Source: Klenkia brasiliensis
Lineage (GTDB): Bacteria; Actinomycetota; Actinomycetes; Mycobacteriales; Geodermatophilaceae
DNA length: 64,000 nt
Assembly (NCBI RefSeq): GCF_900100695.1
Contig: NZ_FNCF01000004.1
Span: 186,001 to 250,000, forward strand
Reading direction: 5' to 3'
Position 1 is the first letter of the stretch. Each line of letters begins with the position of its first letter. The position numbers were made by a program, and so were the translations under genes. Under the pieces are notes generated by a model, which saw nothing but the letters and a program-made list of their open reading frames with translations, was not told where the DNA came from and ran no database searches. Positions 1-64,000 of this stretch are shown here, in pieces.

Positions 1-251
1 ACGCCTGGGTGCTGCGCGAGGGCGTCACCAACGTGGTGCGGCACTCGGCGGCCCGGCGCTGCCGGGTGCACTGGGACGCCGGGTGCCTGGAGGTCGTCGA
101 CGACGGCCGAGGGGTCGGCGTCACCGCCGCCGGCACCGGGCTGGCCGGTCTGCGGGCCCGGGCCGAGGCCGCCGGTGCGCGGCTGGTGTCCGGGCCGGTG
201 CCCGGCGGCGGGTACCGGCTGCGGCTGGTGGTCGGGTCGGGGGCCGCGTGA
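1..251 (+). CDS. Sensor histidine kinase, C-terminal end (partial)
   Basis: Only the ATP-binding end of a NarL-family (HisKA_3 type) sensor kinase is in the window; the 5' part lies upstream. The reading frame is open from base 3. The N-box is visible as REGVTNVVRHS and the G-boxes as DDGRGVG followed by GTGLAGLRARAEAAG, the usual order in LiaS/DesK-like kinases. Its stop overlaps the start of the response regulator by 4 bases (GTGA), so the two form one transcript and a cognate pair. The signal sensed cannot be judged because the sensor domain is missing. Confidence 0.88.
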   Translation, partial: AWVLREGVTNVVRHSAARRCRVHWDAGCLEVVDDGRGVGVTAAGTGLAGLRARAEAAGARLVSGPVPGGGYRLRLVVGSGAA

Positions 252-877
252 TCCGGGTGCTGCTGGCCGACGACCAGGCGCTGGTCCGCGGGGCGCTGGC
301 CGCGTTGCTGGACCTGGAGGCGGACCTCGAGGTGGTCGCCGAGGTCGGCCGCGGCGACCAGGTGGTGGCCGCCGTCCGGGAGCACGCGGTCGACGTCGCG
401 CTGGTCGACGTCCAGATGCCCGGGCTGGACGGCATCGCCGCCACTGCGCAGCTGCGCCGGGCGGTGCCGGGCTGCCGGGTGCTGGTGGTGACGACGTTCG
501 GCCGGCCGGGCTACCTGCGCCGCGCGGTGGACGCCGGTGCGGCCGGGTTCGTGGTCAAGGACACCCCGGCCCGGGAGCTGGCCGACGCGGTGCGCCGGGT
601 GCACGCCGGGCTGCGGGTGGTGGACCCCGTGCTGGCCGCGGAGACCCTCACCGCGGGGGACTCGCCGCTGTCCCAGCGGGAGACCGAGGTGCTGGCCGCC
701 GCGCAGGGCGGCGGGACGGTCGCCGACCTCGCCGCCGCGCTGCACCTGGCGCCGGGCACGGTGCGCAACCACCTGTCGGCCGCGATCGGCAAGACCGGTG
801 CCCGCACCCGCGCCGAGGCGGTGCGCATCGCCGACGCGAACGGCTGGCTCGGCGCCCCGCCTACCCTGGACCGGTGA
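248..877 (+). CDS. NarL/FixJ-family response regulator
   Basis: Two-component response regulator of 209 aa. The receiver domain (about 1-120) has the acidic pair D8/D9, the phospho-acceptor D54 (ALVDVQMPG) and the conserved lysine in VVKDTPARE. The C-terminal LuxR-type helix-turn-helix (about 140-200) reads LSQRETEVLAAA then APGTVRNHLSAAIGKTGART. The GTG start at 248 overlaps the kinase stop, and the stop overlaps the GTG of the following dihydrouridine synthase, so all three genes look co-transcribed. It should act as a DNA-binding regulator activated by the kinase upstream; targets cannot be told from the sequence. Confidence 0.93.
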   Translation: MIRVLLADDQALVRGALAALLDLEADLEVVAEVGRGDQVVAAVREHAVDVALVDVQMPGLDGIAATAQLRRAVPGCRVLVVTTFGRPGYLRRAVDAGAAGFVVKDTPARELADAVRRVHAGLRVVDPVLAAETLTAGDSPLSQRETEVLAAAQGGGTVADLAAALHLAPGTVRNHLSAAIGKTGARTRAEAVRIADANGWLGAPPTLDR

Positions 878-2049
878 CCGCCGTCCTCGACACCGCACCG
901 CCGCCGCCGCGGCCGGGCGCGCTGCCGCCGCTGCGGCTGGGCGCGCTGACCGTCGACCCGGCGGTGGTCCTCGCGCCGATGGCCGGCATCACCGGCCCCG
1001 CGTTCCGCACGCTGTGCCGCGAGTTCGGGGCCGGGCTCTACGTCTGCGAGATGATCACCACCCGGGCGCTGGTGGAGCGCAACGAGAAGACCCTGCGGAT
1101 GGTCCGGGCGACCACCGAGGAGCACGACGCGTTCTCCGTGCAGCTCTACGGCACCGACCCGGCCACCGTCGGGCGGGCGGTGGAGATGCTGGTCGACGAG
1201 TGCGTCGCCGGCACCCGGCCCGCCCACGTCGACCTCAACTTCGGCTGCCCGGTGCCCAAGGTGACCCGCAAGGGCGGCGGGTCGGCCCTGCCGTGGCGCC
1301 GCCGGCTCTTCGCCGACATCGTCGCCGCCGCCGTGCGCGCCGCGCGCGACGTGCCGGTCACCGTGAAGACCCGCATCGGCATCGACCCCGAGCACCACAC
1401 CTACCTCGACGCCGGCCGGATCGCCGCCGACGCCGGTGCCGCGGCCATCACGCTGCACGGCCGCACCGCCGACCAGCTCTACAGCGGGACGGCGGACTGG
1501 AGCTACATCTCCCGCCTGGTCGAGGCCGTGGACATCCCGGTGCTGGGCAACGGCGATGTCTGGGAGGCCGACGACGCGCTGCGGATGGTCGCCGAGACCG
1601 GGTGCGCCGGGGTCGTCGTCGGCCGCGGCTGCCTGGGCCGGCCCTGGCTGTTCGGCGACCTGGCCGCCGCCTTCGCCGGCTCCGCGCAGCGGGCGCTGCC
1701 GACCTTCGGCGAGGTGGCCGCGGTCATGCACCGGCACGCCACCCTGCTGGCCGACGAGCACGGCGAGGCGCACGGCTGCGCGGACTTCCGCAAGCACGTC
1801 GCCTGGTACACCAAGGGCTTCTCCGTCGGCTCCGAGGTGCGCCGGGCGCTGGCCATGGTCAGCTCGCTGGACGAGCTCGCCGGGCTGCTGGCCCGGGTGG
1901 AGGACCAGCCGTACCCGACCGCCGTCCTCGGCGCCCCGCGCGGCCGGACGTCGTCCCCGCGGCCGGTCGCGCTGCCTGAGGGCTGGTTGGACGACCGCGA
2001 CGACCCCCGGCCCCCGGCCGGGGCCGAGCTGGAGGTCAGCGGCGGGTGA
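874..2049 (+). CDS. dusB: tRNA dihydrouridine synthase, DusB type
   Basis: FMN-dependent enzyme reducing uridine to dihydrouridine in tRNA, 391 aa. The TIM-barrel core is preceded by a proline-rich tail of about 25 aa. Family signatures: APMAGITGPAFR near the N terminus, NFGCPVPKV followed by RKGGGSALP (the catalytic Cys loop), the FMN-phosphate region LHGRTADQLY, and GNGDVW then GVVVGRGCLGRPWLF. The C-terminal helical tRNA-binding domain contains FRKHVAWYTKGF. Start GTG 874 overlaps the regulator stop. Cytoplasmic housekeeping tRNA modification; co-location with a two-component system is probably incidental. Confidence 0.95.
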   Translation: MTAVLDTAPPPPRPGALPPLRLGALTVDPAVVLAPMAGITGPAFRTLCREFGAGLYVCEMITTRALVERNEKTLRMVRATTEEHDAFSVQLYGTDPATVGRAVEMLVDECVAGTRPAHVDLNFGCPVPKVTRKGGGSALPWRRRLFADIVAAAVRAARDVPVTVKTRIGIDPEHHTYLDAGRIAADAGAAAITLHGRTADQLYSGTADWSYISRLVEAVDIPVLGNGDVWEADDALRMVAETGCAGVVVGRGCLGRPWLFGDLAAAFAGSAQRALPTFGEVAAVMHRHATLLADEHGEAHGCADFRKHVAWYTKGFSVGSEVRRALAMVSSLDELAGLLARVEDQPYPTAVLGAPRGRTSSPRPVALPEGWLDDRDDPRPPAGAELEVSGG

Positions 2050-2495
2050 GCGGCGCCCCGGAGTACCTCTACGACGACGACCCGCAGCCGCTGCACGCGG
2101 GTCCCGGCCGCTCCCGCCGTGGCCTGCTGCTGGCCATCGGGGTGGGCACGGTCGCGGTCGCGGTCGGCGCCGTCGTCGCGCTGCCGCTGCTGCAGGGCAC
2201 CGCCGGTGAGCAGGCGAGCCAGGTGGCCGACGTGTTCAGCCGGGCGCTGGCCGCCGGCGACTCCGAGACCGCGTGGGGCCTGCTGTGCCAGGACGAGCAG
2301 ACCCGGCTGCAGCCGGACCAGGTGGCGGGGGAGTACCTGCGGCCCGGGACGCCGACCGTCGGCACGCCGGTCCGCGGCACCGGCGAGGAGCGCACCGAGC
2401 AGGTCCCGGTCACCTGGGACGACGGGGGCGCGGTGACCACCGTCGAGCTGACGGTCGTCCCCGAGGACGGCGCGAGGGTCTGCGGCCTGTCCTGA
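2046..2495 (+). CDS. Small membrane-anchored hypothetical protein
   Basis: 149 aa starting at GTG 2046 inside the stop of dusB. A short acidic N terminus (EYLYDDDPQP) and a basic patch precede one membrane segment at about 28-50 (LLLAIGVGTVAVAVGAVVAL). The remaining 95 residues are predicted extracytoplasmic. The C-terminal part has a DUF4878/NTF2-like flavour (VADVFSRALAAGDSETAWGLL...), with two cysteines (LLCQDE and the terminal VCGLS) that could form a disulfide. I do not recognise a named family. It is a typical actinobacterial lumazine-like or NTF2-like exported protein of unknown role. Confidence 0.75.
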   Translation: MSGAPEYLYDDDPQPLHAGPGRSRRGLLLAIGVGTVAVAVGAVVALPLLQGTAGEQASQVADVFSRALAAGDSETAWGLLCQDEQTRLQPDQVAGEYLRPGTPTVGTPVRGTGEERTEQVPVTWDDGGAVTTVELTVVPEDGARVCGLS

Positions 2496-2529
2496 CCGCG
2501 GCACGGCCGGGCGTGGTACCCATGTCGGC

Positions 2530-3150
2530 ATGGTCGGAGGCTTCGTCGGGCGCGCCGTGGGCGCCGCCGTGCTCGCCGTCGCCCTGGTGGTCGTCTCCAC
2601 GGCCGCCGCGATCTGGTGGACCGCCCGGCAGGACTCCGAGCCCCCGTCCGACGCGATCGTCGTGCTGGGGTCGGCGCAGTACAACGGCGTCCCCAGCTCG
2701 ATCTTCGAGGCCCGGCTGGAGCACGCGCTGCAGCTGTGGCGCGAGGGCGTGGCGCCGGTGGTGGTGACCGTCGGCGGGAAGCGCGGCGGCGACGAGTTCA
2801 CCGAGGCCGAGGCCGGCCGCGACTACCTGGAGCAGGCCGGCGTCCCGGCCGAGGACCTGGTGCCGGTGACCGACGGCGTCGACACCCTGGAGAGCATGCG
2901 GCTGGTCGCCGCGGAGTTCGGCCAGCGCGGCTGGAGCACCGCCGTGCTGGTCACCGACCCGTGGCACGCGATGCGCGCCGAGCGGATGGCCGAGGACTCC
3001 GGCATCGACGCGGCCAGCTCGCCGACCCGGCAGGGCCCGGCCGTGCAGACCCGCACCACGCAGTTCCGCTACATCCTCCGGGAGACCGCGGCCTACCTGC
3101 TCTACCGCGTCACCGGCGAGAGCGTCGCCGGCGCCCCGGGCATCGGGTGA
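2530..3150 (+). CDS. YdcF-family (DUF218) membrane-anchored protein
   Basis: 206 aa. An N-terminal transmembrane anchor (about 8-32) is followed by a DUF218/ElyC-SanA-YdcF domain. The typical opening is DAIVVLGSAQYNG, then LEHALQLWREG, VVTVGGKRGGDEFTEAEAG, DTLESMRL and LVTDPWHAMRAERM. SanA/ElyC relatives are envelope proteins connected with peptidoglycan or undecaprenyl-lipid physiology, but the biochemical reaction of this subgroup is unsettled. ATG 2530 is chosen because it directly precedes the hydrophobic anchor; an upstream ATG at 2522 is out of frame. It stands alone, 34 bases after the previous gene. Confidence 0.88.
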   Translation: MVGGFVGRAVGAAVLAVALVVVSTAAAIWWTARQDSEPPSDAIVVLGSAQYNGVPSSIFEARLEHALQLWREGVAPVVVTVGGKRGGDEFTEAEAGRDYLEQAGVPAEDLVPVTDGVDTLESMRLVAAEFGQRGWSTAVLVTDPWHAMRAERMAEDSGIDAASSPTRQGPAVQTRTTQFRYILRETAAYLLYRVTGESVAGAPGIG

Positions 3151-3220
3151 GCTCCGTCCACACCGCGGGCCGTGCCGGGCAGCACGCTGGGATGATGGTC
3201 GGGGAGCAGGAGGGGGAGCG

Positions 3221-3685
3221 GTGCTGGTGCTGGGCGAGACCATGACCGACGGGGTGCGCGACAAGCTGACCCCCGTCCTCGCCGACGGTGCCGTCGTGGC
3301 CTCCCTGCGGTCGCGGGGCTGGCAGGAGACCGTTGCGGCGACCGTCGGCGACCGGGCCTGGACCTACCGCGGCGAGCGCGACCAGCTCCTCGCCCAGCAG
3401 GACGACGACGCAGCCGCCCGGTTCCGGGCCCGGCGCACCGGGTTCGCGACCGACCTGTGGGAGATCGAGCTGCACGAGGAGCCGGTGGCGATGGAGCTGG
3501 TGTCGGCCGCGCACGGGACGCACCGGTTCACCAGCGGCGGCCGGGTGCTGGGCACCACGTCGGCCACGTCCTGGACCGCCGCCCTGTCGTTGGACCCGGC
3601 CCCCGGGGTGCCGCTGGACCAGCAGGTGTTCCTGCTCTGGGTCGCCCTGGTCACCCGGCGGCGCACCCGGCCGGTGGCCGTCTGA
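3221..3685 (+). CDS. Conserved hypothetical protein upstream of dnaG
   Basis: 154 aa from GTG 3221, with a strong purine-rich ribosome-binding site (aggagggggag) 6-10 bases before it. The sequence is soluble and beta-rich ([36 protein letters not shown]), with a mildly hydrophobic C-terminal helix ([13 protein letters not shown]). The fold resembles tubby-like or LURP-one-like beta sheets, but this is only an impression and I do not assign a family. The stop codon shares a base with the dnaG start, so it is probably translated together with primase. Confidence 0.72.
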
Positions 3686-5577
3686 TGGCCGGTCGCGGGC
3701 GGATCCGGGCCGCCGACATCGCCACCGTGCGCGAGCGGGCCAAGATCGACGAGGTCGTCGGCGAGCACCTGCAGCTCAAGCGGGCCGGCGGCGGGTCGCT
3801 CAAGGGCCTGTGCCCCTTCCACGACGAGAAGTCGCCCTCGTTCCACGTCACCCCGACCCGGGGCCTGTTCCACTGCTTCGGCTGCGGCGCCGGCGGCGAC
3901 GTCATCAAGTTCGTGCAGGACATCGACCACCTGACCTTCAGCGAGGCCGTCGAACTGCTGGCGGGGCGGGCCGGCGTCCAGCTGCAGTACGAGGACGACG
4001 GCGGCCGGCCCACCGGCGCCCCCGACCGGGCCGCGGCCGGCCAGCGCGCCCGGCTGGTCGCCGCCAACACCGCCGCCGCGGAGTTCTACCGCGCCCAGCT
4101 GGCCACCCCCGACGCCGCGATCGCCCGCACCTTCCTGGCCCAGCGCGGGTTCACCCGCGAGATGGCCGCCGACTTCGACTGCGGCTTCGCCCCGGCCGGC
4201 TGGGATACCCTGACCAAGCACCTGCGGCAGGCCGGGTTCAGCCAGCAGGAGCTGGAGACCGCGGGCCTGTCCAAGCAGTCCTCGCGCGGCACCTACATCG
4301 ACAGGTTCCACCGCCGGCTGCTGTGGCCCATCCGGGACATCACCGGCGACGTCATCGGGTTCGGCGCCCGCAAGCTCGCCGACGACGACCCGGGCCCGAA
4401 GTACCTCAACACCCCCGAGACACCGCTGTACAAGAAGTCGACGGTGCTCTACGGCGTGGAGCGGGCCAAGCGCGACATCGCCCGCCAGCACCGCGCCGTC
4501 GTCGTCGAGGGCTACACCGACGTGATGGCCTGCCACATTGCCGGTGTCACCACCGCGGTCGCCTCCTGCGGCACGGCCTTCGGTGCCGAGCACATCAACG
4601 TGCTGCGCCGGTTGCTCATGGACCAGGACGAGTTCCGCGGTGAGGTCGTCTACTGCTTCGACGGCGACAAGGCGGGCCAGGCCGCCGCGATGAAGACCTT
4701 CGCCGAGGACCAGCGCTTCGTCGGGCAGACCTTCGTCGCCGTCGAGCCCGACGGCCGCGACCCCTGCGAGCTGCGCCAGGCGCACGGCGACGCCGCCGTC
4801 CGCGACCTGGTCGCCCGGCGTGTGCCGCTGATCGCCTTCGTGCTCAAGACGACCCTGGCCGATTACGACCTGGACACCGTCGAGGGCCGGGTGCACGCCC
4901 TGGACAAGGCGGTCCCGATGGTCGCCCAGATCAAGGACCACGCGCTGCGGCCGGCCTACGCCCGCCAGCTCGCCGGCATGCTCGGCAACACCGACGAGGC
5001 CGAGGTGCTCGAGCGGGTGCGGGCCGCGACCGGCGAGGGTGCGCCGTCCGCACGGCCGCGGTCGCGCCCCAAGGCGCCGGCCCGCACCGCCGACGACGCC
5101 GCCGCCGAGATCGAGCGGGAGGCGGTCAAGACCGCGCTGCAGTGCCCGGAGCTGGCCGGCCCGGCCTTCGACGCGATCGCCCCGGAGTCCTGGACGCACG
5201 CCGACTACGCGGCGGTGGCCGTCGCCGTGGCCGCCGCGGGCGGTGCGGCCTCGGCCACCGTCAGCGGCGCCGCGTGGGTGGACCAGGTGGGCCAGCACGC
5301 CGGCACCGACGACGTCCGGCGGCTGCTGCCCGCGCTGGCCGTGGAGCCGCTGAAGTCCCCGGCCGACGAGCCCGACAGCGGGTACGTGCACGCGGTGCTG
5401 GCCCGGCTGCAGGAGATGGCCGCCGTGCGCCGGGTGGCCGCGCTCAAGGGCCGGCTGCAGCGGATGAACCCGGTGGAGTCCGCCGACGAGTACACCAAGG
5501 TGTTCGGCCAGCTCGTCGCGCTCGAGCAGGAGGCGCGGGCGCTGCGCGAACGGGCCATCGGCGGTCTCTCGGCGTGA
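3685..5577 (+). CDS. dnaG: DNA primase
   Basis: Makes RNA primers for lagging-strand and initiating DNA synthesis at the replication fork; 630 aa, full family length. The N-terminal CHC2 zinc domain (about 40-65) reads [13 protein letters not shown] then [10 protein letters not shown]. The catalytic core contains the DnaG motif [13 protein letters not shown], the TOPRIM glutamate in [11 protein letters not shown] and the metal-binding FDGDKAGQ. The C-terminal helicase-binding region (from about 480) is degenerate, as usual in actinobacteria. ATG 3685 overlaps the previous stop by one base. Confidence 0.97.
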
Positions 5578-6110
5578 ACCCGTTCCGCCGGCTGGTGCAG
5601 CGCTTCGGCCGCCCGCCCGCCGAGGTGGTCACCGCGGCCGGCGACGAGGACGTGCTGGCCTGGGGCTCGCGGGCCGGGGGCGGCTGGCTGGTCGCGAGCT
5701 CGGTCGGGCTGCGCGCGGTCCCCGGCGGTGAGGTGCTGCCCTGGCACCTGGTCGGGCACGCCCGCTGGACCGCGGCGGACGGGGGCGGGTCCTTCGCCGT
5801 CACGCCGCTGGTGGAGGTCGAGCCGGGGGTGCAGGCCCGGGGCCCGGTGACCCGGTACGTGCTGGAGGACGCCGGGGAGCTCCCGGCCGTCGTGCGGCGG
5901 CGGGTCGACCAGACCGTGGTGGCCAGCAGGCGGCACCCGCTTCCGGCCGGGGGCGGCGTGCTCCTGGTCGCCCGGCGGGTGCCCGGTCAGGCCGCGCGGG
6001 AGTGGAGCGTCGTGTTCGACGACGACGCCGACCGCGACGACCCCGCGGCGCGCGAGGTCGCCCGGGCGCGGCTGGCCGAGGCCGTGGACGGCGAGGACGC
6101 CACCCGCTGA
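5574..6110 (+). CDS. Conserved hypothetical protein downstream of dnaG
   Basis: 178 aa starting at GTG 5574 within the dnaG stop (GTGA overlap), so co-translated with primase. Composition is beta-rich without signal peptide or membrane segment: AAGDEDVLAWGSRAGGGWLV, LRAVPGGEVLPWHLVGHARW, and a charged C terminus rich in Asp and Arg. The pattern (a value is looked up, shifted and returned by short beta strands) resembles the actinobacterial PH-like or small-beta hypothetical proteins often found beside dnaG. No catalytic motif is visible; function unknown. Confidence 0.75.
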   Translation: MNPFRRLVQRFGRPPAEVVTAAGDEDVLAWGSRAGGGWLVASSVGLRAVPGGEVLPWHLVGHARWTAADGGGSFAVTPLVEVEPGVQARGPVTRYVLEDAGELPAVVRRRVDQTVVASRRHPLPAGGGVLLVARRVPGQAAREWSVVFDDDADRDDPAAREVARARLAEAVDGEDATR

Positions 6111-6111
6111 G

Positions 6112-6312
6112 TCAGCGGCCGCGCAGCTGGGTGCGGAGGTCGGAGACGGCGTGGTCGGCCTGGGCCCGCAGGGTGCCGGCGGCCGACTGCAGCCGCGGGT
6201 CGTCCTTGGCGTGCTCGTAGGCGCGGCGGATCTGCTCGTACCGCTCGCGGCCGGCACGCGCGCCCAGCACGTACCCGGCGCCGAAGCCGGCGAGGAAGGA
6301 CAACTTGGCCAC
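6112..6312 (-). CDS. YtxH-like small protein
   Basis: 66 aa, GTG start at 6312 with an AGGAGG about 8 bases upstream. A short glycine-rich hydrophobic N terminus (LSFLAGFGAGYVLGARAGRE) leads into the basic GRERYEQIRRAYEHAK helix and an amphipathic C-terminal helix. This is the architecture of YtxH/stress-linked small membrane-associated proteins common in actinobacteria. It converges on the gene after dnaG with one base between the stops. Role unknown. Confidence 0.82.
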   Translation of the reverse strand: MAKLSFLAGFGAGYVLGARAGRERYEQIRRAYEHAKDDPRLQSAAGTLRAQADHAVSDLRTQLRGR

Positions 6313-6404
6313 GGGGGAGACCTCCTGGGGGGTGGCGGGGGACGTCCGACGCTACCGGCCCGACACGCCCGGGGGCCGCCCCCGGGGGGTCCGCCCGCGT
6401 GGGG

Positions 6405-6410
6405 TAATCT
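6405..6410 (+). promoter_or_regulatory. Candidate -10 of the tRNA-Asn promoter
   Basis: TAATCT lies 19 bases before the mature tRNA 5' end, a reasonable -10 hexamer in otherwise extremely GC-rich DNA. No convincing -35 can be seen about 17 bases upstream. Confidence 0.4.
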
Positions 6411-6429
6411 CGGGACCCGCACGACACGG

Positions 6430-6502
6430 TCCCCCGTAGCTCAATTGGCAGAGCATTCGACTGTTAATCGAACGGTTTCTGGTTCGAGTCCAGACGGGGG
6501 AG
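6430..6502 (+). tRNA. tRNA-Asn (GUU)
   Basis: 73 nt cloverleaf: acceptor arm TCCCCCG pairs with CGGGGGA (6495-6501), D-arm GCTC...GAGC, anticodon stem TTCGA/TCGAA with loop CTGTTAA (anticodon GTT at 6463-6465), and T-arm with GGTTCGAGTCC. CCA is not encoded. The 3' half is duplicated at 29137-29172, marking this gene as the attachment target of a genomic island. Confidence 0.97.
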
Positions 6503-6503
6503 C
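6468..6503 (+). repeat. attL: 36-bp direct repeat, 3' half of tRNA-Asn
   Basis: The 36 bases from the anticodon-stem 3' strand to one base past the tRNA end match 29137-29172 exactly. The bases on either side differ (A versus C before, C versus A after). It is the left boundary of the island and leaves the tRNA gene intact. Confidence 0.92.
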
Positions 6504-6532
6504 CTGACCTGCAGGTATGGCCTGCAGAGCCT

Positions 6533-6584
6533 CCACCAGACATCATCAATGCACCGGAAACGATGCGGAGATGATGTCTGGTGG
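6533..6584. repeat. Perfect 15-bp inverted repeat at the island left end
   Basis: Arms 6533-6547 and 6570-6584 are exact reverse complements (ccaccagacatcatc / gatgatgtctggtgg) around a 22-base spacer. It lies 30 bases past attL and overlaps the GTG of the integrase remnant. It could act as a terminator for the tRNA transcript or as a recombination-protein site; no U-tract follows. Confidence 0.7.
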
Positions 6585-6733
6585 GCGCAGGTCGACCCCC
6601 GTTGCCCGTCGGCACCTACGGGAAGATCTCCTTCCTGCCCACCGAGGGCGGGGCGGTCATCGCTCGGGCCCGGTTCCGTGACATCGGCCGCAAGGTCGTC
6701 AGCGCCGAGGCCGCCACCGTGCTGGGCCGGTGA
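6581..6733 (+). pseudogene. Integrase N-terminal remnant
   Basis: An open frame from GTG 6581 encodes 50 residues beginning GAGRPPLPVGTYGKI and continuing ...ARARFRDIGRKVV before a stop at 6731. The PPLP-G-T-YGKI start and the xxARARFRD strand are typical of the first beta strands of actinobacterial tyrosine integrases, whose full length is about 400 aa. The SAM-like core-binding and catalytic domains are absent, so it is a stub left by deletion. Its place, just inside attL at a tRNA, is where such integrases normally sit. The family match is by eye. Confidence 0.6.
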
Positions 6734-6755
6734 GCGACCTCGGCGCTGGGCCCGG

Positions 6756-6959
6756 TCAGGAGACGGCGAGAGCGGCAGCGAGGGCTGCCGACCGCTTGGC
6801 CTCCCACCAGCGGTCACACTCGCTTTCCTCGTAAAGGACCCGGCGACCCACCTTGACCCCGGCCGGCCCGATACCGGCGTGGCGCCAGTAGCGGACCGTG
6901 GCCGGGCTCGTGCGGAAGCGGGCGGCGACGTCGTCGGTGGTGAGCAGTGGGCTCGGCAT
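6756..6959 (-). CDS. Excisionase-like helix-turn-helix protein
   Basis: 67 aa from ATG 6959. Helix-turn-helix of the MerR/AlpA/excisionase class: LLTTDDVAARFRTSPATVRY, then WRHAGIGPAGVKVGRRVLYE, the wing that inserts into the minor groove, and a WWEAK helix. Such proteins direct excision of tRNA-integrated elements or regulate their genes. It lies next to the integrase remnant and relaxase fragment, as in actinomycete integrative elements (AICEs), though in opposite orientation to the integrase stub. It appears intact, but without an integrase its original role is probably lost. Confidence 0.82.
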   Translation of the reverse strand: MPSPLLTTDDVAARFRTSPATVRYWRHAGIGPAGVKVGRRVLYEESECDRWWEAKRSAALAAALAVS

Positions 6960-7117
6960 GGTGCTCCTCCTCGGATCACGTGCTGGACACCTGCCCAGGC
7001 GTTGGACATTGCGGCCGGCTGCCGGTTGCGCCGGGGTGACATCTGCTGCCCGGCCGACTGCACGCACGTCACCCCGACCGAGCGGGCGGCCGGGGACTGC
7101 AGGAGATGAAGATGCAT

Positions 7118-8705
7118 TCAGCGACGGGGCCCCGGACGAGCAGGGGTGCGGTGCGTCAGAACACTGCGGTCGTGGCGCAGCGCAGCAGCCACCAACCGCC
7201 CTATCTGGGTCGGCGGCTCGAGCTGGTGCTCGGCGACGCCGGCTGGTTCGTCCGCGTCCACGACGCCGCCCAGCGAGGGCGCACCCATGACCAGGGTCGC
7301 CGCGGGAGCCACAGGGGCGGGGATGTCCAGGTCCTGGCCGCCGGGGTCGGGGGGCGCTGCGCCGGGTTGCACATGTTCGGCAAGACGCCACCACAGGGCA
7401 GCCGCCGGCAGCTCGTCGGGCAGCGATGTCGCGGTCATCGCAGCCAGCAGGGACGCACTGGCCGGGTCGCCCATCTGAAGATCGGCCAGCTGGTCCAGCA
7501 GGACCGGCCAGTGGGGATCCGCCGTGATGTCGGGCGCGGCGTCGCGAAGGCGCTCGGCCCAGCGTCCGGAGTCCGGGGTCCTGCTGCCGACGCAGCGGCC
7601 GACGCTGTCATCGAGCTGCTGTTGGTGGGCTGCGTCGGTGGCGATGGTGCTCGTGGCGCCGGTTGATCGGAGGTCGGAGGGGTCGGTGCCGGTGGCAGCC
7701 CGCCAGACCGCGAGGTCACGGACGAGCTCCGGATCGCCGGTCAGTGGCCGCGCCCAGGCCGGTGCCGTGACAGTGGTCCATCCTGCCGCGGTGTTCGCGA
7801 CGGCCTGAGCGTGGTCCCGCACCCTCTCCACCCGGCGGGCCAGGTAGCCACCCCAGATCGGATCGCCGGCGAGCGGGTGGGGAATCGCCGGGAGCCAGGG
7901 AAGGGGCGGTGGGTCATCCGGTGCCGGTGTCCCGATGCGCCAGTCCAGAACTGCGGCCGCATCGGCGGCGTCCTGCAGGCCGCGCGGGTCGTCGGCGGCC
8001 TCGCGCGGGACCCGGACTGGGTCGTATCCGGCGGCGGCGTGCAGGGTCAGGGCTGCTCGCAGCGTGGGGTAGGCCGGTGCGCTGGTCAGGCCCGGGACGG
8101 TGGTCTCGGCGGCACGGTCGATGGCGGCCAGCTCGTCGGCCTTGAGCTGGTCCTCCGCGGCGGTGGTGAGCGAGTGCACGTAGCGGCCGACCTCGGTCAC
8201 GAGCTGCAAGGCCGGGTCGTGCTGGTCGGCGGCGATGCGGGTGGCCGTCGTCGGTGCGTCGTCGCGGGCCAGGATGCGCCGCAGGACCTCCACCGCGGTG
8301 GGGGGAAGGACGCCGTCGCGGGTGATAGCGGTGTGGGGGTCGCCGTCGCCGGTCACGGTGACGAAGGCGTGGTTCGTGTGCCGGCCGCGGGTGAGCGCGA
8401 CGTAGAGCAGCTGACGCGACTCGGTGCCGGCGACGACGGTGTAGCTGGTGTCCGCGGTGACGCCTTGGGCGCCGTGGACGGTGGTGGCGTAGCCGAGGGC
8501 GAGGTGAGCGGCGACGTAGTCGGGCGGCAGGGTGACCAGTGCAGCGGTGCTGGTGTGGACGACGTCCACGGCACCGGAGGGTCGGACGGCGGCGATGGTC
8601 CAGCGGTCGCCGTTGCCCTGCGCAGTGTGGTCGCTGGCCCATCGATCGCGGGCGGACGCGGCGGCCACAACCCAGCACCCGGTCCCTCGACCTGCGGTCC
8701 GGGGT
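7118..8705 (-). pseudogene. TraA/TrwC-type relaxase-helicase, C-terminal fragment
   Basis: The frame is open for about 525 residues but starts in the middle of a conserved domain. The first recognisable part is the end of a RecD-like helicase: GDRWTIAAVR, TLPPDYVAAHLALGYATT, HGAQGVTADTSYTVV, and the motif VI-like YVALTRGRHTNHAFV. A relaxase (His-hydrophobe-His metal site) and Walker A/B motifs would normally precede it over about 900-1,000 residues; all are missing. Upstream, the frame runs straight into dedA. The rest is the low-complexity Ala/Asp-rich tail usual in these conjugation proteins. It is best read as the 3' relic of a conjugative relaxase deleted when the cargo joined. Confidence 0.8.
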
Positions 8706-9347
8706 TCAACGTGGACGTCTGACGGGCGCTCGATCGTTGGCCTTGCGTTCGGACCGGTGCTCGCGGACTCGCCAGACGACGAGGGCGACGATCGCGACGC
8801 CCAGGACGACGAGTGCAGCGTCCCGGCCGAAGGTCTTCTCGACGCGGGCGTAGGAGGCTCCGGCGGCGAATCCGAGCAGGGTGACAGCTGCGCCCCAGGC
8901 GAGGCCGCCGGCGGCGTTCCAGGCCAGGAACGTGCCGTAGGGCATCCGGGAGGAGCCGGCGAGGAACGGCATCACTGCGCGGAAGAAGGCGACCCACCTG
9001 CCGAGGAAGACGGCGCTGCCGCCGCGGCGGGCCAAGAACGCCTGGGCTTGATCGATCTTCGGTCGCCGCTTGTCGAGGACCCGGAGGCGGAGAACCCGCG
9101 GACCTGCGTGCTTGCCGACCTGGTACCCGACGGTGTCGCCCAGGACGGCAGCGATGACGACCACGACGACCACCCCCGCCACTGGTGCGTTGCCGACCTT
9201 CGCGGCCGCCCCGGCGAGGAAGGCCACGGTCTCGCCCGGGATGACGAACCCGACGAAGAGCGCGTCCTCGGCGAAGACGACCGCGCCGGCGATGACGAGC
9301 ACCAGCCAACCGGGCAGGCCGAGGATGCGCTCGATCCAGCCACTCAT
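8706..9347 (-). CDS. DedA/VTT-family membrane protein
   Basis: 213 aa from ATG 9347, several membrane segments. DedA (SNARE-associated/VTT) signatures: FVIPGETVAFLAG (re-entrant loop, the family's F-x-P-GE/D motif), GDTVGYQVGKHAGPR, and FLGRWVAFFRAVMPFLAGSSRMPY, the FxxR...R...G motif. Some DedA proteins return undecaprenyl phosphate across the membrane, and others affect resistance to envelope-active agents. The start overlaps the stop of the PAP2 phosphatase gene by 4 bases, so it is the last gene of the ABC-PAP2-DedA operon. The basic C terminus (SERKANDRAPVRRPR) is cytoplasmic. Confidence 0.92.
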   Translation of the reverse strand: MSGWIERILGLPGWLVLVIAGAVVFAEDALFVGFVIPGETVAFLAGAAAKVGNAPVAGVVVVVVIAAVLGDTVGYQVGKHAGPRVLRLRVLDKRRPKIDQAQAFLARRGGSAVFLGRWVAFFRAVMPFLAGSSRMPYGTFLAWNAAGGLAWGAAVTLLGFAAGASYARVEKTFGRDAALVVLGVAIVALVVWRVREHRSERKANDRAPVRRPR

Positions 9348-9979
9348 GCGGTTGCTGCTCCGGCGGGCGTACCGGCTCTACCGGCGGCTGGGTCAGGGAA
9401 CAGCCTCGACAGCCCCGGTTGCCGACGAAGCCGCTGTGTGAGCGTGGTCAGCAGTCGGCGGAGCAGGGCCCAGCCGACGACGGTGACGACGGCACCGACC
9501 AGGAGGCCGGCGGCGACGTCCCACGGGTAGTGAGCAGCGATGTACACCCGGGCGAACGCCATGAGCAGTGCAGCTCCCAGCGCGACCCACCCGAGCCGGC
9601 GCGACGCCAGCCAGAGGCCGGCCGCTGCGGCCCCGGCCATGACGGCGTGGTCGGAGGGGAAGGAGTAGTCCGAGCTGCGGGTCGCCAGGACCAGCACTCC
9701 CGGGTGGCTGGTGTAGGGCCGGGCCTCGGCGACGAGACCGACGAGCGGCTGGTTCAGCCCGACGGCGATCAGCGGGGCCCCGGCCGCCCAGCCGGCCGCT
9801 GCGAGCTGGCGGTCACTGCCGGACCGGGTGGCGAGCAGGCCCAGGATGAGGAGCACGGCGAACAGCACCACTCCGTAGGTGGCGTAGCCGAGGACCACCC
9901 CGTGCAGCCCCGGTGTGGAGCGGGCGATGTGGTTGACCTCGAACAGCAGCTGGTCGTCGAGGCGGCGCAGGGTGGTCAT
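9344..9979 (-). CDS. PAP2-family membrane phosphatase, BcrC-like role proposed
   Basis: 211 aa polytopic PAP2 (type 2 phosphatidic acid phosphatase) protein. Motif C1 is EARPYTSHPG; the lysine usually seven residues before the RP is a valine. C2 is FPSDHAVMAGAA and C3 is ARVYIAAHYPWDV, with its catalytic His and Asp. Bacterial members dephosphorylate undecaprenyl pyrophosphate, phosphatidylglycerol phosphate or similar lipids outside the membrane. Located behind a BcrAB-like ABC transporter and before DedA, it fits the BcrC position of bacitracin-resistance operons, which is inference. ATG 9979 overlaps the stop of the upstream secreted protein. A basic Arg-rich C terminus follows the last helix. 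Confidence 0.9.
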   Translation of the reverse strand: MTTLRRLDDQLLFEVNHIARSTPGLHGVVLGYATYGVVLFAVLLILGLLATRSGSDRQLAAAGWAAGAPLIAVGLNQPLVGLVAEARPYTSHPGVLVLATRSSDYSFPSDHAVMAGAAAAGLWLASRRLGWVALGAALLMAFARVYIAAHYPWDVAAGLLVGAVVTVVGWALLRRLLTTLTQRLRRQPGLSRLFPDPAAGRAGTPAGAATA

Positions 9980-10425
9980 GACGAGGGGTCGAAGCATCCG
10001 TCGAAGGCGTTGACCGGGTTGGTGACCTCGTTGCCCTGCGCGTCGGTGATGGTGAACGAGCCGACGATCTTTGCTGGGCCGGAGGCGGTCCAGCAGGAGT
10101 TCGAGTGGACCTGGACCTCGAACTTGCCCTCCTGGGAGGTCCCGGTGGCGTCGTTCCAGGTGATCATGCAGATCCAGTCCGTCCCCGGCCCGACCGGCGC
10201 GACGGCGCCGTTGTGGCGGTCGCACGTGGTGCTGGGCGCCATCGAGTCGGCGGTGACCTGGTCGTCGCCGAGCAGGCGCTGCTGGTCGAGGTAGAGGTTG
10301 ACGAACGTCGTCGTCACCGAGTCCTGCACGCGGGGCTGGGTGACGTCGGGGCTGCCGAACGCGGTGAGGGCGCCGGCGACGGCGAGGACGCCGACGGTGG
10401 CGAGGGTGGGCTTGAGGAACTTCAC
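9976..10425 (-). CDS. Secreted or membrane-anchored Cys-containing protein in the ABC operon
   Basis: 149 aa, GTG 10425. A signal or anchor segment (KFLKPTLATVGVLAVAGALT) is followed by an extracytoplasmic domain with four cysteines, in TTCDRHN, WICMITW, NSCWTAS and DGCFDPS. Spacing suggests two disulfides. No lipobox cysteine is present. It is co-transcribed, 2 bases after the ABC permease and overlapping the PAP2 gene. I do not recognise a family; an antibiotic-binding or transporter-accessory function is only a guess from position. Confidence 0.8.
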   Translation of the reverse strand: MKFLKPTLATVGVLAVAGALTAFGSPDVTQPRVQDSVTTTFVNLYLDQQRLLGDDQVTADSMAPSTTCDRHNGAVAPVGPGTDWICMITWNDATGTSQEGKFEVQVHSNSCWTASGPAKIVGSFTITDAQGNEVTNPVNAFDGCFDPSS

Positions 10426-10427
10426 GG

Positions 10428-11309
10428 TCAGCCTCCGGTGATGTCGCGGCGACGCAGCGACGAGTAGGCGAGGAACAGGCACACGGCGGTCCACACGGCG
10501 GACACCGCGACGCCCTGCCAGATGACCCCGTGGAAGGACGGGTCGGTGAACAGGCCGTGCCAGGACTCCAGCGGTGTGGTGAGCAGCGCCGGGCGGAGCA
10601 GGCCGATGCCGCCGACGGACCCGACCAGGCTCATGACGAAGCCGATGACGACTGGTCCGACGACGCCGACGGCGGGGTTGCGGGACACCACCGACAGCAG
10701 GATCGCCAGGGCGGTGAAGCCGATCAGCGGGGGCAGGTCGGTGGCCCACGCGGCGGCCACCAGCCCGAGAGCGCGGCCGGGCGCGATGGTCTGCCCGGTG
10801 AGGCCGGTCAGGGGCTGGTGACCGACCAGCAGCAGGCTGGACACGATCGAGCTGGTCGCGAGGACGCCGAGCAGCACGACGGCGAAGGTGGACGCGGCCA
10901 GCGTCTTGGCCCAGAAGACCTGGCTGCGGCTGACCGAGCGGGTGAGCACGGTCTTCCAGGTCCCGAAGTGGTCCTCGCTGGCGAAGATGTCCCCGGCCAC
11001 CAGGCTGGTGAGCAGCGGGTAGACGAACTGGGTGGCGAACCCGAGCAGCAGCAGCGGGACGGCGTAGCCGCTGTCGTGGACGTACCGGCCGTAGAGGGTG
11101 TCCACCGGCGGGGTCTGGCCGTTCAGGACCAGCACCACCAGCGGGGGCAGGACCAGGGCCGCAGCCAGTGCGGCGCGGGTCCGGACGAGGGCGGCCAGCT
11201 TGGTGATCTCCCACCGGTAGGCGGTGCCGACCCCGGCCGGGCGCGCCGGCGACGGGCCGGCGTGGCCGGGACCGGCCGGCGTCGTGGGGAGTGCGCGTGC
11301 GGTGGTCAC
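10428..11309 (-). CDS. ABC-2 type transporter permease (BcrB-like)
   Basis: 293 aa with a Pro/Ala-rich cytoplasmic N terminus and about six membrane segments. ABC-2 features: WEITKLAALVRTRAALA, then FASEDHFGTWKTVLTRSVSRS, the conserved E..GT.K..L..P.SR region of BcrB/YxlG-like permeases. The GTG start at 11309 overlaps the ATPase stop, so the pair forms one exporter. With the FIESPKFYP-type ATPase it most resembles transporters that protect against cell-wall peptide antibiotics or export lantibiotics; the substrate is inferred from family and neighbours. Confidence 0.9.
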   Translation of the reverse strand: MTTARALPTTPAGPGHAGPSPARPAGVGTAYRWEITKLAALVRTRAALAAALVLPPLVVLVLNGQTPPVDTLYGRYVHDSGYAVPLLLLGFATQFVYPLLTSLVAGDIFASEDHFGTWKTVLTRSVSRSQVFWAKTLAASTFAVVLLGVLATSSIVSSLLLVGHQPLTGLTGQTIAPGRALGLVAAAWATDLPPLIGFTALAILLSVVSRNPAVGVVGPVVIGFVMSLVGSVGGIGLLRPALLTTPLESWHGLFTDPSFHGVIWQGVAVSAVWTAVCLFLAYSSLRRRDITGG

Positions 11310-12265
11310 GACAGGGCCTCCTGGTCGGTGCGGGTGCCGTGCGGCGGGCTGTCGGGGCTGGCCTCGGTGAGCATGAAGAAAAGGGCCTCGAGGGGGGCCT
11401 CGCCCAGGGTCAGGCTGCGGGGGGCGATCCCGGCCAGGGCCAGGGTGCGCACGTAGGCGTCGATGGCGTCCTGGGTGCCGCGGACGGCCAGCTGGCCTTC
11501 CGCGGTGGCGACGGACAGGCCCTCGGCCCCGGCGGCCAGGCGCGCCGCGGCGGCGTCGTCGGTCGTGCGCAGCAGGTGCGCCTGCGGGGGCGCCTGGGCG
11601 CGCAGTGCGCTGATCGTGCCGTGGTAGACGACCGAGCCGGTCTTCATGATCGTGACGTTGTCGCAGATCTCCTCGACCTCGGCCATGTCGTGGCTGCTCA
11701 GCAGGACGGTGAGACCGGAGTCGGCCAGGCGGTGCACCAGGGCGCGCATGTCGCGGATGCCGGCGGGGTCCAGGCCGTTGGCCGGTTCGTCCAGCACCAG
11801 CAGCCGCGGGTCGCGCAGCAGGGACGCCGCCACCCCGAGGCGCTGGCGCATGCCGAAGGAGTAGCCGCCCACCTTGTCCCGGTCGCGGCCGGTGAGGTCG
11901 ACGACGTCGAGGACCTCGTCGATGCGTTCCCGGGCGGCCCCGCCGTCCAGGCCGGCGAGCAGCTGCAGGTTCTTCCGGCCGGTCAGGTACGGGTAGAACT
12001 TCGGGCTCTCGATGAACCCGGCGACCCCGGCCAGGGTGTCGGTCCCGTTCTGCTCCCAGGAGCGGCCGAAGACCTCCAGCACGCCGGCGTCGGGCCGGAT
12101 GAGCCCGAACAGCATGCGCAGCACGGTGGTCTTACCGGCGCCGTTGGGACCGAGGACGCCGTAGACCTCGCCCTCGGCCACGGCGATGTCGATGCCGTCG
12201 ACGGCGGTGAGGGACCCGTACCGCTTCGTGAGCCCCTCGATGCGGACGGCCAGCTGATCTGTCAC
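11306..12265 (-). CDS. ABC transporter ATP-binding protein (BcrA-like)
   Basis: 319 aa. Walker A GPNGAGKTT, Q-loop region FIESPKFYPYLTGRKNL (the E/SPxFYPxLTGxxNL element is typical of BcrA-like ATPases), signature YSFGMRQRLGVAASLL, Walker B LLVLDEPANGLDP, and switch His in LLSSHDM. A C-terminal extension of about 100 aa follows the nucleotide-binding domain. GTG 12265 is preceded at 7 bases by TAGCGT and no ribosome-binding site, which suggests a leaderless mRNA. First gene of a five-gene operon (ATPase, permease, secreted protein, PAP2, DedA), divergent from the two-component genes. Confidence 0.93.
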   Translation of the reverse strand: MTDQLAVRIEGLTKRYGSLTAVDGIDIAVAEGEVYGVLGPNGAGKTTVLRMLFGLIRPDAGVLEVFGRSWEQNGTDTLAGVAGFIESPKFYPYLTGRKNLQLLAGLDGGAARERIDEVLDVVDLTGRDRDKVGGYSFGMRQRLGVAASLLRDPRLLVLDEPANGLDPAGIRDMRALVHRLADSGLTVLLSSHDMAEVEEICDNVTIMKTGSVVYHGTISALRAQAPPQAHLLRTTDDAAAARLAAGAEGLSVATAEGQLAVRGTQDAIDAYVRTLALAGIAPRSLTLGEAPLEALFFMLTEASPDSPPHGTRTDQEALS

Positions 12266-12288
12266 GCCGGCGACGCTAGGGAGGCGGC

Positions 12289-12305
12289 ATGAAGTGACGA
12301 TGAAG
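12289..12305. promoter_or_regulatory. Candidate response-regulator operator: tandem ATGAAG, 11-bp period
   Basis: ATGAAG occurs at 12289-12294 and 12300-12305, exactly one 11-bp step apart, between the divergent ABC operon (start 12265) and the response regulator (start 12355). Tandem repeats at one helical turn are the usual binding site of OmpR/PhoB-type regulators. On the ABC strand the repeat ends 10 bases before the candidate -10 TAGCGT, the position expected for an activator. Confidence 0.55.
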
Positions 12306-12354
12306 GCCGGCACGCCCCACGGGAGGGCCGGACGGCGGGCGCACACTGGCCACC

Positions 12355-13032
12355 GTGCGGGTGCTGATCGCCGAGGACGAGGGCCGGCTGGCCGACCTCC
12401 TCGTCCAGGTGGTGGTCGAGGCCGGCTGGACGGCGACGGCGGTCCCGGACGGTCCCGCGGCGCTGGCGGCGGTGCGCAGCGGTGGGCACGACGTCCTCGT
12501 CCTGGACTGGGGGCTGCCGGGTCTGGAGGGCCCGGACGTGCTCACCGCGCTGCGGGCCGAGGGGCACGCCACGCCGGTGCTCATGCTCACCGCCCGCGCG
12601 ACCCTGCCCGACCGGGTGCAGGGTCTGGACGCCGGCGCTGACGACTACCTGGCCAAGCCCTTCGAGGTCGACGAGCTGCTGGCCCGGTTGCGGGCCCTGC
12701 ACCGCCGTGCCACCCCGAGCGCGGTCGTCGCGCTGCGAGCCGGGGACCTGGTGGTCGACCCCGAGTCCGGTCGCGTCCTGCGCGGCGCGCGGGAGGTGCA
12801 GCTGTCGGCCCGGGAGCTGGCCATCCTGGTGCTCCTGCTGCAGCGGGCCGGCCGGCACGTCACGCGCTTCGCGATCCTGGACGAGGTGTGGGACGGGAAC
12901 ACCGACCTGTCCAGCAACGTCATCGACGTCCACGTCGCCAACCTCCGCGCCAAGATCGACTCCCCCTTCGGGCGGTCGGCCATCCAGACCGTCCGCGGCG
13001 TCGGCTACCGGCTGGACCCGGCCGGCGGATGA
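12355..13032 (+). CDS. OmpR-family response regulator
   Basis: 225 aa, GTG 12355. Receiver with E7/D8, phospho-Asp 51 (VLVLDWGLPG), T in LMLTARA and K in YLAKPFEVDEL. The C-terminal winged helix ends SSNVIDVHVANLRAKI...IQTVRGVGYRL, the classical OmpR/PhoB DNA-binding end. The stop overlaps the kinase ATG. It probably controls both its own operon and the divergent ABC/PAP2/DedA operon through the tandem ATGAAG site; this is inference from arrangement. Confidence 0.94.
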   Translation: MRVLIAEDEGRLADLLVQVVVEAGWTATAVPDGPAALAAVRSGGHDVLVLDWGLPGLEGPDVLTALRAEGHATPVLMLTARATLPDRVQGLDAGADDYLAKPFEVDELLARLRALHRRATPSAVVALRAGDLVVDPESGRVLRGAREVQLSARELAILVLLLQRAGRHVTRFAILDEVWDGNTDLSSNVIDVHVANLRAKIDSPFGRSAIQTVRGVGYRLDPAGG

Positions 13033-14549
13033 CCGCGACCGGACCCGCCCGCCCCGCGTCCCGGCCCGGCCGTCTGCGACGGTGGGCCAGGCAGCTGCCC
13101 CTGCGCGCCAGGCTCGTGGCCGGCTTCACCGCGGCGATGACCGTCGTCCTGCTGGCCACCGGCGGCTTCATCTACTGGCGGGTGGAGTACGCCCTGGACC
13201 AGCGGCTGGACGCCGACCTCGCCGCCGAGGCCGACGTCCTCAGCCCGCTCGTCCAGCCCGACGGCACGCTCCGGACGTCGGATCTCGACGCGGCCGTACC
13301 AGGGGTCAGCGAGCACCAGGTGCTCGACCGCACCGGGCGGGTGCTGTCGGCCGGTCCCGGCCTGGGGGACGCCCCGGTCCTGGACGCGGGCGACGTCGAG
13401 GCAGCCCAGCGGGGTCCGGTGTACTCCGACATCGGGCTGCTGCTGCCCATCAGCAAGCGGCCCCTGCGGCTGCTCGCCACCCCCGTGCCGGGGTCCGGAC
13501 CGGCGGCCGTCCTCGTCGTGGGCCTGCGCCGGGACGAACGCGACGAAGCACTCCGCGAGCTGCTCGGCCAGCTCGCCATCGCCGGCCTCGGCGCGCTCGT
13601 CATCACCGCGGTGGTCGGTGAACGGCTGGCGAAGGCCGCCCTCGCACCCGTCGAGCGCTACCGGGCGCGGGCCCGCTCCATCGCCTCCGGTGCCACCGGC
13701 GTGCGTCTCGACGTCCCCACCGAACGGGACGACGAGATCACCCGCCTCGGGCACACCCTCAACGACATGCTCGACGCCCTGGACCGCTCCCTCGCCCGCG
13801 AACGCCGGTTCCTCGACGACGCCAGCCACGAGCTGCGCACCCCGCTGACCCTGCTGTCCACGCGGGTGCAGCTCGCCCTCCGCCGGCCACGGTCGCCCCA
13901 GGAGCACGAGGCCGTCCTGCGGGACCTGCAGACCGACGTGGTCGCGCTCACCGACCTCGCCGAGCAGCTGCTGCAGATCGGCGTGGCGACCGGGGCGCCG
14001 GCCCAGGGGCCGAGCGAGACCGGCGACGTCCGCTCCGTCGTCGCCCGGCTGACCCCGACCGGCGACCACGCGCCGGGCGCCCGCCTCCCCGCGACGTGGT
14101 CGGTGGACATGGCCGGGACGGAGACGGTGCCCGTCCCCGTGCCGGACGCCGCCCTGCGGCAGGTGCTGCTCAACCTGCTCGGCAACGCCGCGGTGCACGG
14201 CGCACCCCCCGTCCAGGTCGCGGTGCGCGCCGCGCCCGCACCGGAGGGCGCCGTCGCCGTGTTGACCGTCAGCGACGGCGGACGGATCCCGGTCGGCTTC
14301 CTGCCGCACGCTGCCGAGCGCTTCAGCCGCACCGACGACGCCCGCGGCAGGCCGGGCGCCGGACTCGGCCTGTCCCTGGTGCACGAACTCGTCGACCGGG
14401 CCGGGGGCGAACTGCGGCTGTGCTCATCCGGTGCGCACCACCGGTACGAGCAGCGCCACGACCTGCCCTGCGCACACCCCGGCAGCGGGACGACGGTGAC
14501 CGTCCTGCTGCCCGTGGTCGACCCCGCCGACACCGGAGCGGCCACGTGA
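13029..14549 (+). CDS. Sensor histidine kinase
   Basis: 506 aa. TM1 at about 28-50 (GFTAAMTVVLLATGGFIYW), an extracytoplasmic sensor of about 125 aa, TM2 at about 178-200, HAMP, then a HisKA H-box FLDDASHELRTPLTLLS with His near residue 266, N-box LNLLGNAAVHG near 380, and G2 box GAGLGLSLVHELV. The G1 box reads SDGGRIP instead of DxGxGIP, a mild degeneration, and there is an insertion containing two cysteines (LRLCSSGAHH...LPCAHPGSG) just before the last strand. Cognate partner of the overlapping OmpR regulator. The ligand is unknown; a cell-wall antibiotic or lipid-cycle stress is suggested by the divergent operon. Confidence 0.92.
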   Translation: MTATGPARPASRPGRLRRWARQLPLRARLVAGFTAAMTVVLLATGGFIYWRVEYALDQRLDADLAAEADVLSPLVQPDGTLRTSDLDAAVPGVSEHQVLDRTGRVLSAGPGLGDAPVLDAGDVEAAQRGPVYSDIGLLLPISKRPLRLLATPVPGSGPAAVLVVGLRRDERDEALRELLGQLAIAGLGALVITAVVGERLAKAALAPVERYRARARSIASGATGVRLDVPTERDDEITRLGHTLNDMLDALDRSLARERRFLDDASHELRTPLTLLSTRVQLALRRPRSPQEHEAVLRDLQTDVVALTDLAEQLLQIGVATGAPAQGPSETGDVRSVVARLTPTGDHAPGARLPATWSVDMAGTETVPVPVPDAALRQVLLNLLGNAAVHGAPPVQVAVRAAPAPEGAVAVLTVSDGGRIPVGFLPHAAERFSRTDDARGRPGAGLGLSLVHELVDRAGGELRLCSSGAHHRYEQRHDLPCAHPGSGTTVTVLLPVVDPADTGAAT

Positions 14550-15856
14550 GTGACCTCGGCCCCACGTCGGGGGCCGCGCCCGAGGTCGCCTCCGCCCGGT
14601 CGGCGTGGCGGGCGGTCGCCGGGTTCGGCGTGGTCAGCCTGGCTGCGGACATGGTCTACGAAGGTGCCCGGTCGATCACCGGTCCGCTGCTCGCTTCCCT
14701 CGGCGCCTCGGCGCTGCTCGTCGGCCTCGTCACCGGGCTCGGGGAGGCCGCGGCACTCGTGCTGCGGCTGCCCTTCGGCGCCCGGGTGGACCGCTCGGGC
14801 AACTACTGGCGGGCCACCATCGCCGGCTACGGGCTGACGGCGGTCTGCGTACCGCTGCTGGCGGTGACCCCGTTCCTCGGCGCCGCCGGGCTCGCCGTCG
14901 CCTGCGTCCTCGTCCTCGCCGAGCGGGCGGGCAAGGCAGTGCGCAGCCCGGCCAAGTCCACCCTGCTCGCCCACGCCGCCGGCCCGGTGGGGCTCGGCCG
15001 CGGGTTCGGCGTGCACAAGGCGCTGGACCAGGTCGGCGCGTTCTCCGGTCCGCTCCTGGTGGCGGCGCTGGTGGCCGGCACCGGGGCGCTGTGGCCCGCG
15101 ATGGCTGCGCTGACCTTGCCCGGGGCAGCCAGCATCGCTCTGCTGGCATTCCTGCGGCGGCGGGTCGGTGACCCGCTGCGCGAGCAGACGCTCGAGGCCG
15201 GGCCGCGCCCGCGCGCGCCGTTCTCCGCGGTCTACCGCGGCCTGCCGAGGGCCTTCTGGTCGTTCAGCGGCTGCGCCGCGCTGACGACCGCGGGGTTGGT
15301 CACCTTCGGGGTCATCAGCTACCACCTGGTCACCGACCAGTTGGTCCCGACGGCCGCGGTGCCGGTCGTCTACGCCGCGGCGATGGCGGCGGCTGCCGTC
15401 GCCGCCCTCGGCGTCGGCTGGGCGCACGACCGGTGGGGCGCCCGGACGATGGTTCTCGTGCCGGTCCTGGTGGCGGTGGTGCCGCCCCTCGCCTTCGCGG
15501 GCTCCTGGCCGGTGGTGCTCGTCGGCGTGCTCGTGTGGGGCGCGGCCACCGGGCTGCAGGACTCCACCGTCAAGGCGCTCGTCGCTCAGCTGGTCCCGGC
15601 AACCCGGCGGGCCACCGCCTACGGGATGTTCGCCGCGGTGCAAGGAGTCGCCGCGGTCGCGGGCGGCGCGCTGGCCGGTGGGCTGTACGCACGCTCGGTG
15701 CCGCTGCTGGCCGGCGTCGTCGCCGTCCTCCAAGTGGGGGCCGGGTGCTTGCTGCTCGTCACGCTGCGCTCGCAACATTTCCGGACTGGGCCGGCACCGG
15801 TCTCGGGACCCGGTCAGCAGACAGCCGGTGAGGCTGCCCACCGTCCCTCGTCTTGA
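14546..15856 (+). CDS. MFS transporter
   Basis: 436 aa with about 12 membrane segments, starting at GTG 14546 inside the kinase stop. Major facilitator signs: FGARVDRSGNYWRATIAGYG (loop 2-3 motif A equivalent), RAGKAVRSPAKSTLLAH in the centre of the N half, and GWAHDRWGARTMVLVPVL as the second-half motif A. Drug or metabolite export is likely but the substrate cannot be read from the sequence. As third gene of the two-component operon it may be another output of the same stress response. Confidence 0.88.
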   Translation: MSDLGPTSGAAPEVASARSAWRAVAGFGVVSLAADMVYEGARSITGPLLASLGASALLVGLVTGLGEAAALVLRLPFGARVDRSGNYWRATIAGYGLTAVCVPLLAVTPFLGAAGLAVACVLVLAERAGKAVRSPAKSTLLAHAAGPVGLGRGFGVHKALDQVGAFSGPLLVAALVAGTGALWPAMAALTLPGAASIALLAFLRRRVGDPLREQTLEAGPRPRAPFSAVYRGLPRAFWSFSGCAALTTAGLVTFGVISYHLVTDQLVPTAAVPVVYAAAMAAAAVAALGVGWAHDRWGARTMVLVPVLVAVVPPLAFAGSWPVVLVGVLVWGAATGLQDSTVKALVAQLVPATRRATAYGMFAAVQGVAAVAGGALAGGLYARSVPLLAGVVAVLQVGAGCLLLVTLRSQHFRTGPAPVSGPGQQTAGEAAHRPSS

Positions 15857-15876
15857 AGGCGGCGATGTCTCGACGG

Positions 15877-16340
15877 TCAGCTGATGTCGCGTCCGCGGGG
15901 TGCGGGGCAGGCGTCGAGCCAGGCGCGCTCGGCGTCGTCGAAGACGCGGCTACGGGTGAGGAAGCGGACGCCTTCGGGGGCTTCGAGGCTGAAGCCGGCG
16001 CCGCGGCCGGGGACGACGTCGAGCAGCAGCTGGGTGTGCTCCCACAGGGCGAACTGCGGGCCGGAAATCCAGACGGGCGAGAAGTCGTCGGGGATCGGCG
16101 TCCCGGCCGTGTGGGCGGGTGAGGGCGCGCCGGGGTGGGCGTCGTCGACCAGGCCGAGCAGGACGTCGTCGTCCCCCACGATGAAGTCACCCCGGGGGTA
16201 GCACATGGGTGCCGACCCGTCGCAGCAGCCGCCGGACTGGTGGAACATCAGCGGGCCGTGCGTGGCCCGGAGGCGGCGGACCACGTCCGCCGCCTCCGGG
16301 GTGATCGCGACCCGCTCGACCTGGGTGAGCGGGCCGGCCA

Positions 16341-16341
<1 letters not shown>
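15877..16341 (-). CDS. DUF779 protein
   Basis: 154 aa. DUF779 hallmark: GPLMFHQSGGCCDGSAPMCY, a Cys-rich patch, then PRGDFIVGDDDVLLG and LWEHTQLLLDVVPGRGAGFS. Members are small cytoplasmic proteins almost always encoded beside acetaldehyde-type aldehyde dehydrogenases; their molecular role is unresolved, and the cysteines suggest metal or redox function. Here it is the second gene of that pair: its ATG overlaps the dehydrogenase stop by one base (TGATG). It converges on the MFS gene. Confidence 0.93.
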
Positions 16342-17864
<1,523 letters not shown>

Positions 17865-18110
17865 CGTGGTCCTCCTCGACCGGGGAACGCCGGGAACCAC
17901 CGGCGGTGACCACAGGGTGGGTCCAGACGGGGTTGCAGCGGGGTCGCACCGACAACGTACGGGCAACGGAAAGCGATCTGTGCCACACCGGCGTCGGTGC
18001 TGCGGCACGGTCCCCGGCGCCCCGGCCGCGTGTGCGGATCGCAGCGAACACGCTGCTCACCGGGCCTTTACGGTCGGGGAACACCATCCGCGAACGTCTG
18101 AGGAGCATCC
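17865..18110. promoter_or_regulatory. Divergent promoter region between aldehyde dehydrogenase and mop
   Basis: 246 bases without a gene. An imperfect palindrome at about 17990-18011 (gtgccacaccgg ... gctgcggcac) has GTGCC/GGCAC ends and could bind the GAF-type activator encoded nearby. No clear -35/-10 pair stands out. Confidence 0.35.
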
Positions 18111-18320
18111 GTGCGCCTGTCCACCCGCAACCAGCTCGCCGGCACCGTCACCGCCATCAACGTCGGCTCGGTCATGACCACCGTCAAGGTCGATGTCTCC
18201 GGCCAGGAGGTGACCGCGGCCGTCACCAAGGAGGCCGTCGAGGAGCTGGGCCTGACCGTGGGATCGAAGGTCGTCGCCCTGGTCAAGTCCACCGAGGTCA
18301 TGCTCGGCGTCGAGGACTGA
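18111..18320 (+). CDS. Mop/TOBE-domain molybdate-binding protein
   Basis: 69 aa, a single Mop (TOBE) domain: LSTRNQLAGTVTAINVGSVM, then VDVSGQEVTAAVTKEAVEEL, LGLTVGSKVVALVKSTEVML. These proteins assemble into oligomers that store or carry molybdate or tungstate in the cytoplasm. GTG 18111 follows GAGGAG by a few bases. No modBC genes accompany it, though an orphan ModA lies 3.2 kb further on. A perfect hairpin terminator closes the gene. Confidence 0.92.
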   Translation: MRLSTRNQLAGTVTAINVGSVMTTVKVDVSGQEVTAAVTKEAVEELGLTVGSKVVALVKSTEVMLGVED

Positions 18321-18328
18321 TCCACCCC

Positions 18329-18358
18329 GCCGGAGGAGGGCCGCAGTCCTCCTCCGGC
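18329..18358. terminator. Hairpin terminator between mop and the GAF regulator
   Basis: Perfect 11-bp arms (GCCGGAGGAGG, 18329-18339; CCTCCTCCGGC, 18348-18358) with an 8-base loop between two convergent genes, so it can serve both directions. No U-tract, as is normal in this GC-rich DNA. Confidence 0.75.
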
Positions 18359-18362
18359 ACGG

Positions 18363-19682
18363 TCAGAACTGGACGAGCCGGCGTTCAATCTCGTCCAGCC
18401 GCAGCAGCGCCGCGGTGTGGCGGGCCGTCCCCGACGGCAACCGGTCGACCACCGCCTGCCAGAGGACGGCGTCCTCCCCGCTGCGCTCGGCGAACTCCAT
18501 CAGGACGTCGGTCCGGGCATGGGCCACCAGGCCCTGCCGCAGGTGCTCGGCCACCCGCTCCCGCAACGCCCGCGTGCCGGGCGCGGTCGAGCGGGCCAGC
18601 AGCGGCCCACGGTAGGCCTGCACCGCCTGCCGGTGCGCCCCCCGCCGCAGCAGGGCCAGCACGTCGAGGGCGTCGACGGCCAGGCGGTGGTGCAGCCGGT
18701 AGGGGTGCGAGTTCGGCAGCAGGCCGGGCACCGCCCGCCGCAGCCGGTGCATCTCCGCGCGCACCGTCGCCTCGGGGACGGCGGCGTCCCAGCATTCAGC
18801 GGCCAGCTCCCCTGCGGAGCGGCCGGTGCCCCGGTCGGCCGCGAGTGCCAGGCTCAGCAGCAGGTCCGAGTGCCGGGGTGACAGCTCCACGCTGCCGTGC
18901 GGGCCCTCCAGGACGCCGCGTTCCCGCCCCAGCACGTGCAGGTGCGTCGCGGCCGCACCCACGTCGCCGGGGTGCCCCTGTCCTCCGGCCGGGGTGACGT
19001 CGTGACCCAGCCCGCCGGCGACCGACCGCACCAGTGCCAGGGCCAGGGGTGTCGCCACGTGGTCCCCGCCCACGACCCCGACTGCGCCGACAAGGCCACC
19101 TGCATGGTCCCGCACCGGGGCCGCAGCGCCGGCGAAGGCCCGGGCCGGGCCGAGGTGGTGCTCCCCGCGCAGCACCTGGACCGGAGCGCCGGTCACCAGC
19201 GCCGTCCCCAGCGCGTTCGTGCCGACGGTGCCCTCCGCCCAGCTCGCCCCCGGCACCAGGCCGATCGAGGCGGTCCGGTGGCCCATGGTCCAGGAGCCCC
19301 CGGTCCACACGACGACGCCGTCGACGTCGCACAGCACCACCAGCAGCTGGTCGGCGGCGGCGTCCTCGACCAGGTCGCGCTCGAGGCGGGCGACGGCGGC
19401 CGGCCACGGCCCAGCGGCACGGATGGATGCCACCTCCGACGGTCCGCGCACGACCGGGGCTGAGGTCAGCGACGGGTCCGCGCCGGCGCACAGCGACCGC
19501 AGCCACGACGTCCAGATCTCCTCCCGGATGGCCGGCGGCGCGGCATCGACGCCTGCCTCCGGACCGAGGGCGAACAGCCAGGCACGGGCCTCCTCGACGG
19601 CGCCCGCGTCGTCCAACGGCAGGTGCGGGGGAAGGGCGAACCGAGGACGCCGCGCACCGGGATCGGGTAGTCCGGCTGCCAT
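18363..19682 (-). CDS. GAF-domain transcriptional regulator with winged-helix/BTAD-like C terminus
   Basis: 439 aa. The first half is AcoR-like: a conserved opening (REEIWTSWLRSLCAGADP), then a GAF sensor with LVVLCDVDGVVVWTGG, WAEGTVGTNALGTAL and LRGEHHLGPARAFAGAAAPV. The sigma54 AAA+ and Fis domains of AcoR are absent. Instead, residues about 245-400 look like a winged helix (GSVELSPRHSDLLLSLA, ATVRAEMHRLRRAV) followed by helices resembling the BTAD region of SARP regulators (VDALDVLALLRRGAHRQAVQ, YRGPLLARS). It probably senses an aldehyde, alcohol or small carbonyl compound and activates the flanking dehydrogenases. Convergent with mop and divergent from aldehyde dehydrogenase 2. Confidence 0.85.
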   Translation of the reverse strand: MAAGLPDPGARRPRFALPPHLPLDDAGAVEEARAWLFALGPEAGVDAAPPAIREEIWTSWLRSLCAGADPSLTSAPVVRGPSEVASIRAAGPWPAAVARLERDLVEDAAADQLLVVLCDVDGVVVWTGGSWTMGHRTASIGLVPGASWAEGTVGTNALGTALVTGAPVQVLRGEHHLGPARAFAGAAAPVRDHAGGLVGAVGVVGGDHVATPLALALVRSVAGGLGHDVTPAGGQGHPGDVGAAATHLHVLGRERGVLEGPHGSVELSPRHSDLLLSLALAADRGTGRSAGELAAECWDAAVPEATVRAEMHRLRRAVPGLLPNSHPYRLHHRLAVDALDVLALLRRGAHRQAVQAYRGPLLARSTAPGTRALRERVAEHLRQGLVAHARTDVLMEFAERSGEDAVLWQAVVDRLPSGTARHTAALLRLDEIERRLVQF

Positions 19683-19861
19683 CGTGCAACCTCCCCTGCA
19701 ACGTTCCGGATCCGCGTCAGCGGTGACTTCCGGCCACTATCCACGATTGAGCGGAGCCAACGCTCGCCAGGGCCCGCAGATGCGTGCGCATGATGTGTGC
19801 TGCCGGTCACTCCCGTCCGGCCCCACCCCGAGGCCCACCCGGCCCCAGCTGAGGAGTTGAC
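19683..19861. promoter_or_regulatory. Divergent promoter region, GAF regulator / aldehyde dehydrogenase 2
   Basis: 179 bases without a gene. Next to the regulator start, TGCAAC occurs twice 12 bases apart (19683-19704), and a near-palindrome atgcgtgcgcat lies at about 19780. Either could be a regulator site; no strong sigma-70 hexamers are seen. Confidence 0.3.
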
Positions 19862-21337
19862 GTGACGCTCATCGAGGAGAGTCGCACCGAGTTCGACCGC
19901 ACCCGCTTCTTCATCGACGGCGAGTGGGTCGCCCCCCAGGGCACCGAGCAGCACACCGCTCTGGAAGCGCACAGCGAGGAGGTCATCGGGGTCGCGTCCC
20001 TGGGGACCGAGGCCGACATCGACGCCGCCGTCCGCGCCGCCCGACGTGCGCTGGACGAGGGCCCGTGGGGCCGGACCACGGCCGAGGAGCGCGCCCAGGT
20101 CATGGAACGCTTCGCAGCCGCACTGTCCGAGCGCGCCGACGCCACCAGCACCCTGGTCAGCCGCGAGAACGGCATGCCCATCACGCTGTCCAACGCCTTC
20201 AACGGCGCTGCCCCGGCCGGGCTGCTCCAGATGTACGCCCAGATCGCCCGCCAGACCGACTTCGAGTCCGTACGACCCAGCCTGAGCGGTGCCACCATCG
20301 TCCGCCGCGAACCGGTCGGCGTGGTCGCGGCCATCACGCCGTGGAACTACCCGCAGGTGCTGGCGATGATGAAGATCGCCCCCGCGCTCGCCGCGGGCTG
20401 CACGATCGTGCTCAAGCCGTCTCCGGAGACCGCGCTGGACACCTACGTGTTCGCCGACGCAGCGCAGGAGGCCGGGCTGCCCCCGGGCGTGCTCAACATC
20501 GTCCTCGCAGGCCGCGAGGCCGGCGCCGCACTCGTCAGCCACCCGCTGGTGGACAAGGTCGCCTTCACCGGCTCCACCGCAGCCGGCCGCACCATCGGCG
20601 CCGAGTGCGGCCGCCTGATCCGCCGCGTCACCCTCGAGCTCGGCGGCAAGTCCGCGGCCATCGTGCTCGACGACGCCGACATGGACACCTTCCTGGCCAA
20701 CCTCGACGGCGCCTCGTTCATGAACAACGGGCAGACCTGCACCACCCAGTCGCGGATCCTCGCCCCGCGCAGCCGCTACGCCGAGGTCACCGACGCCCTC
20801 GCTGACTACTGCCGCGGACTCGTCGTCGGCAACCCGCTGGAGGAGTCCACGACGCTGGGACCCATGGCCAGCGAGACCCACCTGGCGCGGGTGAACAAGT
20901 ACATCGAGATCGGCAAGGCCTCCGGTGCTCGGCTGATCACCGGCGGCAGCCGGCCCGCCGGTCTGGACCGGGGCTGGTTCGTCGAGCCCACCGTGTTCGC
21001 CGACGTCGACAACGGCGACCAGCTCGCCCGCGAGGAGGTCTTCGGTCCCGTCTACGCCGTCATGCCCTACGACACCGAGGAGGAGGCCATCGCGATCGCC
21101 AACGACAGCGAGTACGGCCTCGGTGGCTCGGTCTGGACCACCGACGAGGGGCGCGGCATCGACGTCGCCCGCAAGGTGCGGACCGGCACGATCGGGGTGA
21201 ACTACTACCAGCTCGACCTCGGTTCGCCCTTCGGCGGGATGAAGGCCAGCGGCATCGGCCGCGAGCTCGGCCCCGAGGCGCTCAACAACTACCTCGAGTA
21301 CAAGTCGGTCTTCGTCAGCGCCGACCAGCTGGCGTAG
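19862..21337 (+). CDS. Aldehyde dehydrogenase family protein
   Basis: 491 aa from GTG 19862 with gaggagttgac upstream as ribosome-binding site. NAD(P)-binding PWNYPQVLAMMKIAPALAAG and KPSPETALD, FTGSTAAGR, catalytic Glu in LELGGKSAA, nucleophile Cys in NNGQTCTTQSRI, and EEVFGPVYAVMPY near the end. This is the general aldehyde dehydrogenase (betaine/aromatic/aliphatic aldehyde) branch, clearly different from the DUF779-linked enzyme at 16341. Divergent from the GAF regulator, which probably controls it. Substrate not deducible. Confidence 0.94.
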   Translation: MTLIEESRTEFDRTRFFIDGEWVAPQGTEQHTALEAHSEEVIGVASLGTEADIDAAVRAARRALDEGPWGRTTAEERAQVMERFAAALSERADATSTLVSRENGMPITLSNAFNGAAPAGLLQMYAQIARQTDFESVRPSLSGATIVRREPVGVVAAITPWNYPQVLAMMKIAPALAAGCTIVLKPSPETALDTYVFADAAQEAGLPPGVLNIVLAGREAGAALVSHPLVDKVAFTGSTAAGRTIGAECGRLIRRVTLELGGKSAAIVLDDADMDTFLANLDGASFMNNGQTCTTQSRILAPRSRYAEVTDALADYCRGLVVGNPLEESTTLGPMASETHLARVNKYIEIGKASGARLITGGSRPAGLDRGWFVEPTVFADVDNGDQLAREEVFGPVYAVMPYDTEEEAIAIANDSEYGLGGSVWTTDEGRGIDVARKVRTGTIGVNYYQLDLGSPFGGMKASGIGRELGPEALNNYLEYKSVFVSADQLA

Positions 21338-21366
21338 GAGCAGCGCGGGGCAGGGGCGCTCTACGC

Positions 21367-21400
21367 CTGCTGCGGGGGTCTAGCTAGGCCCCCGCAGCAG
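21367..21400 (+). terminator. Hairpin terminator after aldehyde dehydrogenase 2
   Basis: Perfect 12-bp arms CTGCTGCGGGGG / CCCCCGCAGCAG around a 10-base loop (tctagctagg), 30 bases after the stop codon. The rest of the 21401-21546 interval holds the promoter side of modA without recognisable hexamers. Confidence 0.85.
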
Positions 21401-21546
21401 ATGGGCCATGGCGCGCGGTCGGCACACGCGCACAGGACCGTGAGCGGCTCGGGCCCGGAAAGCCGCAGCTACGGGCTCAATCCGGCCTGAGAACCGCGGA
21501 TGCGTTCTAATGGCGCCTCTGTCTGCTCCCTGTGAAAGGCCCAGCT

Positions 21547-22368
21547 GTGCGCTTCCGTGCCCTCCCCGTCCTGGCCGTCGCCGGCCTGCTCACCCTGACC
21601 GCGTGCGGCGGTTCGTCGTCCTCGGACACCTCGTCCGCGTCGTCCTCCTCGGGGGCTGCTGCGAGCAGCTCCGACGGCGGCGACCTCAGCGGCACGTTGA
21701 CCGTGTTCGCCGCGGCCAGCCTCACCGACGTCTTCACCGACCTCGGCGACCAGCTGATGGCCGACAACCCCGACCTCGACATCACGTTCAACTTCGCCGG
21801 CTCCTCGGCGCTGGCCACCCAGATCACCCAGGGCGCCCCCGCCGACGTGTTCGCCAGCGCCAACCAGACCCAGATGACGGTCGTCACCGACGCCGGGCTC
21901 AACGGCGACGACCCGACCGTGTTCACCGAGAACGTCCTGGAGATCGCGGTCCCGCAGGGCAACCCGGCCGACGTCACCGGGCTGTCGGACTTCGCCAACC
22001 CCGACCTCACCCTGGCGATCTGCGCGCCCGACGTGCCGTGCGGTGCGGCCGCCGAGCAGGTCTTCGAGGCCGCCGGGATCACCGCCCAGCCCGACACGCT
22101 GGAGGAGGACGTGCGGGCCGCGCTGACCAAGGTCGAGCTCGGCGAGGTCGACGCCGCGCTGGTCTACGCCTCCGACGTGCAGGCCGCCGGCGACCAGGTG
22201 GAGGGCATCGAGTTCCCCGAGGCCGAGGACGCGGTCAACGAGTACCCGATCTGCACCCTCGACGGGACGCAGAACCCGGAGGCCGCGCAGGCGTTCCTGG
22301 ACCTGGTGGAGTCCGAGGCCGGTCAGCAGGCGCTCACCGACGCCGGGTTCCGGAGCCCCGCTAGCTGA
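21547..22368 (+). CDS. modA: Molybdate ABC transporter substrate-binding lipoprotein (ModA)
   Basis: 273 aa from GTG 21547, chosen because aaagg lies 8 bases upstream and it gives a clean lipoprotein signal (LAVAGLLTLTAC); an in-frame GTG at 21532 has no such site. After a Ser-rich linker the mature domain follows ModA: LTVFAAASLTDVFTDLG, FNFAGSSALATQI, GAPADVFASANQTQM, CAPDVPCGAAAEQV and KVELGEVDAALVYASDV, the oxyanion-binding Ser/Ala/Val loops. It should bind molybdate or tungstate at the cell surface. No ModB or ModC genes are adjacent, so it is an orphan here and may serve a transporter encoded elsewhere. Confidence 0.93.
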   Translation: MRFRALPVLAVAGLLTLTACGGSSSSDTSSASSSSGAAASSSDGGDLSGTLTVFAAASLTDVFTDLGDQLMADNPDLDITFNFAGSSALATQITQGAPADVFASANQTQMTVVTDAGLNGDDPTVFTENVLEIAVPQGNPADVTGLSDFANPDLTLAICAPDVPCGAAAEQVFEAAGITAQPDTLEEDVRAALTKVELGEVDAALVYASDVQAAGDQVEGIEFPEAEDAVNEYPICTLDGTQNPEAAQAFLDLVESEAGQQALTDAGFRSPAS

Positions 22369-22377
22369 ACCATCGGG

Positions 22378-22413
22378 TGATGGTGCGACGGCCGCACGTT
22401 CGCCGCACCATCA
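22378..22413. terminator. Hairpin terminator after modA
   Basis: Perfect 10-bp arms tgatggtgcg / cgcaccatca with a 16-base loop, 9 bases after the modA stop. It probably also serves as one side of the 160-base convergent gap before the FetB-like gene. Confidence 0.75.
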
Positions 22414-22529
22414 TCCGTCGATCGAGGTGACCGGGCGTCTCCGGCCGGTCGGGGACGCCGACAACCATTCCGGTTGTCAGTGCTGCAGTGGCATTTCGTC
22501 GTGATCCGAACCGGGCGCCGCGGCTCAGC

Positions 22530-23315
22530 TCAGCTGAGCTCCGTCCGGCGGAGGCAACCCCGGGCGACCTCCTCGCAGACGATCCACACCGCGATGACCT
22601 CCGCTGCCAGCAGGCCGACGAGGACGAGCAGCTGGGCAGCGCCGGCTTGCAGTGCGCCGCCGCCGCCGAGAAGGACGCCGACGTAGGCGCCGGGCAGGGT
22701 GACCAGGCCGACGGTGCGGGTCTGGTCCAGCGCGGGGACCAGGGCGGTGGCGGCCACCGGCTGCGCGACCAGCATCGCGGCGTCCCGGGGCAGGAACCCC
22801 AGGGCGAGGGCGGCCTCGACCTCGCCATGGCGCTGCTCGAGCTCGTCGAGCATCCGCCGTCCGGCCAGCGAGGTGGCGGTCATCGCCCCACCGATGACGA
22901 TGCCCGCGACCGGGACGACGGCCACGCCGCGCAGCGGGACCGACCCGCTGGCCAGCACCAGGCCCAGCACCGGCAGCACGCCGGCGGCGATCGGCGCGGC
23001 GAGCACCGCCGCCCTGCGGGGTGACCCCCGGCCCCACGCCGGCCCGCCGGTGACCCGGCCGGCCGAGGTGGCCGCCGCGACGAGCAGCATCAGGGCGGCG
23101 AACGCGGCCGAGGTCCACAGCGACCGGACGACCACCACGATGACCGAGGACACCGCGGCCAGCTGGGCGGTGGCCCGCAGCACGGCCCACACGACCGGGC
23201 GCTGCTGCCCCAGGCCGGACAGCCGCCCGACGACGGCGGCGAGCACCAGCAGCGCGGCGAGCGCGACGAGCAGGCCCGGGCCCAGGGTGACGACGGAGGA
23301 CCCCATGCCGGTCAT
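22530..23315 (-). CDS. FetB/YbbM-family (UPF0014) ABC permease
   Basis: 261 aa, about seven membrane segments. UPF0014 signatures: GLGQQRPVVWAVLRATAQLAA, the central AGIVIGGAMTATSLAGRRML, then DELEQRHGEVEAALALGF and QTRTVGLVTLPGAYVGVLLGG. FetB works with the ATPase FetA in iron homeostasis and peroxide resistance in E. coli. No FetA-type ATPase lies beside this copy, so it is an orphan permease. ATG 23315 or 23306 could be the start; the first is used. It precedes uppP by 15 bases in the opposite operon order (uppP reads into it). Confidence 0.88.
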   Translation of the reverse strand: MTGMGSSVVTLGPGLLVALAALLVLAAVVGRLSGLGQQRPVVWAVLRATAQLAAVSSVIVVVVRSLWTSAAFAALMLLVAAATSAGRVTGGPAWGRGSPRRAAVLAAPIAAGVLPVLGLVLASGSVPLRGVAVVPVAGIVIGGAMTATSLAGRRMLDELEQRHGEVEAALALGFLPRDAAMLVAQPVAATALVPALDQTRTVGLVTLPGAYVGVLLGGGGALQAGAAQLLVLVGLLAAEVIAVWIVCEEVARGCLRRTELS

Positions 23316-23330
23316 CCTCGCCGCACCCGG

Positions 23331-24164
23331 TCAGCGGGCGGCGAGCACACCGCCGGACACCAGGCCCAGCACCACGGCGCCGAGCACGACCCGGTAGACG
23401 ACGAAGGGCACGAAGCTGCCGTGCTGCAGGTAGCGCAGCAGCCACGCGATCACGGCGAGCCCGACGCCGAAGGACACCACGGTGGCCAGCGCGGTCGGGC
23501 CCCAGGCGACGGGTGCGCCGGCGGTGGCGCCGTGCAGGGCGTCGTAGGCCTGGTAGGCGCCCGACCCCAGCACGGCAGGGACGGCGAGCAGGAAGGAGTA
23601 CCGCGCCGCGGCCTCTCGGGTGTAGCCCAGGAGCAGCCCGGCGGTGATGGTGCCGCCGGATCGGGACACCCCGGGGACCAGCGCGAGGGCCTGGGCGAGC
23701 CCGAAGGCCACGCCGTGCCCGACGGTGAGCTGGTCCAGCGTGCGCTGCTTGCGGCCGACCCGGTCGGCGACCAGCAGGAACAGCGAGAACACGATGAGCG
23801 CGGTGGCGACGATGCGCAGGTCGCGGAAGGTGGTCTCGATGGTGTTCTGCAGCAGCAGGCCGAGCACCACGATGGGAATGCTGCCGACGATGATCAGCCA
23901 GCCCATCCGGGCGTCGGGGTCGCCGCGGCGCTCCCGGTGCACCAGCGCCGAGCACCAGGCCGCGACGATGCGGGCGATGTCGCGGGCGAAGTAGACCAGC
24001 ACGGCGAGCTCGGTGCCGATCTGGATGATCGCGGTGAACGCCGCACCCGGGTCGGGCCAGCCGGCGAGGGCGCCGACGATGCGCAGGTGCGCGCTCGAGG
24101 ACACCGGCAGGAACTCGGTCAGCCCCTGCACGACGCCCAGGACGAGGGCCTCCAGCCAGCTCAC
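23331..24164 (-). CDS. uppP: Undecaprenyl-diphosphatase UppP (BacA)
   Basis: 277 aa membrane enzyme that removes a phosphate from undecaprenyl pyrophosphate, regenerating the carrier for peptidoglycan and other wall polymers; extra copies give bacitracin resistance. Both BacA motifs are present: [20 protein letters not shown] near the N terminus and [18 protein letters not shown] in the middle, containing the catalytic Glu, Ser and Arg. GTG 24164 overlaps the stop of the upstream COG4705 gene by 4 bases. A housekeeping uppP usually lies elsewhere, so this island copy is probably an accessory one. Confidence 0.96.
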
Positions 24165-25183
24165 CGGGTCACCCGCCGGGCCGTCGTCCCCACGAGGACG
24201 GCGATGAGCACCAGACCGGTCACCGCGACGGGGCCGTCGCCCAGGCCGAGGCCGCCGGCCAGCTCCGCGGGCTTGCCCAGCCAGTCGGCGATCGAGGCGC
24301 CGAGTGGGCGGGTGAGCACGTAGGCGGCCCAGAACGCGACCACGGGCGAGAGCCCGAACCGGGCCCAGGCGACCCACGGGACGACGATGGCGACGCCGAA
24401 CAGCACGATCGAGCCGGCGAACCCCAGGTGCCAGACGACGGCGGCCAGGTCACCGAGGGCGGTGCCGAGCGCGAAGGTGGTCAGCACCGCGGCCCAGTAG
24501 AGGACCTCGCGCCGCCGGGTGGTGATGCTGTGCACGTCGAGGGTGCCCTCGAGGCGGTGCCAGACCGCGAAGACGACGGCCAGCGTGGCGGCGGCCAGCC
24601 CGGCGGTGACGGTGTAGGGCAGGCCGAGGACGACGTGCGGGCCGTCGGCCACCATCGTGCCGAACACCGCGACCATCGTGACCGTGGTCCAGTAGCGGCC
24701 GGGGTGGAACCGGTCGGCGCGCAGCTGCCACCACAGGGCCGTGACCAGGCCGACCCCGGAGACCGCGACGGCCACCGGCAGGTTCGCCAGGGCGGCGCCG
24801 TCGGCGGCGGCCTCGCCGGTGCCGGTGGTCAGGAGCTTGATCAGCCAGAACACAGCGGTGACGGCGGGGACCTTGACGGCGGTGACCGGCACCCGGTGGC
24901 GGGTGGTCGGGGCGTGCTGCGGCACGGGCTGCTCCAGGGCATGGTGTCGAGGGGGGAGCTCGGCGCTGAGCCCGTCGGCCGGTGCGTCGGTGACGAGGGC
25001 CGCGGTGATGGTGCGGGGTTGTTCCTGACGACGACCTGAACGGTCGCCCGGCTCCGGTGGGGGAGCGTCCCGCCATCCGCGCCCCCAGTGCAGGGCCAGG
25101 CCCGTGACCCCGCCCACCGCCGCCAGGAAAGCCAGAGTGGTCAAGGAGAGGTCCGCGGCGACCTGTTCGCCGGTCCCGCTCAC
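24161..25183 (-). CDS. COG4705-family multi-pass membrane protein
   Basis: 340 aa. One N-terminal membrane helix and an Arg/Pro-rich linker precede the COG4705 domain (about 105-335, eight or so helices). The motif [24 protein letters not shown] and [21 protein letters not shown] are shared with the second copy at 27971, as is the block [25 protein letters not shown]4705 proteins are widespread, often duplicated and functionally uncharacterised. It lies between uppP (overlap 4 bases) and a DedA gene (3 bases), forming the operon DedA-COG4705-UppP-FetB. The extra N-terminal helix distinguishes it from the shorter paralogue. Confidence 0.88.
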
Positions 25184-25186
25184 CGG

Positions 25187-25810
25187 TCAGCCACGGGCAC
25201 GGCTGCCGGACCGTGCACGGAGCACCTCGACGGCGACGGGGACGAGGGACAGCGCGACGACGCCGAGGATGAACAGCTCGACGTGGTCGCGGACGACGGC
25301 GACCTGGCCGAGGAAGTAGCCCAGCAGGGTGACGCCGGCGGCCCAGAGGACGCCGCCGAGGACGGACCAGACGACGTAGCGGCGGACGTCCATGCGGGAG
25401 ACCCCGGCCATGACGGTGGCGAAGGTGCGCACGATCGGGACGAAGCGGGCCAGCAGGATGGTCCGGTTGCCGTTGCGGTCGAAGAACGCCTGCGCCCGCT
25501 CGACGTGCTGGGTCTTGAAGAGGCGGCTGTCGGGTCGGTTGAAGACGGCGGGGCCGACGCGGCGGCCGATCCAGTAGCCGACGAGGTTGCCGGCGATCGC
25601 GGCCAGCGGCACCGCGACGAGAAGCACCCACAGCGGCACGGTGAGCACGCCGCTGGCGACCAGCAGGCCCGCGGTGAACAGCAGGGAGTCACCGGGCAGG
25701 AAGAACCCGATCAGCAGTCCGCACTCGGCGAACAGGATCACCATGATCCCGATCAGCCCGAAGGTGTTGACCAGGTGCGTCGGGTCCAGGAATGAGCTCA
25801 CGGTGGCCAC
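25187..25810 (-). CDS. DedA/VTT-family membrane protein
   Basis: 207 aa, second DedA of the island and clearly different in sequence from that at 8706. Motifs: FAECGLLIGFFLPGDSLLFTAG, GNLVGYWIGRRVGP, and LARFVPIVRTFATVMAGVSRMD (R..P..R.......G). This FFLPGDSLLF form is the classical DedA/YngC subgroup. GTG 25810 heads the operon DedA-COG4705-UppP-FetB. Sixteen bases upstream lies a tandem CAGGTCGT-type repeat also found before the other COG4705 gene. A role in undecaprenyl phosphate recycling is plausible given uppP in the same operon. Confidence 0.93.
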   Translation of the reverse strand: MATVSSFLDPTHLVNTFGLIGIMVILFAECGLLIGFFLPGDSLLFTAGLLVASGVLTVPLWVLLVAVPLAAIAGNLVGYWIGRRVGPAVFNRPDSRLFKTQHVERAQAFFDRNGNRTILLARFVPIVRTFATVMAGVSRMDVRRYVVWSVLGGVLWAAGVTLLGYFLGQVAVVRDHVELFILGVVALSLVPVAVEVLRARSGSRARG

Positions 25811-25825
25811 CGTGACGCGTCAGGC

Positions 25826-25842
25826 CTGAACACGACCTGTAC
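25826..25842 (-). promoter_or_regulatory. Candidate operator before dedA: tandem repeat, 11-bp period
   Basis: On the minus strand the 17 bases read GTACAGGTCGTGTTCAG, i.e. GTaCAG and GTtCAG one 11-bp turn apart. It differs from the site at 27931-27947 at only two positions. Lies 16 bases before the DedA start. Confidence 0.6.
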
Positions 25843-25861
25843 GCCGGGGACGGCGCCCGGA

Positions 25862-27208
25862 TCAGCCCGCAGGCAGGTTCAGCACGACGCGGCCGCCGTC
25901 GGGGGAGGCCACGGCGGTGACCCCGCCGCCGGCGGCGACCACCAGCCGGCGGGTGAGCGCCAGCCCGAGACCGGCACCCGGGTGCGTGCTCCCCGCATCG
26001 CCCCGGTAGCCCGGGTCGAATGCACGGGCGGCCACCTCCGGCGTCATCCCGGGACCGTCGTCGGCGACCACCACCTCGACCCGGCCGCCGTCCTGCCGGG
26101 CGGTGATCCGCACACCGGTCTCGGCGTACCGGACGCCGTTGTCGACCACGGGGGACAGCGCCCGGACCACGACGTCGGGGTCGACCCCGACGACGACGTC
26201 GGATGCAACCTCGACGATGACCGGCACCGGGTGGTCCTCCCCGCGCGGGTCGGCGAGCCGGGCGAGGGCGTCGGCCAGGCGGGACCTTCCGGGGGTCAGC
26301 ACGTCGGAGCTGCGCGCGGCCGACAGCATCGTCTCCAGGATCGAGGCCATGGACCGGGTGGCCCGGTCGACGGCGGCGTGGGCCCACGCGGTCTCCTCGG
26401 GCCCGCGGGGCTGGGCCAGCAGCAGGTCGAGCTCGGCCTGCGCGCGGGCCAGCGGGGTGCGCAGCTCGTGCGACAGCTCCTCGGTGAACCGCTGCTCGTG
26501 CCGCAGCACCGCCGCCTGCCGGTCCAGCATCTGGTCCAGGGTGCGGGCCAGCTCCGCGAGCTCGGCCGGGCGCGCGTCCTGTCCGAACCGGAGGTCGGTG
26601 TCGTCGGCGCTCCACCTATCGGCCTGGGCGCTCATGTCCTGCACCGGTCGGAGCGCGCGGGTGACGTTGGCGCGCAGCACCAGGTGCACCACGACGACCA
26701 GCAGCAGAGCCACCCCGACGCTGCCCAGCAGGGCGGTGCGCTCGACCTGCCGGTAGGGGGACAGCGACGTGCTGGTGACGACGCTGGCCACCCGGGTACC
26801 GCCGTCGGTCAACGGCAGCGCGCGGAGCCGCAGCGGTCCGCCCGCGTCGACGTCGACGGCCCCGGCGCCCCGCGCGGCGAGCTCGATGGCCTGGCGGTCG
26901 AGGGCGTCGGTGCTGCCCGACGGGCTCTCCACGATGCCGCCGGCGCCGTCGATGATCCAGGTGCCGACGTCCAGGGCTTGGTCGTCGCGGGCGTCCAGGA
27001 CGGTCACGGTTCCGTCGGCGGACACGTCGACGGTCTGCGCGACGGCCTCGGCGCGGGCCTGCAGGACGTCGTCGGCCTGCCCGGCCAGTACCCGGGCGAG
27101 CAGCGTGTTGGCGCCGACGGCGAGCAGCAGCACCCACAGCGCGACCACCAGCGTGGCCGACCAGGACAGCCGGGTGCGCAGGCTCGTGCGGGCGGTCCGG
27201 TCGGTCAC
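25862..27208 (-). CDS. Sensor histidine kinase
   Basis: 448 aa. TM1 at about 12-38 (LVVALWVLLLAVGANTLLARV), an extracytoplasmic domain of about 110 aa, TM2 at about 150-172, HAMP, H-box FTEELSHELRTPLARAQ (His near 247), N-box SPVVDNGVRYAE, and VADDGPGMTP with GAGLGLALTRRLV. All catalytic motifs intact. GTG 27208 overlaps the stop of the response regulator, so the pair is co-translated. Gene order and the shared upstream repeats suggest it controls the DedA-COG4705-UppP operon and the divergent COG4705 gene. Confidence 0.93.
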   Translation of the reverse strand: MTDRTARTSLRTRLSWSATLVVALWVLLLAVGANTLLARVLAGQADDVLQARAEAVAQTVDVSADGTVTVLDARDDQALDVGTWIIDGAGGIVESPSGSTDALDRQAIELAARGAGAVDVDAGGPLRLRALPLTDGGTRVASVVTSTSLSPYRQVERTALLGSVGVALLLVVVVHLVLRANVTRALRPVQDMSAQADRWSADDTDLRFGQDARPAELAELARTLDQMLDRQAAVLRHEQRFTEELSHELRTPLARAQAELDLLLAQPRGPEETAWAHAAVDRATRSMASILETMLSAARSSDVLTPGRSRLADALARLADPRGEDHPVPVIVEVASDVVVGVDPDVVVRALSPVVDNGVRYAETGVRITARQDGGRVEVVVADDGPGMTPEVAARAFDPGYRGDAGSTHPGAGLGLALTRRLVVAAGGGVTAVASPDGGRVVLNLPAG

Positions 27209-27900
27209 GTGAACGTGTAGCCCACGCCGTGGGCGGTCCCGATGGAGCGTCCGGCGTCCCCGGCGGCGTCGACCTTGCGGCGCAGCCGGGCGACGTACTG
27301 GTCCAGGGTGTTGTCGGCGACCCGGGCGCCGTCGGGCCAGCCGGCGGCCAGCAGGTCCCGGCGCCGGACCACCTCTCCAGAGCGGGCCATCAGCGCGGCG
27401 AGGACCCGGAACTCGGTCGGGGTCAGCCGCTGCGTGCCCGAGGGGCCGACCAGGGCATGGGTGGTCGGGTCGAGGGCCAGCCCGGAGGGCGCCGGCCGGG
27501 CCGCGGCCGACCGGCGCAGGGCGACCCGCAGCCGGGCCACCAGCTCGCTGAGGTGGAAGGGCTTGGCCAGGTAGTCGTCACCGCCGGCGGCGAACCCGGA
27601 CAGGACGTCGTGCAGCTGGTCGCGGGCGGTCAGGAACAGGACTGGCGCGGTCAACCCGGCCGCGCGCAGCGCCTGGCAGACGTCGCGGCCGTCGGAGTCG
27701 GGCAGGCCGATGTCCAGGACCACCGCGTCGAAGGCGTCGGGGCCGGCGCCGCGCACCGCGCCGAGCGCACCCGCGCCGTCCCGGGCGGTGACGACGACGA
27801 CGTCGTGCTCGCGCAGCCCGCGGGCCAGTACGTCGCGCAGCCCGTGGTCGTCCTCGACGACCAGCACCCGGGGCTCGAGTTCGCTCACGGAACCCATCAT
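27205..27900 (-). CDS. OmpR-family response regulator
   Basis: 231 aa if started at ATG 27900; ATG 27897 and GTG 27888 are close alternatives with similarly weak ribosome-binding sites. Receiver with E16/D17/D18, phospho-Asp near 63 (VVLDIGLPDSDGRDV), LTARDQ and DYLAKPFHLSELV. Winged helix ends in NTLDQYVARLRRKV...IGTAHGVGYTFT. It is the predicted binder of the CAGGTCGTG tandem repeats at 25826 and 27931. The latter lies between this gene and the divergent COG4705 gene, allowing autoregulation. Confidence 0.93.
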   Translation of the reverse strand: MMGSVSELEPRVLVVEDDHGLRDVLARGLREHDVVVVTARDGAGALGAVRGAGPDAFDAVVLDIGLPDSDGRDVCQALRAAGLTAPVLFLTARDQLHDVLSGFAAGGDDYLAKPFHLSELVARLRVALRRSAAARPAPSGLALDPTTHALVGPSGTQRLTPTEFRVLAALMARSGEVVRRRDLLAAGWPDGARVADNTLDQYVARLRRKVDAAGDAGRSIGTAHGVGYTFT

Positions 27901-27930
27901 GGGGTGACCTGCCCCGATCGTCGGCGAACC

Positions 27931-27947
27931 GTTCAGGTCGTGTGCAG
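27931..27947 (+). promoter_or_regulatory. Candidate operator before COG4705 gene 2: tandem repeat, 11-bp period
   Basis: GTTCAGGTCGTGTGCAG contains TTCAG and TGCAG one 11-bp turn apart. It matches the site in front of the DedA operon in 15 of 17 positions and sits 24 bases upstream of the ATG at 27971, also 31 bases from the divergent regulator start. Confidence 0.62.
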
Positions 27948-27970
27948 ACGACGGGCCCGACGCTGCCGCC

Positions 27971-28774
27971 ATGACCACACCCCTGGCCCCCTCGACGGGG
28001 CGCGCGCTGCTGAACAAGGTCCCCGAGGTCACCATCTGGTTCTGGGTCATCAAGATCCTGGCCACCACGGTCGGGGAGACCGCCGCTGACTACCTCAACG
28101 ACACCCTCGGGTTCGGGCTGACCAACACCACCCTGGTCATCGGGGCGGTCTTCCTCGTCGTCCTCGGCTTCCAGTTCCGGGCCCGGCGCTACATCGCGCC
28201 CCTGTACTGGGCCACGGTCGTGCTGATCAGCGTCGTCGGCACGCTGATCACTGACAACCTGACCGACAACCTGGGGGTGCCGCTGGAGGCCACCACCGCC
28301 GTCTTCGCCGTCGCGCTGGGCCTCACCTTCGCCGGCTGGTACGCCTCGGAGCGCACCCTGTCGATCCACTCGATCGTCACCCGTCGCCGGGAGGCCTTCT
28401 ACTGGCTTGCCATCCTGTTCACCTTCGCCCTCGGCACCGCAGCCGGTGACCTGACCGCCGAGCGCCTCGGTGCCGGGTACTGGCTGTCGGCGCTGCTGTT
28501 CGCTGCGCTGATCGGTGCGGTGGCCGCCAGCCACCTGGTGTTCAAGGCCAACGCGGTGCTGACCTTCTGGATCGCCTACGTGCTCACCCGCCCGCTGGGT
28601 GCGTCGCTGGGCGACGGGTTCTCGCAGGACAAGGTCGACGGCGGCCTGGGTCTCGGCACGACTCTGACCAGCGTGCTGTTCCTGGTCACCATCGTCGCGG
28701 TCGTGACCTACCTGGCGGTGAGCAAGCGAGACCAGCTGCCCCCGGTCGAGACCGACGCGGTGCGCCAGGGCTAG
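27971..28774 (+). CDS. COG4705-family multi-pass membrane protein
   Basis: 267 aa, about eight membrane segments. Shared family blocks: NKVPEVTIWFWVIKILATTV followed by GETAAD, LSIHSIVTRRREAFYWLAIL, and [20 protein letters not shown]. The protein alternates helices and short charged loops (RARRY, TRRREA, KRDQ). Function unknown in the family. It is monocistronic, divergent from the response regulator with a tandem operator in between, so it is probably the main target of that two-component system. The short variant starts directly with the conserved domain, unlike the 340-aa paralogue at 24161. Confidence 0.88.
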   Translation: MTTPLAPSTGRALLNKVPEVTIWFWVIKILATTVGETAADYLNDTLGFGLTNTTLVIGAVFLVVLGFQFRARRYIAPLYWATVVLISVVGTLITDNLTDNLGVPLEATTAVFAVALGLTFAGWYASERTLSIHSIVTRRREAFYWLAILFTFALGTAAGDLTAERLGAGYWLSALLFAALIGAVAASHLVFKANAVLTFWIAYVLTRPLGASLGDGFSQDKVDGGLGLGTTLTSVLFLVTIVAVVTYLAVSKRDQLPPVETDAVRQG

Positions 28775-29136
28775 CGCGAGGTCGGGCGGGCCACGGCCGT
28801 CGCTGTAGGCGGTGACGGCCACGGCTCGCCGCGGTGAGGGTCGCCCCTGCTCGTCGAGAGGTGCGCGCACGAGGTCTCGCCGCTCGTCCGGGCCCGTGGC
28901 CACGGGTGCGCCCAGGTACTGCGGCACGCCCGGGAACACGGCGCGACGCTGCCGAAGAGGCTGCCGATGACCTGCTTGGAATGGCGAACTGGTTCCGTAA
29001 TCGGTTCGATGTACCGAGAATGGGGCGGTTGAGAAGTGCTGTGGCGGAATTCGGACTTTGGTTCGAGGCGCTGATTTCGCAGGTCAGACCCACGTTCTCA
29101 ACGCCAGCCGCACACCATGAATACAACAAGATCAAC
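28775..29136. other. Non-coding right end of the island, attR-proximal
   Basis: About 360 bases without a convincing gene. The first 200 are normal GC-rich DNA. From about 28975 to 29136 the composition turns visibly less GC-rich than anything else in the window (for example cgtaatcggttcgatgtacc and catgaatacaacaagatcaa). This resembles the arms flanking a phage or element attachment site. Open frames crossing it have no family resemblance. Confidence 0.6.
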
Positions 29137-29172
29137 TCGAACGGTTTCTGGTTCGAGTCCAGACGGGGGAGC
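29137..29172 (+). repeat. attR: 36-bp direct repeat of the tRNA-Asn 3' half
   Basis: Exact copy of 6468-6503 (anticodon-stem 3' strand, variable loop, T-arm, acceptor 3' strand plus one base). It lacks the 5' half, so it is not a tRNA gene. Right boundary of the island. Confidence 0.92.
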
Positions 29173-29175
29173 ACC

Positions 29176-29209
29176 AGAGCCTGGTCAGACCTCGGTCTGA
29201 CCAGGCTCT
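29176..29209 (+). terminator. Hairpin terminator, probably the original tRNA-Asn terminator
   Basis: Perfect 15-bp arms (agagcctggtcagac / gtctgaccaggctct) with loop ctcg, starting 3 bases after the attR repeat. Position directly behind the tRNA 3' end copy suggests it ended the tRNA transcript before the island inserted. Confidence 0.82.
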
Positions 29210-29239
29210 CGGTATGTCGGGGTCGTGTCGTCGTCGCGC

Positions 29240-29584
29240 TCACCCCGCGGGTGGGCCGTGGCCGACGGTCGGGCCGCCGAGGTTGAGCAGCACGACGCCG
29301 ACGACGACCAGCAGGATCCCGGCGACCTGCCACCCGGTGACCTGCTGGTCGAGGAAGACCGCGCCGATGGACACCACGGCCAGCGTGCCCACCGCCGACC
29401 ACAGCGCGTAGGCGATCCCGACCGGCACGGTCTTCACGACCTGGGAGAGCAGGAAGAACGAGGCGGCGTAGCCGAGCACCACCAGGACGCTGACCCCGGG
29501 GCGGGTGAAGCCGAGGGTCCGGGGGAGCAGCGAGGTGGCGGCGACCTCGGCGGCGATGGCTCCGGCGAGCAGGACGTAGGGCAC
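29240..29584 (-). CDS. Small multidrug resistance (SMR) family transporter
   Basis: 114 aa, four membrane helices. SMR signatures: VLLAGAIAAEVAATSLLPRT with the essential Glu in helix 1, VPVGIAYALWSAVGTLAVVS in helix 3, and VTGWQVAGILLVVVGVVLLN in helix 4. Members export quaternary ammonium or guanidinium compounds as dimers. GTG 29584 lies 26 bases after the tauD stop, so it is the last gene of the taurine operon. A role tied to sulfonate metabolism (efflux of an amine or aminosulfonate by-product) is conceivable but unproven. Confidence 0.92.
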   Translation of the reverse strand: MPYVLLAGAIAAEVAATSLLPRTLGFTRPGVSVLVVLGYAASFFLLSQVVKTVPVGIAYALWSAVGTLAVVSIGAVFLDQQVTGWQVAGILLVVVGVVLLNLGGPTVGHGPPAG

Positions 29585-29610
29585 CCGGTGATCCTGCCCG
29601 CCGGTGCCGG

Positions 29611-30462
29611 TCAGACCCCGACCGGCTCGTCGCCGCGCAGGGTGATGCGGTGCATGATCCGCCGGAAGTCGCCGTAGTCGCGGTTGGCGTAGTGCAGCGT
29701 GGCCCGGTTGTCCCACATGGCGACGTCGCCCTCGCTCCACCGGTGCCGGACGATGTGCTCGGGCTTGGTGATGTGGGCGTAGAAGAGGTCCAGCAGGTGC
29801 CGGCTCTCGGCGTCGGAGACCCCGCTGATGTGCGAGGTGAAGCCCGGGTTGACGAACAGGCTGCGCCGGCCGGTCTCGGGGTGCACCCGCACCACGGGGT
29901 GCTCGACCGGCTCCAGGCGGGCGACGTCCTCGCCTTCCCAGCTGTTGCCGCCCCGCTGGGCCAGGTAGTAGCCGAACTCCCGGGTGCCGTCGTGCACGGC
30001 GGTCAGCTGGTCGGCGAGCCGCCGGACCGGCTCGGACAGCGAGGCGTAGGCGGCCTCCGCGTCGGCCCATTGGGTGTCCCCGCCCACCGGGGGGATCGAC
30101 ACCGCCCGCAGGATCGAGCCCAGGGGAGGACGCCGGACGAAGGTGACGTCGGTGTGCCAGATGTCGGCGAAGCCGTTGTCGGCGGCGTCGAGCGCGTAGA
30201 TCTCCGGGTGCGCCTCGTCGACGCCCTTGATGACGGGGTGCGAGGGGGTGAGCTCGCCGACCCGGTTGCCCAGCCGCACCTGGGAGTCGGGGTCGAGGTC
30301 CTGGCCGCCGAAGAAGAGCACCTTGTGCTCCACCAGTGCGGCCCGGACGGCGGCGATCTGCTCGTCGGTGGCCTGCGCGAGGTCGAGGCCGTGGATGCGG
30401 GCGCCGTGGAAGGCGCCGAGGCGCTCGACGACCAGGGTGTCGGTGGATGCGAGCAAGGTCAT
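29611..30462 (-). CDS. tauD: TauD/TfdA-family 2-oxoglutarate-dependent dioxygenase (taurine dioxygenase)
   Basis: 283 aa. Fe(II)/2-oxoglutarate enzyme that oxidises taurine or related sulfonates, releasing sulfite and an aldehyde in the cytoplasm. The iron triad is visible: IWHTDVTFVRRP (His and Asp), and the distal His in MHRITLRGDEPV with the 2-oxoglutarate-binding Arg. The substrate pocket segments GARIHGLDLAQ, NPGFTSHISG and YANRDYGD match TauD. It lies 25 bases after the ATPase stop in the order tauC-tauA-tauB-tauD-SMR. Substrate could be another alkanesulfonate, but the adjacent TauA-like binding protein favours taurine. Confidence 0.94.
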   Translation of the reverse strand: MTLLASTDTLVVERLGAFHGARIHGLDLAQATDEQIAAVRAALVEHKVLFFGGQDLDPDSQVRLGNRVGELTPSHPVIKGVDEAHPEIYALDAADNGFADIWHTDVTFVRRPPLGSILRAVSIPPVGGDTQWADAEAAYASLSEPVRRLADQLTAVHDGTREFGYYLAQRGGNSWEGEDVARLEPVEHPVVRVHPETGRRSLFVNPGFTSHISGVSDAESRHLLDLFYAHITKPEHIVRHRWSEGDVAMWDNRATLHYANRDYGDFRRIMHRITLRGDEPVGV

Positions 30463-30487
30463 GACGGCTCCTCGGATCGGGTGGGTG

Positions 30488-31297
30488 CTAGCTGGCGACG
30501 GTGCGGACGGCGGCGCCGATCTCGGCGCGGAAGGCGGCGTACTCCGGTGACCCGCGCAGTTCGTCGGGCTCGACGCCGGTGCGGGGCAGGTCGACGGCGA
30601 CGTCGAGGGCGACCGTCCCGGGCGCTCGGGTGAGGACGATGACCCGGGAGGCGAGGAACACGGCCTCGTCGACGCTGTGGGTGACGAACACCGAGCTGAG
30701 CCCGGTCTGCGCGCTGACCCCGCGGAGGTCCTCCTGCAGCCGCTCGCGGGTGAGCGCGTCGAGGGCGGCGAAGGGCTCGTCGAGCAGCAGCAGGGGGTGC
30801 GCGCCGGCCAGGGCCCGGGCGATGGCGATCCGCTGCTGCTGGCCGCCGGAGACCTCCCAGGTGCGCCGACCGGCCACGCCCTCGAGCCCGACGCGGGCCA
30901 GCAGCTCGCCGGCCCGCGCCCGCCGCTCCTCGCGGGCCACCCCGGCCAGCCTGAGGGCGAGCTCGACGTTGCCGCCGACGGTCCGCCAGGGGAACAGCCG
31001 GGCCTGCTGGAAGACGACGCCGGCCTGCCGGCCCGGTTCGGGTTGGTCCCCGTCGACGGTGAGCGTGCCGCGGGTGGGGGTCTCGAAGCCAGCGACCAGC
31101 CGCAGCAGGGTGCTCTTGCCGCAGCCGGAGGGGCCGACCAGGACCAGGGACTCCCCGGCCGGCACTTCCAGCGTCACCGGGCCGAGGGCGTGCACGGCGT
31201 CCCGGCCCTGGCCGTAGTCGTGCTCCACCCCCCGCAGCGACAGGGCGCCGCCCCGGGGCGTGGTCAGCGGGGTCGCCGCCGGCTGGTCACTGGCCAC
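30488..31297 (-). CDS. tauB: Taurine/sulfonate ABC transporter ATP-binding protein
   Basis: 269 aa from GTG 31297, overlapping the end of the binding-protein gene by 11 bases. Walker A GPSGCGKST, Q-loop VVFQQARLFPWRTVGGNV (the QxxxLxPWxTVxxN form of the TauB/SsuB family), signature VSGGQQQRIAIARAL, Walker B LLLLDEPFAALD, switch His THSVDEAV. Energises uptake by the TauA/TauC partners next to it. A short Gly/Pro/Thr-rich N-terminal extension of about 18 aa precedes the ABC domain. Confidence 0.95.
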   Translation of the reverse strand: MASDQPAATPLTTPRGGALSLRGVEHDYGQGRDAVHALGPVTLEVPAGESLVLVGPSGCGKSTLLRLVAGFETPTRGTLTVDGDQPEPGRQAGVVFQQARLFPWRTVGGNVELALRLAGVAREERRARAGELLARVGLEGVAGRRTWEVSGGQQQRIAIARALAGAHPLLLLDEPFAALDALTRERLQEDLRGVSAQTGLSSVFVTHSVDEAVFLASRVIVLTRAPGTVALDVAVDLPRTGVEPDELRGSPEYAAFRAEIGAAVRTVAS

Positions 31298-32342
31298 CGG
31301 TGACGTCGTCCTCGAGGCCGTCGTTGTAGATCGCGTCCTGGAAGGTCTCCAGGGACGGTGCGTCGGGGATCTGCTGCTGGTCGGCGAGGAACCGGGCGGC
31401 GTCCTCGAGGTTGGCGGCCAGGTTGCCCGGGCCGTCGGCGCCACCGAGCCACTGGTCGCTGGCCTCGTCGGCCGGGCTCAGGAAGATGCCCTGGCTGAGC
31501 TGGGTGGCGGCCTCGTCGGCGTCGATGCCCAGCTGCCGGCCCACGGCCGCTGCGGCGGCGTCGGGGTCGTCGGCGATCAGCTGCAGGGCGCGGGCCTGCA
31601 CCTGACGCCAGGCCGAGACGGCGTCCGGGTGGTCCTCGATGAAGGAGGTGGCAGCGACCCCCAGGTCGAGGGTGGGCTTGCCGCCCTGGGCCAGTTCGGC
31701 GCTGGTGGTCAGCGTGGTGCCGCTGTCCTGCAGCTCGGCCAGAGTCGGGAGCCAGACGTAGGCGGCGTCGATGTCCCCGCGGGTCCAGGCGGCCAGGATG
31801 TCGGCCGGCTGCAGGTCGATCAGGTCGACCTGGGAGCTGTCGACGCCGGCGTCGTCGAGGGCGGCGAGCAGGCTGTAGTGCGAGGTGGAGGCGAAGGGGG
31901 TGGCGACCTTCTTGCCGACCAGGTCCGACACCGAGCTGATGCCGGCGCCGTCGCGGGCGACCAGGGCTTCGTTGTCGCCGGCGACGTCGAGGATCCAGGT
32001 GACCTGGTAGGGGATGTTCAGCGGTTCGGAGAGCCCGCGGGCCACCGGGCTGGAGCCGATGGCGGCGATGTCGACCGCGTCGGCGACGAAGGCGGTGTTG
32101 ATGCTGGCGCCGGAGTCGAACAGGGTCCACTCGATGTCGTAGTCGGGCAGCGCGTCCTCCAGCCAGCCCTGGTCCTTCACGACGAGGTCGCCGCTGGGGA
32201 AGTTCTGGTAGGCGATGCGGATCGTCGGCCGGTCGCCGTCGGCGGAGTCGTCCGAGCCGCCGCCGCAGGCGGTGACGCCGGCGAGCAGGGCGGTCAGGGA
32301 CAGGGCTGCGGCAAGACGCCGCCAGCCGCGGTGCGCGGTCAT
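31287..32342 (-). CDS. tauA: Taurine ABC transporter substrate-binding lipoprotein
   Basis: 351 aa from ATG 32342. Lipoprotein signal ending LLAGVTACGGG, then a TauA/SsuA periplasmic-binding fold: FDSGASINTAFVADAVDIAA, IGSSPVARGLS, FASTSHYSLLAALDDAGV, LQPADILAAWTRGDIDAAYV. These last two elements are especially close to TauA (taurine) rather than SsuA. Anchored outside the membrane, it delivers substrate to TauC/TauB. Second gene of the operon, 74 bases after the permease. The acidic C terminus (GLEDDVTGGQ) runs into the ATPase gene. Confidence 0.94.
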   Translation of the reverse strand: MTAHRGWRRLAAALSLTALLAGVTACGGGSDDSADGDRPTIRIAYQNFPSGDLVVKDQGWLEDALPDYDIEWTLFDSGASINTAFVADAVDIAAIGSSPVARGLSEPLNIPYQVTWILDVAGDNEALVARDGAGISSVSDLVGKKVATPFASTSHYSLLAALDDAGVDSSQVDLIDLQPADILAAWTRGDIDAAYVWLPTLAELQDSGTTLTTSAELAQGGKPTLDLGVAATSFIEDHPDAVSAWRQVQARALQLIADDPDAAAAAVGRQLGIDADEAATQLSQGIFLSPADEASDQWLGGADGPGNLAANLEDAARFLADQQQIPDAPSLETFQDAIYNDGLEDDVTGGQ

Positions 32343-32416
32343 GGGGTTCCTTCGGGGTGGGGTCCGACCCGGCGGGCCGGAGGTCTGCGGGGAGTGCGGA
32401 GGGGGCGGCGGCGGGG

Positions 32417-33280
32417 TCAGGCGCGGCCGCGCCACGGCACGACCCGCCGCTCGACGGCGCGCAGCGCGGCGTCGATGAGCAGGCCGGAGATGCCGATGGC
32501 GAAGAGTCCGAGGATCACGACGTCGGACTGGTTGAAGGCCTGGGCCTGGCGGATCATGCCGCCGATCCCGGGAAGGCCGTTGACCGTCTCGGCGGCCACC
32601 AGGGAGGAGTAGGCGATGCCGACGGCCAGCCGGACGCCGGTGGAGATCTCCGGCAGCGCCGAGGGCAGCACCACGCTGATCGTGGTCTGCCACCGACTGG
32701 CGCCCATCGCCCGGGCGGCCTCCACCAGGGTTGCCGGGGCGCCGACGACGGCTGCCGCGGTGGCGACCGCGACCGGCGGCATGGCCGCGATGCCGAGCAG
32801 CCAGATCTTGGGTGACTCGTCGATGCCCAGCCAGATGATCAGCAGGCTGAAGTAGGCCAGCGGCGGCAGGGTGCGCAGGAAGGTCACCCAGGGCTCGACG
32901 ACGACCCGGACCCAGGGCAGGGTCCCCATGAGCAGCCCGACGACGAGGCCGGCGGCGACGCCGAACAGCGACCCGAGACCGATGCGGCCCAGGCTGATGC
33001 CGAGGTGGTCGATCAGGTAGTGGCCCTGGTAGCCGACCACACCGTCGTTGGTGGTCGAGGTGCGCACGAGCGCCTCCCAGACCGCGCCCGGTGAGGGCAG
33101 CAGCACCGGGCTCCAGATCTGCAGCGAGTACAGCAGCTGCCACAGCGCCAGCAGGACGCCGGTGGCCAGGATGCGGACGCCGACGCGGCGCCAGCGGCTG
33201 GCGGAGCGGGCGAGCCGCGGGCGGCCGGGGGCGGCGCCGGTGGGCGCCTCCTCCTCGGCACGCGCGAGCAGGGTGGTCAC
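32417..33280 (-). CDS. tauC: Taurine/sulfonate ABC transporter permease
   Basis: 287 aa, six helices. The BPD_transp_1 motif is EAARAMGASRWQTTISVVLPSALPEI; the ABC-facing loop EAA---G---------I-LP is intact. Also FLRTLPPLAYFSLLIIWLGI and NGLPGIGGMIRQAQ, typical of TauC/SsuC. GTG 33280 is the first long gene after a 26-aa leader peptide ORF 68 bases upstream. The gene order permease, binding protein, ATPase differs from E. coli tauABCD. Confidence 0.93.
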   Translation of the reverse strand: MTTLLARAEEEAPTGAAPGRPRLARSASRWRRVGVRILATGVLLALWQLLYSLQIWSPVLLPSPGAVWEALVRTSTTNDGVVGYQGHYLIDHLGISLGRIGLGSLFGVAAGLVVGLLMGTLPWVRVVVEPWVTFLRTLPPLAYFSLLIIWLGIDESPKIWLLGIAAMPPVAVATAAAVVGAPATLVEAARAMGASRWQTTISVVLPSALPEISTGVRLAVGIAYSSLVAAETVNGLPGIGGMIRQAQAFNQSDVVILGLFAIGISGLLIDAALRAVERRVVPWRGRA

Positions 33281-33348
33281 AGGGGGACTCCACGGAGCAG
33301 GCCCCGGCGCGTGAGGGCGGACCGGTGGCGGGGTCAGGTGAGGAGAGG

Positions 33349-33429
33349 TCAGCGCGTGCGCAGACAGAGGGCGCTGCAGACGCGCCCGTGGTCGACCACC
33401 CGGCGAACGGTGAGCAGGCTGTGTCGCAC
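33349..33429 (-). CDS. Small leader peptide of the tau operon
   Basis: 26 codons from GTG 33429 (an in-frame GTG at 33438 is possible), with GAGG 8 bases before the chosen start. The peptide starts MRHSLLTVRRVVDHGRVCSA and ends LCLRTR. The core LLTxRRxVDxGR-x2-SALC recurs in two other tiny ORFs of the window, before metN and before ssuA. Leader peptides of this shape precede sulfur-uptake genes in many actinobacteria. Cys codons near the end could let cysteine supply control ribosome speed and downstream expression. Mechanism is inferred. Confidence 0.75.
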   Translation of the reverse strand: MRHSLLTVRRVVDHGRVCSALCLRTR

Positions 33430-33536
33430 TGCACTCACCTCGTCCTGGTCCGTGGGCTCCCGCCCGGGTCGACGGCGGCAACCTATGTGCCCGACTGCTA
33501 TCCCGTCAATTCCCATCGACATGGTGCACTTCACCG
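33430..33536. promoter_or_regulatory. Divergent promoter region, tau leader / SsuD-like monooxygenase
   Basis: 107 bases between divergent start codons. It contains the locally AT-richer stretch cctatgtgcccgactgctat and gtcaattcccatcgacat, plausible promoter elements, but no hexamer pair can be called with certainty. Confidence 0.35.
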
Positions 33537-34616
33537 GTGGAGATGCACTGGTTCCTGCCCACCCGGGGCGACAGCCGCGACGTCGGCCCGGCGACCACCG
33601 ACCGCGGGCACAACGCCGCCGCACTGCGCCGGCGGCCGACCCTGGACTACCTGGGCGCGGTGGCCCAGGCCGCCGAGCAGGCCGGGTTCGCCGCCGTGCT
33701 GACCCCGACCGGGTCCGGCTGCGAGGACGCCTGGGTGACCTGCGCGGCGCTGCTGGACCGCACCCGGCGGCTGCACTTCCTGGTCGCGTTCCGGCCCGGC
33801 TTCATCGCCCCGGTGCTGGCCGCGCAGCAGGCGGCGAGCTTCCAGCGGTTGTCGGGGGGTCGGCTGCGGCTCAACGTGGTGGCCGGCGGGGACCCGGTCG
33901 AGCAGCGGGCCTACGGCGACTTCGCCGACCACGACGCCCGCTACGCCCGCACCGCGGAGTTCCTCGAGGTGGTGCGCCGCTGCTTCGCCGGGGAGCGCTT
34001 CGACCTGGCCGGTGAGCACGTGCGGGTGGAGGGCGCCGGGTTGACCAACCCGCCCGACGTCGTCCCGCCGGTCTACCTGGGCGGGGCGTCCGGGCCGGCC
34101 GAGGACGTCGCCGCGAAGTACGTCGACACCTACCTGACCTGGGGCGAGCCGCCGACGATGGTCGCCGAGCGGCTGGACCGGGTGCGTGAGAAGGCCGCAG
34201 CGCAGGGCCGCACGGTCCGGTTCGGGATCCGGCTGCACGTGGTCAGCCGGGACACGCCCGAACAGGCCTGGGCCGAGGCCGACCGGATGCTCGCCGGGAT
34301 GCCCGCCCACGCGGTCGCGGCCACCCAGGAGCGCTTCGCCCGGATGGACTCCGTCGGCCAGGCCCGGATGGCCTCGCTGCACGGCGGGTCGGCCGGGGAC
34401 GGCGCCCGGTCTCTGGAGGTGGCGCCGAACCTGTGGGCCGGCATCGGGCTGGTCCGGGAGGGCGCGGCGACCGCCCTGGTGGGCAGCCACGAGCAGGTCG
34501 CCGCGCGGATCACCGAGTACGCCGACCTGGGGTTCGACGAGTTCGTGCTCTCGGGCTACCCGCACCTGGAGGAGGCCTGGCGGGTGGGCGAGGAGGTCCT
34601 CCCGCTCCTGCGCTGA
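33537..34616 (+). CDS. ssuD: LLM-class flavin-dependent alkanesulfonate monooxygenase (SsuD-like)
   Basis: 359 aa, reduced-FMN-dependent oxygenase that splits alkanesulfonates to aldehyde and sulfite. SsuD signatures: MHWFLPTRGD at the start, FAAVLTPTGSGCEDAWV (active-site Cys), FLVAFRPGFIAPVLAAQQAA, SGGRLRLNVVAGGDP, YLGGASGPAEDVAAKY and YLTWGEPPTMVAERL. Start is GTG 33537 or ATG 33543; both lack a normally spaced ribosome-binding site, so the mRNA may have a very short leader. No SsuE flavin reductase lies nearby. Divergent from the taurine operon, and probably co-regulated by sulfur limitation. Confidence 0.93.
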   Translation: MEMHWFLPTRGDSRDVGPATTDRGHNAAALRRRPTLDYLGAVAQAAEQAGFAAVLTPTGSGCEDAWVTCAALLDRTRRLHFLVAFRPGFIAPVLAAQQAASFQRLSGGRLRLNVVAGGDPVEQRAYGDFADHDARYARTAEFLEVVRRCFAGERFDLAGEHVRVEGAGLTNPPDVVPPVYLGGASGPAEDVAAKYVDTYLTWGEPPTMVAERLDRVREKAAAQGRTVRFGIRLHVVSRDTPEQAWAEADRMLAGMPAHAVAATQERFARMDSVGQARMASLHGGSAGDGARSLEVAPNLWAGIGLVREGAATALVGSHEQVAARITEYADLGFDEFVLSGYPHLEEAWRVGEEVLPLLR

Positions 34617-34663
34617 CTCCGCACCGCGCACCAGTTCGGCAGGGATGTGCATCGCCAGGCTGG

Positions 34664-34726
34664 TCGGGTGCACTCCGGGGCTTCGTCCTCGACGTCGCCA
34701 CCGGGAAGCTGCACGAGGTCCCCTGA
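34664..34726 (+). pseudogene. Carbonic anhydrase C-terminal remnant (tentative)
   Basis: The 20 codons before the stop at 34724 encode SGALRGFVLDVATGKLHEVP. The sequence RGFVxDVxTGxLxEV is how many actinobacterial beta-carbonic anhydrases end. The rest of that enzyme (about 180 aa with its zinc CxDxR/HxxC motifs) is absent upstream, where ssuD ends at 34616. Probably a relic of a gene lost when the sulfur genes joined; the match is short, so moderate doubt remains. Confidence 0.4.
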
Positions 34727-34731
34727 CCGAC

Positions 34732-34767
34732 GATCCGGAGCCCGGTCGTCGATCCGGGCTCCGGATC
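34732..34767. terminator. Hairpin terminator upstream of the metNIQ leader
   Basis: Perfect 14-bp arms GATCCGGAGCCCGG / CCGGGCTCCGGATC with loop tcgtcgat, 5 bases after the carbonic-anhydrase-like stop. It separates ssuD transcription from the met operon. Confidence 0.82.
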
Positions 34768-34851
34768 CACGGCGGGCGACGCTGAGCGCTTGCTCACAGA
34801 AAGTCCACCGACGTTGTAGGGATTGCGCACAGGCAGGCAGGATGGGCGGCG

Positions 34852-34923
34852 TGCCCCGGCTCCTCCTGACGTGCGACCGCGCCGTCGACCACGCCGGCAC
34901 GGCCAGCTACCTCTGTCGCTGAC
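34852..34923 (+). CDS. Small leader peptide of the metNIQ operon
   Basis: 23 codons from GTG 34852 (an in-frame ATG at 34843 would add three residues); AGGATGG lies upstream. The peptide is MPRLLLTCDRAVDHAGTAS followed by YLCR and a stop. It shares LLT-x2-R-x-VDH and the S-x-LCR end with the leaders before tauC and ssuA. It carries two Cys codons. A nested hairpin begins within its stop codon, as expected for attenuation. Confidence 0.75.
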
Positions 34924-34965
34924 GACGTCGTCCCCGAGGGGGCGCTGCGCCCCCATCCGTCGTCT
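34922..34965 (+). promoter_or_regulatory. Candidate attenuator hairpin behind the met leader peptide
   Basis: GACGACG (34922-34928, starting in the leader stop codon) can pair with CGTCGTC (34959-34965). Inside it GGGGGCG / CGCCCCC (34939-34955) forms a tight 7-bp stem. A ribosome stalled on the leader would cover the first arm. metN starts 21 bases after the structure. Confidence 0.55.
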
Positions 34966-34985
34966 GCCCGAGGAACAGCTGTCCC

Positions 34986-35981
34986 GTGATCGAGCTCCAC
35001 CACGTCCGCAAGGTCTTCCCCGGCCGCCGCGGCGGTCCCGACGTCGTCGCCCTCGACGGCGTCGACCTCGCCGTCCCGGCCGGTGACTTCGCCGGCGTCG
35101 TCGGCCCCTCGGGCTCCGGCAAGAGCACGCTGATCCGGCTGGTCAACCTGCTGGAGCGGCCCACGTCGGGGTCGGTGGCCGTCGACGGCCGGGTGCTCAC
35201 CGACCTGCCGGCCGACCAGGTGCGGCAGGCGCGCAGCTCCATCGGCATGGTCTTCCAGCACTTCGAGCTGATGGACTCCCGGACCGCGGCCGAGAACGTC
35301 GAGCACCCGCTGGAGCTGGCCGGGGTGGGCCGCGCCGAGCGGCGTCGCCGGTCGGCCGAGCTGCTGGACCTCGTCGGGCTGGCCGAGCGGGCCGGTGCGC
35401 GGCCGCGGCAGCTGTCCGGCGGGCAGAAGCAGCGGGTCGCCATCGCCCGTGCGCTGGCCGCCCGGCCGCAGGTGCTGCTCTGCGACGAGGCCACCTCGGC
35501 CCTGGACCAGGCCAGCACCACCGGGGTGCTGCAGCTCCTGCGCCGGGTGCGCGACGAACTCGGCCTCACCGTCCTGCTGATCACCCACGAGATGGCCGTG
35601 GTCAAGGCGGTCTGCGACTCCGCCGTCCTGCTGGAGGCCGGCCGGGTCGTCGACGGCGGCCGGCTGGACGACGTCCTCACCCGCGACGACTCGCCGCTGG
35701 CCGCGGCACTGCTGCCCGCGCCGGTGGCCGACGACCGCGTCGCCGGCACCCTGCTGCGGGTCACCGTCACCGAGGCCGCGCCCGAGGCCGACGTGCTGCG
35801 GGTGCTGGTCGGCCAGCTGGGCCTGGCCGTCGAGGTGGCCGGCGGGTCGGTGGAGACCGTCGCCGGCGGCCGGCACGGCCGGCTGCTGCTGCGGATCACC
35901 GACGGCGACCTGTCCGGCCTGGACACCGCGCTCACCCAGCTGCGCGCCGAGGGCTCCAAGGTCGAGCGGGTGGCGGCATGA
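34986..35981 (+). CDS. metN: Methionine ABC transporter ATP-binding protein MetN
   Basis: 331 aa from GTG 34986. Walker A GPSGSGKST, GMVFQHFELMDSRTAAENV (Q-loop; the usual 'NLL' is replaced by 'ELM'), signature LSGGQKQRVAIARAL, Walker B VLLCDEATSALDQ, switch His LITHEMAVVK, all typical of MetN. The C-terminal NIL domain (about 250-331) binds methionine and inhibits transport; it is present (VTVTEAAPEADVLRVLVGQL, EGSKVERVA). Overlaps metI by 4 bases. Takes up methionine, possibly also other sulfur amino acids. Confidence 0.95.
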   Translation: MIELHHVRKVFPGRRGGPDVVALDGVDLAVPAGDFAGVVGPSGSGKSTLIRLVNLLERPTSGSVAVDGRVLTDLPADQVRQARSSIGMVFQHFELMDSRTAAENVEHPLELAGVGRAERRRRSAELLDLVGLAERAGARPRQLSGGQKQRVAIARALAARPQVLLCDEATSALDQASTTGVLQLLRRVRDELGLTVLLITHEMAVVKAVCDSAVLLEAGRVVDGGRLDDVLTRDDSPLAAALLPAPVADDRVAGTLLRVTVTEAAPEADVLRVLVGQLGLAVEVAGGSVETVAGGRHGRLLLRITDGDLSGLDTALTQLRAEGSKVERVAA

Positions 35982-36637
35982 GCGACTGGTCCCGGATCGC
36001 CCCGCAGCTGGCCGACGCCACCGGGGAGACCCTCTACATGGTCGCGGTCTCGGCCGTGCTCACCGTGCTGCTGGGCATCCCGCTCGGCGTCCTGCTGACC
36101 GTCACCGCCCCCGACGGGCTGGCCCCGCGACCCTGGACCAACCGGGTCCTCGGTCTGGTCGTCAACCTCGGCCGGTCGCTGCCGTTCATCATCCTGCTGG
36201 TCCTGGTCGCACCGGTCACCCGCGGCCTGGTGGGCACCACCATCGGCTCCACCGCCGCGATCGTGCCGCTGACCATCGGCGCCGTCCCGTTCCTGGCCCG
36301 GCTGGTGGAGACCTCGCTGCGCGAGGTGTCCCACGGCAAGGTCGAGGCCGCCCTGGCCATGGGCGCCCGCCGCCGGCAGGTGGTGCGCACCGTGCTCCTG
36401 CCCGAGGCGCTGCCCTCGCTGGTCGCCGGCGTCACCGTCACCGTCGTCGCGCTGATCAGCTACTCCGCCATGGCCGGCGCGATCGGAGGCGGCGGGCTCG
36501 GCGACTTCGCCATCCGGTTCGGCTACCAGCAGTTCCGCACCGACATCACCCTGCTCACCGTCGTCCTGCTGCTCGTCGTCGTCCAGGCGCTGCAGTTCGG
36601 CGGCGACACCTGGGCGCGCCGCCTGGCGCGTCGCTGA
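35978..36637 (+). CDS. metI: Methionine ABC transporter permease MetI
   Basis: 219 aa, five helices as in MetI. Characteristic blocks: NLGRSLPFIILLVLVAPVTR, GTTIGSTAAIVPLTIGAVPF LAR (split here for length), the coupling loop EAALAMGARRRQVVRTVLLP, and SYSAMAGAIGGGGLGDFAIR near the C terminus. Starts at ATG 35978 in the metN stop and precedes metQ by 23 bases. Forms the membrane channel of the methionine importer. Confidence 0.96.
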   Translation: MSDWSRIAPQLADATGETLYMVAVSAVLTVLLGIPLGVLLTVTAPDGLAPRPWTNRVLGLVVNLGRSLPFIILLVLVAPVTRGLVGTTIGSTAAIVPLTIGAVPFLARLVETSLREVSHGKVEAALAMGARRRQVVRTVLLPEALPSLVAGVTVTVVALISYSAMAGAIGGGGLGDFAIRFGYQQFRTDITLLTVVLLLVVVQALQFGGDTWARRLARR

Positions 36638-36660
36638 CCATCCCCGAAGAGAAGAGAACC

Positions 36661-37479
36661 GTGCGCTCCCGCCTCGCCCTCGCCCTGTCCGTCCTCACCT
36701 CGGCCGCCGTGCTGGCGGCCTGCGGGGGAGGGGACGCCGAGCTGTCCGCCGCCGACGAGCCGTTGCGCGTCGGGGCCTCGCCCGTGCCGCACGCCGAGAT
36801 CCTGCGGTTCATCGACGAGAACCTGGCCGAGGACGCCGGGCTGGACCTCGACGTCGTGGAGTTCACCGACTACGTGCAGCCCAACGTCGCCCTCGACGAC
36901 GGCTCGCTGGACGCCAACTTCTTCCAGACCATCCCCTACCTGGAGGAGCAGGAGTCCAGCGCCGGCTACGACTTCACCGCCCTGGAGCCGGTGCACATCG
37001 AGCCGCTGGGCATCTACTCCGACTCCCTCACCGACCTCGCCGACCTGCCCGACGGCGGCACCGTGGCCATCCCCAACGACCCGACCAACGCAGCCCGCGC
37101 GCTGCGGCTGCTCGAGGCCAACGACCTGATCACCCTGGCCGACACCGGCGACACCGCGCCCACCTCGCTGGACATCGAGGAGAACCCGAAGGACCTCGAG
37201 ATCTCCGAGGTCGAGGCCGCCCAGGTGCCCCGGTCGCTGGCCGACGTCGACATCGCCGTCATCAACGGCAACTACGCCATCGACGCCGACCTCTCCCCGG
37301 CCGAGGACGCCCTGGCGCTGGAGGAGGCCGAGGGCAACCCCAACGCCAACCTGCTCGTCGTGCGCACCGGCGACGAGGGCGACGAGCGCATCCAGGCCCT
37401 GGAGGAGCTGCTGCACTCCGACGAGGTCCGGCAGTTCATCGAGGACGAGTACGACGGCGCGGTGCTGCCGGCGTTCTGA
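36661..37479 (+). CDS. metQ: Methionine-binding lipoprotein MetQ
   Basis: 272 aa from GTG 36661 with agaagagaa as ribosome-binding site. Lipobox AAVLAACGGG. The mature NLPA/MetQ domain shows VGASPVPHAEILRFI, EFTDYVQPNVALDDGSLDAN FFQ (split), LGIYSDSLTDLADLPDGGTV, IPNDPTNAARALRLLE and INGNYAIDADLSP, all conserved in MetQ. Very acidic. Captures methionine for MetNI. A strong hairpin terminator follows the stop by 29 bases. Confidence 0.96.
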   Translation: MRSRLALALSVLTSAAVLAACGGGDAELSAADEPLRVGASPVPHAEILRFIDENLAEDAGLDLDVVEFTDYVQPNVALDDGSLDANFFQTIPYLEEQESSAGYDFTALEPVHIEPLGIYSDSLTDLADLPDGGTVAIPNDPTNAARALRLLEANDLITLADTGDTAPTSLDIEENPKDLEISEVEAAQVPRSLADVDIAVINGNYAIDADLSPAEDALALEEAEGNPNANLLVVRTGDEGDERIQALEELLHSDEVRQFIEDEYDGAVLPAF

Positions 37480-37508
37480 CGCCCGGCCCCCGGGACGGGG
37501 GAGCCACC

Positions 37509-37544
37509 ACGGAGGGCCCGGCGCGCACGCGCCGGGCCCTCCGT
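37509..37544 (+). terminator. Hairpin terminator of the metNIQ operon
   Basis: Perfect 16-bp arms (ACGGAGGGCCCGGCGC, 37509-37524; GCGCCGGGCCCTCCGT, 37529-37544) with loop GCAC. The next leader ORF begins 94 bases later. Confidence 0.9.
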
Positions 37545-37637
37545 CGTCCCGCCACCGTGAGCAGGACCACTCCCGCGGTGCAGGACGGGTTCCCGGATTC
37601 CTCACCATCCCGATGGAGATGGGGTTAAGGTCCCCGC

Positions 37638-37718
37638 GTGCCCAAGCTGCCCCTCCTCGTGGTCTGCCGCCACGTCGACCAGGGTCGGCTGAGCAGCAGT
37701 CTCTGTCGCGCCGTCTGA
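37638..37718 (+). CDS. Small leader peptide of the ssuABC operon
   Basis: 26 codons from GTG 37638, ggggttaagg upstream as ribosome-binding site. The peptide begins MPKLPLLVVCRHVDQGRLS and ends SSLCRAV. It shares LL-x-(T/V)-x-x-R-x-VD-x-GR and S-x-LCR with the leaders before tauC and metN. It lies 91 bases before the binding-protein gene. The intervening DNA can form a CGCGG/CCGCG stem (37744-37759), weaker than the met attenuator. Confidence 0.75.
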   Translation: MPKLPLLVVCRHVDQGRLSSSLCRAV

Positions 37719-37809
37719 CCCACCGCCCCCACCTCCCTCGGGCGCGGTCACGGCCGCGCGGGCACCGGTGGACGCGCACGTGGCTGCGCCATGGCCCCCA
37801 GGAAGACCC

Positions 37810-38880
37810 ATGCGCTCTCGACGCACCACCCGCACCCTCGCCGCGCTCGCCGTGCTGACGACCGTCTCGGCCCTCGCCGCCTGCGGCTCCTCCTCCGACG
37901 ACAGCGCCTCCGGCCCCGCCTCGGAGCTGCGGCTCGGCTACTTCGCCAACGTCACCCACGCGGCCGCCCTCATCGGTGTGCAGCAGGGCTTCATCCAGGA
38001 CGAGCTCGGCGAGGGCACCACCCTGACCACCCAGGTGTTCAACGCCGGCCCCGACGAGGTCGAGGCGTTGTTCGCCGGCGGGCTGGACGCCGCCTACATC
38101 GGGCCCAGCCCGACCATCAACGCCTACGCCCAGAGCAACGGCGACGCGATCCGGATCATCTCCGGTGCGGCGTCCGGCGGCGCGCAGCTCGTCGTGCGCG
38201 ACGGCATCGACACCCCCGACGACCTGCGCGGGACGACGCTGGCGAGCCCGCAGCTGGGCAACACCCAGGACGTCGCGCTGCGCACCTGGCTCACCTCGCA
38301 GGGCCTGGCCAACAGCGTGGACGGCGGCGGCGACGTCACCATCACCCCGACCAAGAACAGCGACATCCTCAGCCTGTTCGCCTCCGGCGACCTCGACGGC
38401 GCCTGGGTCCCCGAGCCCTACGCGTCGGACCTGGTCCTCGACGAGGGCGCCCACGTGCTGGTGGACGAGGCGGACCTGTGGCCCGAGGGCCGGTTCGTGA
38501 CCACCCAGCTGATCGTGCGCACCGAGTTCCTGCAGCAGCACCCCGAGACCGTCGACGCGTTGCTGCGCGCCAACGTGGAGTCGGTGCAGTTCGCCGACTC
38601 CGACCCCACCGCCGCCCAGGCCGCGGTGAACGACGGCCTGGTCGCGGCCGGCGGCTCGGCGCTGGACGACGCGGTCCTGCAGCGGGCCTGGTCGAACCTC
38701 ACGGTCACCTACGACCCCGTCGCGACGGCGCTGGCGCAGTCGGCGCAGAACGCGGTCGAGGCCGGCACCACCGCCGACGAGGTGGACCTCGACGGCATCT
38801 ACGACCTGGCCCCGCTGAACGCGATCCTCGAGGAGCAGGGCCTGGACCCGGTCTCCTCCGACGGGCTCGGGACCGAGTGA
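37810..38880 (+). CDS. ssuA: Aliphatic sulfonate ABC transporter substrate-binding lipoprotein
   Basis: 356 aa. Lipoprotein signal with SALAACGSSS, Ser/Asp linker, then an SsuA/NMT1-type domain: LRLGYFANVTHAAALIGVQQ, LFAGGLDAAYIGPSPTINAY, IISGAASGGAQLVVRDGI, STTLASPQLGNTQDVALRTW-like segment and WVPEPYASDLV. The GYFANVTHA opening is the actinobacterial form of sulfonate-binding proteins, distinct from the TauA copy at 31287. Probably binds alkanesulfonates or sulfate esters. ATG 37810 has AGGAAGA upstream. Its stop overlaps the ATPase start (TGATG). Confidence 0.9.
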   Translation: MRSRRTTRTLAALAVLTTVSALAACGSSSDDSASGPASELRLGYFANVTHAAALIGVQQGFIQDELGEGTTLTTQVFNAGPDEVEALFAGGLDAAYIGPSPTINAYAQSNGDAIRIISGAASGGAQLVVRDGIDTPDDLRGTTLASPQLGNTQDVALRTWLTSQGLANSVDGGGDVTITPTKNSDILSLFASGDLDGAWVPEPYASDLVLDEGAHVLVDEADLWPEGRFVTTQLIVRTEFLQQHPETVDALLRANVESVQFADSDPTAAQAAVNDGLVAAGGSALDDAVLQRAWSNLTVTYDPVATALAQSAQNAVEAGTTADEVDLDGIYDLAPLNAILEEQGLDPVSSDGLGTE

Positions 38881-39662
38881 TGGCCACCCGCGACCTCACC
38901 GCCGACCAGGCGGTGGCCACCGACGCCGCCCCGGCGGTCCGGGTGACCGGTGTCTCGCAGGTGTTCGAGGAGGGCCGGCCGCCGGTGCTCGACCGGGTCG
39001 ACCTGTCCGTCGCCCCCGGTGAGTTCGTCTGCCTGCTGGGCGCGTCCGGGTGCGGCAAGTCCACGCTGCTGAACCTCGTCGCCGGTCTGCTGCCGCCCAC
39101 CGCCGGGACGGTCCAGGTGGCGGCCGACCGCCCGGCGCTGATGTTCCAGGAGTCGGCACTGCTGCCCTGGCTGACCGCCGGGGGCAACGTCGAGCTGGCC
39201 CTGCGGGCCCGCGGCGTGGCCAAGGCCGAGCGCCGCGCCGAGGCCGAGCGGCTGCTCGGGCTGGTCAACCTGTCGGGCTCGGAGGGCAAGCGGGTGCACG
39301 AGCTCTCCGGCGGCATGCGGCAGCGGGTCGCCCTGGCCCGGGCGCTGGCCCAGGACAGCCCCGTCCTGCTCATGGACGAGCCGTTCGCCGCGCTGGACGC
39401 GATCACCCGCGACGTGCTGCACGAGGAGCTCGTCCGCGTGTGGCAGCAGCAGGGCCTGACCGTCCTGTTCGTCACGCACAACGTCCGGGAAGCCGTCCGG
39501 CTCGGGCAGCGCGTGGTGCTCATGAGCTCGCGGCCGGGCCGGATCGCGCGGGAGTGGCGGATCGACATCTCCCACCCCCGCTCCATCGAGGCCCCCGCCG
39601 TGGGGGCGATGGCCAGCGAGATCACCGCCCAGCTGCACCGGGAGATCAGTCGTCATGGCTGA
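38880..39662 (+). CDS. ssuB: Aliphatic sulfonate ABC transporter ATP-binding protein
   Basis: 260 aa, ATG 38880. Walker A GASGCGKST, Q-loop LMFQESALLPWLTAGGNVEL, signature [15 protein letters not shown], Walker B VLLMDEPFAALD, switch His VTHNVREAVRL. LMFQES...PWLT is the SsuB/TauB type. The gene overlaps the permease start by 8 bases. Together with 37810 and 39655 it forms a complete importer. Confidence 0.95.
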   Translation: MATRDLTADQAVATDAAPAVRVTGVSQVFEEGRPPVLDRVDLSVAPGEFVCLLGASGCGKSTLLNLVAGLLPPTAGTVQVAADRPALMFQESALLPWLTAGGNVELALRARGVAKAERRAEAERLLGLVNLSGSEGKRVHELSGGMRQRVALARALAQDSPVLLMDEPFAALDAITRDVLHEELVRVWQQQGLTVLFVTHNVREAVRLGQRVVLMSSRPGRIAREWRIDISHPRSIEAPAVGAMASEITAQLHREISRHG

Positions 39663-40554
39663 CCGGTCCGCGGACACCCTGGTCGACGGGCACGCCGACG
39701 CGCGCTCGGTCGAGGCCGGGCTCGACGCCCTGGACACCGCTCCGCAGCTGCCGCCCCGGCCGGGCCTCGGCCGGGTGCTGGTGCGCTCGGTGCTGCCGCC
39801 GGTCGTCTTCCTCGCCCTGCTCGTCGGGGTCTGGCAGATCGCCTACGTCGCGGAGGTCAAGCCGCCCTACGCCCTGCCCGGGCCGGCCGACGTCTGGTCG
39901 ACGTTCCTGGAGACCGTCGCCGACGGCCGCGCGCTCGAGGCGGTGTGGGTCAGCGTCAGCCGGGGCTTCGTCGGGTTCGCCCTGTCGCTGGTGATCGGCA
40001 CCCTGCTGGGCCTGCTGCTGTGGTCCAGCCGGTGGGTGCGGGCGGCCGTCGGCCCGATCGTCAGCGGGCTGCAGAGCCTGCCGTCGGTGGCCTGGGTGCC
40101 GGCGGCGATCATCTGGTTCCAGCTCACCGACGCCGCCATCTACACCGTGGTGCTGCTGGGGGCGGTGCCCTCGATCGCCAACGGGCTGCTCGGCGGCTTC
40201 AAGCAGGTCCCGCCGCTGTACGACCGGGTCGGGCGGGTGCTCGGTCTGGGCGCGGCCGGCCGGATGCGGCACGTGCTGCTGCCCGCGGCGCTGCCCGGCT
40301 ACCTGGGCGGCCTGCGCCAGGGGTGGGCCTTCGCCTGGCGCTCGCTCATGGCCGCCGAGCTGATCACCTACTCGCCGTCCCTGGGTCTGGGCCTGGGGCA
40401 GCTGCTCAACGTGGGCCGTGAGCTCTCGCAGATGTCGCTGGTCATCACCTCGATCGTGCTGATCCTGGTGGTGGGCATCGCCATCGAGCTGCTGGTCTTC
40501 GCGCCGGTCGAGCGGCGCATCCTGCGCAACCGCGGGCTGACGGTCGGCGGCTGA
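39655..40554 (+). CDS. ssuC: Aliphatic sulfonate ABC transporter permease
   Basis: 299 aa from ATG 39655. A cytoplasmic N terminus of about 45 aa, six helices, and the conserved coupling region RVLGLGAAGRMRHVLLPAAL. GLQSLPSVAWVPAAIIWFQL and GWAFAWRSLMAAELITYSP are typical SsuC segments. Last gene of the operon; followed 7 bases later by a perfect 14-bp hairpin. Confidence 0.94.
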   Translation: MADRSADTLVDGHADARSVEAGLDALDTAPQLPPRPGLGRVLVRSVLPPVVFLALLVGVWQIAYVAEVKPPYALPGPADVWSTFLETVADGRALEAVWVSVSRGFVGFALSLVIGTLLGLLLWSSRWVRAAVGPIVSGLQSLPSVAWVPAAIIWFQLTDAAIYTVVLLGAVPSIANGLLGGFKQVPPLYDRVGRVLGLGAAGRMRHVLLPAALPGYLGGLRQGWAFAWRSLMAAELITYSPSLGLGLGQLLNVGRELSQMSLVITSIVLILVVGIAIELLVFAPVERRILRNRGLTVGG

Positions 40555-40561
40555 GGCGCAC

Positions 40562-40594
40562 GGAGCGCCGTCCCGGACCCCGGGACGGCGCTCC
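40562..40594 (+). terminator. Hairpin terminator of the ssuABC operon
   Basis: Perfect 14-bp arms GGAGCGCCGTCCCG (40562-40575) and CGGGACGGCGCTCC (40581-40594) with a 5-base loop. Confidence 0.9.
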
Positions 40595-40632
40595 TGGCCT
40601 CCGGGCGCGCCGGACCGGTACGGTCCCCGGGC

Positions 40633-41214
40633 GTGCGGCCGCTGCGGTACTCGATCAACACCACCCTGGACGGCTGCTGCCACCACGAGGCGGGCCTCCC
40701 GCCGGACGACGAGTCGATGGCCTGGTGGACCGAGCGCGCCCGCCGGGTCGACGTGATGCTCCTCGGGCGGGTGACCTACGCGATGATGGCGGAGGTCTGG
40801 CGCCGTCCGGCCGACGGGCGCTGGCCGGGCTGGATGGGGGAGCGCGAGGTCCGCTTCGCCGAGGCGCTCGACGCCGTCCCGAAGACCGTCTTCTCGCGCA
40901 CCCTGCCCGCGGCGGACTGGAACGCCGAGCTGGTGCGCGACGACGTCGTCGGGACGGTCCGGCGGCTGAAGGAGCAGCCCGGCGGTCCGCTGTCGGTCAG
41001 CGGTGTGCGGCTGCCCGTGGCGTTGGCCGCCGCGGGTCTGGTCGACGAGTACGAGTTCCTGGTGCACCCGCTGGTGGCCGGTCACGGCCCGACGCTGCTC
41101 GCCGGCCTGCCGCAGCGGGTGCCGCTGGAGCTCGTGGACCGGCAGGAGCTGCGGTCGGGCGTCGTGGCCCAGCTGTACCGCCCGGTCAGCCCCAGGGCAC
41201 CACGGTCTTCGTGA
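40633..41214 (+). CDS. Dihydrofolate reductase-family (RibD C-terminal) protein
   Basis: 193 aa from GTG 40633. RibD_C/DHFR-like fold: MRPLRYSINTTLDGCCHHEA, RVDVMLLGRVTYAMMAEVW, KTVFSRTLPAADWNAELVRD, PLSVSGVRLPVALAAAGLVD EYEFLVHP (split). This actinobacterial subgroup is commonly annotated as a deaminase/reductase; the substrate is unknown and it is probably not the folate enzyme. Monocistronic; its 3' end overlaps the convergent hotdog gene by 29 bases. Confidence 0.88.
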   Translation: MRPLRYSINTTLDGCCHHEAGLPPDDESMAWWTERARRVDVMLLGRVTYAMMAEVWRRPADGRWPGWMGEREVRFAEALDAVPKTVFSRTLPAADWNAELVRDDVVGTVRRLKEQPGGPLSVSGVRLPVALAAAGLVDEYEFLVHPLVAGHGPTLLAGLPQRVPLELVDRQELRSGVVAQLYRPVSPRAPRSS

Positions 41215-41590
41215 TCTGCGCGCGGGCGACGACCACGTCCTCCACGTGCGCGACCGCGGTGACGAACGCGCTGCGCCGACCCCGCCGGTCCAGCTGACCG
41301 GTCGCCACCACCCGGCTGCCCGCCGCGGCGGGGCCGATCAGCTGCAGCGCCACGGCGTGGGACACCGCGTGCTCGTCGTCGGCCAGCGCGGGCGCCAGCG
41401 CCAGGTACCCGGCCAGCTCCAGCACCGCCGACAGCGCCGAGCCGTGCGCGCCGCCCGCGCCGTTGGCCGCCAGGGGCCCGACCGGCAGCCAGACCCCGGC
41501 CGACGGGCGGCCGGGGTCGACCAGCTGCACCCCGAGGGCCGCGACCAGCGGCACCGACAGGGCGAGCTGCACCCGCTGCTCGGCCTCCAT
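41186..41590 (-). CDS. Hotdog-fold thioesterase-like protein (YiiD/DUF4442-type)
   Basis: 134 aa. PaaI/YiiD-like hotdog pattern: LSVPLVAALGVQLVDPGRPS, the ANGAGGAHGSALSAVLELAG helix with G-x2-HGSALS in place of the usual GGxxAxLxD, and a final pair of strands (VVATGQLDRRGRRSAFVTAV, VVVARAQITKTVV). Such proteins hydrolyse acyl-CoA or acyl-carrier thioesters. The ATG at 41590 overlaps the ABC ATPase stop by one base, so it is the last gene of the ABC importer operon; a metabolic link with that importer is unknown. Confidence 0.82.
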   Translation of the reverse strand: MEAEQRVQLALSVPLVAALGVQLVDPGRPSAGVWLPVGPLAANGAGGAHGSALSAVLELAGYLALAPALADDEHAVSHAVALQLIGPAAAGSRVVATGQLDRRGRRSAFVTAVAHVEDVVVARAQITKTVVPWG

Positions 41591-42690
41591 CAGGCGTCCC
41601 CGGCCGGGACGAGCAGCACCGGCCGGGCCGTCGGGGCGACCTCCACCGCGGTACCCGGCACCAGCTCGGTGGACTCGGTGCTGACCACGTCGGCGGCCAC
41701 CTCGGTGCCGTCGGGCAGGACCGCGGTGACCCGGGTCGTGCCGCCGGAGAAGGTGCGGGTGACCACCCGGCCGCGGCCGCCCGCGTCGGGGCGCAGCACG
41801 ACCTGCTCCGGCCGCAGCAGCGCGACCACGTCGCCGACGGGCACCGGGCCCGCCACCGGGCGGGTGGTGCCGAGGAGGTCGACCTGCCCGTCGGCGCGCA
41901 GCTGTGCCGGCACCGCGCTGGTGGTGCCGACGAAGCGGGCGACGAACGCGGTCGCCGGCCGCGAGTACAGCTCGTCGGGGGAGGCGACCTGCTCGAGCCG
42001 TCCCGCCCGCAGCACCGCGACGCGGTCGGCCACCGACAGCGCCTCGGCCTGGTCGTGGGTGACGAAGACCGTCGTCGTCCCCAGCTCGAGCTGGATGCGG
42101 CGGATCTCGTCGCGCAGCTGGACCCGGACCTGCGCGTCCAGCGCCGACAGGGGCTCGTCCAGCAGCAGCACCTGCGGCGCCACGGCCAGCGCGCGGGCCA
42201 GCGCGACGCGCTGCTGCTGGCCGCCGGAGAGCTGGTGGGGGTAGCGGTCGCCGCGGTCGGCCAGGCCGACCAGCTCCAGCAGCTCGGCGGCGCGCCGGCG
42301 GCGCTCGGTCCGGCCCCGGCGGCGCACGGCCAGGCCGTAGGCCACGTTGTCGGCGGCGGTCAGGTTGGGGAACAGCGAGTAGGCCTGGAACACCATGCCC
42401 ATGTCGCGCTTGCTCGGCGGCACGGTGGTGACGTCGCGCCCGCCGACGGTGATCGTGCCGGCGTCGGGCACCTCGAACCCGGCGATCGCCCGCAGCGCGG
42501 TGGTCTTGCCGCACCCGGAGGGCCCCAGGACGGCGAGGAACTCCCCGCCGGCGACGTGCAGGTCCAGGGCGTCCAGCGCCGTGGTGGAGCCGTAGGTGCG
42601 GGTCACCCCGGAGAGGACGACGTCGGCCGGGGGACGGTCGCGTAGCTCGGCGACGGTCGCGGTGGGGGTCCCGGCCACGGCGGCGGTCAT
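41590..42690 (-). CDS. ABC transporter ATP-binding protein (PotA/FbpC/PhnT-like)
   Basis: 366 aa. Walker [11 protein letters not shown]-loop [20 protein letters not shown], signature [15 protein letters not shown], Walker [14 protein letters not shown], switch His [11 protein letters not shown], then a C-terminal TOBE-type regulatory region ([40 protein letters not shown]). The long C terminus and the two separate permeases put it in the iron/spermidine/2-aminoethylphosphonate class. Overlaps the permease gene by 4 bases. Confidence 0.93.
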
Positions 42691-43589
42691 GCCGTCGTCC
42701 GGGGGCGGCGGCGGTCCAGGGCGGAGATGAGCACGAGCAGCCCCCAGGTGAGCAGCAGGGAGAGCACCGACACCGACACCGACAGCTGCGGTGAGGCGCC
42801 GGAGATCTCGACGATCCAGGTCGGGAAGGTGCGGAAGCCCAGCAGCGAGGCGATGGTGAACTCGCCGAGCACGAGGGCGAGGGTGAGGAAGGCGGCGTTG
42901 AGCACCGCGGTGCGCAGCGCCGGGACCACGACGGTGACCAGCACCCGCGGCCAGGACGCACCCAGGTTGCGGGCGGCCTCGGTGAGCGTGCCCAGGTCGA
43001 CCGCCCGCACCCCGGCGTCCAGTGCCCGGTGCGCGAAGGGCAGGGCGAGGACGACGTAGACCAGCACGAGGATCCAGGGCAGGTCGGGCTCCTGGAGCGC
43101 GAAGAAGGCGTCGGCCAGCGGGGTCCCGTAGAAGTGGTCCGGTGCCCAGGACAGCACGCTGCGCACCCCCACCACGAGGGCGATCGGCGGCAGCACCAGC
43201 GGCAGCAGGCAGAGGAACTCGACCACCCGGCGCACCCGCGGCAGCCGCAGGGTGACCAGCACGACCGTGGGCAGCAGGAGCAGCAGGGTGCCGGCCACGG
43301 TGAGCAGCCCGAGGGTCAGCGACCGGCCGAAGGTCTCGGCGAACCCGTCGGCCGACGGGATGCCGGTGTACCAGCGGGCGGTCAGCCCACCGGTGCCGCG
43401 GTCGCGGACGGTGAAGGCCACCGAGGCCGCGATGGGCACCAGGAAGTACGCGCCGAGCACGGTGAACAGCACGGCGCGGGCGACGCGCACCCCGGCGCGA
43501 CGGGGACCGCGGCGACCGGTGGGCGCGGGGCCGGGGTCCACCGCGGCGGCCGCGGCCGGGAGGCCGGCCGCGGTGTCGACGGCGGTCAT
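42687..43589 (-). CDS. ABC transporter permease (second subunit)
   Basis: 300 aa from ATG 43589. Six helices with the EAA loop AARNLGASWPRVLVTVVVPA. FLCLLPLVLPPIALVVGVRS and LGEFTIASLLGFRTFPTWIV are typical of PotC/PhnV/AfuB second permeases. Overlaps both neighbours by 4 bases, hence tightly co-translated. Partner of the permease at 43586. Confidence 0.92.
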   Translation of the reverse strand: MTAVDTAAGLPAAAAAVDPGPAPTGRRGPRRAGVRVARAVLFTVLGAYFLVPIAASVAFTVRDRGTGGLTARWYTGIPSADGFAETFGRSLTLGLLTVAGTLLLLLPTVVLVTLRLPRVRRVVEFLCLLPLVLPPIALVVGVRSVLSWAPDHFYGTPLADAFFALQEPDLPWILVLVYVVLALPFAHRALDAGVRAVDLGTLTEAARNLGASWPRVLVTVVVPALRTAVLNAAFLTLALVLGEFTIASLLGFRTFPTWIVEISGASPQLSVSVSVLSLLLTWGLLVLISALDRRRPRTTA

Positions 43590-44521
43590 GCCGACCACCG
43601 GCTCGCCCGGCGCTGCAGCCAGCCGTAGACCAGCATGACCGCGCCGACCAGCACGACCATGCCCAGCGCCAGGGCCTTGCCCTGCGCCTCGGAGCCGACC
43701 AGCACGTTGGAGGACAGCGCGTCGGCGATCTGCAGGGTGACCAACGGGATGCTGCTGCCGACCAGGGCGCGGGCGGTGGCGTAGGCGGCGAACGCCGAGG
43801 CGAACAGCAGCACGGAGGCACCGAGCACCGAGGGCAGGAGCACGGGCCCGCCCACCCGGCGCCAGTACTGCCAGCCCGAACCGCCCAGGACGTCGGAGGC
43901 CTCCCGCCACTGCGGGCGCAGTCCCTCCAGCGCGGGGGTGATGGTGAGGACCATGAGCGGCACCAGGAAGTAGAGGTAGACCAGCGCGAGCCCGGTCGTG
44001 GAGTACAGGGAGGCGCCGAGGGTGATGCCGAGGTCGGACAGCAGCGCGGTGACCACGCCGGCGTTGCCGATGGCGGCGATGAAGGCGAAGGCCAGCGGGA
44101 TGCCGCCGAAGTTGGCCAGCACGCCCGACGCGGTGAGCAGCAGCCGGCGCAGCAGCCGGCCGCGCCGCACCGAGAGCATCGCCGCGGCCAGCCCCAGGCC
44201 CAGGACCGTGCCCAGCGCCGCGGTGACGAGGGACAGCCGCAGGCTGCCCAGGTAGGCCCGGCCGTAGGCGCCGGTGGTCACCGAGGTGATGGCCGAGGTG
44301 GACCAGGTGTCCTCGTAGGTGACCGGGTCGGTGACCCGGAAGGCCTCGACGGCGAGCACGACGACCGGCAGCAGCAGGACGACACCGACGAGCAGGAAGA
44401 ACGGCAGGGTGCCCAGCACCGCGGGCAGGGCCCCCCGGCGCCGGTGGCGCCGGGGGACCGCTGCGGTCGTGCGGGGGGTGGTGCCGGGGCCGGTGCTCAG
44501 CCCGAGATCTCCGCGTTCCAC
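43586..44521 (-). CDS. ABC transporter permease (first subunit)
   Basis: 311 aa with six helices. GSLRLSLVTAALGTVLGLGL, NFGGIPLAFAFIAAIGNAGV, YLYFLVPLMVLTITPALEGL, and the coupling loop EASDVLGGSGWQYWRRVGGP VLLPS (split). The start is uncertain: GTG 44521 (used) overlaps the binding-protein gene by 25 bases. CTG 44500 would give a 4-base overlap (CTGA) like every other junction in this operon and has GGAG 8 bases upstream. A CTG start is therefore a real possibility. Confidence 0.88.
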   Translation of the reverse strand: MERGDLGLSTGPGTTPRTTAAVPRRHRRRGALPAVLGTLPFFLLVGVVLLLPVVVLAVEAFRVTDPVTYEDTWSTSAITSVTTGAYGRAYLGSLRLSLVTAALGTVLGLGLAAAMLSVRRGRLLRRLLLTASGVLANFGGIPLAFAFIAAIGNAGVVTALLSDLGITLGASLYSTTGLALVYLYFLVPLMVLTITPALEGLRPQWREASDVLGGSGWQYWRRVGGPVLLPSVLGASVLLFASAFAAYATARALVGSSIPLVTLQIADALSSNVLVGSEAQGKALALGMVVLVGAVMLVYGWLQRRASRWSA

Positions 44522-45645
44522 CGGCTGGCGACGACCTGCTGGGCGGCGGAGTTCTGCTCCTGGGTCGGGAACTCCGCGGTGCCCGACACCGACGGCAGGG
44601 CGGCGAGGGACTCGGCGTCGGCGGTGCCGTCGGACTCCATCACCGGCAGCCGGACCGGCCGGGCGCCGCCGGCCAGCCAGATGTTCTGGCCCTCGTCGCT
44701 GTAGAGGAACTCCTGCCACAGCCGGGCCGCGGCCGGGTGCGGGGCGTAGGCGCTGATGGCCTGGCTGTAGTAGCCGCCGAACAGGCCGTCGGTGGGCACG
44801 TTGACCTCCCAGGTGACGCCCTGGTCGGCCAGGTCGCCGGTCAGCGAGGCGTTGAGGTAGTCCCAGTCGATGGCCAGCGGGGTCTCGCCCGACTGGATGG
44901 TGGCCGGGGTGACCTCGACCGGGTTGAAGTTCCCGGCGTCCTTGACCTGGCGGAAGAAGTCCACGCCCGGGCCGATGTCGTCCAGGCTGCCGCCGTTGGC
45001 CAGCGACGCGGCCCAGACGCCGCCGAAGGCGGCCGCGGCCTGGGTCGGGTTGCCGTTGAGGGCGACCTGGCCGGCGTACTGCGGGTCGAGCAGCTCCTCG
45101 AAGCTGGTCGGGCAGGTGGTCACGACCGAGGCGTTGCAGCCGATGGAGACGTAGCCGCCGTAGTCGTTGTACCAGAGGCCGGTGTTCTCCTTCTGGTCGT
45201 CGGGGATGTCGTCCCAGGTGGCCACCTGGTAGGGCGCGAGCAGGTCCTGCGCGGCGGCCTGCTGGGCGAAGGAGGTGCCCAGGTCCAGCACGTCGGGGGC
45301 GCGGTCCTGACCGCGCTGGCTGGTGACCGCGTTCAGCTCGTCCTGGCTGGAGCCGTCCGGGTTGACCGAGTTGATCTCGATGTCGTACTTCTGCGAGAAG
45401 GTGTCGAGCATGGTGCCGTAGTTGGCCCAGGTCGGCGGCAGGGCGATCACGTTGAGGGTGCCCTCGGCCTGGGCCGCCTGCACCAGTGCGTCCATGCTGC
45501 CGAAGTCGGCGAGCGAGGTCGCCGAGGCGGCGTCGCCGTCGCCGCCGGAGGCGCTGCCGCCGCCGGAGTCGCCCGAGCCGCAGGCCGTGAGGGCCAGGGC
45601 AGCGGTGAAGAGCACGGCCACCGGCCGCACGAGGGTCGTCCGCAC
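44497..45645 (-). CDS. ABC transporter substrate-binding lipoprotein
   Basis: 382 aa from GTG 45645 with GGGAG 5 bases before; an in-frame GTG 45651 overlaps that site and is less likely. Lipobox ALALTACGSG, Gly/Ser linker, then an extracellular solute-binding domain: TLNVIALPPTWANYGTMLDT, FSQKYDIEINSVNPDGSSQD, APDVLDLGTSFAQQAAAQDL, GETPLAIDWDYLNASL and GARPVRLPV. The domain resembles the iron(III)/phosphonate/spermidine group; the ligand cannot be chosen from the sequence. First gene of the importer operon. Confidence 0.92.
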   Translation of the reverse strand: MRTTLVRPVAVLFTAALALTACGSGDSGGGSASGGDGDAASATSLADFGSMDALVQAAQAEGTLNVIALPPTWANYGTMLDTFSQKYDIEINSVNPDGSSQDELNAVTSQRGQDRAPDVLDLGTSFAQQAAAQDLLAPYQVATWDDIPDDQKENTGLWYNDYGGYVSIGCNASVVTTCPTSFEELLDPQYAGQVALNGNPTQAAAAFGGVWAASLANGGSLDDIGPGVDFFRQVKDAGNFNPVEVTPATIQSGETPLAIDWDYLNASLTGDLADQGVTWEVNVPTDGLFGGYYSQAISAYAPHPAAARLWQEFLYSDEGQNIWLAGGARPVRLPVMESDGTADAESLAALPSVSGTAEFPTQEQNSAAQQVVASRWNAEISG

Positions 45646-45803
45646 AGTCACTCCCGTTCCAGGGGCCGCCGCCCGGGCCCCGGGTGGGACCGGCGTGGCG
45701 AGCCGTCTGGAAGTAGGCGGTGCGCGACTGGACCGGCCCCGACGCCGGAGCGGCGCCCAGGTGAAGAGCAGGTGGCGGATCGGGTGCGTCGTCCCGGTGC
45801 GGG
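45646..45803. promoter_or_regulatory. Upstream region of the ABC importer operon
   Basis: 158 bases between the importer and the MacB permease stop. The frame is open here in phase with the binding protein but lacks signal-like character. It includes cctacttccagacgg (minus strand), a possible promoter core. Nothing else recognised. Confidence 0.3.
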
Positions 45804-47084
45804 TCACGTGCCCCCGCGCAGCGCCTCGACCGGCTCGACGCGGGCGGCGCGGCGGGCCGGCAGACCACCGGCGGCCAGGCCCAGGACGGCGCCCAGCAGC
45901 GTGCCGCCGAGCGCGGTCCACGGGTCGACGACCGGGCTCCACCCCCGGGCGACGGAGATGCCGACGACGGCGAGCACCCCGACCGCGGCGCCGATGAGCC
46001 CGCCGAGCAGGCCGATGACCACCGACTCGGCCATGAACTGCCCGGCGATCTGGCGGCGGGTCGCCCCGACCGCCCGCCGCAGCCCGATCTCCCCGATCCG
46101 CTCGACGACCGAGAGCATGGTGACGTTGGCGATCCCGACCCCGCCGGCCAGCAGCACCACCACCGAGAGGATGACGAACACGCCGTTGACGTCGGCCTGC
46201 ACGGCCCGGCCGAGCTGCGAGCGGGCCGACGGAGCGTTCACCTCGACGGTCTCCGGGGCGTCGGGCGCCAGCGCCAGCGGCGCCTGCTCGGCGAGCTGCG
46301 GACCGGCTCCGACGGCGATGTGGGCCTGCAGGTCGCCGGGGGCGCGCAGCCCGAAGTCCGCCCGCGCGGTGCCGGTGGGCAGGACGACCGCGTCCAGCAG
46401 CTCGGCGCGGACATCGGTGGCGTCGACGATGCCCAGCACCGCGTAGGCGATGCCGTCGACGAACACCGACGGCTGGCTGTCCACCCGGTCCACACCCAGC
46501 CGCTCCGCCGCGCGGCTGCCGAGCACCACCACCCGGTCCCCGCGCGCGTCGTGCCCGGAGTCGAAGAACCGCCCCGTCGCCAGGTGCCCGCCGACGGTGT
46601 CGAGCAGCCCGGCGGACGCCGCGTACAGCGCGGGCGGGGCGACCGGCGCCTGGGACGGGTCGTTGACCGCGACGGCGGTGACGGTCGCCTCCGGCAGCGA
46701 CAGCTCCGCCAGCAGCGCCGCGGAGTCGACCCCGGCCAGCCGCTCCAGCCGGTCGACGGCGTCCCAGGGCAGCGTGCCGGTGGCGACCGTCTCGCCCCCT
46801 CCGGTGCTCGCCGTCGCCGGGGTGACCACCAGCGCGGTGGCGGCCGCGGCGTCGAACTGCCGGGCGATCTGCGCGGCGGCCGTCTGGGCGAAGCCGATGG
46901 TCGCGATCAGGGCGGCGACCCCGAGCACGGTGCCCACCACGGTGGTGACCAGCCGGCCGGGCCGCGCGCCGATGTCGGCGGTGGCCTCCCCGAGCAGGTC
47001 GGTGAGGCCGAACCGGTCGCGGGCCGGGACCGGGTCGACGGCGGACGGCGGGGCGGCACCGCGTCGGCGGCGGGGCAGCCTCAC
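45804..47084 (-). CDS. MacB/FtsX-type ABC transporter permease
   Basis: 426 aa from GTG 47084. TM1 (LVTTVVGTVLGVAALIATIG), a large extracytoplasmic MacB_PCD domain of about 220 aa, then three C-terminal helices with the FtsX signature NVTMLSVVERIGEIGLRRAV GATRR (split) and ILSVVVLLAGGVGIANVTML. These permeases couple ATP hydrolysis to extracytoplasmic work rather than direct transport. Overlaps the ATPase stop by 4 bases. Last gene of the four-gene operon lipoprotein-adaptor-ATPase-permease. Confidence 0.93.
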   Translation of the reverse strand: MRLPRRRRGAAPPSAVDPVPARDRFGLTDLLGEATADIGARPGRLVTTVVGTVLGVAALIATIGFAQTAAAQIARQFDAAAATALVVTPATASTGGGETVATGTLPWDAVDRLERLAGVDSAALLAELSLPEATVTAVAVNDPSQAPVAPPALYAASAGLLDTVGGHLATGRFFDSGHDARGDRVVVLGSRAAERLGVDRVDSQPSVFVDGIAYAVLGIVDATDVRAELLDAVVLPTGTARADFGLRAPGDLQAHIAVGAGPQLAEQAPLALAPDAPETVEVNAPSARSQLGRAVQADVNGVFVILSVVVLLAGGVGIANVTMLSVVERIGEIGLRRAVGATRRQIAGQFMAESVVIGLLGGLIGAAVGVLAVVGISVARGWSPVVDPWTALGGTLLGAVLGLAAGGLPARRAARVEPVEALRGGT

Positions 47085-47797
47085 ACCTCCTCCGCGCGGC
47101 CGTCGGCCAGCCGCACGCAGCGTCGCGCACGGCGTGCGACGGCGGCGTCGTGGGTGATGACCACGAGGGTGAGCCCGTCGCCGTGGAGGTCCTCGAACAG
47201 CTCCATGATGCCGCCGGTGGTGGTCTGGTCGAGGTTGCCGGTGGGCTCGTCGGCCAGCAGCACCCGCGGCCGGGTGGCGACCGCGCGGGCGACCGCGACC
47301 CGCTGCCGCTCGCCGCCGGAGAGCCGACCGGGCAGGAAGGCGACCCGGTGCCCGAGCCCGACCCGCTCCAGCGCCTCGCGTGCGCGCGGCTCGCGCTCGT
47401 CCCGGGGCGTACCGGCGTAGAGCATCGGCAGGAGCACGTTGTCCAGCACGGTGCGCCGCGACATGAGGTGGAAGGCCTGGAACACGAACCCCAGCTGCCG
47501 GGCCCGGACGGCCGCGCGCTGGTCCTCGCTGAGCGTGCTGGTCAGGATGCCGCCCAGCCGGTACTCACCGACCGTGGGCCGGTCGAGCAGGCCGAGGATG
47601 TTGAGCATCGTGGACTTCCCCGACCCGCTGGGCCCGACGATCGACAGGTAGTCCCCGGCCGCGACCGTCAGGTTCACGCCCTTGAGCGCCTGCACCTCCG
47701 GCGGCCCCGGGAACGAGCGGGTCACGTCGCGCAGCTCGATGGCCGGCTCGGTGCCCGGCCCGGCGTGCCGGGCGCCGGTCGCTGCCGGGGCGGTCAC
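47081..47797 (-). CDS. MacB/LolD-type ABC transporter ATP-binding protein
   Basis: 238 aa from GTG 47797. Walker A GPSGSGKST, Q-loop LGFVFQAFHLMSRRTVLDNV, signature LSGGERQRVAVARAV, Walker B VLLADEPTGNLDQ, switch His VVITHDAAVARRA. LADEPTGNLD is diagnostic for the MacB/LolD/FtsE branch. Start and stop overlap both neighbours. Works with the FtsX-like permease at 45804. Confidence 0.95.
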   Translation of the reverse strand: MTAPAATGARHAGPGTEPAIELRDVTRSFPGPPEVQALKGVNLTVAAGDYLSIVGPSGSGKSTMLNILGLLDRPTVGEYRLGGILTSTLSEDQRAAVRARQLGFVFQAFHLMSRRTVLDNVLLPMLYAGTPRDEREPRAREALERVGLGHRVAFLPGRLSGGERQRVAVARAVATRPRVLLADEPTGNLDQTTTGGIMELFEDLHGDGLTLVVITHDAAVARRARRCVRLADGRAEEV

Positions 47798-49359
47798 CGC
47801 CCGACCACCACGAGGTCGCCCTCGCCCAGCTCGCCCCCGGTGGGCGTGACCTCGACGGCGCCGTCGGCGGCCAGGCCGGTGTCCACGGTGACCAGCCGCG
47901 TCGCCGCGCGCTCCCCGTCGCGGGGGTCGCCGTCCACCACCTCGACGCGGGACTCCCCGCCGGGGCCGGCGGAGAGCGCGGCCAGCGGGACCGACAGCAC
48001 GTCGCCCTCGGTGGCGCCGACCGGGATCTGCACGCGGACGTTGGCGCCCTGCAGCGCGGTGATCTGCTCGGGGGTCAGCGGTGCCGGCTCCAGCTCGACG
48101 GTCCACCGGTCCTCGGCGTCGGTCCCGGGGGTCACCGCGGTGACGGTGGCGGCCTGCTCGCCCCCCTCGGGCAGGTCGAAGGCCGCGGTGAGGCCGGGGG
48201 AGAGCAGGCGGGCGTCGGCCGCGGCGACCGTGCCGCTCAGCCCCAGGGTGGCACCGGAGACGGTCATGGCGGCGCCCTCCAGCACGGCGCCGCGGCGCAG
48301 CTCGGTGGCGTCGACCCGCCGGGGGAGCTGGGGCAGGTAGAGCACCTCGCCGGCGGGCAGGGAGGGCAGCGCGTCCTGGCGGGCCTGGGCCAGGGCGTCC
48401 TGGGCCTGGTCGACCAGCTGCTGGGCCCCGGTGACCGCGGCCCGCTCCTCCGTGGTGCTGCGCGGCGCCCCGAGCTGCTGGCGCTGCAGCTGGGCGAGCG
48501 CCAGCGCGTCCCGCAGGTCGCCGATCGTGGCGGTGTCGCCGGGGTCTGCGGCCAGGGCCGCGTCGAGGGCGCGCTGGGCGCTGGCCACCGCGTTGTCCGC
48601 CGTCCGCACCTCGACCGGGCCGGGGCCGGCCTGCGCGGCGGTCAGCGCGGCCTGCGCCGCGGTGAGCCCCTGCTGGGCGGAGGTGACCGCCTCGGACGCG
48701 GCGGACACCGCGTCCGCGGCGCCCTCCTCGCCGGCGGGTGCGGGGTAGCCGGCCTGGGCGTAGAGGGTGCCGATGGCCGCGGCGGCCGTCCCGTCGAAGA
48801 GGTTGCTGGCCGGGTCGCCGGCGTCCAGGCCGACGGCGCGCATGGCCTCCTTGAACTGGACGACGTCCGGGCCGGACACCCCGACCCGCAGCGTGCGGTA
48901 GGCTGGCAGCTCGCCGGGCAGCACGATGACCGGCCGACCGGCCAGCTCCAGCGCCACCGAGAGCGGGCCGAGCTCCGCGCCCACCTCGGGCACCTGCCCG
49001 GTGACGACGGCCGGCCCGGACAGCGTCGAGGTGTCGACGGTGACCTCGACCGGGTCGGCGTAGGCGACCTCGCCGCGGATGGTGACGTCGTTGCTCAGCT
49101 GGCCGAGCTCGACCGGGGCGGTGACCAGGCCCGGCGCGGGGGTGTCGGCGGCCGCGTCGTCCGGGACCAGCACGAACCGACCGAGCACGAGCCCCGCGAC
49201 CAGGGCGACCACGGCCACGAGTGCGGTGAGCCCGAGCGTGCGGTTGCGCCGCGCGAGGGCCGCCCACGCGGCGAGCCGGGCGCGTCGTCCCCCGGTGGCG
49301 GGGTCGGCGGGGTCGGTCGGGTCGACGGGGTCGAGCGCGGCGGTGGCGTCCCGGTCCAC
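47794..49359 (-). CDS. HlyD/MacA-like membrane-fusion adaptor
   Basis: 521 aa from GTG 49359. One N-terminal transmembrane helix (LGLTALVAVVALVAGLVLGR). An extracytoplasmic region begins with a beta barrel (TIRGEVAYADPVEVTVDTST) and a peptidoglycan_binding_1-like stretch (GVSGPDVVQFKEAMRAVGLD, LFDGTAAAAIGTLYAQAGYP). Then comes an Ala/Gln-rich coiled coil (about 235-340, SAASEAVTSAQQGLTAAQAA), a second barrel and a C-terminal strand region. This is the actinobacterial version of MacA with an embedded wall-binding motif. Overlaps the ATPase start and follows the lipoprotein by 2 bases. Confidence 0.9.
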   Translation of the reverse strand: MDRDATAALDPVDPTDPADPATGGRRARLAAWAALARRNRTLGLTALVAVVALVAGLVLGRFVLVPDDAAADTPAPGLVTAPVELGQLSNDVTIRGEVAYADPVEVTVDTSTLSGPAVVTGQVPEVGAELGPLSVALELAGRPVIVLPGELPAYRTLRVGVSGPDVVQFKEAMRAVGLDAGDPASNLFDGTAAAAIGTLYAQAGYPAPAGEEGAADAVSAASEAVTSAQQGLTAAQAALTAAQAGPGPVEVRTADNAVASAQRALDAALAADPGDTATIGDLRDALALAQLQRQQLGAPRSTTEERAAVTGAQQLVDQAQDALAQARQDALPSLPAGEVLYLPQLPRRVDATELRRGAVLEGAAMTVSGATLGLSGTVAAADARLLSPGLTAAFDLPEGGEQAATVTAVTPGTDAEDRWTVELEPAPLTPEQITALQGANVRVQIPVGATEGDVLSVPLAALSAGPGGESRVEVVDGDPRDGERAATRLVTVDTGLAADGAVEVTPTGGELGEGDLVVVGR

Positions 49360-49361
49360 GC

Positions 49362-50363
49362 TCAGTCCTGCTCGGCCGCGGCGCGCAGCGCCTCGAGCTC
49401 GGTCCGGTGGTCGTCCACGAACTGCTGCTCCAGCTCGTTCTGGATGCTGGTCTGCCGGTCGCGGTAGTCGGTCTCCTCGCGGCAGTCCAGGTCGGCCAGG
49501 GCCAGCTCGACCTCGCGCTCGCCCAGGGCGTCCATGGCCGCCTGGTCGGGCTCGACGTACTCCTCGCCCGAGCCGCCGGCCTCGTACAGCGCGTTCTGCT
49601 CGTCGTAGATCGAGTTCTGCGCGTCCCACTGCTGGGCGAACCCGGGGTGGCCCGCGGCGTCCATGCAGGCCGCCCACTCGCCGTCCAGCGCGCTCATCTC
49701 CGGCGACTCACCGGTACTGGTCCAGAACTCGTCCATCGCCTCGAACAGCGACGCGAACTCCGCCGACTGCGACAGGTCCTCGGCCTCGTACACCTCGTGC
49801 TGGGCGGCGCCGTAGCAGCCGCTGTCCTCCCAGTCGTACTCGTAGCTGCCGTCCTCCATGGCGGCCATCTGCTCCTCGGTCGGCGCCGGACCGCTCAGCG
49901 CCTCGTAGAAGGCGGTCTGCTCGGACTCCGAGAGGCTCTCGACGTAGTCGCCGTCCGGGTCGACGTACTCCTCGCCGGTGTCCTCGGGCACGTCGTCACG
50001 GCCGGGGAAGTCGACCGCGCCGTAGCCGTACTGCGACACCCACGCCCGGTCGTCGGGCTCCCACTCGTACTCGGTGCCGCCACCCCAGCTGAGGTTCGCC
50101 GTGTTCGGGACGTACTCGAAGCCCTGCTCCTGCATGCAGTCGGCGACCAGCTCCTCGACGCGCCGGTTCTGGTCCTCGGACTGCCGCTGCTGCTCCTCCT
50201 CGGACAGGTCGCCGCCCCAGACGGCGTCCAGGTACGCGCTCAGCGGCGAGGTGGTCTCCTCCGCCGCGGCCTCGCCGCCGCCCCCGGAGGAGGAGCAGCC
50301 GGCCAGGACGAGGGCCGCGGCGGCCGCGGCGAGGACGGTGCCGGGCAGACGACGAACGCGCAT
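49362..50363 (-). CDS. Acidic lipoprotein of the MacAB-like operon
   Basis: 333 aa from ATG 50363. Lipobox ALVLAGCSSSG followed by a Gly/Glu linker. The mature protein is extremely acidic and rich in Tyr, Trp and Gln, with repeated EEYVDPDGDYVESL / EEYVEPDQAAMDAL-like segments and four or more cysteines in conserved-looking settings (VADCMQEQGF, DSGCYGAAQHEV, EWAACMDAAGHPGF, ADLDCREETDYRD). No enzyme motif. Lipoproteins of this kind head MacAB-like operons in actinobacteria, suggesting a ligand-binding or sensing part of the exporter. Function unknown. Confidence 0.85.
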   Translation of the reverse strand: MRVRRLPGTVLAAAAAALVLAGCSSSGGGGEAAAEETTSPLSAYLDAVWGGDLSEEEQQRQSEDQNRRVEELVADCMQEQGFEYVPNTANLSWGGGTEYEWEPDDRAWVSQYGYGAVDFPGRDDVPEDTGEEYVDPDGDYVESLSESEQTAFYEALSGPAPTEEQMAAMEDGSYEYDWEDSGCYGAAQHEVYEAEDLSQSAEFASLFEAMDEFWTSTGESPEMSALDGEWAACMDAAGHPGFAQQWDAQNSIYDEQNALYEAGGSGEEYVEPDQAAMDALGEREVELALADLDCREETDYRDRQTSIQNELEQQFVDDHRTELEALRAAAEQD

Positions 50364-50589
50364 GGGATCTCCTCCGGGTTGCGGTGTGCCCGGACAGTAG
50401 GACAATCACAGCTTTCTCCGAGTCATCCCCGAGTCGGATTCCCAGGTGGTCCTGCCAGACGACCGGTTGATCCCGGTCCGGACCGGGCCCGCGGGGACAG
50501 GTGGCCCGTCGACCGCCACCCGCGTCAGGCCCCCCGTTGCAGGGGTGTCCCGGTCATCCGCAAGCCGGGACTTGCGGTGGACAACCACT
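50364..50589. other. Upstream region of the lipoprotein operon
   Basis: Together with 50590-50700 this is a 337-base gap between divergent operons. The part near the lipoprotein has ggagatccc (minus strand) as ribosome-binding site and acaatcac (about 50402) as an AT-richer core. Open frames across it show no family resemblance. Confidence 0.4.
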
Positions 50590-50635
50590 GCGCTTTCGTT
50601 GCGCTTTCGTTACTTGACGCTCGCTTTCGCTTTCT
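50590..50635 (+). promoter_or_regulatory. Candidate DeoR-type operator with tandem CTTTCG repeats
   Basis: The exact 11-mer GCGCTTTCGTT occurs twice in tandem (50590-50600, 50601-50611). CTTTCG recurs at 50624-50629 and CTTTCT at 50630-50635. A TTGACG -35-like hexamer (50614-50619) lies between the two groups. CTTTC repeats are usual in DeoR-family operators, so this is probably where the adjacent DeoR protein represses the rhamnose operon. Confidence 0.65.
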
Positions 50636-50700
50636 CCAAGGTTGCGGCCTGGGTCACAGAGACCCAGCTCACGGACAGCCAGGGCGGAGGTGACGGCGCG

Positions 50701-51486
50701 GTGGTCGCACTCGACGAGTTCGCCCGGTCGGAGGCGATCCTGCAGGCGCTCGAGGTGGTCGGTCGGGTGCAGGTGACCGAGCTGGCGGCCCAGCTCGGCG
50801 TCTCCACCGTCACCATCCGCAAGGACCTCGAGGCGCTCGAGCAGCGCTCGGCGCTGCGCCGGGTCCGCGGCGGCGCGGTCGCGACCCCGGCCGCCGAGGA
50901 GGGCGCCTTCGAGACCCGCCTGCGCCACCGGCAGGCGGCGAAGGAGGCCATCGCCGAAGCGGTCGCGCCCCTGGTGCGCGACGGCGACGTCATCGCCCTG
51001 GACTCCTCGACCAGCTGCTGGTACCTGGCTGCCCAGCTCGTCGACCGCCGGGGCCTGGTGGTCATCACCACCAGCCTGCCCACGGCCACCCTGCTCAGCG
51101 AGCGCACCGACGCCACCGTCGTCATGCCCGGCGGCACGGTGCGCCGCTCGGCGCGGTCCCTCGTCGGCCACGTCGGCGACGTCCTCGCCGGCCGGGGCCG
51201 GATCGACCGGGGCTTCCTGGGCGGTCACGGCATCTCCGCCGAGCGCGGCCTGCTCGACCTCGCCAGCGAGGAGGCCGCGGCCAAGGCGCAGCTGGCCGAC
51301 GCCTGCGACCTGGTCTACGGCCTGCTGGACTCCAGCAAGTTCGGCAGCTTCTCCATCCACACCTGCGTCCCGGTCGACCGGTTGACCGCCGTCTACACCG
51401 ACTCGGGGGTCGACCCCGCGGCCGCGGCGGCGATCAAGTCCGCCGGGGTCCCCGTGCACGCCGTCGAGGTCGAGGCCGGCCGGTGA
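50701..51486 (+). CDS. DeoR/GlpR-family transcriptional regulator
   Basis: 261 aa from GTG 50701 with GGAGG 10 bases upstream. N-terminal DeoR helix-turn-helix: VQVTELAAQLGVSTVTIRKD LEALEQR (split) with the RRVRGGAV wing. The C-terminal DeoR sensor domain has DVIALDSSTSCWYLAAQL, TTSLPTATLLSERTDATVVM PGGTVRR (split), and DRGFLGGHGISAERGLLD. Such sensors bind phosphorylated sugars; here probably a rhamnose intermediate. GTG of rhamnulokinase overlaps its stop, so it regulates its own operon. Confidence 0.93.
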   Translation: MVALDEFARSEAILQALEVVGRVQVTELAAQLGVSTVTIRKDLEALEQRSALRRVRGGAVATPAAEEGAFETRLRHRQAAKEAIAEAVAPLVRDGDVIALDSSTSCWYLAAQLVDRRGLVVITTSLPTATLLSERTDATVVMPGGTVRRSARSLVGHVGDVLAGRGRIDRGFLGGHGISAERGLLDLASEEAAAKAQLADACDLVYGLLDSSKFGSFSIHTCVPVDRLTAVYTDSGVDPAAAAAIKSAGVPVHAVEVEAGR

Positions 51487-52988
51487 CCGGGGGAGGGCTG
51501 AGCGTGGCCGCCGTCGACCTCGGGGCCGAGAGCGGTCGCGTCGTCCGGGCGGCCTTCGACGGCGAGCGGTTGGCGCTCGACGTCGCCGGCCGGTTCCCCA
51601 ACGGTGCCCGCCCCTTCGCCGACGGCTTGCTCCGGTGGGACCTGGACGCGCTGTGGACGCACGTGTCCGACGTGCTCGCCGGCCTGGCCGCCTCGACCCC
51701 CGTCGCCTCGGTGGGGGTCGACACCTGGGGCGTCGACTACGGCCTGCTCGCCGCCGACGGGTCGCTGGTCGACCAGCCGACCTGCTACCGCGACCCGCGG
51801 CAGGTGCGCGCCATGCGGGAGGCGGTCGAGCGGGTGGGTGCCGACCGCCTGTACGGCGCGGCCGGCATCCAGACCATGGAGATCAACACCGTCTTCGCCC
51901 TGATGGACGACGCCGCGCGGACCGACCGGCTCGACCGGGCCGAGACGATGCTGATGATCCCCGACGTCTTCCACCACCTCCTCTCCGGCGCCCGGGTCAC
52001 CGAGTCCACCGCTGCCTCGACCTCGGCGCTGTACCGCAGCGACACCGGGCAGTGGGCCGTCGACCTGGCCGAGGAGCTCGGCATCCCCTCCCGGCTGTTC
52101 CCCGAGGTCGTGCCGGCCGGCACCGACCTGGGCGCGGTGACCGGGCCGCTCGCCGAGCGGGGCCTGGGCCGCACCCGCGTCATCACCCCGACCGGCCACG
52201 ACACCGCGGCCGCCGTGGTGGGCACCCCGTTCGCCACGCCCGGGGGCGTGTTCATCTCCTCCGGCACCTGGTCGCTGGTCGGCGTCGAGCGCGACCAGCC
52301 GCTCATCACGGCCGGCACCGCGGCGGCCAACCTGACCAACGAGGGCGGCTACGACGGCACCACCCGGCTGCTGCGCAACGTCATGGGGCTGTGGGTCCTG
52401 CAGCAGTGCCGCGCGCAGTGGCGGGCCGAGGGGCACGACCTCGACTACGCGCAGATCGCCGAGCTGGCCGCCGCCGAGCCGGCGCTGCGCAGCGTCGTCA
52501 ACGTCAACGCCCAGGACTTCCTGGCCCCCGGGGACATGCCCGCGCGCGTGCAGGCCTACTGCGCCCGGCACGGCGACCCGGTGCCCCAGGGCGTCGGTGC
52601 GGTCGCCCGCTGCGTGGTCGACAGCCTCGCCCTGGCCTACCGGCTGGTCGTCGACGACGTCGCCGAGGTGACCGGACGGCGACCGGGGTCGGTGAACGTG
52701 ACCGGCGGCGGGGCCAACCACCGCCTGCTGGCCCAGGCCACCGCCGACGCCACCGGCCTGCCGGTGCACTGCGGGCCGGCCGAGGCCACCGCGCTGGGCA
52801 ACGCGGGGGTGCAGCTCATCGCCCTCGGCGAGCTGGCCGACCTGGCCGACCTGCGCCGGGTGGTGGCCGCGTCCACCGAGCTGCGCTCGCACGAGCCGCG
52901 GGCCTCCGCCGCCTGGGACGACGCCGCCGCGCGGCTGCGCGGCCTGGTCGAGGAGGACGACCGCGCCCGGGGCCTCCGCGGGCCCTGA
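51483..52988 (+). CDS. rhaB: Rhamnulokinase
   Basis: 501 aa FGGY-family kinase phosphorylating L-rhamnulose at C1 with ATP. RhaB blocks: VAAVDLGAESGRVVRAAFDG, GVDTWGVDYGLLAADGSLVD, CYRDPRQVRAM, VFALMDDAARTDRL, ITPTGHDTAAAVVGTPFATP, FISSGTWSLVGVERDQPLIT, and NVTGGGANHRLLAQATADAT, then CGPAEATALGNAGVQLIALG. The whole order and length match rhamnulokinase rather than xylulo- or glycerol kinase. Second gene of the operon after the DeoR regulator. Confidence 0.95.
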   Translation: MTGGGLSVAAVDLGAESGRVVRAAFDGERLALDVAGRFPNGARPFADGLLRWDLDALWTHVSDVLAGLAASTPVASVGVDTWGVDYGLLAADGSLVDQPTCYRDPRQVRAMREAVERVGADRLYGAAGIQTMEINTVFALMDDAARTDRLDRAETMLMIPDVFHHLLSGARVTESTAASTSALYRSDTGQWAVDLAEELGIPSRLFPEVVPAGTDLGAVTGPLAERGLGRTRVITPTGHDTAAAVVGTPFATPGGVFISSGTWSLVGVERDQPLITAGTAAANLTNEGGYDGTTRLLRNVMGLWVLQQCRAQWRAEGHDLDYAQIAELAAAEPALRSVVNVNAQDFLAPGDMPARVQAYCARHGDPVPQGVGAVARCVVDSLALAYRLVVDDVAEVTGRRPGSVNVTGGGANHRLLAQATADATGLPVHCGPAEATALGNAGVQLIALGELADLADLRRVVAASTELRSHEPRASAAWDDAAARLRGLVEEDDRARGLRGP

Positions 52989-52995
52989 CAGACCT

Positions 52996-53015
52996 CCCGG
53001 GCCCTCCGGCCCGGG
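52996..53015 (+). terminator. Short hairpin between rhaB and the rhamnose-binding protein
   Basis: CCCGGGCC/GGCCCGGG with a 4-base loop, 8 bases after the rhaB stop. Too short to be a sure terminator; it may weaken read-through or protect the mRNA. Confidence 0.45.
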
Positions 53016-53083
53016 GTGACACCCGCTGACCCCACGGGCGGCGGCCGCACAGCGGGGACCACCCGCAACACGATGGAGTGATC

Positions 53084-54112
53084 ATGAAGGCAGCGCACTA
53101 CAAGTCCGTGGTGGCCGGGGTCGGCCTGGCCCTCGTGCTGACCGGCTGCGGCCAGGGCAGCGGCGGGTCCGCCTCCGGGGGTGACTCGGGCGGGGAGTCC
53201 GGCGGACCCACCATCGCCTTCGTCCCGAAGCTGCAGGGCATCCCCTACTTCGAGGCGATGAACGCCGGCGGCCAGGCCGCCTGCGAGGAGCTCGGCTGCA
53301 CCTGGCTCTACCAGGGCCCGGTCGAGGCCGACGCCGCCGCCCAGGCCGACATCGTGCGCTCCTTCATCCAGCAGGGCGTCGACGTCCTCTTCGTGGCCCC
53401 CAACGACCCCGACTCGATGGCCCCGCTGCTGCAGGAGGCCGAGGACGCCGGCATCAAGGTCGGCACCACCGACACCGACGCCCCGGACTCGGTCCGCGAG
53501 GTGTTCGTCAACCAGGCCACCGCCGAGGGCATCGGCCAGGCGCTGACCGACCAGATCGTCGACGCCATGGGCGGCACCGGCCGCTACGCGATCGTCTCCT
53601 GCGGCGAGACCGCGGAGAACCTCAACTCCTGGATCGACGTGCAGCGGGAGTACACCGCCTCGCAGTACCCCGACGTGACCCTGACCGACGTCGTCTACGC
53701 CGGTGAGGACCAGGCGGCGGCCACGCAGATGGCCACCGACCTGCTCAACGCCGACCCGACGCTGACCGGCCTGGTCGGCGAGTGCACCTCGGCCGCGCCG
53801 GGTGTGGCGCAGGCCGTGCAGGACGCCGGGCGGGTGGGCCAGGTCTTCACCGTCGGCCTCGGCACGCCGCGCTCGATGGCCGACTACCTCGCCAACGGCT
53901 CGTCCTCGGCCAGCGTGCTGTGGAACGTGCAGAACCTGGGCTACCTGACCGCCTGGGCCGGCCTGCAGCTGTCCGACGACGCGGGCTTCGAGGCCAGCAA
54001 CGACGTCAGCTCCGACCTGTCCGGCGTCGAGTACGACGACTCGTCGAAGACCCTGCTGCTCGGCCCGCCGCTGGTCATCACCACCGAGAACGTGGGCGAC
54101 TTCGACTACTGA
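53084..54112 (+). CDS. rhaS: Rhamnose ABC transporter substrate-binding lipoprotein
   Basis: 342 aa from ATG 53084, preferred over GTG 53078 because ggag lies 5 bases before it. Lipobox LVLTGCGQGS, Gly/Ser linker, then a periplasmic-binding type-1 domain: IAFVPKLQGIPYFEAMNAGG, CTWLYQGPVEADAAAQADIV, GVDVLFVAPNDPDSMAPLLQ, TDTDAPDSVREVFVNQATAE. This matches the RhaS rhamnose-binding family. Acidic mature protein. A perfect 14-bp hairpin separates it from the ATPase gene. Confidence 0.92.
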   Translation: MKAAHYKSVVAGVGLALVLTGCGQGSGGSASGGDSGGESGGPTIAFVPKLQGIPYFEAMNAGGQAACEELGCTWLYQGPVEADAAAQADIVRSFIQQGVDVLFVAPNDPDSMAPLLQEAEDAGIKVGTTDTDAPDSVREVFVNQATAEGIGQALTDQIVDAMGGTGRYAIVSCGETAENLNSWIDVQREYTASQYPDVTLTDVVYAGEDQAAATQMATDLLNADPTLTGLVGECTSAAPGVAQAVQDAGRVGQVFTVGLGTPRSMADYLANGSSSASVLWNVQNLGYLTAWAGLQLSDDAGFEASNDVSSDLSGVEYDDSSKTLLLGPPLVITTENVGDFDY

Positions 54113-54121
54113 TCGGACCCC

Positions 54122-54154
54122 GGCCGGCACGCGCGCCCCGCGCGCGTGCCGGCC
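54122..54154 (+). terminator. Intercistronic hairpin between rhaS and rhaT
   Basis: Perfect 14-bp arms GGCCGGCACGCGCG / CGCGCGTGCCGGCC with a 5-base loop, 9 bases after the rhaS stop. Such hairpins commonly raise binding-protein mRNA relative to the membrane genes by partial termination or 3'-end protection. Confidence 0.7.
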
Positions 54155-54186
54155 ACCCCGTACCGCCAACCCCGGAGGACCCGGTC

Positions 54187-55719
54187 ATGACCGCAGACCC
54201 GACCCCAGCGGCGCCGCCCCGTCTGGAGGTCGCCGGCATCGCCAAGCGCTTCGGCGCGGTGCGCGCCATCCGGCACGCCGACATGCGCGTCGACGCCGGG
54301 AGCGTGCACGCCCTCGTGGGCGAGAACGGCGCCGGCAAGAGCACGCTGATCAAGATCCTGTCCGGCGCCGAGACCGCCGACACCGGCCGCGTCGAGTTCG
54401 ACGGCCGGCCCACCGACATCGGCTCCACCGCCGCCGCCCTGGCCCTGGGGATCGCCACGGTCTACCAGGAGCCGCAGCTGTTCGCCGAGCTCACCGTGGC
54501 CGAGAACGTCTTCACCGGCCGCGAGATCACCCGCGGCGGCCGCATCGACTGGGCCGCCCAGAACGCGAAGGTCGTGGAGCTGCTCGAGCTCATCGGCCTG
54601 CCCGCCCGCTACGCCACCGTGGCGGTGGGCCAGCTGTCCATCGCCGAGCAGCAGCAGGTCTCCATCGCCAAGGCCCTGGCCGGCGACGCCCGCGTGCTGA
54701 TCCTCGACGAGCCCTCGGCGATCCTCACCGACACCGAGGTCGAGGTGCTGTTCGGCGTCGTCCGCCGGCTGGCCGCCTCGGGGGTCTCCATCATCTACAT
54801 CAGCCACCGCCTCGACGAGCTGTTCACCATCGCCGACACGGTCACCGTCATGCGCGACGGGCAGACCATCGGCACCCACCCGATCGGCGAGCTCAGCGTG
54901 CGCCGCATCGTCGAGCTCATGGTCGGCGGCATCCTCGACGACGCCCGGCAGGAGCGGGTCGTGCCCGACGGCGACCCGGTGCTCGAGCTGCGCGGCCTGG
55001 GCCTGGAGGGTGCCTTCCACGACGTGGACGTCGCCATCCGGCCCGGTGAGGTGGTCGGTCTCTACGGCCTCGTCGGGTCCGGTGTCGCCGAGATCGGCGC
55101 GACGGTCTACGGGATGAGCCGGGCCACCGCCGGGTCGATCCTGGTGGCCGGCCGCGAGGTCAGCCCGCGGTCCCCGCGCCAGGCCCAGCAGCTGGGGATC
55201 GCGCTGCTGCCGGCCAACCGCAAGCAGCAGGGCCTGTTCGGCTTCCAGCCCATCTCCTTCAACATCTCCGCCGGCCACCTGCCGCTGCTGTCCCGGCTGG
55301 GGGTGTGGGTCGACCGGCGCCGCGAGCGCGAGGTGGCCCGCAGCTCGATCACGCGGCTCTCGGTGAAGACCCCCGACGAGAAGCAGGCGGTCTCCGCGCT
55401 GTCGGGCGGCAACGCCCAGAAGGTCGTGCTGGCCCGCCAGCTCGTCGAACGCCCCCGGATCCTCGTGCTCGCCGAACCGACCCAGGGGGTCGACGTCGGC
55501 GCGAAGGAGGAGATCCACCGGATCATCACCCAGCTCGCCGACGACGGGACCGCCGTGCTCATCGTGACCTCCGACCTCGCCGAGGCCATCCGCATCTCCG
55601 ACCGCCTGCAGGTGGTCCGCGCCGGCACCACGACCGTCGAGTTCGGCCCGGGCGCCACCCAGGTCGACGTGCTCGCCGCCGCCGCCGGGGCCGTGGACGA
55701 GTCGGGGGTGCCGGCATGA
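54187..55719 (+). CDS. rhaT: Rhamnose ABC transporter ATP-binding protein (two ABC domains)
   Basis: 510 aa, RbsA/XylG-type double ATPase. Domain 1: Walker A GENGAGKST, YQEPQLFAELTVAENVF, signature QLSIAEQQQVSIAKAL, Walker B VLILDEPSAILTD, switch His IYISHRLDEL. Domain 2: degenerate Walker A region GLYGLVGSGVAEIGATVYG, signature LSGGNAQKVVLARQL, Walker B ILVLAEPTQGVDVG with Ala where Asp is usual, so domain 2 is probably a weak or regulatory site. ATG 54187, with GGAGG 8 bases upstream. Overlaps the first permease by 4 bases. Confidence 0.93.
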   Translation: MTADPTPAAPPRLEVAGIAKRFGAVRAIRHADMRVDAGSVHALVGENGAGKSTLIKILSGAETADTGRVEFDGRPTDIGSTAAALALGIATVYQEPQLFAELTVAENVFTGREITRGGRIDWAAQNAKVVELLELIGLPARYATVAVGQLSIAEQQQVSIAKALAGDARVLILDEPSAILTDTEVEVLFGVVRRLAASGVSIIYISHRLDELFTIADTVTVMRDGQTIGTHPIGELSVRRIVELMVGGILDDARQERVVPDGDPVLELRGLGLEGAFHDVDVAIRPGEVVGLYGLVGSGVAEIGATVYGMSRATAGSILVAGREVSPRSPRQAQQLGIALLPANRKQQGLFGFQPISFNISAGHLPLLSRLGVWVDRRREREVARSSITRLSVKTPDEKQAVSALSGGNAQKVVLARQLVERPRILVLAEPTQGVDVGAKEEIHRIITQLADDGTAVLIVTSDLAEAIRISDRLQVVRAGTTTVEFGPGATQVDVLAAAAGAVDESGVPA

Positions 55720-56750
55720 GCGCACCCACCACGGCCACCCCGCCGGGCGGGGTGGGGGAGGTCGTGCACGACGCCCCCGCGCGGGGGCGGATCCTGCCGC
55801 GGCCGGTCACCGGCCAGGAGGTCGTGCTCGTCGTCGTCATCGCCGCGCTGTGGCTGGTGCTGGGCCTGGCCACGCCGGCGTTCTTCACCAGCGGGTCGAT
55901 CATCCCGCTGCTGGTCTCGATGAGCCCGATCGCGCTCATCGGCGTCGGCATGACCATCGTGATCATCACCGGCGGCATCGACGTGTCGGTGGGCAGCATC
56001 GTCATGGTGTCGGCGGTGGTCACGGCACAGGCGCTGGTCGACCACGGCCTGTCCCTGCCGGTCGCCGTCCTGCTGTCGGTGCTGGTCGGCGGTGTCCTCG
56101 GCCTGGTCAACGGCGTGCTCATCGCCTACGGGCGGGTGCAGGCGATCATCATCACCTTCGGCACGCTCAACCTCTTCAAGTTCGTCGGCCTGCAGTTCTT
56201 CGGGTCCTCGACCGTCGAGGGCATCCCCGCCACGTTCGCCTTCTTCGGCCGGGGCGAGGCCGGTCGCACGCTCGGCATCCCGCACAGCTTCCTGATCATG
56301 CTGGTGGTGGCGACCGCGGCCTGGTTCTACCTGCGCCACACCGCCGGGGGCCGGCACTTCTACGCCATCGGCGGCGACGCCGTGGCCGCCCGCCTGGCCG
56401 GCGTCGCCGTCCGCCGGCGGTCGCTGATCGCCTACGTGCTCACCGGCCTGCTGTCGGGCCTGGCCGCCTGCTTCGTCATCGCGCAGGGCACCACCAGCCT
56501 GGCCGCGTCGGTCGGTTCGGGCACCGAGCTGGCCGTCATCGCCGCCGTCGTCATCGGCGGCACGTCCATCACCGGTGGGCGGGGGTCGGTGCTGGGCACC
56601 GTGCTCGGCGCGCTGCTGGTGCAGACCGTCACCACCGGCGTCACGCAGCTGGGCTGGCAGTCCCAGCTGTCGGACCTGTTCGTCGGCTTGTTCATCGTCG
56701 TCGCCGTCGGTGCGGACCTCGTCCGGCAGCGGAGCAGGAGGACCTCGTGA
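55716..56750 (+). CDS. rhaP: Rhamnose ABC transporter permease
   Basis: 344 aa, BPD_transp_2 (RbsC-like) permease with eight to ten helices. SPIALIGVGMTIVIITGGID VSVGSIV (split), NGVLIAYGRVQAIIITFGTL, YAIGGDAVAARLAGVAVRRR and GGRGSVLGTVLGALLVQTVT, all standard for the family. Starts in the rhaT stop and ends 4 bases inside the next permease start. Works as a heterodimer with the neighbour. Confidence 0.93.
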   Translation: MSAPTTATPPGGVGEVVHDAPARGRILPRPVTGQEVVLVVVIAALWLVLGLATPAFFTSGSIIPLLVSMSPIALIGVGMTIVIITGGIDVSVGSIVMVSAVVTAQALVDHGLSLPVAVLLSVLVGGVLGLVNGVLIAYGRVQAIIITFGTLNLFKFVGLQFFGSSTVEGIPATFAFFGRGEAGRTLGIPHSFLIMLVVATAAWFYLRHTAGGRHFYAIGGDAVAARLAGVAVRRRSLIAYVLTGLLSGLAACFVIAQGTTSLAASVGSGTELAVIAAVVIGGTSITGGRGSVLGTVLGALLVQTVTTGVTQLGWQSQLSDLFVGLFIVVAVGADLVRQRSRRTS

Positions 56751-57850
56751 CCACCGCGACCGTGCCCGACCCCACCGGCACCCCGCCGGCCCGCACGACC
56801 GGCGACGAGCGGCCCTCGCTCGCCTCCCGGCTGCTGCGCCTGGTGCTCACCCAGCGGATCGCGCTGCTGGTGGTGCTGCTGGTCGCGGTGGTCATCACCA
56901 TGACCACGCTCAGCCAGAACAACTACCTCAGCGCCCCGTACAGCCCGTCCTACATGTCCGCGACGCTGATCAACCTGGTCCCGCTGGTGCTGCTGGGGCT
57001 GGCCGAGCTGCTGGTCATCACCTCCGGGCGCGGCGGCATCGACCTCTCGGTGGGCGCCATCGTCTCGCTGACCGGCATGGTGTTCGGCTTCGCCTACGGG
57101 CAGTGGGGCTGGTCGCTGCTGGCCGCGCTGGCGCTCGCGGTGGCCTTCGGGGCGCTGTGCGGCGCGCTGAACGGGGTGCTGGTCGCCTACGTCGGCTTCC
57201 CCGCGCTGATCACCACGCTGGCCACCTACTACGCCTTCCGGTCGCTGGCGCTGGTCATCAACGACCAGCAGCCGATCAGCACCAAGCCGGTGCAGGACCT
57301 GTACTCCACCGCCGCGGCGGTGCAGCTGCCCTTCCTGCCCGAGTCCTTCCCCCGCGTGCCGCTGGGCATCTTCACCTTCCTGGTGCCCACGGTCGTGGTG
57401 GTCTGGCTGGTGCTGGCCCGCACCACGTGGGGACGACGCCTGTACGCGGTCGGCACCAACGACGTGGCCGCCGAGTGGACCGGCATCGACGTGCGACGCA
57501 CCCGCTTCTCCGCCTACGTGGCGGCCGGGGCCATCTCCGGCCTGGTCGCCGTGGTCACCGTGGCGCAGTTCGCCTCGGCCCGGCCCGACGCCGGCGTCTC
57601 GGGCACCGGCATGGCGCTGCCGGCCATCACCATCGCCGTCCTGGGCGGGGTCGCCATCACCGGCGGCATCGGCCGGGTGGCCGGCGTCGTGCTGGCCGCC
57701 CTGCTCGTGGTCTGGCTCAACGCCGGGATCCTGCTCGCCGTCCCCGGCAACGCCGGCACCCAGCTCCAGCTCTTCGCCCTCGGCGCCGTGCTCGTCTTCG
57801 CCGCCCTGCTCAACGGCATCACCAACCGCCGCTACGGAGGAACCCAGTGA
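56747..57850 (+). CDS. rhaQ: Rhamnose ABC transporter permease
   Basis: 367 aa from GTG 56747. Second BPD_transp_2 permease: LAELLVITSGRGGIDLSVGA (with RG inserted before GIDLSVGA), NGVLVAYVGFPALITTLATY, YAVGTNDVAAEWTGIDVRRT, GGVAITGGIGRVAGVVLAAL. A long N-terminal tail of about 45 aa and a PYSPSYMSATLIN loop are characteristic of RhaQ-like subunits. Its stop overlaps the aldolase start (GTGA). Confidence 0.93.
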   Translation: MTTATVPDPTGTPPARTTGDERPSLASRLLRLVLTQRIALLVVLLVAVVITMTTLSQNNYLSAPYSPSYMSATLINLVPLVLLGLAELLVITSGRGGIDLSVGAIVSLTGMVFGFAYGQWGWSLLAALALAVAFGALCGALNGVLVAYVGFPALITTLATYYAFRSLALVINDQQPISTKPVQDLYSTAAAVQLPFLPESFPRVPLGIFTFLVPTVVVVWLVLARTTWGRRLYAVGTNDVAAEWTGIDVRRTRFSAYVAAGAISGLVAVVTVAQFASARPDAGVSGTGMALPAITIAVLGGVAITGGIGRVAGVVLAALLVVWLNAGILLAVPGNAGTQLQLFALGAVLVFAALLNGITNRRYGGTQ

Positions 57851-58623
57851 CCGCGACGTGGGACCCCTCGCTCGTCGGGCCCGACCTGGTCCAGCTCACC
57901 CGCGACCTCGGGGAGCCCGGCCGCGACCTGGTCATCCTGGCCGAGGGCAACACCTCGGCCCGGCTGCCCGACGGCCGGGTGGTGGTCAAGGCGTCGGGCT
58001 CGAGCATGCGCACCGCCACCGCCGAGGACTTCGTCGTCGTCGACGTCGACCCGCTGGTCGAGCTGGTGCGCGACCCGCGCTCGACGCAGGCCGACCTCAC
58101 CGCCGCCCTGGACGCCGGCGAGCACGACGGCCGCCGGCGCCGGGCGTCGATCGAGACGCTGGTGCACGTCGCGGCGCAGGCCTTCGCCCCGGTGCCCTTC
58201 GTCGCGCACACCCACCCGACCGCGGTGGTCGGGCTGCTGGCCAGCGTGCACGCAGCCACCGCCTGGGACCGGCACGTCTACTCCGACGAGGCGGTGGTCA
58301 TCGGCCGGCCGCTGTTCGTGCCCTACGCCCAGCCCGGGGTCAAGCTGGGCCGGGTGTACCTGGAGGGGCTGACCCGGCACTGGGAGACGTGGGGCGAGCT
58401 CCCGCAGCTGGTGCTGTTGGGCAACCACGGCATCGTGGCCCACGCCCCGAGCGCGGCCGGGGTCGAGGGCGTGTCGCAGATGGCCGTGAAGGGCGCCCTG
58501 GTCCGCTCGGCCGCCTACGCCGCCGGGGGCGTGGCACCCCTGCCCACCGAGTCGGTGGACGAGTTCTTCGCCCGCGACGACATCGAGGAGCGCCGGCGCT
58601 CGCTGGCCGGGGGGACGGCGTGA
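57847..58623 (+). CDS. Class II aldolase/adducin-family protein
   Basis: 258 aa from GTG 57847 with GGAGG 6 bases before. Zn-dependent class II aldolase fold: LAEGNTSARLPDGRVVVKAS GSSM (split), FVAHTHPTAVVGLLASVHAA (metal-binding His pair), and LVLLGNHGIVAHAPSAAGV containing the third His. Members cleave or isomerise sugar phosphates such as fuculose-1-P, ribulose-5-P or methylthioribulose-1-P. The operon already carries a dedicated rhamnulose-1-P aldolase (60820), so this second one may act on another deoxysugar phosphate. Confidence 0.88.
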   Translation: MTATWDPSLVGPDLVQLTRDLGEPGRDLVILAEGNTSARLPDGRVVVKASGSSMRTATAEDFVVVDVDPLVELVRDPRSTQADLTAALDAGEHDGRRRRASIETLVHVAAQAFAPVPFVAHTHPTAVVGLLASVHAATAWDRHVYSDEAVVIGRPLFVPYAQPGVKLGRVYLEGLTRHWETWGELPQLVLLGNHGIVAHAPSAAGVEGVSQMAVKGALVRSAAYAAGGVAPLPTESVDEFFARDDIEERRRSLAGGTA

Positions 58624-59315
58624 GCCTGCCCGCGGCCCCCCGCGCGGTGTTCCTCGACGTCGGGGGGCCGATCTACGACGACCAGAACTTCGTCGACGCC
58701 GTGCTCACCGCCCTGGACGAGATGAGCGCCCAGGCCGGTCGCGGCCCGGTCGACCGGTCCGCCTTCGCCGGGGTCTACGACCGGATCCGGGCCCAGCAGG
58801 GCGGCTCGCTGCGCACCGCGCTGGCCACCGAGCTGCTGGGCGACGCCGGCGCCCGCGACGAGCTGCACGAGCGCACCCGCGCGCACTGGCGGCACCCCGC
58901 GGGCACGCTCTACGCCGACGTCCTGCCGTTCCTGGGGGCGCTGTCCGACGACGTGGTGGTCGGCGTGCTGGCCAACCAGGAGGAGACGGTCATCGAGGCG
59001 CTCACCCGCGACGGCGTGGCCGACCACGTGGACGTCTGGGGCGTGTCGGCGGTGGTCGGGTACGAGAAGCCCAGCCCCGAGCTGTTCCGCTGGTGCCTGC
59101 GCGAGGCCGGGGTGTCGCCGGGGGAGGCCGTGCACGTGGGCAACCGGCTGGACACCGACGTGCGGCCGGCATCGGCGCTGGGCCTCGGCACGGTGTGGGT
59201 GCTGCGGGGCGAGGCCCCCGACCGGCCCACGCCCGAGCAGCTGGCCGAGCCCGATCTCGCCGTCCCCGGCCTGGACGGCCTGGCCGCGGCACTGTTCCCG
59301 GCACGGGGTGCCTGA
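58620..59315 (+). CDS. HAD-superfamily hydrolase
   Basis: 231 aa from GTG 58620, overlapping the aldolase stop. Motif I is VFLDVGGPIYDDQNFVDAVL: the nucleophile Asp is there, but the Asp two residues later is Gly, as in the DLGG/DVGG subset of HAD proteins. Motif II is GVLANQEETVIEAL (Asn instead of Ser/Thr), motif III the Lys in GYEKPSPELFRW, motif IV GNRLDTDVRPASALGLGTVW. Sugar- or metabolite-phosphate hydrolase by family. Position between a class II aldolase and an FGGY kinase ties it to the same side pathway. Confidence 0.88.
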   Translation: MSLPAAPRAVFLDVGGPIYDDQNFVDAVLTALDEMSAQAGRGPVDRSAFAGVYDRIRAQQGGSLRTALATELLGDAGARDELHERTRAHWRHPAGTLYADVLPFLGALSDDVVVGVLANQEETVIEALTRDGVADHVDVWGVSAVVGYEKPSPELFRWCLREAGVSPGEAVHVGNRLDTDVRPASALGLGTVWVLRGEAPDRPTPEQLAEPDLAVPGLDGLAAALFPARGA

Positions 59316-60747
59316 CGTGGGGGGAGGGGCCGGCCGGCCGGTCGTGCTCGGTGTGGACCTGGCCACCGCCGCCGCCCGCGTGCACGCCGTCGACCCCGCC
59401 GACGGCACGGTGCTCGCCGAGGCGGCCCGGCCGCTGCCCGCCCCGCGCACGCCCCGCCCGGGCTGGGTGGAGCAGGACCCGCAGTACGCCGACGCCGCCC
59501 GGGGTGCGCTGGCCGAGGTCTGCGCCGCGCTCGGGGCCCGGGCCGCGGACGTCGCGGCCCTGTCGGTGACCGGCACCTCCGGCACGGTCCTCGCCGCGGA
59601 CGCCGACGGCCGGCCCACGGGGCCTGCGCTGCTCTACTCCGACGACCGCGGCCGCGACCTCGTCCCCGCCGGCACCGGTGCCAGCGCCGGCCGCCTGCTC
59701 TGGCTGGCCGCCCACACCCCCGGCGCCCGGTACCTGCACACGCCCGACGTCGTGGTCGCCGACCTGACCGGCGTGCTGGTGACCGACACGTCGCACGCGC
59801 TCAAGGCCGGCACGGACCCCGCGGCCCGGCGGTGGCCGCAGCCGCTGGCCGACCGGCTGGGGGCGGCGCTGCCGGACCTGGTGCACCCGGGCACCCCGGT
59901 GGGCACGGTCCGCGACGCCGTGGCCGCCGAGCTCGGGCTGCCCCGCGGGGTGGTCGTGGTCGCCGGCATGACCGACGGCTGCACCGCGCAGATCGCCGCC
60001 GGCGCCGTCGCCCCCGGCCAGACCATCGGGGTGCTCGGCACGACCCTGGTCCTCAAGGGGGTGGCCGCCGCCGAGGTCGACCGGGACGGCGTCTACTCCC
60101 ACCTGGCCCCCGACGGCTCGTGGTGGCCGGGCGGTGCGTCCAACACCGGGGCGGGCACGCTGACCGCGACGGCGGACCTGGCGGCGCTGGACACCGAGGC
60201 CCTGGCGGCTGGTCCCTCGCCGCTGACCTGCTACCCGCTGCCCCCGCCGCCGCGGCAGGGCGAACGGTTCCCCTTCCGCGACGAGCAGGTGCAGGCCTTC
60301 CTGGTCGGCCCCGGCGCCGACCGGGCCGGTCCCGTGCAGCGGCACCGGGCCGAGCTGGACGGCGTCGCCTTCACCGAGCGGCTGGGCCTCGAGCTGCTCG
60401 CCGGGCTCGGCGTGGCCAGCACCGACCACCGCGCCGTCGGCGGGGGCAGCCGGTCGCTGCCCTGGCTGACCGTGCGCGCCAGCACCCTCGGCCGCCCGGT
60501 GTCCCGGCCGGCCACGCCGCACAGCGGGTTCGGCGCCGCCCTGCTGGCGGCCACCGCGCTGGAGGCCGGCGGCCCGGCCGCGCTGCCCGAGGTCACCGCC
60601 CGCGCGGTCCACCCCGACGTCGTCGTCGACCCCGACCCGGCCCAGGTCGAGGGCCTGGCCGCCGGCTACCGGCGGCTGCTCGACGAGCTCGGCCGCCGCG
60701 GCCTGCTCGAGCACCGGCCGCTGCCCACCCCGGCCGTCCCGGCCTGA
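59308..60747 (+). CDS. FGGY-family carbohydrate kinase
   Basis: 479 aa from GTG 59308 (GTG 59317 possible). FGGY kinase: VVLGVDLATAAARVHAVDPA, WVEQDPQYADAARGALAEVC, LSVTGTSGTVLAADADGRPT, VVVAGMTDGCTAQIAAGAVA, GQTIGVLGTTLVLKGVAAAE, STDHRAVGGGSRSLPWLTVR. More like the ribulokinase/D-ribulose kinase end of the family than rhamnulokinase, which the operon has separately at 51483. With the aldolase and HAD protein it forms a three-gene kinase-aldolase-phosphatase cassette inserted in the rhamnose locus. Confidence 0.9.
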   Translation: MPDVGGGAGRPVVLGVDLATAAARVHAVDPADGTVLAEAARPLPAPRTPRPGWVEQDPQYADAARGALAEVCAALGARAADVAALSVTGTSGTVLAADADGRPTGPALLYSDDRGRDLVPAGTGASAGRLLWLAAHTPGARYLHTPDVVVADLTGVLVTDTSHALKAGTDPAARRWPQPLADRLGAALPDLVHPGTPVGTVRDAVAAELGLPRGVVVVAGMTDGCTAQIAAGAVAPGQTIGVLGTTLVLKGVAAAEVDRDGVYSHLAPDGSWWPGGASNTGAGTLTATADLAALDTEALAAGPSPLTCYPLPPPPRQGERFPFRDEQVQAFLVGPGADRAGPVQRHRAELDGVAFTERLGLELLAGLGVASTDHRAVGGGSRSLPWLTVRASTLGRPVSRPATPHSGFGAALLAATALEAGGPAALPEVTARAVHPDVVVDPDPAQVEGLAAGYRRLLDELGRRGLLEHRPLPTPAVPA

Positions 60748-60819
60748 CGACCCACCACCCCTGCCCGGCACCCACAGCGGAACCACACGGCGGCCCGGCC
60801 GCCAGGACGGAGAACGACC

Positions 60820-62859
60820 ATGACCTCCCTGCCCCAGGGCGTGCAGGAGCTGCTCGACCGGTCCCACCGGTACGGCAGCGACCCCACGGTGACCAACTAC
60901 GGCGGCGGCAACACCTCGGTCAAGGTGACCGTGACCAGCCCGGCCTCCGGCAAGGACGTCGAGCTGGTCTACGTGAAGGGCTCCGGCGGTGACCTCGGCA
61001 CCCTGCAGCCGCAGGGCCTGGCGGTGCTCGAGCGCGCGCCCTTCCTGGCCCTGGACGACGTGTACCGGGGGGTGGAGCACGAGGACGAGATGGTCGCGCT
61101 GTTCCCGCACGCCGCGTTCGGCGCCGGTGGCGCCACGCCGTCCATCGACACCCCGATGCACGGCCTGGTCGACTGCCCGCACGTCGACCACCTGCACCCG
61201 GACTCGGTGACCGCGCTGGCCTGCGCCGCCGACGGCCCGGCGCTGGTCGCCGAGCTGTGGGGCGGGAAGGTGGCCTGGGTCGACTGGAAGCGGCCGGGCT
61301 GGGAGCTGGGCCGGCAGATCTCGGAGATCGCCCGCGACCCCGAGGTGATCGGCGCCGTCCTGGGCGGCCACGGGCTGACCAGCTGGGGGTCCACCTCCGC
61401 GCAGGCCCAGGAGCGCGCGCTGGGCATCATCGAGCAGGCCGCGGAGTTCATCGCGGCCCGGTCGGTCGCCGAGCCCTTCGGCGCCGTGGTCCCCGGCCAC
61501 GAGGCCCAGCCGGAGCAGCAGCGCCGGGCCCGTGCCGCGCAGCTGTTCCCGCTGCTGCGCCGGGTGGCCTCGGCCAGCAGCCGGCAGGTGGGGCACTTCA
61601 CCGACTCCGAGGTCGTGCTCGACTTCCTCTCCCGCGAGAAGCTCGCGGAGCTGGTGGCCCTGGGCACCTCGTGCCCCGACCACTTCCTGCGCACCAAGAT
61701 CCGTCCGATGGTGCTGGACACCCCGGTGGACGCCCCGCTGGCCGACGTCGAGGCCCGGCTGGCCGAGCTGCTGGCGGAGTACCAGGCCGAGTACAGCGCC
61801 TACTACCAGCGGCACGCGCAGCCGGGGTCGCCGGCGATGCGCGGGTCCGCCCCGGCGATCGTGCTGGTGCCCGGCATCGGCATGTTCTCCTTCGGCGCCG
61901 ACCACCAGACCGCACGGGTGGCGGGGGAGTACTACGTCAACGCCATCAACGTCATGCGCGGCGCCGAGGGCCTGTCCCGCTACGCGCCGATCAGCGAGGC
62001 CGAGAAGTTCGCCGTCGAGTACTGGCAGCTCGAGGAGGACAAGCTCGCCCGGCGCCCCAAGCCCAAGGCCCTGTCCGGCCGCGTCGCGCTGGTCACCGGG
62101 GCGGCGTCGGGCATCGGCCTGGCCACCGCCCGGCTGCTGGCCGAGCACGGCGCCGACATCGTGGTCGCTGACCTCGACCTGGCCCGCAGCGAGGAGGTCG
62201 CCGCCGAGCTCGGCGGGCCCGACCGCGCCGTCGCCGTCCGGATGGACGTCTCCGACCCCGACGCGGTGGCCGCCGGCATCCAGCAGGCGGTGCTGGCACT
62301 CGGCGGGGTGGACATCGTGGTCAACAACGCCGGGTTCGTGAAGCCGGGGTCGCTGGCCGACACCACGCTGGCCGACTGGGACGCCCAGTTCGCGGTCATG
62401 ACCCGCGGCAGCTTCGTGGTCGCGCAGGCGGCCGCGCCGGTGATGCGGGCCCAGGGCCTGGGCGGCGACGTGATCAACATCTGCTCGAAGAACGCCGTGT
62501 TCGCCGGTCCCAACAACCTGGCCTACTCCTCGGCCAAGGCCGCGCAGGCGCACATGGTGCGGCTGCTGGCCACCGAGCTCGGCGACGACGGCATCCGGGT
62601 CAACGGCATCAACCCCGACGGCGTGGTGCGCGGGTCGGGCATCTTCTCCGGCGGCTGGGGGGCGTCCCGTGCGGCGACCTACGGCGTCCAGGAGGACGAC
62701 CTGGGCAAGTACTACGCCTCCCGCACGGTGCTCAAGGAGGAGGTGCTCCCCGAGCACGTGGCCGGGGCGGTGCTGGCGCTGACCAACGGGACGCTGGCGG
62801 TCACCACCGGCCTGCTCGTGCCGGTGGACTCCGGGGTGGCCGCGGCCTTCCTGCGCTGA
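60820..62859 (+). CDS. Bifunctional rhamnulose-1-phosphate aldolase / short-chain dehydrogenase
   Basis: 679 aa, two domains. Residues 1 to about 400: class II aldolase with VTNYGGGNTSVKVTVTSPAS, YVKGSGGDLGTLQPQGLAV, CPHVDHLHPDSVTALACAAD, GHGLTSWGSTSAQAQERALG. From about 415: an SDR with VALVTGAASGIGLATARLLA (NAD site), VNNAGFVKPGSLADT, ICSKNAVFAGPNNLAYSSAK (catalytic Ser, Tyr, Lys). The aldolase gives DHAP and L-lactaldehyde; the dehydrogenase half probably oxidises lactaldehyde. This fusion replaces RhaD plus lactaldehyde dehydrogenase in many actinobacteria. ATG 60820 has ggagaac upstream. Confidence 0.95.
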   Translation: MTSLPQGVQELLDRSHRYGSDPTVTNYGGGNTSVKVTVTSPASGKDVELVYVKGSGGDLGTLQPQGLAVLERAPFLALDDVYRGVEHEDEMVALFPHAAFGAGGATPSIDTPMHGLVDCPHVDHLHPDSVTALACAADGPALVAELWGGKVAWVDWKRPGWELGRQISEIARDPEVIGAVLGGHGLTSWGSTSAQAQERALGIIEQAAEFIAARSVAEPFGAVVPGHEAQPEQQRRARAAQLFPLLRRVASASSRQVGHFTDSEVVLDFLSREKLAELVALGTSCPDHFLRTKIRPMVLDTPVDAPLADVEARLAELLAEYQAEYSAYYQRHAQPGSPAMRGSAPAIVLVPGIGMFSFGADHQTARVAGEYYVNAINVMRGAEGLSRYAPISEAEKFAVEYWQLEEDKLARRPKPKALSGRVALVTGAASGIGLATARLLAEHGADIVVADLDLARSEEVAAELGGPDRAVAVRMDVSDPDAVAAGIQQAVLALGGVDIVVNNAGFVKPGSLADTTLADWDAQFAVMTRGSFVVAQAAAPVMRAQGLGGDVINICSKNAVFAGPNNLAYSSAKAAQAHMVRLLATELGDDGIRVNGINPDGVVRGSGIFSGGWGASRAATYGVQEDDLGKYYASRTVLKEEVLPEHVAGAVLALTNGTLAVTTGLLVPVDSGVAAAFLR

Positions 62860-62872
62860 CCGGCACCGACGG

Positions 62873-62908
62873 CGACGGCCCCGCCCCCACCCGGGGACGG
62901 GGCCGTCG
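62873..62908. terminator. Bidirectional hairpin between the rhamnose operon and rhaI
   Basis: Perfect 11-bp arms CGACGGCCCCG (62873-62883) and CGGGGCCGTCG (62898-62908), lying between two convergent genes, 14 bases after one stop and 12 before the other. Confidence 0.85.
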
Positions 62909-62919
62909 TCGTCGGGGGG

Positions 62920-64000
62920 TCAGGCGCCCCAGCCGGCCTGCTCCCCGCCGACCCGGTCGCGGGAGACCTGCTCGAAGTACCCGGACGCGGCGTAGGCCGC
63001 CGAGGGGTCGGGGTGCAGACCCAGGCCCTCGCGCAGCTCACCGAGCAGGGGGCGGACGTCGGTGTCGTAGGCGTCCTTGAGGACGGCGTAGGCCCCGAGC
63101 ACGTCGCCGGAGCGCTGCGCCGCCGTGAGCGCGTCGGTGTCGACCAGCAGGGCCTTGGCGGTGGCCTCCTGGATGTTGGTCACCGAGCGGATCATCGCGG
63201 CCACCTTGGGCTCGATGTTGTGGCACTGGTCCAGGAAGAACGAGATGGGTTGACCGGTCGAGGAACCGGTCGCGGGGACCCCGGCGACCGCTTCGGCCTG
63301 CACCAGCTCGTGCATGATCCGGAACAGCTGGAACGGGTCGGCGGCCCCGGCCATCAGGTCGTCGTCGGCGTAGAAGCGCGAGTTGAAGTCGAAGGCGCCC
63401 AGCCGGCCGTGGCGCAGCAGGGTCGCCACGATGAACTCGATGTTGGTGCCGGGGGCGTGGTGCCCGGTGTCCAGCACGACCTGCGCCTGCGGCCCCAGCG
63501 CCAGGCAGTGCGCGAACGACGTGCCCCAGTCGGGGACGTCGGTGGTGTAGACGGCCGGCTCGAAGAACTTGTACTCCAGCAGCAGCCGCTGGTCACCGGT
63601 CAGCCGGGCGTAGACCTCGGCCAGCACCTCGGCGAGCCGGTCCTGGCGGTCGCGGATCGAGTCCTGCCCGGGGTAGTTCGTGCCGTCGGCGAACCAGAGC
63701 TTGAGGTCGCGCGAGCCGGTGGCGTCCATGATGTCCACGCACTCGAGCAGGTGGTCGGTGGCCTTGCGGCGGACGGCCGGGTCGGGGTGGCAGACGCTGC
63801 CGAGGCGGTAGTCGTCGTCCTGGAACGTGTTCGCGTTGATCGCGCCCAGCTCGATGCCCTGGGCCCGGGCGTGCTCGGCGAGCGCCGCGAAGTCCTCGAC
63901 CCGGTCCCACGGGATGTGCAGGGACACCAGCGGGGCGACGCCGGTGAACCGGTGCACCGTCGCGGCGTCGTCGATCTTCTCCTCGGGGGTGCGCGGCACC
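62920..64000 (-). CDS. rhaI: L-rhamnose isomerase, RhaI type (5' end beyond window)
   Basis: About 360 residues of a xylose-isomerase-like TIM barrel. The frame is open to the window edge, and family length is about 385-390, so 25 or so residues are missing. Landmarks: HRFTGVAPLVSLHIPWD, INANTFQDDDYRLGSVCHPD, LKLWFADGTNYPGQDSIRDR, LEYKFFEPAVYTTDVPDWGT (metal-binding Glu), LDTGHHAPGTNIEFIVATLL, GAFDFNSRFYADDDLM. Converts L-rhamnose to L-rhamnulose, the first step before RhaB. Encoded convergently to the operon, so it has its own promoter outside the window. Confidence 0.94.
   Translation of the reverse strand, partial: VPRTPEEKIDDAATVHRFTGVAPLVSLHIPWDRVEDFAALAEHARAQGIELGAINANTFQDDDYRLGSVCHPDPAVRRKATDHLLECVDIMDATGSRDLKLWFADGTNYPGQDSIRDRQDRLAEVLAEVYARLTGDQRLLLEYKFFEPAVYTTDVPDWGTSFAHCLALGPQAQVVLDTGHHAPGTNIEFIVATLLRHGRLGAFDFNSRFYADDDLMAGAADPFQLFRIMHELVQAEAVAGVPATGSSTGQPISFFLDQCHNIEPKVAAMIRSVTNIQEATAKALLVDTDALTAAQRSGDVLGAYAVLKDAYDTDVRPLLGELREGLGLHPDPSAAYAASGYFEQVSRDRVGGEQAGWGA

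Follow-up and report, generated by a model that had tools for sequence, protein, structure and literature searches.

Short leader ORFs with a near-invariant UGU codon before sulfur genes in Klenkia brasiliensis and its relatives

In the window analysed here, a stretch of 64,000 nucleotides from Klenkia brasiliensis, three very short ORFs stand in front of tauC, metN and ssuA (Table 1), and the question they raise is whether ORFs of this size are real and, if so, what they sense. GTG starts are possible for all three, as the initial annotation had it, and the positions it gave were exact for leaders 1 and 3, while leader 2 lies one base to the left of 34852-34923. The core proposed there holds for LL, for the Arg before VD and for VD itself; the Gly position is not common, and a shared 'VDxG' is not supported, since leader 2 reads VD-H-A-G. 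The three leaders also share a Cys exactly nine residues past the Asp, with 1 to 4 residues between this Cys and the stop.

Table 1. Positions of the leaders, their spacers and the neighbouring features within the window.
Feature	Position	Strand	Description	Basis
Leader 1	33349..33429	minus	26 aa, 5' of tauC; VRHSLLTVRRVVDHGRVCSALCLRTR	sequence, motif, relatives
Leader 2	34851..34922	plus	23 aa, 5' of metN; VPRLLLTCDRAVDHAGTASYLCR	sequence, relatives
Leader 3	37638..37718	plus	26 aa, 5' of ssuA; VPKLPLLVVCRHVDQGRLSSSLCRAV	sequence, relatives
Leader 1 conserved Cys codon	33364..33366	minus	TGT, C next	sequence
Leader 2 conserved Cys codon	34914..34916	plus	TGT, C next	sequence
Leader 3 conserved Cys codon	37704..37706	plus	TGT, C next	sequence
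Leader 1-tauC spacer	33281..33348	minus	C-rich: 36 C, 16 G in 68	
Leader 2-metN spacer	34923..34985	plus	not clearly C-rich: 27 C, 20 G in 63	
Leader 3-ssuA spacer	37719..37812	plus	C-rich: 43 C, 31 G in 94	
tauC-like permease gene	32417..33280	minus		Pfam BPD_transp_1; top NCBIfam match TauC, under cut-off
metN-like ATPase gene	34986..35981	plus	NIL domain	Pfam ABC_tran + NIL; top NCBIfam match MetN, under cut-off
ssuA-family binding protein gene	37813..38880	plus		NCBIfam TIGR01728, over cut-off
Candidate -10 box CAGGAT	34838..34843	plus	7 bases 5' of leader 2	putative, by eye
Candidate -10 box TAAGGT	37626..37631	plus	6 bases 5' of leader 3	T at -7 in group; putative function

G+C-rich genomes contain many spurious ORFs, and 40 ORFs 20 aa or longer overlap 33200-37900, which would favor a chance origin of the leaders. 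However, a loose motif ([VI]D, eight residues, C, at most six residues, stop) matched three times in the six frames of the window, at the three leaders and nowhere else, against a mean of 0.63 matches in 60 first-order Markov sequences, and a stricter motif gave three matches against none in all 60; both motifs were composed after the peptides were seen. Conservation in relatives, which the initial annotation had named as a check, was found at the same genes: the metN leader is present in 5/5 genus genomes with this MetN (nine searched), the tauC leader in 3/3 family genomes with this TauC and the ssuA leader in 11/16 with this SsuA (96 searched for each), the own genome being included in every count. 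As for the substitution pattern, also named there, Asp and Arg are kept as residues, and whole ssuA leaders differ, over all pairs, by 154 synonymous and 269 nonsynonymous codons, raw counts that are not strongly purifying. A leader profile matches 100 of 118 class genomes, and the reversed profile matches none of 149 phylum genomes. A chance origin is already contradicted by the motif count, the relatives, the reversed profile and the codon bias at the conserved Cys, and its probability is practically nil; the three leader ORFs are confirmed as real.

The three copies within 4.4 kb had been regarded as a built-in regulon, a view that was too narrow in extent, as about ten leaders are spread across the genome. 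Ten were found, and sulfite reductase, TauE, tauC, metN and ssuA are among the genes that immediately follow them. The profile A1 was trained on own-genome leaders and A2 on some of them, and own-genome matches are thus by construction; the own-genome leader C6:259445 is in neither training set. When family databases and next genes were compared, as had been advised, kinship with NCBIfam leader families and mostly sulfur genes behind the family were found.

The initial annotation overlooked a constraint on the Cys codon itself, namely that it is UGU and never followed by G. Nine codons past the conserved Asp, Cys is encoded by UGU in 293 of 302 leaders, although UGU is the rarer of the two Cys codons: in 272 of those leaders, Cys at further positions is mostly written UGC (UGC:UGU 154:17), and UGU makes up 16 of the 506 Cys codons in downstream genes. 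G follows the conserved Cys codon in 0/302 leaders vs 37% in genes. Because the leaders share descent, the Fisher values obtained for the bias should not be read literally, and a count over 45 representatives with less than 67% identity, 41 of which carry TGT, is fairer than the full set. It is the near-invariant UGU at a fixed leader position that is new here.

These counts come from several searches, which required the Cys and left its codon free. The DNA pattern demanded G or C at most wobble positions and left the His, Asp and Cys wobbles free, where T was seen in 5/80, 10/80 and 78/80 cases, respectively, among the matches listed. With this pattern at least 119 loci were listed in the contig scan, the first 80 and then the other 39 of which were used; a stop within 11 codons is missing from two loci of each batch, and these four stayed in the count. 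The regex matches numbered 73, and one (L037, minus strand) was excluded as coding noise. Downstream genes were identified for 69 of the 80 leaders among the matches listed and for 68 of the 73. In the set of 137 leaders, two with tails of more than 12 residues are outside the 133/135 count and inside the 272; 4 of 136 loci have no row in this set, and repeats of already-seen sequences were skipped. A degenerate DNA pattern applied to the own genome, with its spacing off by one base, yielded noise (112 matches vs 76 in the control), and its loci L007-L026 were excluded from all counts.

The amino acid after the conserved Cys varies (R, P, L, S, Q, H and others), yet its codon begins with C in 243 of 272 leaders and never with G. 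Such a pattern would suit UGU(C) as an RNA or DNA site, either a pairing partner or a protein site, that acts independently of decoding. GACA or GACG is present in 155 of 267 spacers vs 123 expected (z 3.9), and the commonest bin of predicted partners lies 30-39 bases downstream (21 of the 98 leaders with a partner >0.3). However, the predicted partners are scattered from 80 bases upstream to 130 downstream, GACA alone is weakly enriched (62/267 vs 47) and the unrelated word GAGA scores as high (z 4.5); we regard a site of this kind as decidedly unlikely. Pairing of UGU with the leader start, which visual inspection had suggested for the sulfite reductase group, was rejected, as other groups are without it and the partners scatter.

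The conserved VD..R part, to which the initial annotation had drawn attention, is indeed kept as residues: Arg stands at D+3 in 268/272 leaders, written in five synonymous codons, and the Asp codons are GAC in 229 and GAT in 43. Since Asp and Arg vary synonymously and the Cys codon is near-fixed, selection seems to act on the residue at Asp and Arg and on the codon at Cys. Residues kept under free codon choice would also fit an arrest peptide, in which, as with TnaC, nascent R-x-H-V-D-L-x-R-V-x-S-A in the exit tunnel arrests the ribosome in response to a small sulfur compound, and the Cys codon marks the arrest position rather than being a hungry codon. A single Cys codon in 137 of 272 leaders points the same way, as does the fixed Asp-Cys distance, although this distance and several residues were search criteria and the Asp itself was demanded by the search patterns. 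An arrest peptide gives no account of the UGU requirement or of the absence of G after it, and we consider it unlikely, if less so than a nucleic acid site.

Taken together, comparison of the leaders makes it highly probable that they render sulfur genes responsive to cysteine supply through a ribosome stalled, for want of Cys-tRNA, at the conserved Cys codon. The ribosome would begin at or near the 5' end of the transcript and then read the leader. When Cys-tRNA is ample, it would pass UGU, terminate a few codons on and depart, and the RNA 3' of the leader stop would be exposed to Rho or fold over the next start, keeping the operon low. When Cys-tRNA is scarce, it would halt with UGU in the A site and shield the stop together with the first part of the spacer, and expression of the operon would follow. 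UGU would fix the position of the halt, the extra Cys codons of the same leaders being mostly UGC, and VD..R, then in the upper exit tunnel, may aid it. Leader 3 and its orthologs all have T at -7 from the start (11/11), which leaderless initiation would require; by position only, the -10 placement suits leaderless translation of leader 3 and possibly leader 2, and a Shine-Dalgarno-like stretch is present at leader 1 and its two orthologs. Against cysteine sensing, the single Cys codon of about half the leaders is few for a classical attenuator, and cysteine dioxygenase-like genes, which would use up cysteine, follow two leaders.

How the halt would reach the operon depends on the spacer. The intrinsic terminator with a U-tract past the leader, typical of a classical trp-type attenuator, was not found; by sequence, the three window spacers contain no TTTT, which occurs in 26 of 264 spacers of the wider set. 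The spacer is C-rich in 159 of 267 leaders vs 18% of 245 controls, and this richness, together with the few U-tracts, suggests that Rho may act there. The C-rich, G-poor stretch past the leader reaches 18 for leader 1 and 12 for leader 3; leader 2, with 6, falls outside, and its spacer, not being C-rich, speaks against the Rho variant. Mycobacterial leaders, moreover, are cited as translation attenuators and not transcription attenuators in the consulted part of PMC13236596, which describes translation attenuation of cysteine genes in M. smegmatis; this supports cysteine control by attenuation and counts against the transcriptional form of the proposed mechanism. Cysteine would then be sensed at the translation level, with leader RNA or spacer hiding the downstream ribosome site until a stalled ribosome frees it, and the predicted fold of the metN leader does place the end of the leader in a duplex with the region of the metN ribosome site. 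However, the orthologous metN spacers differ and, by eye, are without the central G+C hairpin seen within the spacer 34923..34985, and over 107 spacers the mean fold z is -0.53; a translation-level switch is a serious candidate that we would still sooner doubt than accept. No strong common fold was found; 15 of these 107 spacers fold more stably than shuffles at z < -2, so that RNA structure may play a part, a point against the proposed mechanism. At the gathering score, Rfam reported no structured RNA at the leaders, the window's one match being a tRNA at another place. Fusion of leader and downstream gene by frameshifting was rejected, because the number of bases separating leader stop and gene start varies modulo 3.

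The preference for UGU may itself belong to the proposed Cys-tRNA-dependent halt. One tRNA-Cys was found among 45 tRNA genes, with anticodon GCA, so UGU would depend on G-U wobble and is probably decoded more slowly than UGC; in enteric bacteria, the consulted part of PMC4046918 reports that NNC codons, Cys included, are decoded faster than NNU. A class-wide one-codon cysteine gauge can be envisaged on this basis, in which the fixed UGU, never before G, is the slowest Cys codon, the other Cys codons are kept fast as UGC so that the halt occurs only there, and nascent R.HVDL.RV.SA primes it, codon and peptide together being the sensor. This extension is tentative, and we lean slightly against it. 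As cysteine sensors in general, the leaders would place the import of taurine, methionine and sulfonate, as well as sulfite reduction and further sulfur steps of one genome, under a single signal, with no regulator protein devoted to it. As a regularity, the UGU rule is sharp and runs counter to strong G+C pressure; it singles out one base by which decoding-speed sensing, nascent-peptide sensing and an RNA site should be distinguishable, and it is useful for annotating such leaders.

Related leaders before sulfur import operons have already been named in actinobacteria, as the initial annotation stated. The NCBIfam model NF042934 (cis_reg_atten, 'putative leader peptide') describes a short actinobacterial-type leader with a similar R.HVD..R..S..C core; the window leaders differ in carrying His or Gln instead of Leu past the Asp and fall short of its 27-bit cut-off, with no match at E up to 10, while 5 of 10 relatives tested pass, as do four further leaders of the own genome. 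Cysteine-dependent upstream ORFs in mycobacteria, likewise mentioned there, are represented by two Cys-rich NCBIfam families, Ms4527A (NF042936) and Ms5788A (NF042933), whose members are also small ORFs with Cys that precede sulfur genes. The match of leader 1 to NF042936 is weak (16.5 bits, E 0.0046, cut-off 45 bits) and leaders 2 and 3 do not match it; none of the three reaches the cut-off of any NCBIfam leader family, and the term 'polycysteine' is unfit for leaders of which half have one Cys. A short co-oriented ORF upstream of sulfur genes and a conserved Cys codon near the stop, which mark the broad actinobacterial Cys-responsive family, are both present, and by sequence the three leaders are divergent members of this known family, not new in kind. 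The Ms4527A and Ms5788A leaders are cysteine-responsive leaderless ORFs of mycobacteria (Canestrari et al., 2020), as cited in the consulted parts of PMC9094748 and PMC13236596. Cys leader peptides were described in Mycobacterium, Propionibacterium and Bifidobacterium (Seliverstov et al., 2005; PMC1262725); as far as the consulted part of that paper goes, they too have Cys codons near the stop, are without a conserved terminator hairpin and suggested Rho, whereas theirs contain Cys codons in runs and precede cys operons and cbs, and ours have one fixed position before a wider range of sulfur genes. The uORFC-8-2 before cysS in Rhodobacterales is likewise a Cys-codon upstream ORF thought to sense Cys-tRNA; in the consulted part of PMC8632094 it has two tandem Cys codons with UGC dominant and an intrinsic terminator, in contrast to the one fixed position, dominant UGU and few U-tracts of the leaders described here.

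The three short leader ORFs (leaders 1, 2 and 3) are real and, on their sequence, in all likelihood functional. The initial annotation had set them before tauC, metN and ssuA, an arrangement borne out by their positions and by Pfam and NCBIfam assignments of the genes behind; leaders 1 and 3 lie exactly where they had been placed, while the coordinates of leader 2 were one base off. Nearby genes encode a protein like MetQ and another resembling an alkanesulfonate monooxygenase; of all these assignments, that of SsuA alone reaches its NCBIfam cut-off. A loose motif ([VI]D, eight residues, C, at most six residues, stop), written with the three peptides already known, matched only these leaders in the six frames of the window (G+C 74%), against a null mean of 0.63.

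Coordinates of leaders and associated features
Feature	Sequence	Position	Strand	Description
Leader 1	window	33349-33429	minus	before tauC
Leader 2	window	34851-34922	plus	before metN
Leader 3	window	37638-37718	plus	before ssuA
tauC	window	32417-33280	minus	ABC permease, closest to TauC (Pfam, NCBIfam); below NCBIfam cut-off
metN	window	34986-35981		MetN-like ATPase with NIL domain (Pfam, NCBIfam); below NCBIfam cut-off
ssuA	window	37813-38880		SsuA-family binding protein (Pfam, NCBIfam); above NCBIfam cut-off
Spacer with hairpin	window	34923-34985		between leader 2 and metN; holds a strong G+C hairpin, not seen in the four orthologous spacers
Leader	L256 (K. brasiliensis)	1486-1566		before cysteine dioxygenase-like gene
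Gene	L256 (K. brasiliensis)	1646-2191		cysteine dioxygenase-like
Gene	L138 (Streptomyces)	4829-5347		cysteine dioxygenase-like, behind leader of same kind
Gene	L004 (leader locus)	966-1451	minus	small winged-helix regulator, behind leader

For leader 1 there is a weak match to the family named after Ms4527A, a leader of M. smegmatis; leaders 2 and 3 gave no match at all. Each of ten related leaders from K. brasiliensis and other Geodermatophilaceae has a match to NF042934 ('putative leader peptide'), NF042936 or NF042933, or to more than one of them, in agreement with the earlier remark that peptides of this shape are known in actinobacteria. The NF042934 cut-off is passed by five of the ten (four from K. 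brasiliensis), those of NF042936 and NF042933 by none. Because of these matches and cut-off results, the leaders are, by sequence, of a known kind, of which leaders 1, 2 and 3 represent divergent examples; the family names are NCBI labels, and the leader function is putative.

A profile built from seven K. brasiliensis leaders found matches in 56 of 57 family genomes (E up to 0.05). The broader profile matched 100/118 class genomes and 8/149 phylum genomes, the latter being eight of twelve class members (K. brasiliensis included) and none outside the class, with membership judged by list order; the reversed profile, used as a control, matched none of the 149. In K. brasiliensis the broader profile gives ten leaders, so that the proposed built-in sulfur regulon would be wider than the three importer leaders. 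The first genes behind the ten are tauC, metN, ssuA and those for sulfite reductase, an FAD/NAD(P)-binding protein, a GNAT protein, a winged-helix regulator, TauE, DUF4395 and a cysteine dioxygenase-like protein. At named loci, 69 downstream genes were identified among the matches listed, and 41 of these fall into a single sulfite reductase cluster. A Pfam check of ten downstream genes outside this cluster gave ThiS-like, PLP-enzyme, TauD, luciferase-like monooxygenase and cysteine dioxygenase families, together with a dicarboxylate symporter and a 2-oxoacid ferredoxin oxidoreductase, which are not obviously sulfur genes. The winged-helix regulator gene of L004 is followed by a putative sulfotransferase-like gene, named from sequence, and a leader likewise precedes such a regulator in L061. 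At L003, L027 and L029, two leaders point apart with a few hundred bases between them, one before an FAD/NAD(P)-binding protein and the other before a GNAT protein. In the proposed switch, shortage of Cys-tRNA would halt the ribosome at a conserved UGU and turn the downstream operon on. The cysteine dioxygenase-like genes behind one leader of K. brasiliensis and one of Streptomyces do not fit plain cysteine-starvation control, unless the enzyme releases sulfur from other thiols.

The leaders are also present in relatives. With K. brasiliensis included in each search, the leader is kept in 5/5 genomes with this MetN (nine genus genomes searched), in 3/3 with this TauC and in 11/16 with this SsuA (96 searched for each), and the conserved Cys, nine codons after the conserved Asp, is TGT in all 19 orthologous leaders. 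At five ssuA loci the leader is missing. In L388 (family genome G333), which is among them, the leader start remains about 117 bases upstream of the SsuA match; Cys, stop and most of the spacer are gone, and the remaining frame reads on into the SsuA-like protein. This locus is a natural loss of the putative leader switch.

The codon rule at this Cys is the part worth following. TGT is used in 67 of 72 family leaders, compared with 1/36 at their other Cys codons and 4/255 in the genes behind them. A search pattern with an open Cys codon (TGY) gave at least 119 named loci; among the matches listed, 116/119 carry TGT (80 counted first, 39 later), compared with 12 of 251 Cys codons in the genes behind the first 80. 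The class and phylum searches gave 133/135. Pooled without duplicates, and including the named loci among the matches listed, TGT occurs in 264/272 leaders, and in 293/302 with the later 39, of which 30 were new; the remaining Cys positions of the 272 leaders read TGC 154 times and TGT 17 times. Among representatives with less than 67% identity the count is 41/45. The next base is C in 266, T in 28, A in 8 and G in none of the 302, whereas G follows 189 of 505 gene Cys codons. A single tRNA-Cys with anticodon GCA was found among the 45 tRNA genes of K. brasiliensis, and therefore UGU is decoded by wobble.

The conserved Asp is encoded by GAC 229 times and by GAT 43 times, and Arg at D+3 uses five codons (CGC, CGG, CGT, AGG and CGA). 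Because these codons vary and the Cys codon is nearly fixed, we read selection as probably acting on the amino acid in the case of Asp and Arg, and on the codon in the case of Cys. Raw substitution counts taken along the full length of the leaders do not show strong purifying selection. Ser codons at D+6 are AGC or AGT in 195/221 (272 leaders), compared with 388/1278 in family downstream genes, possibly a second codon-level constraint.

In the first 20 bases past the leader stop, C accounts for 49-51% and G for 25-28% (267 leaders), against 37% C and 33% G in 245 intergenic upstream controls, and a C-rich bubble test was positive for 159/267 leaders versus 18% of controls. A spacer of this type follows leaders 1 and 3 but not leader 2. 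Of 264 spacers, 26 contain TTTT, fold z-scores average -0.53 over 107 spacers (15 below -2, somewhat above chance), words complementary to UGUC are weakly enriched, and an Rfam search of the window returned only a tRNA. For the wider leader set, sequence would lean slightly toward Rho-type control.

In the parts of the literature consulted, Rho has been proposed for mycobacterial cys leaders (PMC1262725), whereas translation attenuation is the mechanism cited for those of M. smegmatis (PMC13236596). Decoding of NNC is faster than NNU in enteric bacteria, Cys included (PMC4046918), and B. subtilis offers a precedent, since synonymous serine codons serve there as starvation sensors (PMC3862929). 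Those parts contain no mention of a UGU preference in actinobacterial leaders, and Canestrari et al. (2020) may already have the rule. The nearest case in print, in the portion available, is a Rhodobacterales uORF, but there UGC dominates (PMC8632094).
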